A stretch of DNA of 36,882 bases from Thermomonospora catenispora (GTDB taxonomy: Bacteria > Actinomycetota > Actinomycetes > Streptosporangiales > Streptosporangiaceae), in NCBI RefSeq assembly GCF_006363815.1, contig NZ_RRYT01000029.1:1-36882 (forward strand). Reading direction: 5' to 3'. The position numbers and the translations under genes are program-made. Of the stretch, positions 1-36,882 are shown piece by piece. Below the pieces are notes generated by a model that worked only from the letters and a program-made list of their open reading frames with translations, ran no database searches and had not been told where the DNA came from. Within the stretch, counting starts at the first letter, position 1, and each line of letters starts with the position of its first letter.

Positions 1-136
1 ACGCCGACCCGTCCTCACACCACTCCCGCAGCAGCCTCAGCTCATGTGCCCGTCCCAGGAACGGCACCACGCCTCGGTCCGGCCGCAGCAACTCCGTCGG
101 GCTCTCGTCGGCCACCGCCGCCTCACGATGTGTCAC
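1..136 (-). CDS. N-terminal fragment of an ATPase/TPR-like regulatory protein (runs off the left edge)
   Basis: Only the first 45 codons are in the window. The start is taken as GTG at 136-134 because GGGAGG sits five bases upstream and the frame then stays open to the edge with normal actinomycete codon use. The visible peptide contains PTELLRPDRGVVPFLGR followed by AHELRLLREWCEDGSA. From memory, this R-x-VVPF-x-GR-x-x-EL-x-x-L-x-x-WC pattern is seen at the start of the N-terminal or nucleotide-binding part of large actinomycete ATP-binding and tetratricopeptide-repeat (STAND-like) proteins. The Walker motifs that would prove this lie outside the window, so the family is an inference. It is divergent from the phosphatase gene across a long gene-free gap. 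Confidence 0.5.
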   Translation of the reverse strand, partial: MTHREAAVADESPTELLRPDRGVVPFLGRAHELRLLREWCEDGSA

Positions 137-717
137 CAGTGCCTCCCGTCGTGCAGTCTCCTCCGCTATGACGGCGTCCCGACGTGCCCTGCGGGCGCGC
201 CGTGGTTCGGCCTCTCACTGACGAACGAGCCGCGGCCTTCGTCGTGACGACCGCCACCACGCTCGGCACCGGTCGCACCGCCAGGTGCCACGACGAGGAC
301 GGCGATGGCACCGTCGTCGTCGGCAGCGGGAACATGAGCGGTCGCCGATGCCCGGCGCCGTCCATGCCTGCAAGGCTCTCCCAAGCCCACCCCTCACGGC
401 AGCGAAAACCGACGAAGACCATCAGGCCGTGACCGGCCGGACACACCGCCCCAGCCCTCCTGCACCACTCGATCGGCCCGGCGAACACGCGACGACAAGA
501 CGATCACCGCCCTCCGACGACCGGACAGACGGCCGAAAGACGATCGACCGAGGTCCGAAACGATCAGGCGGTCGAGGCCGCAGTGCCGCCGCAAGGGCTT
601 TTCACTCCGGGGCTTTTTTGCTGACGCCTGCGCCGACGGCCGTGCTCGACGGGGCGGGCGCCTTCCGGGAGCCTCTCGAGAGCCCTTCGCGGTCGGGTCT
701 TGTGCCAGCCTGGGGCC
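137..717. other. 581-base stretch without a supported gene
   Basis: Open frames exist on both strands, but their predicted proteins are Arg/Pro/Ser-rich low-complexity strings without recognisable motifs, as expected of non-coding high-GC DNA. A local direct repeat of GGGCTTTT-type sequence occurs near 597-618 and includes a run of six T. I could not fold it into a hairpin, so I do not call a terminator. The stretch should carry the promoter of the leftward ATPase-like gene and of the rightward phosphatase gene, but no convincing -35/-10 pair was found. No tRNA-like arms were seen. Confidence 0.5.
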
Positions 718-1422
718 ATGGCGACCGAGCGGCGAGTGTGGCTGATCAGGCATGGGGAGAGCGAGTCGAACGCCGGGCTGCCGACGGACGGACCGGGGGC
801 GGCCCCGCTCACGGAGCTCGGGCGGGAGCAGGCGGCGCAGGTGGCCGCGGCCTTCACCGCGCCGCCGGCGCTGATCGTCAGCTCGCCGTTCGTCCGCGCG
901 CGGCAGACCGCGGAGGCGACCGCGGCGCGCTTCCCCGAGGTGCCGTATGAGGAATGGCCCGTCGAGGAGTTCACCTACCTGGGCATGCTGCACGGGAGGC
1001 GGACCACGGCGGCGCAGCGGCTGCCCCATGTCGAGGCCTACTGGGAACGTTCCGACCCCGCCTATGTCAACGGCGGGAACGGCGAGTCCTTCACAGCGCT
1101 CATCGCGCGCGTCCGCGCCTTCCTGGATCGGCTCGCCGAACGCCCCGAAGAGGGCCTGATCGCGGTGTTCACGCACGGCATCTTCATGAAGGCCGTGATC
1201 TGGTCGGTGCTCACCGGGGTCGTCGATCCCGACGCCGCGGCGATGCGCGCCTTCCGCCGCTTCCACGGCGCGTGCGTCATCCCCAACGGCGCCGTCGTCG
1301 AACTGTGGCGCCCGAACGGGCTGCAGGGGTTCCGGGTCGTCGGCGGCGGAGCGCTGCACATGGCGGGAACGCCCGCCGCCGGGGAGGCGCCCTCTCCGGC
1401 GGCCGTGGACTCCCAGGACTAG
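718..1422 (+). CDS. Histidine phosphatase superfamily (phosphoglycerate mutase-like) protein
   Basis: A 234-residue protein of the branch-1 histidine phosphatase family. The N-terminal WLIRHGESESN carries the RHG catalytic motif whose His becomes phosphorylated, with the ESxxN that follows it in this family. PLTELGREQAAQVAAAF and SSPFVRARQTAE are the next two conserved segments, and VFTHGIFMKAVIW carries the second active-site His. Members remove phosphate from small metabolites, sugars or phosphoproteins; the substrate cannot be told from sequence. ATG 718 is chosen because the RHG motif normally lies about 10 residues from the N-terminus. A TTG at 700 would add six residues. There is no clear Shine-Dalgarno sequence. 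The gene stands alone and converges on the VIT/VWA gene, with a strong palindrome between them. Confidence 0.9.
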   Translation: MATERRVWLIRHGESESNAGLPTDGPGAAPLTELGREQAAQVAAAFTAPPALIVSSPFVRARQTAEATAARFPEVPYEEWPVEEFTYLGMLHGRRTTAAQRLPHVEAYWERSDPAYVNGGNGESFTALIARVRAFLDRLAERPEEGLIAVFTHGIFMKAVIWSVLTGVVDPDAAAMRAFRRFHGACVIPNGAVVELWRPNGLQGFRVVGGGALHMAGTPAAGEAPSPAAVDSQD

Positions 1423-1439
1423 GCGGCGGGAGGACCCCC

Positions 1440-1481
1440 GGGCGTCCGCGGCCCGCACGCGCGTGCGGGCCGCGGACGCCC
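1440..1481. terminator. Perfect 42-base palindrome, bidirectional terminator
   Basis: The half beginning GGGCGTCCGCGGCCCG is repeated exactly as its reverse complement with no spacer, giving a 21-bp perfect inverted repeat centred at 1460/1461. As RNA it folds into a very GC-rich hairpin with a small loop. It lies between the converging stops of the phosphatase (1422) and the VIT/VWA gene (1522), where a shared terminator is expected. It lacks a U-tract, which is common in actinomycetes. Confidence 0.8.
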
Positions 1482-1521
1482 ATGCCGGCTTCGCGTTCGG
1501 CCCGGTGCCGGCCCGAACGGC

Positions 1522-4029
1522 TCAGGAGGGCCGCTTCCAGAACGGACGGCGCTTGGCGGGCTGTGCGGGCGCGTCCTCCAGGTACGAGGTGAGGGTCTGG
1601 ACGGTCAGCGCCCACAGCTCCTCCAGGCGGGACTGCTGGGCGGGGTCGTCGGTGACCTCCAGGGCCTGCACCAGGGTGAGGAGGGGCTCGGCGGGGAGGC
1701 CGGCGAGGCGGGCCGTGTCGACCAGGCCGCGCAGGCGGGTGCGCAGGTCGGACAGGTGCCGCCAGCGTTCCGGGGCGGAAGCGTCGGCGGCGGCGGTCAG
1801 GTGCTCGAGCTCCCGGCCGATCAGCCGACGCACTTCGTCCCGGTCGGGGATCGCGCCTCCGCCGGGTGCGGCGGGGCCTCCCGCGAAACCTCCGATGCGG
1901 CGGAAGAACGGCTGCTGACCGCCGTGGACGGGAGGAACGGGCGGCGGAGCGGACGTGCTTCCCGGCGGGGGCGGAGTGGGCGCGCCGCCCGGCGGGGGCG
2001 GAGGAGGCGCGCTCTGCGGGCTGTAAGGAGGCGGAGGCGCGCTCTGCGGAGGCGGCGGGGCGGCGGGGGCCGTCCGAGGCCGGGCCGCCCGCCGGCGCGC
2101 CCGGGGCTTCTCCATGGGAGGCAGGTCCCAGGTCGCGGTCTGCTCCCAGCCCGCGGGCCGCTCCACCGGCTGGATGACGCGGTGGGTTGGCCCGCCCTCG
2201 GCGACCTGGCGGCTGTCGACGGCCACGAAGGCGGTGAAGCGGCACAGGACGTTGAAGCGCAACGAGGTCTCGACGATGCGGCGCTCCAGGTCGGGCAGGC
2301 CGGCGACGGCGTAGCGGTCCTCCAGGTCGCGCAGATGGGCTCGGGCCCAGATCGGGGCGAGGACGGCGGAGCGGGCGACGGTGGCGGCGGCGTCCCGCCG
2401 CCAGGCGGTGCCGTCGGCCGTGACGGCGCGGACGGTGACGCGGGCGTCGGCGGGCGCGCCGCGGTAGCGGCCCGAGACGGTGAGGGGGACGCCGGGGAAC
2501 AGCGCGCCCAGCCGGCGGGGGGTGATCGAGTCCGGGTCGACGTCCACGCCGGCCCACTCCAGGGAGACGCCGGTGAGCAGCGGGGCGCCGATGCGGTGGT
2601 GGATGTGCTCCATCGCCTCGTCCAGGCGGTCCTCGGACTCCACCAGCTCCAGCCGGCCGCGACCGGCCAGGGCGAGCCGCCCCAGGAAGCCGGCGTTGAC
2701 GGCCTGGTCGATGCCCACCGCGTGGACGCGCAGGCCGGCCAGGGAGGCGTCGATCCGGGCGAGGATGTGGTCCTCGTTGCCGACCTGGCCGTCGGTGATG
2801 AGCACCAGGACCCGGTCGCGGTCGGAGTCCTCGCCGCCGCCGAGCAGGGCGGTGGCCTTCTGGAGCGGGGGCAGCATCTCGGTGCCCCCCTCGGCCTCGA
2901 GGCCGGCCAGGAACTCCACGGCGCGGAACCTGTTGCGGTCGGTGGCCTGCGCCAGCTCGGTCCCCAGCTCGGGCGGGGCGGCCATGGTGTGATCGAAGGC
3001 GATGACCGCGAACCGGTCCCGGTCGGTGAGGGTGTCCACAATGCGGGCGGCCGCCCGGCGGGCCGCCACCATGCTCCAGCCGGCCATGCTGCCGGAGTGG
3101 TCCAGCACGAGCACCACGTCGCGCGGGCGGGGCGGCGCCTGCCCGGCCGGAGGGAGCACGGTGAGCGTGAACGTGCCGGGCCCTTCGGGGTCGTCGGGGT
3201 CGTCGGGCGACAGTGTCAGCGCCGCGGCCGTGTCGTCGGCGTGCGCGTACCTCAGCCGCAGGATGAAGTCGCGGTCGAGCCGCTCGCCGGGGTGCAGCCG
3301 CACGGTGGTGCGGCCGTCGTCGTCGCTCTCCTGGGCGACCGCGTGGAGGCTGGAGCGGATCTCCTCCAGCGACAGGCCCCCCGGGTCGATGCCGACCGAC
3401 AGCGACAGCCGTACTGGGCTGGGGAACCCGGGCAGCAGGACGGGCGGGCTGATGCGGGAGGCGTCGGGCACCAGGTCGGTGTCGGGGGCGACGCCGTCGC
3501 CGGCCTGCTCGACGGGCAGGGGGGCGCCGGGGATGTAGCGGGGGGCCGTCACCAGGGGGAACCGGAAGGTGGCGGCGTCGTCCTCGTACGGCAGCGGCTG
3601 GTGCAGGGTGAGCCGCACGGTCACCCGCTCGCCGGGCAGGATGTTGCCGACCCGCATGGTGAAGACGTCGGGCCGGTCCTCTTCGGCGATCGCGGCGCGC
3701 CGCCCGGCGGCCAGGGCCGCGTCGTAGTCGGCCCGGGCCTCTTCGCGCTCTTTGAGCGTTCCCTCCACCACCCGGTCGGCGGCCTCCATCCGCATGCGGG
3801 TGACGGCGGCGCGGTCGGGCAGCGGGAAGACGTAGACGGCCTCCACCGGCACGTCGAAGGGGTTGCGGAAACCCTGGGTGATCTCGACGCCGGCGACCAG
3901 GCCGTTGATGTCGGCGCGGACGTCCACGCTGTCCAGCGGGAGGTTCCCCCGCTCGGTGGAGAGGGCGCCCAGACCGGCGTCGGGCACCGAGGGCGTCGCG
4001 TCGGGCAGCGGCAGGATGGGCGTGCTCAT
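1522..4029 (-). CDS. VIT domain and von Willebrand factor A domain protein
   Basis: An 835-residue protein. Residues about 25-165 form a VIT domain (GVEITQGFRNPFDVPVEAVYVFPLP, then a TLKEREEARADYDAALAAGR-type segment). Residues about 303-480 form a VWA domain with an intact metal-ion-dependent adhesion site: D310-x-S312-G-S314, T383 and D413. A proline-rich spacer rich in APPPPQS-type units (about 655-720) precedes a helical C-terminus. No signal peptide or membrane helix is evident, so a cytoplasmic scaffold or metal-dependent binding role is likely; the partner is unknown. The ATG overlaps the stop of the upstream MerR gene as ATGA and has GGGAGG six bases ahead, so the two are translationally coupled. 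The VIT+VWA pairing is as in inter-alpha-trypsin-inhibitor heavy chains and many bacterial proteins. Confidence 0.9.
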   Translation of the reverse strand: MSTPILPLPDATPSVPDAGLGALSTERGNLPLDSVDVRADINGLVAGVEITQGFRNPFDVPVEAVYVFPLPDRAAVTRMRMEAADRVVEGTLKEREEARADYDAALAAGRRAAIAEEDRPDVFTMRVGNILPGERVTVRLTLHQPLPYEDDAATFRFPLVTAPRYIPGAPLPVEQAGDGVAPDTDLVPDASRISPPVLLPGFPSPVRLSLSVGIDPGGLSLEEIRSSLHAVAQESDDDGRTTVRLHPGERLDRDFILRLRYAHADDTAAALTLSPDDPDDPEGPGTFTLTVLPPAGQAPPRPRDVVLVLDHSGSMAGWSMVAARRAAARIVDTLTDRDRFAVIAFDHTMAAPPELGTELAQATDRNRFRAVEFLAGLEAEGGTEMLPPLQKATALLGGGEDSDRDRVLVLITDGQVGNEDHILARIDASLAGLRVHAVGIDQAVNAGFLGRLALAGRGRLELVESEDRLDEAMEHIHHRIGAPLLTGVSLEWAGVDVDPDSITPRRLGALFPGVPLTVSGRYRGAPADARVTVRAVTADGTAWRRDAAATVARSAVLAPIWARAHLRDLEDRYAVAGLPDLERRIVETSLRFNVLCRFTAFVAVDSRQVAEGGPTHRVIQPVERPAGWEQTATWDLPPMEKPRARRRAARPRTAPAAPPPPQSAPPPPYSPQSAPPPPPPGGAPTPPPPGSTSAPPPVPPVHGGQQPFFRRIGGFAGGPAAPGGGAIPDRDEVRRLIGRELEHLTAAADASAPERWRHLSDLRTRLRGLVDTARLAGLPAEPLLTLVQALEVTDDPAQQSRLEELWALTVQTLTSYLEDAPAQPAKRRPFWKRPS

Positions 4030-4949
4030 GGATGCCTCCCGGTGAGGTCGCTGGGGGGAGCGGGGGCGTCGGGCGATGGGCTGTCGTGGGTGAGCCCGCG
4101 GCGGCGCAGCTCGGCCAGCAGCGGCTCGGCGGCCTCCCCGATGGCCTGCACGTCCTCGAGGGTGAGAGCGGCGGCGTCGAGGATCAGGCGGACGCCGGGG
4201 GCGAGCCGGACTCCGTGGATCGGCGCCAAGTCCGTCGCGGACGACGGCGGGTGTGCGGGAGGATCCTCAGCGGGGACGCCGCGGGCCCAGAACCGTCGCC
4301 GTGTCGGTTCCGGCCGCCGGGGGTCCTCCGCCGTGTCGTCCGCGGCGGGGCGGCCGGGTGCCGTGTCCGTGACGGGCGCGTCGTCGTGTTCCGTCGGCGC
4401 GCCGGGGGCGCGACCGGCGTCGGGGGCGGATGAGGGCGGGGGCGACGTCTGCCGGCGCCCGGTGCGCGCCGCCCGCCGCTCCGTCGGGGCGGCGTCCGCG
4501 GCGCCGGGACCGCCGGCGGCGCGTCGGCGGCGCGATCCGGCCGCCGGTCCGGTCGTCGGTTCGCCCGCCGGTCCGGTCGGCGCGGCGTCGGGAGCCGACG
4601 GCGCGCCGTTCCGCCCCGCCGTGGTGAGGGCGGAGACGTCGGGGATCCCGGCGATGGCGCGGAGAGTGGTGTTGGTGGCGCCCAGGAGTTCGGCTTGGAT
4701 TTGGGCGATGGTGCGGCCGGCGGCCTGACGCCGCTTGATGGCGACCAGTTGCAGCAGGTGACGTTCGCCGTAGAGGGCGGTGCGGCCGCGGCGGCCGGAG
4801 GGGGGATCGAGCAAGCCGATGGTGGTGTACCAGCGGATGAGACGTTCGTTGGGCAGGTCGCGGACGCGGCCGTTGACCTGGACCGGGGCGTCGTCGAGCA
4901 CCGCGGCGGCCGCCGCGGCCAGCTCGGAGATCGTCCAGGTGGGCTCCAT
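4026..4949 (-). CDS. MerR-family transcriptional regulator
   Basis: A 307-residue protein with an N-terminal MerR winged helix-turn-helix (about residues 5-75): TISELAAAAAAVL, LPNERLIRWYTTIGLLDPP, then GRRGRTALYGERHLLQLVAI, the usual R-YY-x-x-x-GLL and wing pattern. Residues 76-100 (RRQAAGRTIAQIQAELLGA) are the start of the MerR dimer helix. The rest is a long Ala/Pro/Arg-rich, probably disordered linker and a short C-terminal helical region (LEDVQAIGEAAEPLLAELRR), with no recognisable effector domain. It is the first gene of a two-gene operon with the VIT/VWA gene (ATGA overlap). The ATG has no Shine-Dalgarno sequence but follows a -10-like CACTAT by seven bases, suggesting a leaderless mRNA. 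The double palindrome just upstream is probably its own operator. Confidence 0.9.
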   Translation of the reverse strand: MEPTWTISELAAAAAAVLDDAPVQVNGRVRDLPNERLIRWYTTIGLLDPPSGRRGRTALYGERHLLQLVAIKRRQAAGRTIAQIQAELLGATNTTLRAIAGIPDVSALTTAGRNGAPSAPDAAPTGPAGEPTTGPAAGSRRRRAAGGPGAADAAPTERRAARTGRRQTSPPPSSAPDAGRAPGAPTEHDDAPVTDTAPGRPAADDTAEDPRRPEPTRRRFWARGVPAEDPPAHPPSSATDLAPIHGVRLAPGVRLILDAAALTLEDVQAIGEAAEPLLAELRRRGLTHDSPSPDAPAPPSDLTGRHP

Positions 4950-4957
4950 GCCATCGA

Positions 4958-4987
4958 TAGTGACACTGTCATGATGACAGTGTCAAC
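4958..4987 (-). promoter_or_regulatory. merR promoter, probably leaderless
   Basis: Minus strand reads TTGACA, an 18-base spacer, CACTAT, then seven bases (CGATGGC) and the merR ATG at 4949. The -35 is a perfect consensus. The spacing from the -10 box to the ATG places the transcription start at or next to the start codon, fitting the lack of a Shine-Dalgarno sequence. If ACTATC is taken as the -10 the spacer is 19, typical of MerR-type promoters. Confidence 0.6.
4961..4985. promoter_or_regulatory. Double-palindrome operator between merR and the NERD-like gene
   Basis: Two 11-base palindromes, TGACACTGTCA (4961-4971) and TGACAGTGTCA (4975-4985), are separated by TGA. Together they form a 25-base inverted repeat. 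Each half is itself TGACA-N-TGTCA. On the minus strand the site lies between TTGACA (4987-4982) and CACTAT (4963-4958), the usual place for a MerR-family operator. On the plus strand it lies just upstream of a TATGGT box. MerR binding here is an inference from position and symmetry. Confidence 0.75.
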
Positions 4988-4988
4988 T

Positions 4989-4994
4989 TATGGT
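4989..4994 (+). promoter_or_regulatory. Candidate -10 box for the NERD-like gene
   Basis: TATGGT lies directly after the operator palindromes on the plus strand, about 80 bases before the GTG at 5073. The matching -35 region would fall inside the palindromes, so the same regulator could control both directions. The -35 is poor, hence the modest confidence. Confidence 0.4.
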
Positions 4995-5072
4995 GCGGCC
5001 GTCCGGCGGGATCCTTGCCGGACCACCGCCGGGGACACCACGCTGACCGGTAGCAACGGAGGAGGCTGAAGG

Positions 5073-5846
5073 GTGCCGGGAGGCAGGGCAGGAGGCGGCG
5101 AAGCCTCGCGCGCCGGGGCCTCCGCCTGGGCGCGTTACCAGGCGATCGCCGCGGAGTACCGGCGGGAGCGGATCATGGTCCGGTTGGCGCTGGCCGGAGC
5201 CGTCGCCGTGATCGGGCTGGGGGTCGCCGAATGGCGGGCCGGCCTGGCGGCGGGCGGGACGGTGTTCGTCGCGCACCTGCTCTATGACCGGCATCGGCCC
5301 GGCCCCGCCTCCAGCTGGCGGCGCGGGGCGCTGGCCGAACGGCGCACCGGGCGGAAGCTGGCGCGGCTGGGCAGGGGCTACCGGGTGCTGCACGACCTGG
5401 CGCTGCCCGGCGGCGCCACCACCAACGTGGATCACCTGGTCATCGGGCGGACCGGGGTGTACGCCGTCATCAACCGGCGATGGCGGCTCGGCACCCGGCT
5501 GTGGTCGGACGAGCGCCGGCTGTGGGCCGGGGCCGAACCGGTGGCCGCGCTGCCGGCGACGGCTCGGCGGATCGCCCGCATCGTGGGCGAGCTGCTGAGC
5601 GACGAGATGCGTTACACGGTCCCGGTGCGGCCCGTGGTGGCCGTGCACGGGGTGCGGATGCGCCGGGACGGGCTGCGGCATCGCGGGGTGGACTTCCAGC
5701 GGGCCGCCCGGCTGCCGTATTTCATCGCCGAACGCCCCGAGGTGTTCACCGGCGCCGAGGTGGCGGCCATCGCACTGGCCGCAGAACGGATTCTCCCTCC
5801 CATGGCGGACATCCTTGTGAAAAGGCGCGTCAGGGCGCGCAGATAA
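5073..5846 (+). CDS. NERD-domain-like membrane protein with degenerate catalytic site
   Basis: A 257-residue protein. A hydrophobic segment at about residues 36-66 (VRLALAGAVAVIGLGVAEW, then LAAGGTVFVAHLLY) suggests a membrane anchor. Residues about 85-195 match the NERD (nuclease-related) domain: RRGALAERRTGRKLARLGRGYRVLHDL, then TTNVDHLVIGRTGVYAVI. In canonical NERD domains the last strand ends in an acidic-x-Lys (for example ETK or DSK) of the PD-(D/E)xK fold. Here it reads INRRW, so the acid and Lys appear replaced and nuclease activity is doubtful. The start is GTG 5073, with GGAGGAGG seven bases upstream. It is divergent from merR across a palindromic operator. Its role is unknown. Confidence 0.75.
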   Translation: MPGGRAGGGEASRAGASAWARYQAIAAEYRRERIMVRLALAGAVAVIGLGVAEWRAGLAAGGTVFVAHLLYDRHRPGPASSWRRGALAERRTGRKLARLGRGYRVLHDLALPGGATTNVDHLVIGRTGVYAVINRRWRLGTRLWSDERRLWAGAEPVAALPATARRIARIVGELLSDEMRYTVPVRPVVAVHGVRMRRDGLRHRGVDFQRAARLPYFIAERPEVFTGAEVAAIALAAERILPPMADILVKRRVRARR

Positions 5847-6045
5847 TCATTCTGGAATGAATTGTCGGCATGTCCTCCATGGCGGACCCGGCGGATCCGC
5901 TCGACGGGGATTCGGTCATGTGTTCCGGTCGGCCGGATCGGTGGAAGATCGCATGCGCCGCCCTTTGGATGATCGTCGGGAAACGCCCATTGCGATTCGT
6001 TCGATTTCCGTGTGAAAGGCGATTGCAGCCCTTACCTTCGGGGGC
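5847..6045. other. AT-richer intergenic region with a short inverted repeat and a -10 box
   Basis: This spacer is clearly less GC-rich than its surroundings (5841-5870 and 5990-6025). It contains TCATTC-TG-GAATGA (5847-5860), a 14-base inverted repeat just after the NERD stop, of unknown meaning. Near its right end TACCTT (6033-6038) lies seven bases before the ATG of the sigma-like gene, the spacing expected for a leaderless transcript. Confidence 0.45.
6033..6038 (+). promoter_or_regulatory. -10 box of the sigma-like gene, probably leaderless
   Basis: TACCTT matches TANNNT and is followed by seven bases (CGGGGGC) and then ATG 6046. No good -35 was found at 16-18 bases, so the promoter may be weak or extended. 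The G-run could instead act as a short Shine-Dalgarno sequence. Confidence 0.45.
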
Positions 6046-7692
6046 ATGAACGACCATGCCCTGGTCGGCGCCCTGCGGTCGGGGGACCCCGTGGGCCCGG
6101 CCGCGCTGTACGACGCCTATGCCGAACGGCTGTACCGCTACTGCCGGTTCCGGCTGCCCGACGAGGCGGCCCGGGCCGCGCTGATCGACGCGTTCGCCGC
6201 GGCCGGGGCGCACATCCACGAGCTGGCCGATCCGGGCAGACTCGGTCCCTGGCTTTATGCGCTGACCCGGCTGGAATGCCTTCGGCGCGAAACGCAGGAT
6301 CTTCCGCAGCCAGAGGAGTCGGCGCAGCGCCTGGCGGCATGGCGGGCGATCCGGGGAATGCCCCCGATGAGCCGGGACGTCCTCGAGCTGAAGATCAGGC
6401 ACCGGCTCGACATTCCGGAGCTGGCCGCGGTCGTGGACCTTCCGCACCACCAGATCAGGCTCGCCCTCACCCGGGCGCACACCGATCTGACGGAGGCCCT
6501 GAGCGCCGAACTGTTGGCCCTGCAGGAGGGCCGCGGCTGCGCCCGGCTCGCCGCCCTGCTGCGCGGGCGAGAGGGGCGGGTGCTGCCGGCCGCACTGCGG
6601 CGGCGGCTGCTGGAGCACGCCCGCGGCTGCGCCGCCTGCGGCGCCCGCATCCCGCACAGCGTGGCCCCCGGCAAGGTGTACGCGCTGCTGCCCGACCCCC
6701 TGCTGCCGCCCTCCCTGCGGGAACGCGTGCTGAGCCGCCTGCGCGACCCCGCCGACCGGCCCCGCACCGACATCGCCTTCCGCCCCGACGGGTTCCCCCG
6801 GCAGCCGCACCCGTCCCCGGGCCCGGCCCGCCCGGACCTCCCCCACGCCGCACGCGAGGGCTCCGGATGGGGCATCGTCGCGGTGACCGCGGGAACGGCC
6901 GCCCTCGTGCTCGCGACGACCGCCGTGGTCTGGCTGGGACGGGGCGGGGGGAGCGGCGCGACGGGCGCCGCCCCTGCGGACGCGCCCCCCGCCGCGGGCG
7001 CCCCGGAACGCCCCCCGGCCGATGACGGCACGGCCTCCTCGCCCACCTGGCCCCTCGGGGCGGTGGGCTCCTCCGCTCCGCCCACCGCGCACCCCGTCCC
7101 GCCGCGCACGCCCTCCCGGCCCGGGACGTGGCACGCCGGCGCGTCGAACCTCCCCGGCCGCCCCGCCCGCGGAGCGCTCACGGTGGCTCCGCGCCACCTC
7201 GACCTGGGCGGGGGGTGCGAGGGGACCATCGAGCTGCTCGCACACGAAGGGCCGGTCCGCTGGCGGGCCCGCACCCCCTCCCGGATACGGCTCAGCCGCA
7301 CCTCGGGCGCGCTGGCCGCCGGGCAGCGCATCGTGCTGCGGCTGCGGGTGGACCGCCGCCCGGGCGACCACGGCCAGCAGACCGTCACCTTCCACCCCGG
7401 CGGCGTCCAGGTCGTCGTCACCTGGCGCACGATCCCAGCCCACCCGGCGCCTGCGCCCCGCCCCACCCCGCGGCCCACCCGCCCGGACCCTCCGACACGG
7501 CCCGCGCCGCATCGGCCGACCGGCACCGCGCCCACCGCCTCGCCGGACCGCCCCGGCCAGGGGCGGCCCACCGCCCCGCCCGCCTCCTCGCCGCCGTCCC
7601 CGCCGCCGTCCTCGACCGCGCCCGAGCCCGGGCCCCGGCAGCCGAGCCCGCCGCCGGCCTCCGGCCCCGTCCCGAGGCGATCGCCCTCCTGA
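6046..7692 (+). CDS. ECF sigma-like protein fused to a zinc motif, membrane helix and BACON-like domain
   Basis: A 548-residue multidomain protein. Residues about 15-82 resemble sigma-70 region 2 (LYDAYAERLYRYCRF, then GPWLYALTRLECLRR). Residues about 107-152 resemble region 4 with a helix-turn-helix (MSRDVLELKIRHRLDIPELA, LPHHQIRLALTRAHTDL). Residues 191-198 read H-x3-C-x2-C (HARGCAAC), the signature of zinc-binding anti-sigma domains. A single membrane helix follows at about 274-297 (WGIVAVTAGTAALVLATTAVVW). Residues about 377-464 look like a BACON/Ig-like beta domain (ALTVAPRHLDLG...TVTFHPGGVQVVVTW), and the tail is Pro-rich. The N-terminus would be cytoplasmic and the BACON-like part outside, so sensing and transcription parts lie in one chain. 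Membrane-linked ECF groups are known; the target genes here are unknown. Region 2 is divergent, so it may not be a working sigma factor. Confidence 0.75.
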   Translation: MNDHALVGALRSGDPVGPAALYDAYAERLYRYCRFRLPDEAARAALIDAFAAAGAHIHELADPGRLGPWLYALTRLECLRRETQDLPQPEESAQRLAAWRAIRGMPPMSRDVLELKIRHRLDIPELAAVVDLPHHQIRLALTRAHTDLTEALSAELLALQEGRGCARLAALLRGREGRVLPAALRRRLLEHARGCAACGARIPHSVAPGKVYALLPDPLLPPSLRERVLSRLRDPADRPRTDIAFRPDGFPRQPHPSPGPARPDLPHAAREGSGWGIVAVTAGTAALVLATTAVVWLGRGGGSGATGAAPADAPPAAGAPERPPADDGTASSPTWPLGAVGSSAPPTAHPVPPRTPSRPGTWHAGASNLPGRPARGALTVAPRHLDLGGGCEGTIELLAHEGPVRWRARTPSRIRLSRTSGALAAGQRIVLRLRVDRRPGDHGQQTVTFHPGGVQVVVTWRTIPAHPAPAPRPTPRPTRPDPPTRPAPHRPTGTAPTASPDRPGQGRPTAPPASSPPSPPPSSTAPEPGPRQPSPPPASGPVPRRSPS

Positions 7693-7886
7693 CGCGGGCG
7701 CCGGAGGCCCGGTCGCCGCCCGGGGACTCGACCGTTTCCTAGATGAGCCGGTGCAGATATGTACGCCCGGGTGAGTGTGTCTAGACCCTTGCTTGGACGG
7801 CCGTGGAGCAGGCCCGGGTACGAACCCGCTGAGACCGGTGAGGTCACTGAGGCTCATGCGACGGCAGAGGCCGAGGAGTGGGGGCA
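7693..7886 (+). other. Leader region before the NlpC/P60 gene
   Basis: The leader has the repeated element GCCCGGGT (around 7770 and 7812) and several GC-rich pairings, but no structure I can name. Actinobacterial NlpC/P60 and Rpf genes often carry a cyclic-di-AMP (ydaO-type) riboswitch. The conserved GGGGTGAATC and CCGACAGCTAA-type boxes are absent here, so I do not call one. Confidence 0.35.
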
Positions 7887-9071
7887 GTGGGGCATTCCAA
7901 AGGAGCCGGGCTGCTGGCCGGGACCGCGGTGCTGGTGTGCACGGCCGTGACCGTCTCGAGCGCCGCCCTCGCAGAGCCGGTGCCGGAACGGGACGCGGCC
8001 GAGCGGCTGGGACGGGCCAAGGCGCGGCTGGCCATCGCCGACGGGAGGCTGGAGGAGCTCTCCGTCCGGGCCGAGACGGCCGTGGAGCGGTACCACGGCG
8101 AGGTGGTGAAGCTGCACCGGGCGAGGGAGGAGCACCGCCTCGCCCGGCAGCGGCTCGCCGACGCGCAGCGCCGCTACCGGGAGGCTCAGGCCGAGCTCGC
8201 CGCGTACGCGGCCTCCGCCTACCGGGCGCGGACCGGGGGGACGCCGTGGACGGCCGTGGTCGCCGGCCGGGGCGGCCCCCAGCAGGCGATGGAGCGCGCG
8301 GCATTTCTGGAGATGATGAACCGGCACCGTGCGGGGGCCGTGCAGAAGGTCGAGGCCGCGCGCAACGTCGCCCAGATCTTCCAGGCCAGGGCCACCGCCG
8401 CCCTGCGCGCCCAGCAGGAGGCCACCCGCCGCGCCCGGGAGGCCAAGCGGGCCGCCGAACAGGCCGTCGCCCGCCAGCGGGCGGTCGTCGCCGAGCTGCG
8501 GGCCCGCAGGGAGCGCGCCGAACGGCTGCTCGCCGCCGCCCGTGCGGAGGAGGCCGCCCGGGCGCGCGAGTCCGCCCCGGCGCAGGGGTCCGCGCCGCAC
8601 CGCAGGGCGGCCCCCTCATCCCAGGGGACCGGCCGGGGCCTGCCGGGGTACGTCCGGGGCTCCCACCGGGGGATCACGGTGGCGAGGGCCGCCCTGCGCT
8701 GGCTCGGCACCCCCTACTCGTGGGGCGGGGGGAACGCGAAGGGCCCCAGCTACGGCATCGCGCACGGGGCGCACATCAAGGGGTTCGACTGCTCAGGGCT
8801 GGCGTTGTACGCCTGGGCCAAGGTCGGGGTGCGGCTGGACCACTGGACGGGCACGCAATGGACCTCCGGGCCGCACATCCCCCTCGATCAGCTCCGCCCC
8901 GGGGACCTGGTGTTCTTCGCACGCGACACCGCCGACCCCGACACCATTCACCACGTCGGCATCTACCTCGCCCGGGGGCAGATGGTGGAGGCCCCCTACA
9001 CGGGCGCCCGGGTGCGCATCTCCTCGATATGGCGGCGCGGGCTGATCGGCGCCACCCGTCCCGCCGGCTGA
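7887..9071 (+). CDS. Secreted NlpC/P60 peptidoglycan endopeptidase with coiled coil
   Basis: About 394 residues. A signal peptide (MGHSKGAGLLAGTAVLVCTA, ending near SSAALAEP) is followed by a long Ala/Arg/Glu coiled coil to about residue 230, interrupted by RTGGTPWTAVVAGRGGPQQ. A C-terminal NlpC/P60 domain follows, with catalytic Cys in GFDCSGLALY and His in IHHVGIYLARG; LGTPYSWGG and LRPGDLVFF are further family motifs. It should cut peptide stems of peptidoglycan during growth or division, as RipA-type enzymes do; the coiled coil may keep it inactive or bind FtsX-like partners. GTG 7887 is preferred because AGGAG lies eight bases upstream. GTG 7878, three codons earlier, is possible. It is convergent with ppa. 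Confidence 0.9.
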   Translation: MGHSKGAGLLAGTAVLVCTAVTVSSAALAEPVPERDAAERLGRAKARLAIADGRLEELSVRAETAVERYHGEVVKLHRAREEHRLARQRLADAQRRYREAQAELAAYAASAYRARTGGTPWTAVVAGRGGPQQAMERAAFLEMMNRHRAGAVQKVEAARNVAQIFQARATAALRAQQEATRRAREAKRAAEQAVARQRAVVAELRARRERAERLLAAARAEEAARARESAPAQGSAPHRRAAPSSQGTGRGLPGYVRGSHRGITVARAALRWLGTPYSWGGGNAKGPSYGIAHGAHIKGFDCSGLALYAWAKVGVRLDHWTGTQWTSGPHIPLDQLRPGDLVFFARDTADPDTIHHVGIYLARGQMVEAPYTGARVRISSIWRRGLIGATRPAG

Positions 9072-9109
9072 CCGGCGGGACGGACGGGGACGGACGGGGG
9101 AGACCAACG

Positions 9110-9125
9110 CCCCGGCCTGGCCGGG
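9110..9125. terminator. Possible short hairpin between NlpC/P60 and ppa
   Basis: CCCGGCC-T-GGCCGGG lies between the converging stops at 9071 and 9136. The stem is short and the loop small, with no U-tract, so terminator function is only suggested by position. Confidence 0.3.
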
Positions 9126-9135
9126 CCGGGTCTGC

Positions 9136-9651
9136 TCACTCGGCGGATTCGGCCGAATCGGCGGACGCGTGGGCCTCGATGAAGCGCTTGCGGGACCGTT
9201 CGATCTCGGCCTCGGCCTCCACGCGCCCCACCCAGCTGGCGCCCTCGACGGACTTGCCGGGCTCCAGATCCTTGTAAACCTCGAAGAAGTGCTGGATCTC
9301 CAGCCGCTCGAACTCCGGCACGTGGTGGATGTCGCGGATGTGCTCCAGCCGGGGATCGGTCAGCGGCACGCACAACACCTTGTCGTCGCCGCCCGCCTCA
9401 TCGGTCATGCGGAACATGCCGACCGCGCGGCAGCGGATCAAACAACCGGGGAACGTGGGCTCCTGCAGCAGGACCAGCGCGTCCAGCGGGTCGCCGTCCT
9501 CGCCGAGAGTGTCCTCGATGAACCCATAGTCGGCGGGATACTGCGTCGAGGTGAACAGCATCCGGTCCAGGCGGATCCGACCGGTCTCGTGGTCCATCTC
9601 GTACTTGTTCCGCTGGCCCTTCGGAATCTCAATGGTGACGTCGAAATCCAA
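9136..9651 (-). CDS. ppa: Inorganic pyrophosphatase
   Basis: A 171-residue family I soluble pyrophosphatase, hydrolysing PPi to two phosphates and so driving biosynthetic reactions in the cytoplasm. Recognisable segments are [36 protein letters not shown] (the metal-binding aspartates of the signature D-x-D-P-x-D-x-x-V) and [13 protein letters not shown] with the phosphate-binding Lys. TTG at 9651 is chosen because actinobacterial homologues begin directly at [11 protein letters not shown] and GGAGGAG stands just upstream. An ATG at 9726 in the same frame would add 25 residues and lies nine bases after a TATAAG box. The C-terminus ends in an acidic Ser/Ala/Glu tail. It is divergent from the PBP4-like gene. 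Confidence 0.95.
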
Positions 9652-9735
9652 GGTCTCCTCCGCTCCCCGCGCGGTCGCAGTGATTAGTGTCAGGGGGTGA
9701 GCGGGGGCCGCCGTGCCTCCGCTCATAGGTGTTCC

Positions 9736-9741
9736 CTTATA
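9736..9741 (-). promoter_or_regulatory. Candidate ppa promoter -10 box
   Basis: The minus strand carries TATAAG in an AT-rich patch between ppa and the divergent carboxypeptidase gene. It lies about 85 bases upstream of the TTG start and nine bases upstream of an alternative ATG at 9726. No strong -35 is visible. Confidence 0.4.
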
Positions 9742-9786
9742 CAAGGATGTCGCACGTCCTCGTGTACCGGGGTGGCGAGACGGGGG

Positions 9787-11157
9787 GTGGCCAGGGTGTC
9801 CAGGCGTGATCGGGCCGCGGCGCTCATCACCCTTTCCCTGCTTCAGGCCTTCGCGATCACGGCGGCGAGCGCAGTGGCGAACCTCACACCGTCGCGGCAG
9901 GACGCCCCCCAGCCCCCGTCGGTGGCCCGGCGTCCGCTGCTGCCTGCCGCCCCACCGCCGCCCCCGCTGGGCGATCTGACCCGCCCGCCCAGCGCGAGCG
10001 CCCTCGCCGCCGAGCTCGAGGACCTGGTCGAGGAGGACGACGAGCCGGGGATCGGCGCGGCGGTGGTGGACGTCGACACCGGCCGGGTGCTGTTCGACCG
10101 GGACGCGCAGCGCACCGCCATCCCCGCCTCCACCACCAAGCTCGTCACCTCGATCGCGGCCCTGTCGGCGCTGGGCCCCGATCACCGGATCGCCACCACG
10201 GTCGTGCGGGGCGGCGACGACTCCGTCGTCCTGGTGGGCGGCGGCGACCCCACGGTGACCGCGCGCCCGCCCGCCGACGGGGCCTATCCCCGCTACGCCT
10301 CGCTGGAGGATCTGGCCCGCCAGACCGCCGCCGCCCTGACGAAGGCCGGCGTGCGGCGGGTGCGCGTGGACTACGACGCCTCTCTCTACACCGGTCCCGG
10401 CACCGCCCCCGGATGGAAGCGCAACTATCTGCCCGACGGGGAGGTGGCCCCGCTGAGCGCGCTGACCGTGGACTCCGGCCGCACCGAGGACGGGGGCCGG
10501 GTGGAGGATCCGGCCGCGGACGCGGCCGAGAAGTTCGCGCGCCTGCTGGAGAAGGCCGGGATCGACGCCGAGGAGGGACGCCGCACCGTCGCCCCCCGCG
10601 GCGCCCCCGCGCTGGGCGCGGTGCACTCCCCGCCGGTCTCGGCCCTGGTGGAGCACCTGATGACGGTCTCCGACAACGACGTGGCCGAGGCGCTGTTCCG
10701 CCAGGTCGCCCTGGCCGGGAGACGGCCCGCCTCGTTCGACGGCGGCGCCCGGGCCGTCATGGACGAGCTGGGCAGGCTCGGCGCCGCCCAGGGCGTGGAG
10801 GTCTACGACGGCAGCGGCCTGTCCACCCGCAACCGCATCACCCCGCTGGCGCTCGCCCGCCTGGTGTCCCTCGCCGCCTCCGACGCCCACCCCGAGCTGC
10901 GCCCCGCCCTCACCGGCATGCCCGTGGCCGGGTTCACCGGCACCCTGGCCTCCCGCTACACCGGCGAGACCGCGGCGGGGGCCGGGAACGTGCGGGCCAA
11001 GACCGGCACGCTGTCGGGCGTCAGCACCCTGGCCGGCGTCGTCCAGGACGCGCGCGGGCGGCTGCTGGCGTTCGCGTTCATGCTCGGCGACGGCAAGAGG
11101 TCGGTGCAGTCGCGCCGGCTGGACCGGCTGGCCGCCGCCGTCGCCGAGTGCTGCTGA
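9787..11157 (+). CDS. dacB: D-alanyl-D-alanine carboxypeptidase/endopeptidase, PBP4 (S13) family
   Basis: About 456 residues. An N-terminal signal or anchor ([22 protein letters not shown]) and a Pro-rich linker precede a penicillin-binding domain with the three active-site motifs: S-x-x-K in [11 protein letters not shown]-x-N in [11 protein letters not shown] and K-T-G in [29 protein letters not shown] and [18 protein letters not shown] are typical of S13 enzymes. It trims or cuts peptidoglycan cross-links outside the membrane. The start is uncertain: GTG 9787 gives a good signal peptide, GTG 9796 is equally possible, and earlier in-frame codons add a Cys/Arg-rich stretch unlikely to be translated. 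It is divergent from ppa, as in Mycobacterium (Rv3627c/Rv3628). Confidence 0.9.
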
Positions 11158-11168
11158 CCCGCCGGCCC

Positions 11169-11204
11169 CGCCGGGCCGCTGCGGGGGCCGCCTCCGGCCC
11201 GGCG
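11169..11204 (+). terminator. Hairpin after the PBP4-like gene
   Basis: Perfect 10-base arms CGCCGGGCCG (11169-11178) and CGGCCCGGCG (11195-11204) flank a 16-base loop, starting 12 bases after the carboxypeptidase stop. There is no U-tract. The next gene has its own -10 box, which supports a transcript break here. Confidence 0.6.
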
Positions 11205-11302
11205 CATCCCCGCGTCTGGTGTGGATCCGGGCGTACGGGAGATAACTGGAACGTCCGTTCGTTGGACTGTGCGCAAGGGCGCTGCAGCGTCGGGTCGGAA
11301 AC

Positions 11303-11308
11303 TACGGT
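11303..11308 (+). promoter_or_regulatory. -10 box of the DUF2342 protease gene, probably leaderless
   Basis: TACGGT, then seven bases (GGGGTAT), then ATG 11316. The spacing places transcription start at the ATG. The G-run between is too close to be a standard Shine-Dalgarno site. Confidence 0.5.
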
Positions 11309-11315
11309 GGGGTAT

Positions 11316-12467
11316 ATGAGCGCCCAGATGATCGACTGGAACGTCGCCGTCCAGACCGGAACCAGGCTGGTGCGCCCGGGTCCACAGGTCACCCCCGAGG
11401 AGGCCTTCGAAGTCGTGGACGAGCTGCGCCGGCTGGCCAAGGTCGCCGAGGGCCACGTCCGGGACTTCACCGGCATCGAGGCGGTGGGCTCTGAGGCGAC
11501 CCAGGCGACGGTCGTGGACCGGCCCGGCTGGATCCGGGCCAACGTCGACGGCTTCCGGGTCGTCCTGGAGCCGCTCATGGAACGGCTGGCCGAACGGCAG
11601 GGCGGATTCGGCGGCCCGGGCGGCTCGTTCATCGCCGCGGTCGGGTCCCGGGTCACCGGCATGCAGGTCGGGGCGATCCTGGCGTACATGGCCAGCCGGG
11701 TGCTCGGCCAGTACGAGCTGTTCCTGCCCCCGGATCCGTCCGGGGAGGCCCCCACCGGACGGCTGACCCTGGTCGCCCCCAACATCGTGCACGTGGAGCA
11801 GGAGCTGGGGGTCGACACCCGCGACTTCCGGCTGTGGGTGTGCCTGCACGAGGAGACCCACCGCGCCCAGTTCACCGGGGTGCCGTGGCTGCGGTCGTAC
11901 GTGCAGGAGCAGATGACCGAGTTCCTGCTGGCGTCCGACGTGGACCCGGTGGCGGTGCTGGAGAGGCTGCGGCAGACCGCGGAGGCCGTCATCGACGCCA
12001 TCCGCGGCGACGAGGATCCCGACAACCCCCGCGGCGGGCTGATCGACGCGATCCAGTCCCCCCGGCAGCGCGCCGTCCTCGACCGCCTCACCGCCGTGAT
12101 GACCCTGGTGGAGGGGCACGGCGACTATGTGATGGACGCGGTCGGCCCGGAGGTGGTCCCCTCGGTCAAGGAGATCCGGGCGCGCTTCCAGAGCCGCCGG
12201 GAGGGCGGCTCCCGGCTGGAGAAGGCCATCCGCCGGCTGCTCGGCATCGACCTGAAGATGCGGCAGTACGCCGAGGGCTCCCGGTTCGTGCGGCGCACCG
12301 TCGCCGAGGTCGGCATGGAGGGCTTCAACAAGGTGTGGACGTCCCCGGAGACCCTCCCGACCCACGCGGAGATCAAGGACCCCTCCGCGTGGATCGCCCG
12401 GGTGCTCGGCGCCCGTTCCCTGGAGGCGGGGGAGGCCGGTCCCGCCCCGGAGGCCGGACAGGGCTGA
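11316..12467 (+). CDS. Zinc-dependent metalloprotease, DUF2342 (coenzyme F420 biosynthesis-associated) family
   Basis: A 383-residue protein beginning MSAQMIDWNVAVQTGTRLVR. A zincin-type H-E-x-x-H site (LWVCLHEETHRAQF, H178 and H182) and a later Glu-rich segment (VEGHGDYVMDAVG) are the probable zinc-binding region. The family is restricted largely to actinobacteria and is annotated as DUF2342 metalloprotease or F420-associated protein; the substrate is not known to me. It sits between the PBP4-like gene and tilS, exactly as Rv3626c does in M. tuberculosis, so the location is conserved although the function is not explained by it. No signal peptide is seen, implying a cytoplasmic enzyme. Confidence 0.9.
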   Translation: MSAQMIDWNVAVQTGTRLVRPGPQVTPEEAFEVVDELRRLAKVAEGHVRDFTGIEAVGSEATQATVVDRPGWIRANVDGFRVVLEPLMERLAERQGGFGGPGGSFIAAVGSRVTGMQVGAILAYMASRVLGQYELFLPPDPSGEAPTGRLTLVAPNIVHVEQELGVDTRDFRLWVCLHEETHRAQFTGVPWLRSYVQEQMTEFLLASDVDPVAVLERLRQTAEAVIDAIRGDEDPDNPRGGLIDAIQSPRQRAVLDRLTAVMTLVEGHGDYVMDAVGPEVVPSVKEIRARFQSRREGGSRLEKAIRRLLGIDLKMRQYAEGSRFVRRTVAEVGMEGFNKVWTSPETLPTHAEIKDPSAWIARVLGARSLEAGEAGPAPEAGQG

Positions 12468-12474
12468 ACCGCCG

Positions 12475-12480
12475 TACCCT
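12475..12480 (+). promoter_or_regulatory. Candidate tilS promoter -10 box
   Basis: TACCCT lies seven bases before a GTG (12488) and 20 bases before the tilS ATG (12501). If transcription starts at 12488 the tilS leader is 13 bases and includes GAGGTGG as ribosome-binding site. The -35 is not clear. Confidence 0.4.
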
Positions 12481-12500
12481 GGCGCCCGTGAGGTGGGCGC

Positions 12501-13484
12501 ATGGGGCCTGATCCGGCGGTGGCCGCGGTGCGGCGCGCGGTGCGGCGGGCGATCGCCGACCTGCCCGAGGGGACGCCGCTGCTGGTGGCGTGCAGCGGCG
12601 GGGCCGACTCGCTGGCGCTGGCCGCGGCGACGGCGTTCGAGGCGCCGCGCGCGGGCCGGGCCGCGGGCGGGGTGACCGTCGACCACGGCCTGCAGGAGGG
12701 CTCCGCCCGGGTGGCCGAGCGCGTCGTGCGGACCATGCGCGAGCTCGGCCTGGACCCGGCGGAGTCGGTGGCGGTCACCGTGGACGGCGACGGCGGCCCC
12801 GAGAACGCCGCCCGCCGGGCCCGGTACGCCGCCCTCGACGGGGCGGCCCGGCGGCTGGGGGCGGCGGTGCTGCTGGGCCACACCCTCGACGACCAGGCCG
12901 AGACCGTGCTGCTGGGGCTGGCGCGGGGGTCGGGCGCCCGCTCCCTTGCCGGGATGCCGCCCGTCTTCCGGCGGGGTGATGTCCGTTACATCCGGCCGCT
13001 GCTCGACCTGGACCGCACGACCACCCGCAAGGCGTGCACGGCCTTGGGCCTGCAGCCGTGGGAGGACCCCCACAACCGGGACCCCGCCTACACCCGGGTC
13101 CGGGTCAGGCACCGGGTCCTCCCCGCGCTCGAGGAGGCCCTGGGACCCGGGGTCCCCCAGGCCCTCGCCCGCACCGCGAGGCTGCTGCGGGACGACGCCG
13201 AGGCGCTGGACGCGCTGGCCGAGCGCGCCCACGCCGAGGCGGCCCGCGACGGAGAGCTGCAGGTCGCGGCCCTGGAGGGGCTGCCGAGGGCGGTGCGCAC
13301 CCGGGTCCTGCGGAGGGCGGCGGTCTCGGCGGGCAGCCCAGCAGGTACCCTCGCGGCCGTACACGTCGACGAACTGGATCGGCTGATCACCAGATGGCGC
13401 GGACAACGTCACGTCGATCTGCCCGGCGGGGTGCGCGCGTTCCGCACGCGGGGCCGGCTGCGGTTCGAACGGCGTGAATGGTGA
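12501..13484 (+). CDS. tilS: tRNA(Ile)-lysidine synthetase
   Basis: A 327-residue protein of the PP-loop ATPase family that modifies C34 of the CAU-anticodon isoleucine tRNA to lysidine, so that the tRNA reads AUA. The PP-loop is [40 protein letters not shown] and [21 protein letters not shown] are typical conserved blocks, and [17 protein letters not shown] begins the substrate-binding part. Actinobacterial TilS proteins are short, as here. The ATG follows GAGGTGGG. The stop overlaps the ATG of hpt (ATGGTGA), indicating translational coupling, the usual tilS-hpt pair. Confidence 0.95.
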
Positions 13485-14071
13485 CCGAACATGCGAAGTG
13501 CGGTGGGGTAGTGGACGAGAAGGACCTGGGCGCGGACCTGGCGAAGGTGCTGATCCCCGAGGACCGGCTGCAGGACAAGATCCGTCAGCTGGCGGCCCAG
13601 ATCGACGCCGACTACGCGGGGCGCGACCTGCTGCTGGTGGGGGTGCTCAAGGGCGCGGTCATGGTGATGGCGGACCTGGCCAGGGCGCTGCACCTGCCGG
13701 TCTCCATGGACTGGATGGCGGTGTCCTCCTACGGCTCGGGCACCAAGTCCTCGGGCGTGGTGCGGATCCTCAAGGACCTGGACGCCGACATCACCGGCCG
13801 GCACGTGCTGATCGTCGAGGACATCATCGACTCGGGCCTGACCCTGTCCTGGCTGGTCAGCAATCTGGCCTCGCGCAATCCCGCGTCATTGGAGATCTGT
13901 GCGCTGCTGCGCAAGCCGGAGGCCGTCAAGACCGAGATCGATGTGCGCTACGTGGGCTTCGACATCCCCAACGAGTTCGTCGTGGGCTATGGCCTGGACT
14001 ACGCCGAGAAGTACCGCAACCTGCCGTTCGTCGGCACTTTGGCGCCGCATGTCTATGGCGGCGGGAACTGA
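13478..14071 (+). CDS. hpt: Hypoxanthine phosphoribosyltransferase
   Basis: A 197-residue purine-salvage enzyme that joins hypoxanthine or guanine to PRPP to give IMP or GMP. The PRPP-binding loop is [17 protein letters not shown], the flexible loop region is [16 protein letters not shown], and the [21 protein letters not shown] segment is typical of HPRT. The ATG at 13478 overlaps the tilS stop. A GTG at 13511, eleven codons later and after GGTGGGG, gives the shorter N-terminus ([10 protein letters not shown]) found in most relatives and may be the true start. The downstream spacer of about 250 bases separates it from ftsH. Confidence 0.93.
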
Positions 14072-14195
14072 TCCGGCGCCGCCGGACAAAGCACAAGGGA
14101 ACATAGCAGGCCGCCGGTACGTTCCATGTCTGGACGGTCGTCGGAACCGGACGGGGCGCCCGAGCGCGCATGCTGCAGGCGGCATCACGCCGGTG

Positions 14196-14224
14196 TACCG
14201 TCGATGTCTCCGGGCATTGCCCGG
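14196..14224 (+). promoter_or_regulatory. Possible ftsH promoter box and small hairpin
   Basis: TACCGT (14196-14201) is a candidate -10 box about 127 bases before the ftsH start. Just after it CCGGGC-ATT-GCCCGG (14210-14224) forms a 6-bp hairpin that would lie at the 5' end of the leader. No convincing -35 exists, so this is tentative. Confidence 0.3.
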
Positions 14225-14327
14225 GGTGTCGCACACACAGGGACCGCTCCGCCGGGCCGCCGGTCCGGTGGTTGCTTGCAGACGCTGGTCAGGAGGGACG
14301 GGACCTCGCGAAGGGGTTGCCGGATAA

Positions 14328-16349
14328 ATGGACGTGAAGCGCTATTTCCGCGGGCCGCTGCTGTGGGTCCTGCTGCTCGGGCTCCTGGTCACCCTGGTGG
14401 TGTGGGGGGCCGGCTCGGGCAACGGCTACAGGGATGCCGACACCTCGGAGATCATCTCAGACATCCGTGACAACCGGGTCCAGTCCGCGAAGATCATCGA
14501 CAAGGACCAGCGGATCGAGGTCACCCTCAAGGGCCGCCAGGCCGAGAAGAAGAAGGCCTCCTGGGTCAGCGGGCAGGGTCTGGAGCTGCAGAAGCTGCTC
14601 CAGCAGAAGGCCGACCAGGGACAGCTCCCCGGCGGGTACAACGTCGACGTCCCTCAGCAGAGCGTCTTCCTGAACCTGCTGTTCAGCCTGCTGCCGATCA
14701 TCATCGTGGTGCTGATCTTCCTGTTCATCATGAACCAGATGCAGGGCGGCGGCTCCCGGGTGATGAACTTCGGCAAGTCCAGGGCCAAGCTGATCACCAA
14801 GGACACCCCCAAGACCACGTTCGCCGACGTGGCCGGCGCCGATGAGGCGCTGGAAGAGCTCGAGGAGATCAAGGACTTCCTGCAGAACCCGGCCAAGTTC
14901 CAGGCCATCGGCGCCAAGATCCCCAAGGGCGTGCTGCTGTACGGCCCGCCCGGCACCGGCAAGACCCTGCTGGCCCGCGCGGTGGCCGGCGAGGCCGGGG
15001 TGCCGTTCTACTCGATCTCCGGCTCGGACTTCGTGGAGATGTTCGTCGGCGTCGGCGCCTCCCGGGTGCGCGACCTGTTCGAGCAGGCCAAGGCCAACGC
15101 CCCGTCGATCATCTTCATCGACGAGATCGACGCGGTCGGCCGGCACCGCGGCGCGGGCCTGGGCGGCGGTCACGACGAGCGCGAGCAGACCCTCAACCAG
15201 CTGCTGGTCGAGATGGACGGGTTCGACGTCAAGGGCGGCGTGATCCTGATCGCCGCCACCAACCGGCCCGACATCCTGGACCCGGCGCTGCTGCGTCCCG
15301 GCCGGTTCGACCGGCAGATCACGGTGGACCGCCCCGACCTGGAGGGCCGCAAGGGCATCCTCAAGGTGCACGCCCGCGGCAAGCCGTTCGCCCCCGACGT
15401 CGACCTGGACGTGATCGCGCGGCGCACCCCCGGCTTCACCGGCGCCGACCTGGCCAACGTGATCAACGAGGCGGCGCTGCTGACCGCCCGGGCCGACCGC
15501 AAGCTCATCGACATGGACACGCTCGAGGAGGCCATCGACCGGGTGATGGCCGGTCCGGAGCGCAAGACCCGGGTGATGTCGGAGACGGAGAAGAAGATCA
15601 TCGCCTATCACGAGGGCGGTCACGCGCTGGTGGCGCACGCGCTGCCGAACGCCGACCCCGTGCACAAGGTGACGATCCTGCCGCGCGGCCGGGCGCTGGG
15701 CTACACCATGACGCTGCCGATGGAGGACAAGTTCCTCACCACCCGTTCGGAGATGCTCGACCAGCTGGCGATGCTGCTGGGCGGCCGGACGGCCGAGGAG
15801 CTGGTCTTCCACGAGCCGACCACCGGCGCGGCCAACGACATCGAGAAGGCCACCACCCTCGCCCGCAACATGGTCACCGAGTACGGCATGAGCGAGCGGC
15901 TGGGCGCCCGCAAGTTCGGCTCCGGCCAGGGCGAGGTGTTCCTGGGGCGGGACGTCGGCCACGAGCGCGACTACTCCGAGGAGATCGCCTCGGCCATCGA
16001 CGACGAGGTCCGTCGGCTCATCGAGGCGGCCCACGACGTGGCCTGGGAGATCCTGGTCGAGTACCGTGACGTTCTGGACGAGCTGGTGCTCCAGCTGATG
16101 GAGAAGGAGACCCTCTCCAAGGAGCAGGTGCTGGAGATCTTCGCGCCGGTCCGCAAGCGGCCCAAGCGCAACTCCTACACCGGCTACGGCAAGCGCCTGC
16201 CGTCCGAGCGTCCCCCGGTGCTGACGCCCAAGGAGCTGGCCCTGATGGGTCCCAAGGACGTTCAGGACCTGCCGGGCGGGTCCGACCTGGCCCAGGGCAA
16301 CGGCCAGGGCGGCGCCGACCACCAGTCCGCCGAACCCTCCGAGAGCTGA
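14328..16349 (+). CDS. ftsH: ATP-dependent zinc metalloprotease FtsH
   Basis: A 673-residue membrane AAA+ protease that degrades misfolded membrane and some cytosolic proteins. Two membrane helices (about residues 10-28 and 113-134) enclose the periplasmic-side domain. The AAA module has Walker A GPPGTGKT (206-213), Walker B IIFIDEID (261-268) and the second region of homology [11 protein letters not shown] (321-331). The protease site is HEGGH (428-432), and the third zinc ligand is the Asp in [15 protein letters not shown]. The C-terminal tail is hydrophilic and Gly/Gln/Ser-rich. An AAGGGG ribosome-binding sequence lies rather far upstream of ATG 14328. The stop is two bases before the TTG of folE, so ftsH and folE are probably cotranscribed, as in Mycobacterium. 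Confidence 0.97.
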
Positions 16350-16351
16350 TC

Positions 16352-17938
16352 TTGACCCTTCCGTACGACGAGGACGCATCGCTCGATCGCAGGCTCCCCC
16401 GGTTCGACCACGAGCGCATCGAGCGGGCGGTCCGCGAGATCCTGATCGGGATCGGGGAGGATCCCGACCGCGACGGCCTGCGGGAGACCCCCGCCCGGGT
16501 CGCGCGCGCCTTCGCCGAGCAGTTCGCCGGCCTGCGCCAGCGGCCCGAGGACGTCCTGAACAAGGTGTTCGAGGCCGACCACGACGAGATGGTCCTGGTC
16601 AAGGACATCGAGGTGTACTCCACCTGCGTGCCGAGCCGGCAGACCGTCAACGCCGTGGGCGGCCGCAGGCGCGCCGCCGACGTGCGCGTCGGCGACGAGC
16701 TGTACACCCTGGTCGAGGGCGAGGTGCGCACCACGACCGTCACGCAGATCTCCGCCCGCAGGACGCGGGAGCTGGTGGAGGTCGTCACCGAGAAGGGATC
16801 GTTCACGGTCACGCCCGACCATCCGGTGGCCACCCCCGAGGGCTGGCGGGAGGCCGGGGACGTCGCCGGCCTGTTCATCGAGTGGACGCCCGTGCGCAGG
16901 CTCGCCCGCCGGCGGCCGACGATCGTCTACGGCCACGACTTCGGGTACCTGATCGGGGCGATCTGCGCGGACGGCACCGTCGACGACGGCGAGGTCCGCC
17001 TGATCGTCACCGAGCGGGAGTACGCCAAGAAGTTCGCCGAGGCGGCCCGGCGGTCGATGGGGCTGGAGGCCTCGATCGAGGCCGTGCCCGAGGGCTCCGC
17101 CGAGCCGGAGGCCTCCGGGTACCGGGTGCGGGTGGCCTCCTCGTATCTGGCGGATCTGGTGCGCCAGTACGTCGGCGGGGACGCCGCCCGCGGGCGGCGG
17201 CGCTTCCCGCGGGTGGTGCTGCGGGACCGGGAGACGTTCGGCGGTTTCCTGGAGGGCTGTCTCGACGGGGACGGCCGGCGGTCGGCGCGCCCCCACGGCT
17301 CCGCCCTCGATGGGAACGTTCCGTTCCTGGAGGATCTGGGACAGCTCGTCGGCGTGCGGTTCGCCCCGTCGACCCCCGGCGGGGCGGCGCTGTGGACGGC
17401 CGACGCCTGGTTCCGCAAGCACGGGTTCCCCGCCCACTACGAACGCCCCTCCCGGCTGGTGGAGTCGCAGTGGGTGAAGGTGCTCGAGGTGCGGCCGATC
17501 CGCGCCACCGGGAGCAGGCCCTACACCGTCTACAGCTTCACCTGCGACCCGCACCCCACGTTCCTGATCGGCGGGCACCTGACGCACAACTGCGAGCACC
17601 ACCTGGTCCCGTTCCACGGGCTGGCGCACGTCGGCTACACCCCCAACGCGAAGGGGCAGATCACCGGGCTGTCCAAGCTGGCCCGGCTGGTGGACGTCTA
17701 CGCCCGGCGCCCCCAGGTGCAGGAGCGGCTGACCAGCCAGATCGCCGACGCGCTGATGCGGATCCTGGAGCCGCGCGGCGTGATCGTGGTGATCGAGGCC
17801 GAGCACCTGTGCATGACCATGCGCGGGGTGCGCAAGCCCGGCGCCCGCACCGTCACCTCGGCGGTGCGCGGCGACTTCAGAGAGCACGCCGAGACCCGCG
17901 CCGAGGCGATGTCCTTGATCCTGGGCCGTTCGTCCTGA
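16352..17938 (+). CDS. folE: GTP cyclohydrolase I interrupted by an in-frame intein
   Basis: A 528-codon frame encoding a FolE precursor. Residues 1-91 (through VKDIEVYST) and 414-528 (from [16 protein letters not shown]) are the two halves of a 206-residue FolE, the normal family length. Between them lies a 322-residue intein. FolE converts GTP to 7,8-dihydroneopterin triphosphate, the first folate step, as a cytoplasmic zinc enzyme. The zinc ligands are Cys and His of CEHH and the Cys in [12 protein letters not shown]; the intein sits immediately before the first of these, so an active enzyme requires splicing. The start is TTG 16352, two bases after the ftsH stop. The homologous N-terminus ([20 protein letters not shown]) supports this start. 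The reading frame is uninterrupted, so this is not a pseudogene. Confidence 0.95.
16625..17590 (+). mobile_element. Intein with LAGLIDADG endonuclease motifs inside FolE
   Basis: 322 residues from Cys1 ([13 protein letters not shown]) to Asn322 (GGHLTHN), followed by the extein Cys+1. Block A is CVPSRQTV with RVGDELYTL. Block B is T63-x-x-H66 in [11 protein letters not shown]. Blocks F and G are [21 protein letters not shown] (split here as [10 protein letters not shown] and [11 protein letters not shown]), with penultimate His321 and terminal Asn322. All residues for class 1 splicing are present. The central region has two LAGLIDADG-like motifs, [10 protein letters not shown] (108-117) and [10 protein letters not shown] (208-217), about 100 residues apart, both keeping the catalytic Asp (116 and 216), so a functional homing endonuclease is possible. 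Base composition resembles the host, suggesting long residence or transfer between high-GC relatives. Confidence 0.93.
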
Positions 17939-18026
17939 CCGGTCCGGAGCGGGGTGTGCCGCCCGGGGTGCCGGGTATGGGGTGCTCCTGGCCGAGGATG
18001 CGCCTCGCGGGGTCCTGATCACGACA

Positions 18027-18032
18027 TAGGGT
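18027..18032 (+). promoter_or_regulatory. Candidate internal folP promoter -10 box
   Basis: TAGGGT, then six bases (GACCTC), then ATG 18039. The spacing fits a near-leaderless transcript, though AGGGTGA could instead serve as ribosome-binding site for read-through mRNA from folE. The 100-base spacer after folE is the longest gap within the folate cluster. Confidence 0.4.
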
Positions 18033-18038
18033 GACCTC

Positions 18039-18893
18039 ATGACCAGTGCCGTTCCCGGGCTGCCCGCTCCAGGGCGTTGCCTCGTCATGGGCGTGGTGAA
18101 CGTGACCCCGGACTCCTTCTCCGACGGCGGGGCGTGGTTCGACCCCGACAAGGCCATCCGCCACGCGCACGACCTCATGCACGAGGGCGCCGACCTGATC
18201 GACGTGGGCGGGGAGTCGACCCGGCCCGGCGCGCAGCGGGTGTCGCTGGAGGAGGAGATGCGCCGGGTGATCCCGGTGATCGAGGCGCTGGCCGCCGACG
18301 GGATCCCGGTGAGCGTGGACACCATGCGCGCCGAGGTCGCCGAGGCCGCCGTCGAGGTCGGCGCGAAGCTGATCAACGACGTCAGCGGCGGGCTGGCCGA
18401 CCCGGACATGGCCCGGATCGTGGCGGATGCGCGCGTGCCGTACGTGGTCATGCACTGGCGCGGGCACAGCAGCGACATGTACCGCCGGGCCGAATACCAG
18501 GACGTGGTGCGGGAGGTCCGCGACGAGCTGCGCGCCCGGGTGGACGCCGTGGTCGCCCAGGGCGTGGACCCGCGGATGATCGTGCTGGATCCGGGGCTGG
18601 GGTTCGCCAAACGCCCGCACCACAACTGGACGCTGCTGGCCCGGCTCGGCGAGCTGTCGACCGATCTGCCGATCCTGGTCGGGGCGTCCCGCAAGCGGTT
18701 CATCGGCAGGCTGCTGGCGGGCCCGGACGGGCATCCGCGGCCGTTCGTCGACTGCGACGACGCCACGGTGGCGATCAGCGCGCTGGCGGCGGCGGCGGGC
18801 GCCTGGGGCGTGCGGGTGCACCGGGTGCGGCCCAACGCCGACGCGGTCCGGGTGGCCGCCGCGATCCGAGCGGAACAGGAGGGACGGACATGA
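18039..18893 (+). CDS. folP: Dihydropteroate synthase
   Basis: A 284-residue TIM-barrel enzyme joining 7,8-dihydropterin pyrophosphate and p-aminobenzoate; the sulfonamide target. Signature segments are MGVVNVTPDSFSDGG (first family motif), LIDVGGESTRPGA (second family motif), VSVDTMRAEVAEAA, LINDVSGG, VLDPGLGFAKRPHHN and LVGASRKRFIG (pterin and pyrophosphate binding). ATG 18039 is supported by the short N-terminus before MGVVNVTP. The stop overlaps the next gene as ATGA, showing tight coupling within the folate operon. Confidence 0.96.
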   Translation: MTSAVPGLPAPGRCLVMGVVNVTPDSFSDGGAWFDPDKAIRHAHDLMHEGADLIDVGGESTRPGAQRVSLEEEMRRVIPVIEALAADGIPVSVDTMRAEVAEAAVEVGAKLINDVSGGLADPDMARIVADARVPYVVMHWRGHSSDMYRRAEYQDVVREVRDELRARVDAVVAQGVDPRMIVLDPGLGFAKRPHHNWTLLARLGELSTDLPILVGASRKRFIGRLLAGPDGHPRPFVDCDDATVAISALAAAAGAWGVRVHRVRPNADAVRVAAAIRAEQEGRT

Positions 18894-19327
18894 CGCGTTC
18901 CGACCTGGCCGCGGTCGAGGAGGTCAACGCCGAGTTCTACGCCGCGTTCGAGGCCGGGGACCTGGACCGGATGTCGGCGGTGTGGGCGGGCGGCCCGTAC
19001 GCCGACAAGGTGGGCTGCGTGCATCCGGGCTGGCCGCTGATCAGGGGCCGGGACGAGGTGCTGCGGTCCTGGGCGCTGATCATGGCCAACACCCCCTACA
19101 TCCAGTTCGTGCTGACCGACGTGCACACCCAGGTGTTCGGCGACCACGCGCTGGTGACCTGCTCGGAGAACATCATCACGATGGACGACACCGCCGGGGA
19201 GTTCGCGTCGCTGGCCGGCGGCAGCATCGTCGCCACCAACCTGTTCCTGCGGGTGGAGGGGCGGTGGCGGCTGCTGCACCACCACGGTTCGCCGGTGCTC
19301 GACCAGGCGGAGGGGGACGAGGAGTGA
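18890..19327 (+). CDS. NTF2/SnoaL-like small protein in the folate operon
   Basis: A 145-residue protein with the alpha+beta cone fold pattern of the NTF2/SnoaL superfamily: VEEVNAEFYAAFEAGDLDRM, VWAGGPYADKVGCVHPGWPL, GRDEVLRSWALIMANTPYIQ, then alternating strands ending VEGRWRLLHHHGSPV. Domains of this type bind or convert small molecules, so an enzymatic or ligand-binding role in folate metabolism is plausible, but no catalytic residues can be assigned. AGGAGG precedes the ATG, which overlaps the folP stop. folB follows after 13 bases. This gene is often found between folP and folB in actinomycetes, supporting a pathway link by inference only. Confidence 0.85.
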   Translation: MTRSDLAAVEEVNAEFYAAFEAGDLDRMSAVWAGGPYADKVGCVHPGWPLIRGRDEVLRSWALIMANTPYIQFVLTDVHTQVFGDHALVTCSENIITMDDTAGEFASLAGGSIVATNLFLRVEGRWRLLHHHGSPVLDQAEGDEE

Positions 19328-19340
19328 GCGGAGAGCGCGC

Positions 19341-19718
19341 GTGAGCGAGGGCGTCGAGCTGGATCGCATCGAGCTGACCGGGCTGCGGGCGCGCGGCCGG
19401 CACGGGGTCCTGCCCGCCGAGCGGGAGCTGGGGCAGGAGTTCGTCGTCGACGTGTCGCTGGGCCTGGACACCCGGCCCGCCGCGCGGACCGACGACCTGT
19501 CGCGTACGGTCGACTATGGAGCGTTGGCCGACCGGCTGGTCGCCGTGGTGCAGGGCGAGCCGGTCGACCTGATCGAGACGCTGGCCGAGCGGCTGGCACA
19601 GGTCTGCCTGGAGGATCCGATCGTGCGGCAGGTCGACGTCACGGTGCACAAGCCGGCTGCCCCGGTGCCGCATCCGTTCGCCGACGTGGCCGTCAAGATC
19701 TCAAGGAGTCGCCGATGA
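19341..19718 (+). CDS. folB: Dihydroneopterin aldolase
   Basis: A 125-residue protein of the FolB/FolX T-fold family that cleaves 7,8-dihydroneopterin to 6-hydroxymethyl-7,8-dihydropterin and glycolaldehyde. Motifs are ELTGLRARGRHGVLPAERE (catalytic-loop region), GQEFVVDVSLGLD, TVDYGALADRL, LIETLAERLAQ and VDVTVHKPAAPVP (pterin-binding Lys region). The GTG start at 19341 has the GCGGAGAG stretch upstream. The stop overlaps folK as ATGA. Confidence 0.94.
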   Translation: MSEGVELDRIELTGLRARGRHGVLPAERELGQEFVVDVSLGLDTRPAARTDDLSRTVDYGALADRLVAVVQGEPVDLIETLAERLAQVCLEDPIVRQVDVTVHKPAAPVPHPFADVAVKISRSRR

Positions 19719-20290
19719 CCCGACCGGACCTGACCGCGACCGGCGGCCACATGGTCGTTCAGCAGCGCGTGGTGCTGTCGCTGGGCAGCAACCTCGGCGA
19801 TCGGCTGGAGAACCTGCAAGAGGCGATCGACGCCCTGTTCGACGCCCCCGGCCTGACGTTCGTGGCGCTGTCGCCGGTGTACGAGACCGCCCCCTACGGC
19901 GGGCCGGACGGCGACATCCCCGAGCAGGACGACTTCCTGAACGTGATCGTGGTGGCCGACACCCGGCTGGCCCCCAGAACGCTGCTGGAGCGGGTGTTGA
20001 ACATCGAGAACTCGATGCAGCGGGTCCGCGAGGTCCGCTGGGGCCCGCGCACCCTGGACATCGACATCGTGATGTTCGGCAACGTGACCGTGAACGAGCC
20101 GGACCTGGTCCTGCCGCATCCCCGCGCCCACGAGCGGGCGTTCGTGCTCGTCCCCTGGGCGGATCTGGAGCCGGACGTGCTGCTGCCCGGACACGGCAGG
20201 GTGGCCGACCTGGCCGCGAAGGCGTTGCGCGCCGTCGGCCCGGACGCGGTGCGGCGCCGGGACGACCTGACCCTCCAAGAGCCCGCGTGA
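19715..20290 (+). CDS. folK: 2-amino-4-hydroxy-6-hydroxymethyldihydropteridine diphosphokinase
   Basis: A 191-residue pyrophosphokinase transferring diphosphate from ATP to hydroxymethyl-dihydropterin, supplying FolP. Typical segments are VVLSLGSNLGDRLENLQEA, SPVYETAPYGG, DDFLNVIVVADT, RWGPRTLDIDIVMFG (magnesium-binding DxD) and LPHPRAHERAFVLVPW. AAGGAG precedes the ATG. A short N-terminal extension of about 16 residues precedes VVLSLGSN, so an internal start is possible. The stop overlaps the GTG of the DUF3180 gene. Confidence 0.95.
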   Translation: MTRPDLTATGGHMVVQQRVVLSLGSNLGDRLENLQEAIDALFDAPGLTFVALSPVYETAPYGGPDGDIPEQDDFLNVIVVADTRLAPRTLLERVLNIENSMQRVREVRWGPRTLDIDIVMFGNVTVNEPDLVLPHPRAHERAFVLVPWADLEPDVLLPGHGRVADLAAKALRAVGPDAVRRRDDLTLQEPA

Positions 20291-20760
20291 AGCCCACCCG
20301 ACCGGCGCTGCCCACGGCCCTGGCGGTCGCGCTCGCCATGGTCACCTGGGCGTTCCTGCACGGGACCTACGGCGCACTGCCCAAGCTGCCGTGGACGATG
20401 GCGCCGACGCTGCTGCTGCTCGGGCTCGGCGAGGCGTTCACCGCCTACAACCTGTGGCGGCGGATCCGGCGCCGGCCGGGCACCCGGCCGGTGGAGCCGC
20501 TGGTGGTGGCGCGGATGGTGGTGCTGGCCAAGGCGAGCGTGATCGCCGGGGCGGTGCTCGCCGGGATCTTCGCCGGGTTCCTGGTGTATCTGGCGCCGGA
20601 ACTGGACAAGGCGGTGCCGCGGCAGGACTTCCTCGTCGGGGCGGGCACGTTCGTCGCGTCGCTGCTGCTGATCGGCGCCGCGATCTGGCTGGAGTACGCC
20701 TGCCGGGTGCCCAAGGGGCCCGAGGACGAGGACCGCGACCAGGGCGCCTCACGGGCCTGA
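20287..20760 (+). CDS. DUF3180 small membrane protein
   Basis: A 157-residue protein with four predicted membrane helices (about LPTALAVALAMVTWAFL; LPWTMAPTLLLLGLGEAF; VLAKASVIAGAVLAGIFAGF; FLVGAGTFVASLLLIGAAIW) and an Asp/Glu-rich C-terminus. It matches the actinobacterial DUF3180 family found directly after folK (for example Rv3605c); the function is unknown. The GTG overlaps the folK stop as GTGA, and a hairpin terminator follows, so this is the last gene of the folate operon. Confidence 0.88.
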   Translation: MKPTRPALPTALAVALAMVTWAFLHGTYGALPKLPWTMAPTLLLLGLGEAFTAYNLWRRIRRRPGTRPVEPLVVARMVVLAKASVIAGAVLAGIFAGFLVYLAPELDKAVPRQDFLVGAGTFVASLLLIGAAIWLEYACRVPKGPEDEDRDQGASRA

Positions 20761-20765
20761 CCCGG

Positions 20766-20797
20766 CCGGCGGACCGGGCCGGGGTCCGTGCCGCCGG
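20766..20797. terminator. Hairpin terminator between DUF3180 and nuoD
   Basis: Arms CGGACC and GGTCCG flank a GC loop, extended outward by CCGG/CCGG pairing with a bulge. It lies between converging stops at 20760 and 20840, the place for a shared terminator. Confidence 0.6.
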
Positions 20798-20839
20798 GCC
20801 GGTCGGCCGGTCGATGCACCGACGTCGCCGCCCGTGCCG

Positions 20840-21997
20840 TCACTTGTCGATGTCGCCGACCACGAAGAACATCGACCCCAGGATGGCGATCATGTCGGAG
20901 ACCAGGGTGCCCGGCAGCATCTCGCTCAGCACCTGGATGTTGTTGTACGACGCCGACCGCAGCTTCATCCGCCACGGGGTCTTCTCGCCGCGCGAGACCA
21001 GGTAGTAGCCGTTGATGCCGAGCGGGTTCTCCGTCCACACGTAGGTGTGGCCCTCGGGGACCTTGAGCACCTTGGGCAGCCGCTGGTTGATCGGGCCCGG
21101 CGGCAGCTCGGCCAGCCGGTCCAGGCACGCGTCGGCCAGGTCCAGCGAGGCGTACACCTGGTCCAGCAGGCATTCGAACCGGGCCAGGCAGTCGCCCTCG
21201 GTGCGGGTGACCACCTTGACGTCCAGCTCCCCGTAGGCCAGATACGGCTCATCCCGCCGCAGGTCGAAGTCCACCCCCGAGGCGCGGGCGATCGGGCCGG
21301 ACACCCCGTACTGGAGGATCTGCTCGCGGGTCAGCACCCCCACGCCCCGGGTGCGGGCGCGGAAGATCTCATTGTCCATGATCAGGTCGGCGATCTCGCT
21401 CATCCGGGCGCGGACCTGGGCGACGGCCGCGCGGGCCCGTCCCGTCCACCCGGCCGGCAGCTCCTCCTTCAGCCCGCCGACCCGGTTGAACATGTAGTGG
21501 ATGCGGCCCCCGGAGACCTCCTCCATCACCCGCTGCAGCTGCTCGCGTTCCCGGAACGAGTAGAAGATCGGGGTGAGCGCCCCGACCTCCAGCGGATACG
21601 ACCCCAGGAACATCAGGTGGTTGAGCACCCTGTTCAGCTCGGCCAGCAGGGTGCGGACCCACACCGCGCGCGGGGGCGCCTCCATCCCGAGCATCCGCTC
21701 CACGGCCAGCACCACGCCGAGCTCGTTGGCGAACGCCGACAGCCAGTCGTGCCGGTTGGCCAGCACGATGATCTGCCGGTAGTCGCGCACCTCGAACAGC
21801 TTCTCCGCGCCGCGGTGCATGTAGCCGACGATCGGCTCGGCCTTGGAGATGCGCTCCCCGTCCAGCGTCAGCCGCAGCCGCAGCACGCCGTGCGTGGAGG
21901 GGTGCTGCGGGCCGATGTTGAGGATCATGTCCTCGGTGGCCAGTTCCTTGGCCCCGGCGCCGATCCCGACGGTGCGTACGGTCTCGTGGGTGCTCAC
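20840..21997 (-). CDS. Standalone NADH-quinone oxidoreductase subunit D-like protein
   Basis: A 385-residue NuoD (49-kDa subunit, NDUFS2) homologue. Recognisable segments are [92 protein letters not shown] and the C-terminal FFVVGDIDK typical of NuoD. It keeps the H-R-G at 61-63 whose Arg corresponds to the symmetrically dimethylated Arg85 of mammalian NDUFS2. No other nuo genes are nearby; Streptomyces carries similar extra nuoD copies. It could form an alternative complex I or a hydrogenase-like module. The start is GTG 21997, right before STHET; the ribosome-binding site is weak. It is divergent from the PH-domain gene. Confidence 0.9.
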
Positions 21998-22072
21998 CCG
22001 ACCATCGTCCCATGACCGGAGTGCGACGAAGAGTCGCGGGAGTTGGGGTGGTTCGGGTTGACTTGGAGCACC

Positions 22073-22717
22073 ATGAACGCGCCGTATGGTCAGCCACCGG
22101 CCGGCCCCCCGCCACCCGGGGGCCCCGGCCGTCCGCCGGCGTCCGCGCCGCCCCCCTACGGGCCGCCGGCCGGCCCGCCCGCGCCTTTGCCCGCTCCCGC
22201 TCCCGCTCCCGCGCCCGCGCCCGCCGACGAGGAAGCGTTCGCGCCGCCGTCCGGGCTGGCGTGGCACCGGGTGTCGCCGCGGATGCCCTGGCACTGGCGG
22301 CTGTCGGCCGTGCTGCGCGGGATCCCGATCGCCGTCGTGGGCGGCTGGTGGGCGTACCAGGGCGGCGGGGCGGTCGCCCTGGGGGTGTGGGGCGCGGCGC
22401 TGCTGGTGTGCTGCGTGCTGATCTGGGGCTTCGGTGAGCTGGCGTACCGTTCGGCGGGGTACCTGGAGCGGGACGACGACCTGATGGTGACCGGCGGGGT
22501 GTTCGTCCGGCGGCTGGTGGTGGTGCCGTACGGGCGGATGCAGTTCGTGGACGTGACGGCGGGGCTGCTGGAGCGGTGGATGGGCATCGCGACCGTGCGG
22601 CTGCACACCGCCGCCGCGGCCACCGACGCCCGCATCCCCGGGCTGCCCGCCGCCGAGGCCGCCCGGCTTCGCGACCGCCTGGCGCACAAGAGCGAGGCGA
22701 GGAGCATGGGGCTGTGA
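22073..22717 (+). CDS. bPH2-domain membrane protein (YdbS-like)
   Basis: A 214-residue protein. The first 50 residues are a Pro/Ala/Gly-rich disordered tail ([12 protein letters not shown]). Two membrane helices follow ([19 protein letters not shown] and [20 protein letters not shown]), then a bacterial PH-type domain with [38 protein letters not shown] and [20 protein letters not shown]. Proteins of this kind occur in pairs with the YdbT type; the Bacillus pair is linked to resistance to antimicrobial peptides, which is only a pointer here. GGAG lies five bases before ATG 22073. The stop overlaps the GTG of the next gene, so the two are coupled. Confidence 0.88.
22190..22225 (+). repeat. Hexanucleotide tandem repeat encoding Ala-Pro
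   Basis: Six-base units CCCGCT (three) then CCCGCG (two, imperfect third) in the 5' part of the first PH gene encode the PAPAPAP stretch. Length changes in steps of six bases would keep the frame. Confidence 0.75.
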
Positions 22718-24159
22718 GCGCGCCGTACGGGCCGCCGCCCGGACCGTACGGCCCACCGCCGGGACCGTACGGCCCGCCTGCGGGATCGCCCGGGCCCGCG
22801 CCGCCGCCGGGTCCGCCGCCGCCCGCGCCGACGCCGCCCGAGCCGCCGCGGTTCCACGAGGGCGTGCACCGGCTGCACCCGGTGACGGCGCTGCTGCGGG
22901 CGTTCGTGTTCCTGCTCGTCTACTTCGTGCTGATCGGGTTCTCGCTGCTGGTCACGCCGAAGGAGGACGGGTACGCCTTCTTCGAGCCGGAGGCGGTGCG
23001 GCGATTCGCGGCGGTGTCGATCCCGGCGGTGATCGCGGCCGTGGCGGCGGGCGTCTGGGGCTGGCTGGGGCTGCGGTTCTGGATCGCCGGCGACGACCTG
23101 GCGGTGGAGACCGGGGTGCTGCGCAAACGGCGCCGGCTCATCCCGCTGTCGCGGATCCAGGCGATCGACATCGTGCGTCCGCTGATGACCCGGCTCACCG
23201 GTCTGGCCGAGCTTCGGGTGGAGCTGGCCGGCGGCGCCGAGAGCGGCGTGGTGCTGCGCTATCTGGGCCGCCGCTCGGCGCAGCGGCTCCGCGCCGAGCT
23301 GCTGGCCCGCGCCGCCGGACTGCCCGGCCACACCCCGGAGGCCCCCGAGCAGCGGTTCTGGCGGGTGCCGCTGGGGGTCCTGGTGGCGGCGCTGAGCAGC
23401 CGGATGCCGGTGATCGGCACGGCCCTGCTGCTGGGCCTGCTGCTGATGGTCGGCTTCACCTATCTGGAGCCGGGGGTGCTCGGCGGCGCCGTCCCCGCGC
23501 TGCTGGGCCTGATCAGCGCGGTGATCGCCCCGGCGATCGTGTACGGCCGGTTCACCGTGGCGATCTCGCCCGACGGCCTGCGCCTGCGGTACGGGCTGCT
23601 GGAGACCCGCATGCAGACCGTGCCGCCGGGCCGCGTCCAGGCGGTCGCGATCGTCGAACCGCTGTTGTGGCGGCAGCGGCGCTGGGCGCGGGTGGACGCC
23701 ACCGTCGCGGGATACGCCGGGGAGCGTCAGGCCCAGTCCACGGTGCTGCTGCCGGTGGCCCCCCGCGAGGTGGCCGTCGCCCTGGTGACGCACATCTTCC
23801 CCGGCGCCGACGTCGACGCCGTGCCGCTGCTGCCCGCCTCCGGCCGGGGCCTGTCCCTGGACCGCTTCGCCGCCGCGGGCACCGACGAGGTCGTCTTCGT
23901 CGCCCGCCGCGGTCTGCTGTGCCGCCGCACCACCGTCATCGCGCACGCCCGGACTCAGAGCGTCCGCCTCACCTCCGGTCCTCTGCGGCGCCTGCTGCGG
24001 TTGGGCACCGTCCACGTCGACGCCCCCTCCGGCCCGGTCCGCGTGGTCGCCGCCGACCGGGAGCTGGGCGAGTCCCGCGCCATCGTCGAGTCCGTCGCCG
24101 AACGCGCCCGCCGGGCCCGTTCCCGGGCCGGGGCCGATCCCGCCCGCTGGGCCCGCTGA
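22714..24159 (+). CDS. Triple bPH2-domain membrane protein (YdbT-like)
   Basis: A 481-residue protein. A disordered N-terminal tail has three PYGPPPG-type repeats (residues 4-24). Membrane helices lie at about 60-80, 98-120, 230-250 and 258-278. Three PH-like segments follow the YdbT plan: [20 protein letters not shown] (about 130-200), [20 protein letters not shown] (about 280-350) and [20 protein letters not shown] near the C-terminus. It is coupled to the upstream PH protein by a GTGA overlap, and both share the M-(S/N)-APYG start and Pro-rich tail. A membrane-envelope role is likely, but the ligand is unknown. It converges on the methyltransferase gene with only a few bases between stops. 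Confidence 0.88.
22723..22785 (+). repeat. Three 21-base tandem repeats in the second PH gene
   Basis: Three adjacent 21-base units beginning CCGTACGG encode [14 protein letters not shown] and PYGPPAG. The units differ at a few third positions, suggesting an older duplication. Confidence 0.85.
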
Positions 24160-24162
24160 CCC

Positions 24163-25176
24163 TCACGCCGTCGCGCACTCCGCCAGGGGCTCGGGCAGCG
24201 GGATCCGCCTGGCCTGCGCGAGCCAGCCGAAACCGCCCAGGCCGGCCGGGTCGATGAGCTCGGCCTCCTCCCCGGCGCGGCGGAGGGCCAGCACGTAGCC
24301 GCGCGGGTCCTGATGGGCCAGCCGGATCGGCGGGCGGGCCCCGGTCAGGCCCAGGGCGCGCAGGGCCCGGCGCTGGGTGGTCAGGGCGGTGGCGGCGGCC
24401 CCCGCCCGGACGCCGGCGGCGGCGCAGGCGTCCAGGGCCACATGGGCGGTGATGTCGCAGGAGCCGTCCGGCACCGGGGGGACGACGCGGCCGTCGCGGT
24501 AGCCGGTCAGGGTGCCGTGGGCGGGACGGTCCCGCCGGGTGTGGGAGTAGTCGATCGCCACCGCCAGGCCGGCGCGCAGGCGGGTCAGCACGTCGGACCA
24601 GGCGGTGCACCGGGGACGGCCGATCTCGGCGCGGTCGCCGGGATTCGTCAGCGGCCACCAGCGCTCCAGCCAGGCCAGGTCCTCCTCGGCGGGGGGCGGG
24701 CCGAGCCGTTCGGCGCCGGTGGCCGGATCCACCAGCACCAGGCGGGGCCCCTCGGGGGTGAGCTCGACGACGTCCAGGGGGATGTTGTCGAGCCACTCGT
24801 TCGCGATGATCAGGCCGGTGACGGCGTCGGGGAGCGCAGCCCGCCAGCCGATCCGCTCGGGCAGCTCCGCCGGGCGGGGCGCCAGCTCCACGGCGACCGG
24901 GGCGAGACGTTCGGCCAGGTCGGGGCGGGCGGCCTGGAGGACGCGGACGAGCAGCTCGCCGCAGCCCGCGCCGACGTCCACCAGGTCGAGCCGGGGCGGG
25001 TGCCCCAGGGCCGCGTCCACCTGGGCCAGCAGCCGGGCGACCGCCTCGGCGAAGCGCGGGGAGGCGTGCACGGAGGTGCGGAAGTGGGCGGCGGGCCGTT
25101 CGCCCCGTCGGTAGAAGCCGCCCTCGCCGTACAGCGCCCGCTGCATCGCCGTCCGCCACCTCACCCACCCGTGCAC
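24163..25176 (-). CDS. NDUFAF7/MidA-type SAM-dependent methyltransferase
   Basis: About 337 residues, Methyltransf_28 family. The N-terminus RWRTAMQRALYGEGGFYRRG and the FRTSVHASPRFAEAVARLL segment are typical. The SAM-binding loop is LVDVGAGCGELLVRVLQA. The family motif N-E-x-L-D-x-x-P appears in LIIANEWLDNIPLDVVEL, and AIDYSHTRRDRPAHGTLTGY matches the later family block. Mitochondrial NDUFAF7 dimethylates Arg85 of NDUFS2, the NuoD homologue. A NuoD copy with the equivalent Arg lies about 2 kb away on the same strand, so NuoD is a plausible substrate here (inference). The start is uncertain: GTG 25176 is eight bases after TAGCGT, GTG 25197 extends it across that box, and GTG 25164 is shorter. 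Confidence 0.87.
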   Translation of the reverse strand: MHGWVRWRTAMQRALYGEGGFYRRGERPAAHFRTSVHASPRFAEAVARLLAQVDAALGHPPRLDLVDVGAGCGELLVRVLQAARPDLAERLAPVAVELAPRPAELPERIGWRAALPDAVTGLIIANEWLDNIPLDVVELTPEGPRLVLVDPATGAERLGPPPAEEDLAWLERWWPLTNPGDRAEIGRPRCTAWSDVLTRLRAGLAVAIDYSHTRRDRPAHGTLTGYRDGRVVPPVPDGSCDITAHVALDACAAAGVRAGAAATALTTQRRALRALGLTGARPPIRLAHQDPRGYVLALRRAGEEAELIDPAGLGGFGWLAQARRIPLPEPLAECATA

Positions 25177-25184
25177 GACAGCGA

Positions 25185-25190
25185 ACGCTA
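25185..25190 (-). promoter_or_regulatory. -10 box of the methyltransferase gene
   Basis: The minus strand has TAGCGT followed by eight bases and then GTG 25176. This argues for a leaderless or nearly leaderless transcript and against starting at 25197. Confidence 0.45.
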
Positions 25191-25255
25191 CCGTCACGCC
25201 GCCGGCCGCAGGGGCGGTACGACTCAGGTCGGATGGCCTCTCGCCGCGCCGAACG

Positions 25256-25261
25256 TAGGCT
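25256..25261 (+). promoter_or_regulatory. -10 box of the histidine kinase gene, leaderless
   Basis: TAGGCT, a common actinomycete -10 sequence, is followed by seven bases (CGAGACC) and then ATG 25269. This spacing puts the transcription start on the start codon and favours 25269 over the upstream ATG at 25233. Confidence 0.6.
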
Positions 25262-25268
25262 CGAGACC

Positions 25269-26471
25269 ATGGTGGGGAGAGCGTGGGCGTGGTGGCGGAG
25301 CAAGAAGCCGCTGGTCGACTTCGCCTTCATGTCGCCGCTGCTGCTGCTGTCGATGCTGACCGCGTCCGCCTACACCGCCCCGGCGGCGTATCCGCCCCCG
25401 GGGGAGCCCATCCCCCGGTGGGCCTATCTCGCCCTGGTGTCGGGGCTGCTGGGGCCGCTGGTCGTGCGGCGGCGGTGGCCGCTGCAGGTCTTCGCGGTGA
25501 TCGCCGCGGTGTCGTTCCTGCAGTGGCTCGCCGGCTTCACCATGATCCCGGCGAACGCGGCGGTGCTGATCGCCCTGTACACGGTCGCGGCCTGCTGCAC
25601 CTCCCGCTGGGAGGCGGTGGCCGCCGGGCTCGTCGCCGAGCTGGGGGCGGTCCTGGCGGCGGTCCGCTACACGGTGAGCCCCGCGGACTACCGGTACGGG
25701 CTCGTCATGCTGAGCGTGGTGGTCGCCGGGGTGTGGATCCTCGGCGTCTACATCAACACCCGGCGCGCCTACACCCGCTCGCTGGAGGAGCGCGCCGAGC
25801 GCCTGGAGCGCGAGCGCGACGCCCAGATCCAGATCGCGATGGCCGCCGAGCGGGCGCGGATCGCCCGGGAGCTGCACGACGTGGTGGCGCACAACGTCAG
25901 CGTCATCGTGGTGCAGGCCGACGGCGCCTCCTATGCGATCGACACCGACGTCGAGCGCGCCAAGCGGGCGCTGGAGACGATCTCCCAGACCGGGCGGCTG
26001 GCGCTGGCGGAGATGCGGCGGCTGCTGGGGGTGCTGCGGGAGGGCGACGATGCGGGCTCCTACCGGCCCCAGCCCGGCGTCGCCCAGCTGAACGACCTGG
26101 TGGAGCAGATCCGCGAGTCGGGGCTGCCGCTGGACTTCCGGGTCGAGGGGGTGCCGGTGGAGCTGCCGCCGGGGATGCAGCTGACGGTGTTCCGCATCGT
26201 CCAGGAGTCGCTGACCAACATCGTCAAGCACGCCGGTCCGCGGGCGACGGCGCAGGTGCGGCTGCACTACGGTGACGAGGCGATCCAGGTGACGGTGACC
26301 GACGACGGGCGCGGCGCGGCGGCCCCCGACGACGGCATGGGACACGGGCTGGTCGGGATGCGGGAGCGCGCCGCGGTCTACGGAGGCACCGTGCGGGCGG
26401 GACCGCGGGCGGGCGGCGGGTTCGAGGTGGTGGCCCGATTGCCGTTGCGCGAGGAGGCGAGGAGCGCTTGA
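25269..26471 (+). CDS. NarL/DesK-type sensor histidine kinase
   Basis: A 400-residue membrane kinase. The sensor part has about five hydrophobic segments in residues 15-160 (FAFMSPLLLLSMLTASAY; YLALVSGLLGPLVV; LQVFAVIAAVSFLQWLAGF; NAAVLIALYTVAACC; LVMLSVVVAGVWILGVYIN) with short loops, so it probably senses the membrane itself. A coiled linker leads to the HisKA_3 dimerisation domain with phospho-His203 in RIARELHDVVAHNVSVIVVQ. The ATPase has the N box FRIVQESLTNIVKHAG and the G box DDGRG...GHGLVGMRERA. It phosphorylates the response regulator encoded next, which it overlaps (TTGA). ATG 25233 would add 12 residues. Confidence 0.93.
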   Translation: MVGRAWAWWRSKKPLVDFAFMSPLLLLSMLTASAYTAPAAYPPPGEPIPRWAYLALVSGLLGPLVVRRRWPLQVFAVIAAVSFLQWLAGFTMIPANAAVLIALYTVAACCTSRWEAVAAGLVAELGAVLAAVRYTVSPADYRYGLVMLSVVVAGVWILGVYINTRRAYTRSLEERAERLERERDAQIQIAMAAERARIARELHDVVAHNVSVIVVQADGASYAIDTDVERAKRALETISQTGRLALAEMRRLLGVLREGDDAGSYRPQPGVAQLNDLVEQIRESGLPLDFRVEGVPVELPPGMQLTVFRIVQESLTNIVKHAGPRATAQVRLHYGDEAIQVTVTDDGRGAAAPDDGMGHGLVGMRERAAVYGGTVRAGPRAGGGFEVVARLPLREEARSA

Positions 26472-27139
26472 TCCGAGTGATGCTGGTCGACGACCAGGAG
26501 CTGGTCCGTGCCGGATTCCGCATGGTGCTGGACGCCCAGCCCGACATCGAGGTGGTCGCCGAGGCGGGGGACGGCGCACAGGTGATGGACGTCCTGCGCG
26601 CCGTCACCGCGGACGTGGTGCTGATGGACGTGCGGATGCCCCGGGTGGACGGCATCGAGGCCACGCGCCGGATCGGGACGCTGCCCGCCGAACGACGCCC
26701 CCGGGTGATCATCCTGACCACGTTCGACCTGGACGAGTACGCCTTCGCGGCGATCAAGGCGGGCGCGGCCGGGTTCCTGCTCAAGGACGCCGGGCCGCCT
26801 CAGCTCATCGAGGCGATCCGGGCGGTGCACTCCGGCGACGCGGTGGTCGCGCCGTCCACCACCCGGCGGCTGCTGGACCGGTTCGCGGTGCACCTGCCGG
26901 ACACCGAGCAGCAGGCCGCCCAGGGGGCGCTGGCGACGTTGACGAGCCGGGAGCGCGAGGTGCTGCACCTGGTCGCCCGGGGGCTGTCGAACGCCGAGAT
27001 CGCCGGCCGGCTGTACGTGTCGGAGGCGACGGTCAAGACCCACGTCGGCCGGATCCTCACCAAGCTGGGGCTGCGCGACCGGGTGCAGGCGGTGGTGTTC
27101 GCCTACGAGACCGGGCTGGTGCGCAGGGGTCAGGCGTAG
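26468..27139 (+). CDS. LuxR/NarL-family response regulator
   Basis: A 223-residue DNA-binding regulator paired with the kinase. The receiver domain (about 1-120) has the acidic pair in MLVDDQE, phospho-acceptor Asp54 in VVLMDVRMP, the Thr switch in IILTTFDLDEY and the Lys in FLLKDAGP. The LuxR-type HTH (about 157-220) reads LTSREREVLHLVARGLSNAE, IAGRLYVSEATVKTHVGRIL and TKLGLRDRVQAVVFAYETGL. The TTG start follows GAGGAGGCGAGGAG and overlaps the kinase stop. The ABC transporter 148 bases downstream is the likely target: such systems often control an adjacent MacB-like exporter. Confidence 0.94.
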   Translation: MIRVMLVDDQELVRAGFRMVLDAQPDIEVVAEAGDGAQVMDVLRAVTADVVLMDVRMPRVDGIEATRRIGTLPAERRPRVIILTTFDLDEYAFAAIKAGAAGFLLKDAGPPQLIEAIRAVHSGDAVVAPSTTRRLLDRFAVHLPDTEQQAAQGALATLTSREREVLHLVARGLSNAEIAGRLYVSEATVKTHVGRILTKLGLRDRVQAVVFAYETGLVRRGQA

Positions 27140-27163
27140 GTCGTATCCGGGAGTGCGCCTGAA

Positions 27164-27173
27164 GTCGTACGAC
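27164..27173. promoter_or_regulatory. Palindrome GTCGTACGAC, candidate response-regulator site
   Basis: A perfect 10-base palindrome lies between the response regulator and the ABC transporter. A related half (GTCGTA) occurs at 27140-27145, 24 bases earlier. NarL-type regulators bind short inverted repeats, so this could be the operator of the transporter. It lies about 73 bases upstream of the -10 box. Confidence 0.4.
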
Positions 27174-27245
27174 GGCGGGCGGATCAGCCGCGGCGCGCAT
27201 CCCGATCATGGCCGCGGGGCCGATGGCAGCGAAGGCGCCCGTTCC

Positions 27246-27272
27246 TAGCGTGGATCCCGTTCAGCCGAACGG
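27246..27272 (+). promoter_or_regulatory. Candidate ABC transporter promoter and leader inverted repeat
   Basis: TAGCGT (27246-27251) is a likely -10 box. Just after it CCGTTC-AGCC-GAACGG (27257-27272) forms a perfect 6-bp inverted repeat at the expected transcription start. GAGGAG then precedes the GTG at 27287. The repeat could be an operator or a small leader hairpin. Confidence 0.45.
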
Positions 27273-27286
27273 AACGAGGAGTCCAC

Positions 27287-28030
27287 GTGACCAGCACGCT
27301 CGTCTCCCCTCCGGCGGTCACGGCCGTCGGAGTCGACAAGGTCTACGGAACCGGCGACGCCGCGGTGCACGCCTTGCGCGGGGTCGACGTGGCGTTCGCC
27401 AAGGGCGCGTTCACCGCGATCATGGGCCCGTCCGGGTCCGGCAAGTCCACCCTGATGCACTGCCTGGCCGGGCTGGACACCGTCACCGCGGGCCGGATCA
27501 CCCTCGGCGACGTGGAGATCACCGCGTTGGGCGACAAGCGGCTGACCCTGCTGCGCCGGGAGCGGATCGGGTTCATCTTCCAGGCGTTCAACCTGCTGCC
27601 CACCCTGACCGCCGAGCAGAACATCCTGCTGCCGCTGGAGCTGGCCGGCCGCCGGCCCGACCGCGCCTGGTTCGAGCAGGTGGTGGACGTGCTGGGGCTG
27701 CGCGACCGGCTCGGGCACCGGCCGAGCGAGCTGTCCGGCGGGCAGCAGCAGCGGGTGGCGTGCGCCCGGGCGCTGGTGACCCGGCCGGAGGTGATCTTCG
27801 CCGACGAACCCACCGGCAACCTGGACTCCCGGGCCGGGGCGGAGGTGCTGGGGTTCCTGCGCACCTCGGTGCGGGAGCTGGGGCAGACGGTGGTGATGGT
27901 CACCCACGACCCGGTGGCGGCCTCCTACGCCGACCGGGTGGTGTTCCTGCGCGACGGCCGGATCGTCGACGAGCTGGCCGGGCCGACCCCCGACACGGTG
28001 CTGGACCGGCTCAAGGCGCTGGGGGGCTGA
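27287..28030 (+). CDS. ABC transporter ATP-binding protein (MacB/LolD type)
   Basis: A 247-residue ATPase. Walker A is GPSGSGKST, the Q-loop lies in FIFQAFNLLPTLTAEQNI, the signature is LSGGQQQR, Walker B is VIFADEPTGNLD and the switch His is in MVTHDP. The LDS and GNLD features and the FxAFNLLPTLTA segment are typical of MacB/LolD-type exporters working with FtsX-fold permeases. GAGGAG precedes GTG 27287. The permease gene starts three bases after its stop. It probably exports a peptide, antibiotic or lipid under control of the upstream two-component system; the substrate is unknown. Confidence 0.95.
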   Translation: MTSTLVSPPAVTAVGVDKVYGTGDAAVHALRGVDVAFAKGAFTAIMGPSGSGKSTLMHCLAGLDTVTAGRITLGDVEITALGDKRLTLLRRERIGFIFQAFNLLPTLTAEQNILLPLELAGRRPDRAWFEQVVDVLGLRDRLGHRPSELSGGQQQRVACARALVTRPEVIFADEPTGNLDSRAGAEVLGFLRTSVRELGQTVVMVTHDPVAASYADRVVFLRDGRIVDELAGPTPDTVLDRLKALGG

Positions 28031-28033
28031 CCG

Positions 28034-30544
28034 ATGCTGAAGATCTCCCTGGCGGGGCTGCGCGCCCACAAGGTCCGGATGCTGCTGACCGGGCTGGCGA
28101 TCATGCTGGGCGTCGGGTTCATCGCGGGCACGTTCGTGCTCACCGACAGCATGCAGGCGGGCATCGACGAGGAGTTCGCCGGGTCGGCGGGCAAGGTCGA
28201 CGTGGCGGTGCTGCCGAGCGAGGGCCGGCGGCTGCCCGCCTCGACGGTCCAGACGGTCCGGAGCGTCCCCGGGGTGACCGAGGTCCACGCGATGATCCGC
28301 GGCGACGCGGCGCTGATCGGCAAGGACGGCAAGGTCTACGGCGACCTGCCCACGGTCGGCCTGTCGGTCGCCCAGGGCCGGCTGCAGCGCTACGACATCG
28401 TCTCCGGCCGGGCCCCCGGCGCGCCCGACGAGGTCGTGCTGGAGGAGCGGACCGCCGAACGGAACGACTACCGGGTCGGCTCCACCGTCACCGTCGTGGA
28501 CGGCGAGGGCGCCCGGCACGCGTTCACCGTGACCGGGCTGGCCGACTTCGGCATCGACGACGAGGTGGGCTTCCGCGGCGCGGTCGGCTTCACCCCGGAG
28601 ACGGCCGTCCGCATCACCGGCCGGCCGGACCCGGTCGAGATCGACATCGCCGGGAGCGGCGATCCGCGGGAGCTGCGCGAGGCGGTCGCCGCGGCGCTCG
28701 GCGGCGACCACGAGGTGCTGGACGGGCGGGCGCTGGGCGACCGGCTGGCGGCCCGGGCGGGCGCCGACACCGCGATGATCCGGACCGGGCTGCTGCTGTT
28801 CGCGCTGGTGGCGATGCTGGTGTCGGCGCTGGTCATCTACAACACGTTCGCGATCCTGGTGGCCCAGCGGACCCGGGAGATGGCGCTGCTGCGCTGCGTG
28901 GGCGCCACCCGGCGGCAGATCTTCCTCGGGGTGCTGGCGGAGTCGGCGCTTCTTGGGCTGGTCGCCTCGCTGGCCGGACTGGGCCTCGGCGTCGCGCTCG
29001 CCGGCGGACTGCTGGCGTTGATCGGCGACGGCGCCGGCGGCATCCCCGGCGGGGACCTGACCTTGACGCCGCCGGCCGTGGCGGCCGGGCTGGGCGTCGG
29101 CGTGGCGGTGACGGTGGCGGCGGCGCTGCCCCCGGCCCGCTCGGCGACCCGGGTGGCCCCGGTCGCCGCGCTGCGCACCGAACGGGAGCCCGGCTCGGGC
29201 CGGTTCCGCCTGGGGTGGCCGCGGCGGATCCTGGCGGCGCTGCTGGGCGCGGCCGGACTGGCCTCGGCGGGCCTGGGGGCGCTGGCCCTGGAAGAGGGGC
29301 AGACGGCGATGTTCCTGGTCGCCGGGGGCGGCGCGCTGGTGTTCCTGGCGGTGATCGCGGTGATGCCCGCGCTGGTGCGGCCGCTGAGCCGGGCGACCGG
29401 GGCGCTGCCGGCCCGGCTGGCCGGGGTCCCCGGGCGGCTGGCGGTGTCCAACGCCTGCCGCGCCCCCCGCCGGACCGCCACCACCGCCGTCGCGCTGACC
29501 GTCGGGGTGGGGCTGATGAGCCTGTTCGCGGTGGTCGCCGCCGGAGGCCGGGCCACCGCCGACGCCCAGCTGGCCGAGCAGTTCCCGGTCGACTTCCAGC
29601 TCCGCGGCCAGTACGCCACCGGCGACCGGCCCCCGCACCCGGTGCCCGCCGCGGTCGTCGCCGAGCTGCGCGAGCGTCCGGAGATCGGCGAGGTCATGGA
29701 GCTGCGGATCCACCGGGAGTCCGCCGAGGGCGGCCGCACCGAGCACATCGGCGCGGTCACCCGCTCCGCCCTCGGCACGATGATCAGACCGACGGTGGAG
29801 AAGGGGTCGCTGCAGGACCTCACCCCCGGCACCGTCGCCGTCCAGGCCGACCGCGCCCGGGGCCGCGACGTCGGCGACACGGTGACGATCCCCACCCCGC
29901 GGGGCCGGGTCGAGCTCAGGGTCGTCGCCCTGTTCTCCGGCAACACCCCGCTGCCCCCGTACGTGGTGACGGAGGAGGACTTCGCCCGCCACTTCGGCCC
30001 CCGGGACGCCGAGGCGGTCTACCTGAACGCCGCCCCCGGCGTCGACCCCGACCGCGCCCTGGAGACGGTGGAGCGGATCATCGCCCCGTACCCGACCCTC
30101 AAGGTGGCCTCGACGGCGGGGTTGAAGGAGCGGTTCGACGAGGCCATCGACACCATCCTGGCGGTCGTCGGCGGGCTGCTGGGCCTGGCGGTGATCATCG
30201 CCCTGTTCGGCATCGCCAACACCCTCGGCCTGTCGGTGGTGGAGCGCACCCGCGAGTCCGCCCTGCTGCGCGCCCTCGGCGTCACCCGGGTCCAGCTGCG
30301 GCTGATGCTGTCGCTGGAGGCCGTCATCATGGCCGTCATCGGCGCCGTGATCGGCGTCGGGCTGGGGGTCGTCTTCGGCTGGGCCGCCACCGAGTCCATG
30401 GCGCCCTCCGCCGTGCCCGCCGTCCCCTACGCCCAGATCGCCGGCCTGGTGGCGCTGGCCGTCGTCGCCGGACTGGCCGCCTCCGTGCTGCCCGCCCGGC
30501 GCGCCGCCCGGACCTCCGTGGTGGAGTCCCTCGCCTACGACTGA
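28034..30544 (+). CDS. FtsX-like ABC transporter permease (MacB-type)
   Basis: An 836-residue permease with two FtsX/MacB halves. Each half has an N-terminal helix followed by an external domain (first: LRAHKVRMLLTGLAIMLGVGF then about 200 residues; second begins at SNACRAPRRTATTAVALTVG) and three C-terminal helices. The conserved FtsX element V-x-x-x-R-T-R-E-x-A-L-L-R occurs twice (VAQRTREMALLRCVGATRRQ and VVERTRESALLRALGVTRVQ). A central pair of helices joins the halves. It works with the ATPase upstream as a mechanotransmission-type exporter; as a fused permease it probably needs only one copy. The tail ends RRAARTSVVESLAYD, typical of the family. Confidence 0.94.
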   Translation: MLKISLAGLRAHKVRMLLTGLAIMLGVGFIAGTFVLTDSMQAGIDEEFAGSAGKVDVAVLPSEGRRLPASTVQTVRSVPGVTEVHAMIRGDAALIGKDGKVYGDLPTVGLSVAQGRLQRYDIVSGRAPGAPDEVVLEERTAERNDYRVGSTVTVVDGEGARHAFTVTGLADFGIDDEVGFRGAVGFTPETAVRITGRPDPVEIDIAGSGDPRELREAVAAALGGDHEVLDGRALGDRLAARAGADTAMIRTGLLLFALVAMLVSALVIYNTFAILVAQRTREMALLRCVGATRRQIFLGVLAESALLGLVASLAGLGLGVALAGGLLALIGDGAGGIPGGDLTLTPPAVAAGLGVGVAVTVAAALPPARSATRVAPVAALRTEREPGSGRFRLGWPRRILAALLGAAGLASAGLGALALEEGQTAMFLVAGGGALVFLAVIAVMPALVRPLSRATGALPARLAGVPGRLAVSNACRAPRRTATTAVALTVGVGLMSLFAVVAAGGRATADAQLAEQFPVDFQLRGQYATGDRPPHPVPAAVVAELRERPEIGEVMELRIHRESAEGGRTEHIGAVTRSALGTMIRPTVEKGSLQDLTPGTVAVQADRARGRDVGDTVTIPTPRGRVELRVVALFSGNTPLPPYVVTEEDFARHFGPRDAEAVYLNAAPGVDPDRALETVERIIAPYPTLKVASTAGLKERFDEAIDTILAVVGGLLGLAVIIALFGIANTLGLSVVERTRESALLRALGVTRVQLRLMLSLEAVIMAVIGAVIGVGLGVVFGWAATESMAPSAVPAVPYAQIAGLVALAVVAGLAASVLPARRAARTSVVESLAYD

Positions 30545-30558
30545 CGGAGGCGAGCGGG

Positions 30559-30564
30559 TACTCT
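30559..30564 (+). promoter_or_regulatory. Candidate -10 box for the DUF2520-panC-panD run
   Basis: TACTCT lies just after the permease stop and 40 bases before ATG 30605. No matching -35 is convincing. It would start the pantothenate transcript. Confidence 0.35.
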
Positions 30565-30604
30565 GATGGCCGTCCGGTACCCCCTAGCGAGGACTGGAAC
30601 GGTC

Positions 30605-31513
30605 ATGAGGTCTTCCGACGTGCCGTCCGTCGCGCCCGCGGACCGGCCCGCCCGGCTCGAGGTGGGCGTCGTGGGCGCGGGACGGGTCGGCACGACGCTG
30701 GGCGCGGCGCTCGCACTGGCCGGTCACCGGGTGACGGCGGCCAGCGCGGTGTCGGACGCCTCCCGGCGCCGGGTCGCCGAGCGGCTCCCCGACGCGGTGG
30801 TGGCCACCCCCCAGGAGGTGGTCGCCGGATCGGAGCTGGTGCTGCTGACCGTCCCGGACGACGCGCTGCCGGAGCTGGTGAGCGGTCTGGTGACGACCGG
30901 CGTCCCCGTGACGGGCAAGCTGCTGGTGCACACCAGCGGCCGGTACGGGGTGCAGGTGCTGGAGCCCGCCACGCGGGCGGGGGCGCTGCCGCTGGCGCTG
31001 CACCCGGTGATGACCTTCACCGGACGTCCCGACGACCTGGACCGGCTGGCCGGGATCTCGTTCGGGGTGACCTCGCCGGAGACGCTGCGGCCGGCGGCCG
31101 AGGCGCTGGTGGTGGAGATGGGCGGGGAGCCGGTGTGGATCCCCGAGGAGCGCCGCACCCTCTACCACGCGGCGCTGGCCGGCGGCGCGAACCACCTGGT
31201 GACGCTGGTGGCCGAGGCGATGGACCTGCTGCGCGCGGCCGGCGTCGCCGATCCCGCGCAGATGCTCGGACCGCTGCTGGGGGCGGCGCTGGACAACGGG
31301 CTGCGGCTCGGCATGAACGGCCTGACCGGGCCGGTCGCCCGGGGCGACGCGGGCACGGTCGCCGGGCACATCGCCGAGCTGTCCAAGGTCTCGGCCGAGA
31401 GCGCCCGCGCGTACGTGGCGATGGCGCGGCTGACCGCCGACCGGGCGTTGGACGCCGGGCTGCTCAAACCCGAGGACGCCGCGCGGCTGTTGGAAGTGCT
31501 GGCCGACTCCTGA
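30605..31513 (+). CDS. Rossmann-like and DUF2520 domain protein
   Basis: About 302 residues. The N-terminal Rossmann fold begins VGVVGAGRVGTTLGAALALAGH, a G-x-G-x-x-G nucleotide-binding loop, with ELVLLTVPDDALPELV following. The C-terminal DUF2520 helical domain includes HPVMTFTGRPDDLDRLAGIS, YHAALAGGANHLVTLVAEAMD and GLTGPVARGDAGTVAGHI. It resembles the F420/NADP oxidoreductase and ketopantoate-reductase-like families, and in actinobacteria it sits next to panC (for example Rv3603c). A role in supplying pantoate, replacing PanE, is an attractive inference that sequence alone does not prove. An in-frame ATG at 30566 would add 13 residues. Confidence 0.9.
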   Translation: MRSSDVPSVAPADRPARLEVGVVGAGRVGTTLGAALALAGHRVTAASAVSDASRRRVAERLPDAVVATPQEVVAGSELVLLTVPDDALPELVSGLVTTGVPVTGKLLVHTSGRYGVQVLEPATRAGALPLALHPVMTFTGRPDDLDRLAGISFGVTSPETLRPAAEALVVEMGGEPVWIPEERRTLYHAALAGGANHLVTLVAEAMDLLRAAGVADPAQMLGPLLGAALDNGLRLGMNGLTGPVARGDAGTVAGHIAELSKVSAESARAYVAMARLTADRALDAGLLKPEDAARLLEVLADS

Positions 31514-31566
31514 CGGCCTCGGCGCGCCCGGTGCGCCGGGGCCTCGAGCAGAAAGGGAAACCGTTC

Positions 31567-32430
31567 ATGACACCGGTCATCGCCCGGACCCGTGAGGAGC
31601 TGGCCGCCGCCCGCGCCCGGCTCCGCGGCACGGTGGCGTTCGTCCCCACGATGGGCGCGCTGCACGCCGGGCACCGGTCGCTGATCCGCCGGGCGCGGGA
31701 GCTGGGCGACGCGGTGGTGGTGAGCATCTTCGTCAACCCGCTGCAGTTCGGGCCGAACGAGGACCTGGACCGCTATCCCCGCACCTTCGACGACGACGTC
31801 GCGATGTGCGCGGCCGAGGGCGTGGACCTGGTGTGGGCGCCGACCCCGGAGGTGATGTACCCGGTCGACCCCCAGGTGCGGCTCAGCTCGGGCCGGATGG
31901 GCGCGATCGTGGAGGGCGCGGCCCGGCCGGGGCACTTCGACGGGGTGCTCACGGTCGTCATGAAGCTGTTCCACCAGGTCCGCCCGGACGTGGCGGTCTT
32001 CGGGGCCAAGGACGCCCAGCAGCTCGCCCTGGTCCGCCGGATGGTCGCCGACCTGGACGTGCCGGTGCGGATCGAGGCCGTCCCCACCGTCCGCGAACCG
32101 GACGGGCTGGCGCTGTCCAGCCGCAACCGCTACCTCTCGGACGCCGAACGGGCCACCGCCCGCCACCTGTCGCGCGCCCTGCGGGCGGGCGCCGAGCGGG
32201 TCGCCGACGGCCCGGCGGCCGTGCTGGAGGCCGCGCGGGCCGTGCTGGACGAGGCGACCCGGGCCGACCCCCCGCTGCACGTGGACTACCTGGTCCTGGT
32301 CGACCCGGCCACCTTCGAGGAGGTCGGCCGCGACCACGTCGGCGAGGCCGTGCTGGCCGTCGCCGGCAAGGTCGGCACCACCCATCTGATCGACAACACG
32401 CCCCTTCGGTTCGGCCCCCGGGAGAGCTGA
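31567..32430 (+). CDS. panC: Pantothenate synthetase
   Basis: A 287-residue pantoate-beta-alanine ligase making pantothenate with ATP in the cytoplasm. Motifs are [20 protein letters not shown] (the H-x-G-H nucleotidyl-transfer signature), [70 protein letters not shown] (the KMSKS-like position) and [19 protein letters not shown] 31567 has AAAGGGAAA upstream. The stop overlaps the ATG of panD (TGATG), coupling both pantothenate enzymes. Confidence 0.96.
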
Positions 32431-32855
32431 TGTTCCGCACCATGTTCAAGTCGAAGATCCACCGCGCCACGGTGACCCAGGCCGACCTGCACTACGTGGG
32501 GTCGCTCACCGTGGACCGGGATCTGATGGACGCCGCCGACCTGCTGCCCGGCGAGCAGGTGCAGGTGGTCGACATCGACAACGGCGCCCGGCTGGAGACC
32601 TATCTGATCGCTGGCCCCCGGGGCAGCGGCGTGATCGGCGTCAACGGGGCCGCCGCCCGCCTGGTCAGCCCCGGCGACCTGGTGATCATCATCAGCTACG
32701 CCCAGATGACCGACGAGGAGGCGCGTTCGTTCACGCCGCGCGTGGTGCACGTCGACCGCGACAACCGGATCATCTCGCTCGGCGACGACCCCGCCGAGCC
32801 GGTTCCCGGCTCAGATCAGCTCCGCGGCGACGCCGTCGGGCCGACGGCCCGTTGA
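32430..32855 (+). CDS. panD: Aspartate 1-decarboxylase proenzyme
   Basis: A 141-residue pyruvoyl enzyme forming beta-alanine from aspartate for PanC. It begins [20 protein letters not shown] and has the self-cleavage site HYVGSLTVD, where cleavage between Gly24 and Ser25 produces the pyruvoyl group. [40 protein letters not shown] and [16 protein letters not shown] complete the family pattern. Length is typical of actinobacterial PanD with its extended C-terminus. It is coupled to panC. Confidence 0.96.
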
Positions 32856-32891
32856 CGGACCCCCGGGGATCATCCCGTGTTCCCCACCGGT

Positions 32892-32906
32892 TAATGTCAT
32901 TGTGAC
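32892..32906. promoter_or_regulatory. Candidate nadB promoter with inverted repeat
   Basis: An AT-rich patch, rare in this window, contains TAATGT (32892-32897) as a possible -10 box and overlapping GTCA-TTG-TGAC (32896-32906), a short inverted repeat. It lies 26-40 bases before the nadB ATG. It could be an operator of an NAD-responsive repressor; I cannot match a known binding motif. Confidence 0.4.
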
Positions 32907-32931
32907 GAAAAATCCCCCAGGGGAGGGCGAG

Positions 32932-34662
32932 ATGATCCCTCGACGTCTGCGCGCGCCCGAGCCCGGCTGGAGCGTCGACACCGACGTGGTGGTGGTCGGC
33001 TCCGGCGTCGCCGGGCTGGTCGCCGCGCTGGCCGCGGCCCGCGAAGGGCTCGGCCGGGTGCTGATGGTGACCAAGTCCCGGCTGGAGGCCGGGTCCACGC
33101 GGTGGGCGCAGGGCGGGATCGCCGCCGCCCTCGCCCCCGAGGACAGCCCGCACGAGCATCTGGCGGACACCCTCGCCGCCGGCGCCGGGCTGTGCGACGA
33201 GGAGGCCGTGCGGATCCTGGTCACCGAGGGGCCGGCCGCCGTGCGGCGGCTGATCGCGCTGGGCGCCGGCTTCGACCGGGACGCCGACGGCGGCCTGGCG
33301 CTGACCCGCGAGGGCGGCCACCGCCGGCGCCGGATCGCGCACGCGGGCGGGGACGCCACCGGCGCGGAGATCAGCCGGGCCCTGCTGGAGGCCCGCCGGG
33401 CGGCCGGGATCGAGGTCATCGAGCACGCTCTCGTGCTGGACCTGCTGCTGGACTCCGCCGGCCGGGCCTGCGGGATCACCCTCCACGTCATGGGGGAGGG
33501 ACGGCGGGACGGGGTCGGCGCCGTGCGGGCGAAGGCCGTGGTGCTGGCCACGGGCGGCCTGGGCCAGGTCTTCTCCGCCACCACCAACCCCGAGGTGTCC
33601 ACCGGCGACGGCGTGGCGCTGGCGCTGCGCGCCGGGGCCGAGGTCACCGACCTGGAGTTCGTGCAGTTCCACCCGACCGTGCTGTGGCTGGGCGAGGACG
33701 CCCGCGGCCGCCAGCCGCTCATCTCCGAGGCCGTCCGCGGCGAAGGGGCGTTCCTGGTCGACCGGTCCGGCGAACGCTTCATGGTCGGCCGCCACGAGCT
33801 GGCCGAGCTGGCGCCGCGGGACGTGGTCGCCAAGGGCATCATGAGCCGGATGCGCGAGACCGGCGCGCCCTGCATGTACCTCGACGGCCGTCACCTCGGC
33901 GCCGAGCTGTGGCGGCACCGCTTCCCCACCATCCTGGCCGCCTGCCGGGAGCACGGCGTCGACCCGGTCACCGATCTGATCCCGGTCGTGCCGGCCGCCC
34001 ACTACGCCAGCGGCGGCGTCCGCACCGACACCTGGGGCCGCACCTCGCTGCCCGGCCTGTACGCCTGTGGGGAGGTCGCCTGCACCGGGGTGCACGGGGC
34101 CAACCGCCTGGCCTCCAACTCCCTGCTGGAGGGCCTGGTGTTCGGCGAGCGCATCGCCGCCGCCATCGGTGCGGACCTGGCCCGTCCGTCCGTCCGCCCG
34201 TCCCGCCGGCCGGCCGCCGCGGCCTGTGACGCCCGCCCGCAGGGCCTGCTCGACCCGGCGGTGCGCGAGGACGTCCAGCAGATCATGACCGCCCACGCGG
34301 GGGTGCTGCGCGGCGCCGAAGGGCTGCAGACCGCCGCCCGGGAGCTGGCCGCCCTCGCCGGCAAGACCGGCGGCGACCCCTGCGTCGAGGCCTGGGAGGC
34401 CACCAACCTGCACGCCGTGGCCTCGGCGATCGTCGCCGCCGCCCGGCTGCGCACCGAGACCCGCGGCAGCCACTGGCGGCACGATCACCCCGCCGGCGAC
34501 GACTCCGCCTGGCGGGGGCATCTGGTGACCACCCTGACCGACGACGGCCTGACCACGGTGTACGAGCCGCTGCGGCCGGCGGCGGAGACGGCGGACGCGT
34601 CCGGGGAGGGCCGGGGAGGCGGACGGGCGTCCTCCGCGGGGACGCGGGAGACGGCGGCGTGA
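32932..34662 (+). CDS. nadB: L-aspartate oxidase
   Basis: A 576-residue flavoprotein oxidising L-aspartate to iminoaspartate, the first step of NAD synthesis. The FAD-binding start is DVVVVGSGVAGLVAALAAAR. RWAQGGIAAAL, RRRRIAHAGGDATGAEISRA, TDLEFVQFHPTVLW and AAHYASGGVRTDTWGRTSLP with CGEVACTGVHGANRLASNSL are diagnostic for NadB and related succinate dehydrogenase flavoproteins. Histidines and arginines of the active site fall in these blocks. ATG 32932 is preferred, with GGGAGG six bases upstream; a GTG at 32902 is in frame. nadC follows after 10 bases. nadA is not in the window. Confidence 0.95.
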   Translation: MIPRRLRAPEPGWSVDTDVVVVGSGVAGLVAALAAAREGLGRVLMVTKSRLEAGSTRWAQGGIAAALAPEDSPHEHLADTLAAGAGLCDEEAVRILVTEGPAAVRRLIALGAGFDRDADGGLALTREGGHRRRRIAHAGGDATGAEISRALLEARRAAGIEVIEHALVLDLLLDSAGRACGITLHVMGEGRRDGVGAVRAKAVVLATGGLGQVFSATTNPEVSTGDGVALALRAGAEVTDLEFVQFHPTVLWLGEDARGRQPLISEAVRGEGAFLVDRSGERFMVGRHELAELAPRDVVAKGIMSRMRETGAPCMYLDGRHLGAELWRHRFPTILAACREHGVDPVTDLIPVVPAAHYASGGVRTDTWGRTSLPGLYACGEVACTGVHGANRLASNSLLEGLVFGERIAAAIGADLARPSVRPSRRPAAAACDARPQGLLDPAVREDVQQIMTAHAGVLRGAEGLQTAARELAALAGKTGGDPCVEAWEATNLHAVASAIVAAARLRTETRGSHWRHDHPAGDDSAWRGHLVTTLTDDGLTTVYEPLRPAAETADASGEGRGGGRASSAGTRETAA

Positions 34663-34672
34663 GGAGCAGGCG

Positions 34673-35530
34673 ATGACCCCAGAGCTCACCGAGCGGCTCA
34701 CCGAGGCGGGGCTGGACCCGCGGGCCGTGCAGGACCTGGTGGAGCGGGCGCTGGCCGAGGACGGCGAGGTGGACGTCACCAGCGAGCCGATCTTCGGGCC
34801 GCAGGAGACCGCCCGCGGGGAGTTCACCGCGCGACAGGACGGCGTGGTCGCGGGACTGCCCGTCGCCGCCGCCGTCTGCCAGGCGCTCGGCCTGCGCCCC
34901 GTGCCGCACGTCGAGGACGGCCGGCGGGTCGTCGCCGGGCAGGTGCTGATGACCGTCTCCGGGCCGACCCGCGCGGTGCTGCGCGCCGAGCGGGTCGCGC
35001 TGAACCTGCTCACCCACCTGTCGGGGGTGGCCACCGAGACCCGTCGCTGGGTGGACGCCGTCGCGGGCACCGGCGCGAAGATCCGCGACACCCGCAAGAC
35101 GCTGCCGGGCCTGCGCGCCCTGCAGAAGTACGCGGTGCGCTGCGGCGGCGGCGTCAACCACCGGATGGGCCTGCACGACGCCGCGCTGATCAAGGACAAT
35201 CACATCGCCGCGGCCGGTTCGGTGACCAAGGCCTTCCAGGCGGTCCGCGCCGTGTACCCGTCCTTGCACGTGCAGGTCGAGTGCGACACCCTCGCCCAGG
35301 TCGCCGAGGCGCTGGAGGCCGGGGCGACCTCGATCCTGCTGGACAACATGGACGTCGAACGACTGCGGGAGGCGGTGCGGCTGGCGGCGGGCCGGGCCGA
35401 GCTGGAGGCCAGCGGAGGCCTCACTCTGGACCGGGCCCGAGACGTCGCCGTGACCGGGGTGGACTACCTTGCGGTAGGGGCGCTGACGCACTCGGCGCGC
35501 TCCTTCGACATCGGCCTTGACTTTTCCTGA
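34673..35530 (+). CDS. nadC: Quinolinate phosphoribosyltransferase (carboxylating)
   Basis: A 285-residue enzyme converting quinolinate and PRPP to nicotinate mononucleotide and CO2. Typical segments are AEDGEVDVTSEPIF, RAERVALNLLTHLSGVAT, IRDTRKTLPGLRALQKYAVR, GGGVNHRMGLHDAALIKDNH, VQVECDTLAQVAEALEAGA, ILLDNM and ASGGLTLDRA (phosphate-binding). GAGGAG precedes ATG 34673. It forms a nadB-nadC pair and is followed after 15 bases by coaX, so NAD and CoA synthesis genes are probably cotranscribed. Confidence 0.96.
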   Translation: MTPELTERLTEAGLDPRAVQDLVERALAEDGEVDVTSEPIFGPQETARGEFTARQDGVVAGLPVAAAVCQALGLRPVPHVEDGRRVVAGQVLMTVSGPTRAVLRAERVALNLLTHLSGVATETRRWVDAVAGTGAKIRDTRKTLPGLRALQKYAVRCGGGVNHRMGLHDAALIKDNHIAAAGSVTKAFQAVRAVYPSLHVQVECDTLAQVAEALEAGATSILLDNMDVERLREAVRLAAGRAELEASGGLTLDRARDVAVTGVDYLAVGALTHSARSFDIGLDFS

Positions 35531-35545
35531 AACAGCGGGGACCTG

Positions 35546-36331
35546 ATGCTGCTCACCATCGACGTCGGCAACACCCACACCGTGCTCGGGCTCTTCGAGG
35601 GCGAGGAGGTCATCGAGCACTGGCGGATCAACACCGACGCCCGGCGCACCGCCGACGAGATCGCCGTCGTCCTCCAGGGGCTGATCAGCCAAAGCCCGTT
35701 GCTGGCCGACACCGACATCAGCGGCATCGCGGTGTGCTCGACGGTCCCCTCGGTGCTGCACGAGATGCGCGAGATGTGCCGCCGCTACTACGGCGACGTG
35801 CCCGCGGTCATCGTGGAGCCCGGCGTCAAGACCGGCGTTCCGGTCCGGATGGACAACCCCAAGGAGGTCGGGGCCGACCGGGTCGTCAACGCCCTGGCCG
35901 CCATCCACCTGTACGGCGGTCCGGCGATCGTGGTCGACTTCGGCACCGCCACCACGTTCGACGCGGTCTCCACCAAGAACGAGTACGTCGGCGGCGCCAT
36001 CGCCCCCGGCATCGAGATCTCCATCGACGCCCTGTCGGCCCGCGGCGCCCAGCTGCACAAGATCGAGCTGAGCCGGCCGCGCCACGTGATCGGCAAGAAC
36101 ACCGTCGAGGCCCTGCAGTCCGGCATCATCCACGGGTTCGCCGGCCAGGTCGACGGGCTGGTGGAGCGGATGGCCGAGGAGCTGACCGACGACCCCGACG
36201 AGCTGACCGTCGTCGCCACCGGCGGGCTGGCCCCCATGGTCCTCGACGAGGCCCGCAACATCGACGTGTACGAGCCCTGGCTGACCCTGATCGGCCTGCG
36301 CCTGATCTACGAGCGCAACGTCGGCTCCTGA
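35546..36331 (+). CDS. coaX: Type III pantothenate kinase
   Basis: A 261-residue kinase phosphorylating pantothenate, the first committed step to CoA; type III enzymes are not feedback inhibited by CoA. The ASKHA-fold phosphate-binding start is [52 protein letters not shown] and [15 protein letters not shown] with VVATGGLAP are the further family motifs. ATG 35546 follows GCGGGGACC. It completes the panC-panD-coaX set in the window. A strong hairpin follows its stop. Confidence 0.96.
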
Positions 36332-36338
36332 AGGGCGC

Positions 36339-36392
36339 CGCGGCGGGGCCGGCCCCGGCGCGGGAGCGGGGCGCCGGCCGGGCCCCGCCGCG
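36339..36392 (+). terminator. Strong GC-rich hairpin after coaX
   Basis: Outer arms GCGGCGGGGCC (36340-36350) and GGCCCCGCCGC (36381-36391) are perfect, and inner CCGGCGC/GCGCCGG arms extend the stem around a GGGAGCGGG loop. It begins nine bases after the coaX stop and precedes a separate lysS promoter. Confidence 0.75.
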
Positions 36393-36443
36393 CCGCCGGA
36401 GCCGGCGGGCCGGGAGGGACGGACCGGGCCGGGCCCCGCCGCG
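36376..36443 (+). repeat. 17-base direct repeat between coaX and lysS
   Basis: GGCCGGGCCCCGCCGCG occurs at 36376-36392 (the right side of the terminator hairpin) and again at 36427-36443. The second copy could pair with the left arm of the hairpin as an alternative, so the two copies may compete or mark a small duplication. Confidence 0.6.
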
Positions 36444-36469
36444 GTTCGCGGGCGGCGGCCCCGGATCGG

Positions 36470-36475
36470 TAGCCT
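36470..36475 (+). promoter_or_regulatory. -10 box of lysS, leaderless
   Basis: TAGCCT, seven bases (GGCGTGC), then GTG 36483. As with the kinase gene this places transcription start at the start codon; there is no Shine-Dalgarno sequence. Confidence 0.55.
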
Positions 36476-36482
36476 GGCGTGC

Positions 36483-36882
36483 GTGAGTGCGCAGCAGGAC
36501 TACGAGGACCTTCCGGAGCAGATGCGGGTCCGGCGGGAGAAGCTGAACCGCCTCCGTGAGAAGGGGATCGACCCCTACCCGGTGAACTTCCCGCGGACCC
36601 ACACCCTCGCCGAGGTGCGCGAGCGGTACCCGGATCTGGAGCCGGGCGCCGAGACCGGTGAACGGGTGGGCGTCACCGGGCGGGTCATGCTGCTGCGCAA
36701 CACCGGCAAACTGTGCTTCGCCACGATCCGGGACGGGTCCGGCGAGCTCCAGGTGATGCTGTCGCAGGCCAAGGTCGGCGAGGAGCAGCTGGCCGCGTGG
36801 AAGCGGGACGTGGACCTGGGCGACCACATCGGGGTCGAGGGCGAGGTCGTCACCTCCCGGCGCGGCGAGCTGTCGGTGATGG
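36483..36882 (+). CDS. lysS: Lysyl-tRNA synthetase, class II, N-terminal part (runs off the right edge)
   Basis: The first 133 codons of LysRS, which charges tRNA(Lys). The peptide begins [20 protein letters not shown] and contains [20 protein letters not shown], then the OB-fold anticodon-binding domain with [39 protein letters not shown] and [20 protein letters not shown], all typical of class II LysRS. The catalytic domain lies beyond the window. The GTG start directly after the -10 spacing suggests leaderless translation. In M. tuberculosis lysS likewise follows coaX and panD in this neighbourhood. Confidence 0.95.

What the first reader, a model, noticed from the sequence alone, without database searches (positions are those of the whole stretch)
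16625..17590. A 322-residue intein interrupts FolE exactly at a zinc-ligand cysteine
The FolE frame is normal up to VKDIEVYST and from [10 protein letters not shown] onward; the 322 residues between start with Cys, contain TxxH and end HLTHN before the extein Cys. Removing them gives a 206-residue FolE. The +1 residue is the Cys of CEHH, a zinc ligand in family members (E. coli Cys110). I do not recall FolE as a classical intein host, so this may be a new or rarely described insertion site.
Basis: partly seen in the sequence, partly recalled or inferred. Interest (0 to 1): 0.85.

Follow-up and report, generated by a model that had tools for sequence, protein, structure and literature searches.

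The report
FolE intein with free-standing homing cousins
A protein insert that should cut itself out sits at the metal-binding active site of a vitamin-making enzyme in an actinobacterium, and in other bacteria close relatives of that insert have left the enzyme and sit as separate genes right behind it, where they appear to spread by rewriting the enzyme gene next door.

Summary
Observation confirmed: one 528-codon ORF (16352-17938 +) holds a 206-residue FolE split by 322 residues (16625-17590) before the Cys of CEHH, with Cys1, TPDH, HLTHN/Cys+1 and a LAGLIDADG core. 4 of 4 congeners lack it.
It belongs to a FolE intein family: 30 of 249 sampled genomes of the family of Crossiella (15 as mini-inteins), one mini-intein in the window's family, one intein in another class.
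Unexpected: in one genus (Streptomyces-like by recall) 44 of 392 genomes carry a FREE-STANDING homologue, 18 of them broken or partial, just behind an uninterrupted folE. In 20 of 20 intact copies examined the splicing residues are gone, both nuclease aspartates kept. The adjacent folE is standard (V[YF]ST-C) in 0 of 44. The altered folE state needs 1 change on a folE tree but 12 on ftsH next door.
Best reading: an intein lost splicing and became a homing element that carries a resistant folE end, like yeast WHO and T4 Seg elements. Splicing, cutting and resistance are inferred. The searches run found no paper on either form.

The parts
16352..16624 (+). FolE N-extein (91 codons, TTG start, right after ftsH)
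16625..17590 (+). FolE intein, 322 residues
16625..16627 (+). Cys1, N-terminal splicing nucleophile
   Evidence: 31 of 31 parsed FolE inteins; Gly in the aligned column in 20 of 20 free copies
16625..16909 (+). N-terminal part of the Hint splicing domain (residues 1-95)
   Evidence: TIGR01445 E 0.0048 and Vint E 0.018, both below cut-off; alignments
16811..16822 (+). block B TPDH (Thr63, His66)
16931..17398 (+). LAGLIDADG endonuclease domain (about residues 103-258), fast-evolving in this copy
   Evidence: PF14528 E 0.001, below cut-off; absent from mini-inteins; long branch 1.08 in the endonuclease tree
16940..16975 (+). first LAGLIDADG motif [12 protein letters not shown] with Asp116
17237..17275 (+). 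second LAGLIDADG motif [13 protein letters not shown] with Asp214 and Asp216
17408..17590 (+). C-terminal part of the Hint domain (residues 262-322)
17543..17545 (+). block-F Cys307, in 31 of 31 parsed FolE inteins and the distant L267, replaced in 20 of 20 free copies
17585..17590 (+). His321-Asn322, C-terminal splice residues
17591..17593 (+). Cys+1, first residue of the C-extein, Cys of CEHH (zinc ligand, recalled)
17591..17938 (+). FolE C-extein and stop
14328..16349 (+). ftsH, upstream neighbour (an ftsH motif was also found upstream of folE in 61 of 62 genus-g85 loci)
   Evidence: named by eye, not by a profile
18039..18893 (+). folP-like gene, downstream neighbour
   Evidence: named by eye from the DSFSDGG motif, not by a profile

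Best explanation
The window holds a class 1 LAGLIDADG intein in folE. The 528-residue precursor is inferred to splice through Cys1, Asn322 and Cys+1 into a 206-residue FolE whose CEHH site only exists after ligation; as this is the only folE match in the genome and no FolE2 was found, splicing should be needed for folate. The endonuclease is inferred to cut intein-less folE at the STCEHH codons and to spread by repair; in this copy it evolves fast and is probably decaying toward the mini-inteins seen in relatives. One branch of the same family, in another actinobacterial genus, lost all splicing residues, became a separate gene usually 60-80 nt behind folE with its own start, kept the nuclease core, and is found beside folE alleles rewritten at the old insertion site, which presumably cannot be cut. 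Shown by sequence: anatomy, homology, single origin of the free branch, patchy presence and decay, linkage to altered folE, different histories of ftsH and folE. Inferred: splicing, cutting, target site, resistance, transfer by homing.
For: Intein. Single folE match, no FolE2. Decay of the window endonuclease: branch 1.08 against Hint branch 0.19; mini-inteins in 15 of 30 Crossiella-family carriers. Free branch: 44 of 392 genomes; in each of the 44 a match lies just behind folE; starts ATG 14, GTG 6, Shine-Dalgarno-like in 17 of 20; splicing residues replaced 20 of 20, Asp116 and Asp216 kept 20 of 20, median dN/dS 0.156 in the endonuclease and 0.282 in the Hint part. folE: gene or remnant behind 14 of 45 altered alleles and 0 of 65 others in 110 genomes, Fisher 9e-7; 0 of 44 carriers have V[YF]ST. 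Altered state needs 12 changes on ftsH and 1 on folE -114..+336 without the 24 nt at the bond; one clade rejected on ftsH, p-AU 2e-7. From -114 to the bond, third-position identity is 0.53-0.57 among carriers and 0.76-0.81 among standard alleles; ftsH shows no such gap. Free copies form one clade, support 100/100.
Against: No activity is shown. Distances of the free gene follow ftsH (rho 0.68) more than folE (0.55), so much of its history may be by descent. Presence of the gene is as scattered on the folE tree (12 changes) as on ftsH (13), and 31 of 45 altered alleles carry no gene: allele and gene are often apart. The excess divergence of folE shrinks downstream and is absent at +186..+215. 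Low GC3 in carriers is strongest at the bond but also present elsewhere in folE and lower in only 7 of 11 rough sister pairs (2 equal, 2 higher). The stretch -264..-120 cannot reject one clade (p 0.28). No duplicated folE piece was found downstream as in WHO.
Confidence: 0.8

Rival explanations
1. The window carries an ordinary intein and nothing more follows from it; the free-standing genes are relics of folE inteins left by a chance duplication, and the altered folE alleles are an old neutral split of the genus.
For: 18 of 44 carriers have only broken or partial copies; gene distances track ftsH (rho 0.68); gene presence is scattered on the folE tree (12 changes); 31 of 45 altered alleles have no gene.
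Against: 26 of 44 are single-frame over at least 311 of 324 positions (one of them has an inner stop); in 20 intact copies the endonuclease is more constrained than the Hint part (dN/dS 0.156 against 0.282) with both catalytic Asp in 20 of 20; a simple vertical split is rejected on ftsH (12 changes, p-AU 2e-7).
Confidence: 0.15
2. The free-standing protein has been domesticated as a DNA-binding regulator (as WhiA, a LAGLIDADG-derived regulator mentioned in the paper) and no longer cuts or homes.
For: LAGLIDADG-derived regulators exist in bacteria; constant position behind folE.
Against: Found in 44 of 392 genomes of the genus with many broken copies; catalytic Asp kept in 20 of 20.
Confidence: 0.05
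3. The window insert no longer splices, so FolE in this strain is inactive or the insert is a tolerated loop.
For: Sub-threshold profile scores; no splicing experiment exists.
Against: All splice residues intact in the window copy and in the other 30 parsed inteins; one folE match in the genome and no FolE2; short Hint branch (0.19).
Confidence: 0.04

Closest known systems
Class 1 inteins with a LAGLIDADG endonuclease (e.g. the M. tuberculosis RecA intein, PI-MtuI)
   Same: Cys1, TxxH, His-Asn end, Cys+1, two-part Hint around a LAGLIDADG domain; weak sequence match to PI-MtuI (E 0.18)
   Different: Host protein and insertion bond (FolE, before CEHH) were not found in print in the searches run; an extra Cys in block F is fixed in the 31 parsed members
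WHO elements of Torulaspora and Lachancea, and HO (Coughlan et al. 2020, PMC7282813; abstract and sections 10 and 13 read)
   Same: Intein-related endonuclease without splicing, lying downstream of its host gene, with a rewritten host-gene 3' end of discordant history, and decaying copies
   Different: Bacterial chromosome, folE instead of FBA1; no zinc finger, no host-gene fragment found downstream, no tandem clusters seen in the stretches fetched; true inteins at the same gene survive in relatives
Free-standing Seg/Mob homing endonucleases of T-even phages, intronless homing (PMC2988022; passages seen)
   Same: Free-standing endonuclease gene between conserved genes, target hundreds of bases away in the neighbour gene, co-conversion of flanks
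   Different: Those are GIY-YIG or HNH enzymes in phages; here a LAGLIDADG enzyme derived from an intein, in bacterial chromosomes

Membership tests
Class 1 intein | Cys/Ser1, block B TxxH, C-terminal His-Asn, Cys/Ser/Thr+1 | tested here: met
Class 1 intein | precise in-frame insertion in a protein that lacks it in relatives | tested here: met
   4 of 4 congeners uninterrupted
Class 1 intein | match to curated intein profiles above cut-off | tested here: not met
   window: none over cut-off; relative L030 scores 28.2 of 35.8 bits for PF14890. Read as a limit of the profiles, since all catalytic residues are met
Class 1 intein | self-excision and ligation | not testable with these tools
   needs expression
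LAGLIDADG homing endonuclease | two LAGLIDADG motifs with catalytic acidic residues | tested here: met
   Asp116 and Asp216 in 15 of 15 parsed full-length inteins, the window included, and 20 of 20 free copies; L231, not parsed, reads CSYG in place of the first Asp (by eye). Pfam score below cut-off in the window, above it in L030
LAGLIDADG homing endonuclease | site-specific cutting | not testable with these tools
   needs enzyme assay
WHO element (the free-standing relatives) | intein-like endonuclease without splicing residues behind its host gene | tested here: met
WHO element (the free-standing relatives) | host-gene 3' end replaced, with history unlike its 5' neighbourhood | tested here: met
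   (the 5' part of folE itself is too short to decide)
WHO element (the free-standing relatives) | fragment of the host gene downstream of the endonuclease gene | tested here: not met
   blastn and tblastn over what was held downstream of folE in 146 loci (carriers and others, some genomes twice) gave only matches of 23-49 nt at E 2.5e-4 or worse, and no protein match
WHO element (the free-standing relatives) | C-terminal zinc finger | tested here: not met
   the 20 free proteins end close to the intein end; Pfam finds only LAGLIDADG_3 in the one scanned, L034
T-even phage intronless homing | free-standing gene inherited with a cut neighbour by co-conversion | tested here: inconclusive
   comparative pattern partly fits; no cross or cutting was done

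The most novel reading that the evidence does not exclude
A bacterial intein has shed protein splicing and become a homing element of the WHO kind: a free-standing endonuclease gene behind its former host gene folE that survives by carrying a recoded, uncuttable folE end, while true inteins and mini-inteins still occupy the same bond in relatives. All stages (full intein, decaying intein, mini-intein, free gene, broken free gene, recoded empty allele) are present today in one phylum, as a bacterial counterpart of the yeast WHO/HO history.
Probability: 0.65. Interest if true: 0.9.

Novelty: new variant of a known kind. Interest (0 to 1): 0.82.

Why it matters
FolE as an intein host adds a folate-pathway enzyme interrupted at its metal site. 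More importantly, the family holds an intein and non-splicing, free-standing relatives tied to what looks like the same bond, protected in two different ways: by interrupting the site, or by rewriting it. That makes the step from intein to free homing element, argued so far from yeast WHO/HO, directly testable in bacteria with pairs of presumably cuttable and uncuttable folE alleles supplied by nature.

Tried and rejected
No relative of the window intein was found in phages or plasmids (tblastn E up to 0.01) or confirmed in viral contigs, so a phage carrier has no support here. Own-genome search for PF14890 gave nothing, a limit of the profile. WHO-type folE fragments downstream of the free gene: only matches of 23-49 nt. 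Solved structures: only weak matches to PI-MtuI, other mini-inteins and the Pho RadA intein; the family profile found none. Whether the free branch arises inside or beside the actinomycete FolE inteins is undecided (p-AU 0.26-0.53). The codon signal (GC3) is weaker on sister pairs than on groups. PMC5050341 was listed for 'fole' but passages show only an author name. PMC3322345 (passages) has a GTP cyclohydrolase gene, and inteins in other genes. The other papers were seen as listings only, except PMC2988022 (passages).

Full report
OBSERVATION. The window has one open frame at 16352-17938 on the + strand, directly after an ftsH frame. Residues 92-413 of its product are not FolE. Removing bases 16625-17590 leaves a 206-residue FolE, and the FolE parts match GTP cyclohydrolase I profiles above curated cut-offs. 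The insert starts with Cys, holds TPDH, ends HLTHN, and is followed by the Cys of CEHH. In 4 of 4 other genomes of the genus folE is uninterrupted.

WHAT IT IS. The insert has the order of a class 1 LAGLIDADG intein: Hint N part, endonuclease, Hint C part. The window copy alone scores below every curated profile cut-off, but its relatives settle the case. A second genome of the same family (G286) has a 192-residue mini-intein at the same bond, without the endonuclease. Two named genomes, an Actinophytocola MAG and Crossiella sp. SN42 (both Pseudonocardiaceae), have 324-residue inteins there; the first hits Pfam Intein_splicing over residues 23-324 (below its cut-off) and passes the LAGLIDADG_3 cut-off.

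DISTRIBUTION OF THE INTEIN. In a sample of 249 genomes of the family of Crossiella, 30 match, all 30 with the intein's end joined to the FolE Cys; 15 have the endonuclease and 15 are mini-inteins of 163-181 residues. In 341 genomes of the window's family 16 had any match at E 1e-3; the window and G286 were confirmed as FolE inteins, the other 14 are short weak matches not followed up. A profile search of 200 genomes of the order at E 1e-10 finds just these 2. A genome of another class of the phylum, G1461, has a 333-residue intein at the same bond. All 31 parsed inteins (window included) and this distant one have Cys1, Thr63, His66, Cys307, His321 and Asn322. One further intein, L231, was missed by the parser; it has the end HLTHN but reads CSYG where the first catalytic Asp should be (by eye).

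THE WINDOW COPY SEEMS TO BE LOSING ITS ENDONUCLEASE. Its Hint branch is short (0.19), its endonuclease branch very long (1.08), although Asp116 and Asp216 remain. From the values, dN/dS against L030 is about 0.26 in the Hint part and 0.55 in the endonuclease; against L031 the contrast is smaller (0.49 and 0.68). With the mini-intein in its own family, this fits an intein past its homing phase. The genome has one folE match (the same search did find second folE-like genes in two congeners) and no FolE2 by PF02649, a search that rings in 5 of 14 control genomes, so splicing is probably required for folate.

FREE-STANDING RELATIVES. A class-wide sample of 394 genomes gave 7 hits: the window and 6 of one genus, g85. 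In those 6 the relative is not in FolE but is a separate gene or remnant behind an intact folE. In 392 sampled genomes of that genus 44 have it, and in each of the 44 a match lies just behind folE. G735 has a second, inverted piece nearby. In 28 of 50 carrier loci (some genomes twice) a convergent neighbour could be recognised by a motif; it resembles DUF3180, a name given by eye; in those non-carriers where it was recognised (31 of 66 others and 10 of 30 altered without gene) it lies close behind folE. 26 of 44 copies are single-frame over at least 311 of 324 model positions, one of these with an inner stop; 18 are broken or partial. Of 20 intact copies, all have their own ATG (14) or GTG (6) start, 36-82 nt after the folE stop in 19 and 231 nt in one, 17 with a Shine-Dalgarno-like stretch.

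WHAT THE FREE COPIES LOST AND KEPT. In 20 of 20, Cys1, Thr63, His66, Cys307, His321 and Asn322 are all replaced; Asp116 and Asp216 are kept in 20 of 20. Median dN/dS is 0.156 for the endonuclease and 0.282 for the Hint part. So they cannot splice by the known chemistry, but the endonuclease is still under selection. They form one clade with support 100/100 on the tree rooted on the distant FolE intein; with the outgroup an intein, the free form is most simply derived. Whether it branches inside or beside the other inteins is not resolved (p-AU 0.26-0.53).

THE NEIGHBOURING folE IS REWRITTEN AT THE OLD INSERTION BOND. Standard alleles read V[YF][10 protein letters not shown][RH]G. Among the 44 carriers none has V[YF]ST; 40 have altered sites such as IVSL, LVSF, LTSQ or LMAT with CEHH[LM]L, and 4, all with broken copies, have VMSS or VLSS with LVPF. 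In 110 genomes of the folE survey a gene or remnant lies behind 14 of 45 altered alleles (8 full, 6 fragments), 0 of 16 intermediate and 0 of 49 standard ones (Fisher 9e-7 for 14/45 against 0/65). The sample over-represents altered alleles, and related genomes are not independent; one search shows that two intermediate alleles outside this sample do have remnants (L257, L259).

HISTORY OF folE AGAINST ITS NEIGHBOUR. On a tree of 1080 nt of ftsH, altered against other folE (20 carriers, 21 altered without gene, 20 others) needs 12 changes, and one clade is rejected (p-AU 2e-7); on folE from -114 to +336, leaving out 24 nt around the bond, it needs 1. In ftsH, carriers are as close to standard genomes (0.915) as to each other (0.918) and as standard genomes are to each other (0.922). 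In folE this roughly holds up to -145. From -114 to the bond third-position identity is 0.53-0.57 among carriers and 0.76-0.81 among standard alleles; further down the gap is smaller and at +186..+215 it is absent. The stretch -264..-120 also needs 12 changes but is too short to reject one clade (p 0.28). This is what repeated replacement of the folE end, with a tract edge about 115 nt before the bond, would leave. Presence of the gene itself is scattered on both trees (13 changes on ftsH, 12 on folE), as frequent loss would give. Carriers use more A/T-ending codons in the 48 nt around the bond than altered alleles without the gene (p 1.2e-4), but they do so to a lesser degree elsewhere in folE too, and only 7 of 11 rough sister pairs agree (2 equal, 2 reversed).

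MECHANISM. Most likely both forms cut intein-less folE near the STCEHH codons, and repair from a carrier copies the element. The intein protects its own chromosome by splitting the site; the free gene, about 410 nt downstream of the bond (339-342 nt of folE plus usually 60-80 nt), does so because repair copies in a rewritten folE end. Loss of the gene then leaves altered empty alleles (31 of 45) and remnants. Splicing, cutting, target and resistance are inferred. Against it: gene distances follow ftsH (rho 0.68) more than folE (0.55), so descent also plays a large part.

COMPARISON. Yeast WHO elements (PMC7282813; abstract and sections 10 and 13 read) are non-splicing intein relatives downstream of FBA1 that replace its 3' end, with 5' and 3' trees in conflict. 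The bacterial elements work like them but no downstream host-gene fragment and no zinc finger was found, so they are not filed as WHO. Intronless homing of T-even Seg and Mob enzymes (PMC2988022, passages seen) is the other close mechanism, with unrelated enzymes in phages.

NOVELTY IN PRINT. Searches for intein with GTP cyclohydrolase (of its 7 papers only PMC3322345 was opened, passages: inteins in other genes), intein with FolE (no paper), LAGLIDADG with GTP cyclohydrolase (one fungal genome paper, listing only), free-standing endonucleases with inteins (listings), intein with Pseudonocardiaceae (one paper, listing) and Streptomyces with homing endonuclease and folE (8 papers, 6 listed; PMC5050341 opened, passages: an author name) showed no report of either form. 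Only open-licence papers are held and most hits were seen as listings, so prior notice, for instance in InBase or subscription journals, is possible.

Noticed in passing
window 17543-17545 (Cys307): A block-F Cys that is not part of the usual class 1 catalytic set (recalled) is present in 31 of 31 parsed FolE inteins and the distant one, and in 0 of 20 free copies; it may assist splicing or act as a redox or metal switch beside the zinc-site Cys.
   Followed up: partly
L197 4910-5590 (-), genome G735: Inside a folK-like frame lies an inverted copy, the same at protein level by eye, of an inner stretch of the nearby free-standing gene; an assembly fault or a real inverted duplication.
   Followed up: no
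window 27208-32430 (+): A 1740-residue open frame matches Pantoate_ligase at residues 1459-1731 and no other Pfam family at E 1e-5; another start may be the real one.
   Followed up: no
L223, L228, L229, L230, L232: Five full-length FolE inteins of the Crossiella family have extein flanks like the altered alleles (YSQ, YSF or YSM with CEHHLL), while the 15 mini-inteins there keep YST with CEHHLV.
   Followed up: no
L267, genome G1461: A FolE intein at the same bond in another class of the phylum suggests an old or widely transferred insertion.
   Followed up: partly
window 1522-4029 (-): A protein with VIT and VWA domains, ordinary.
   Followed up: no
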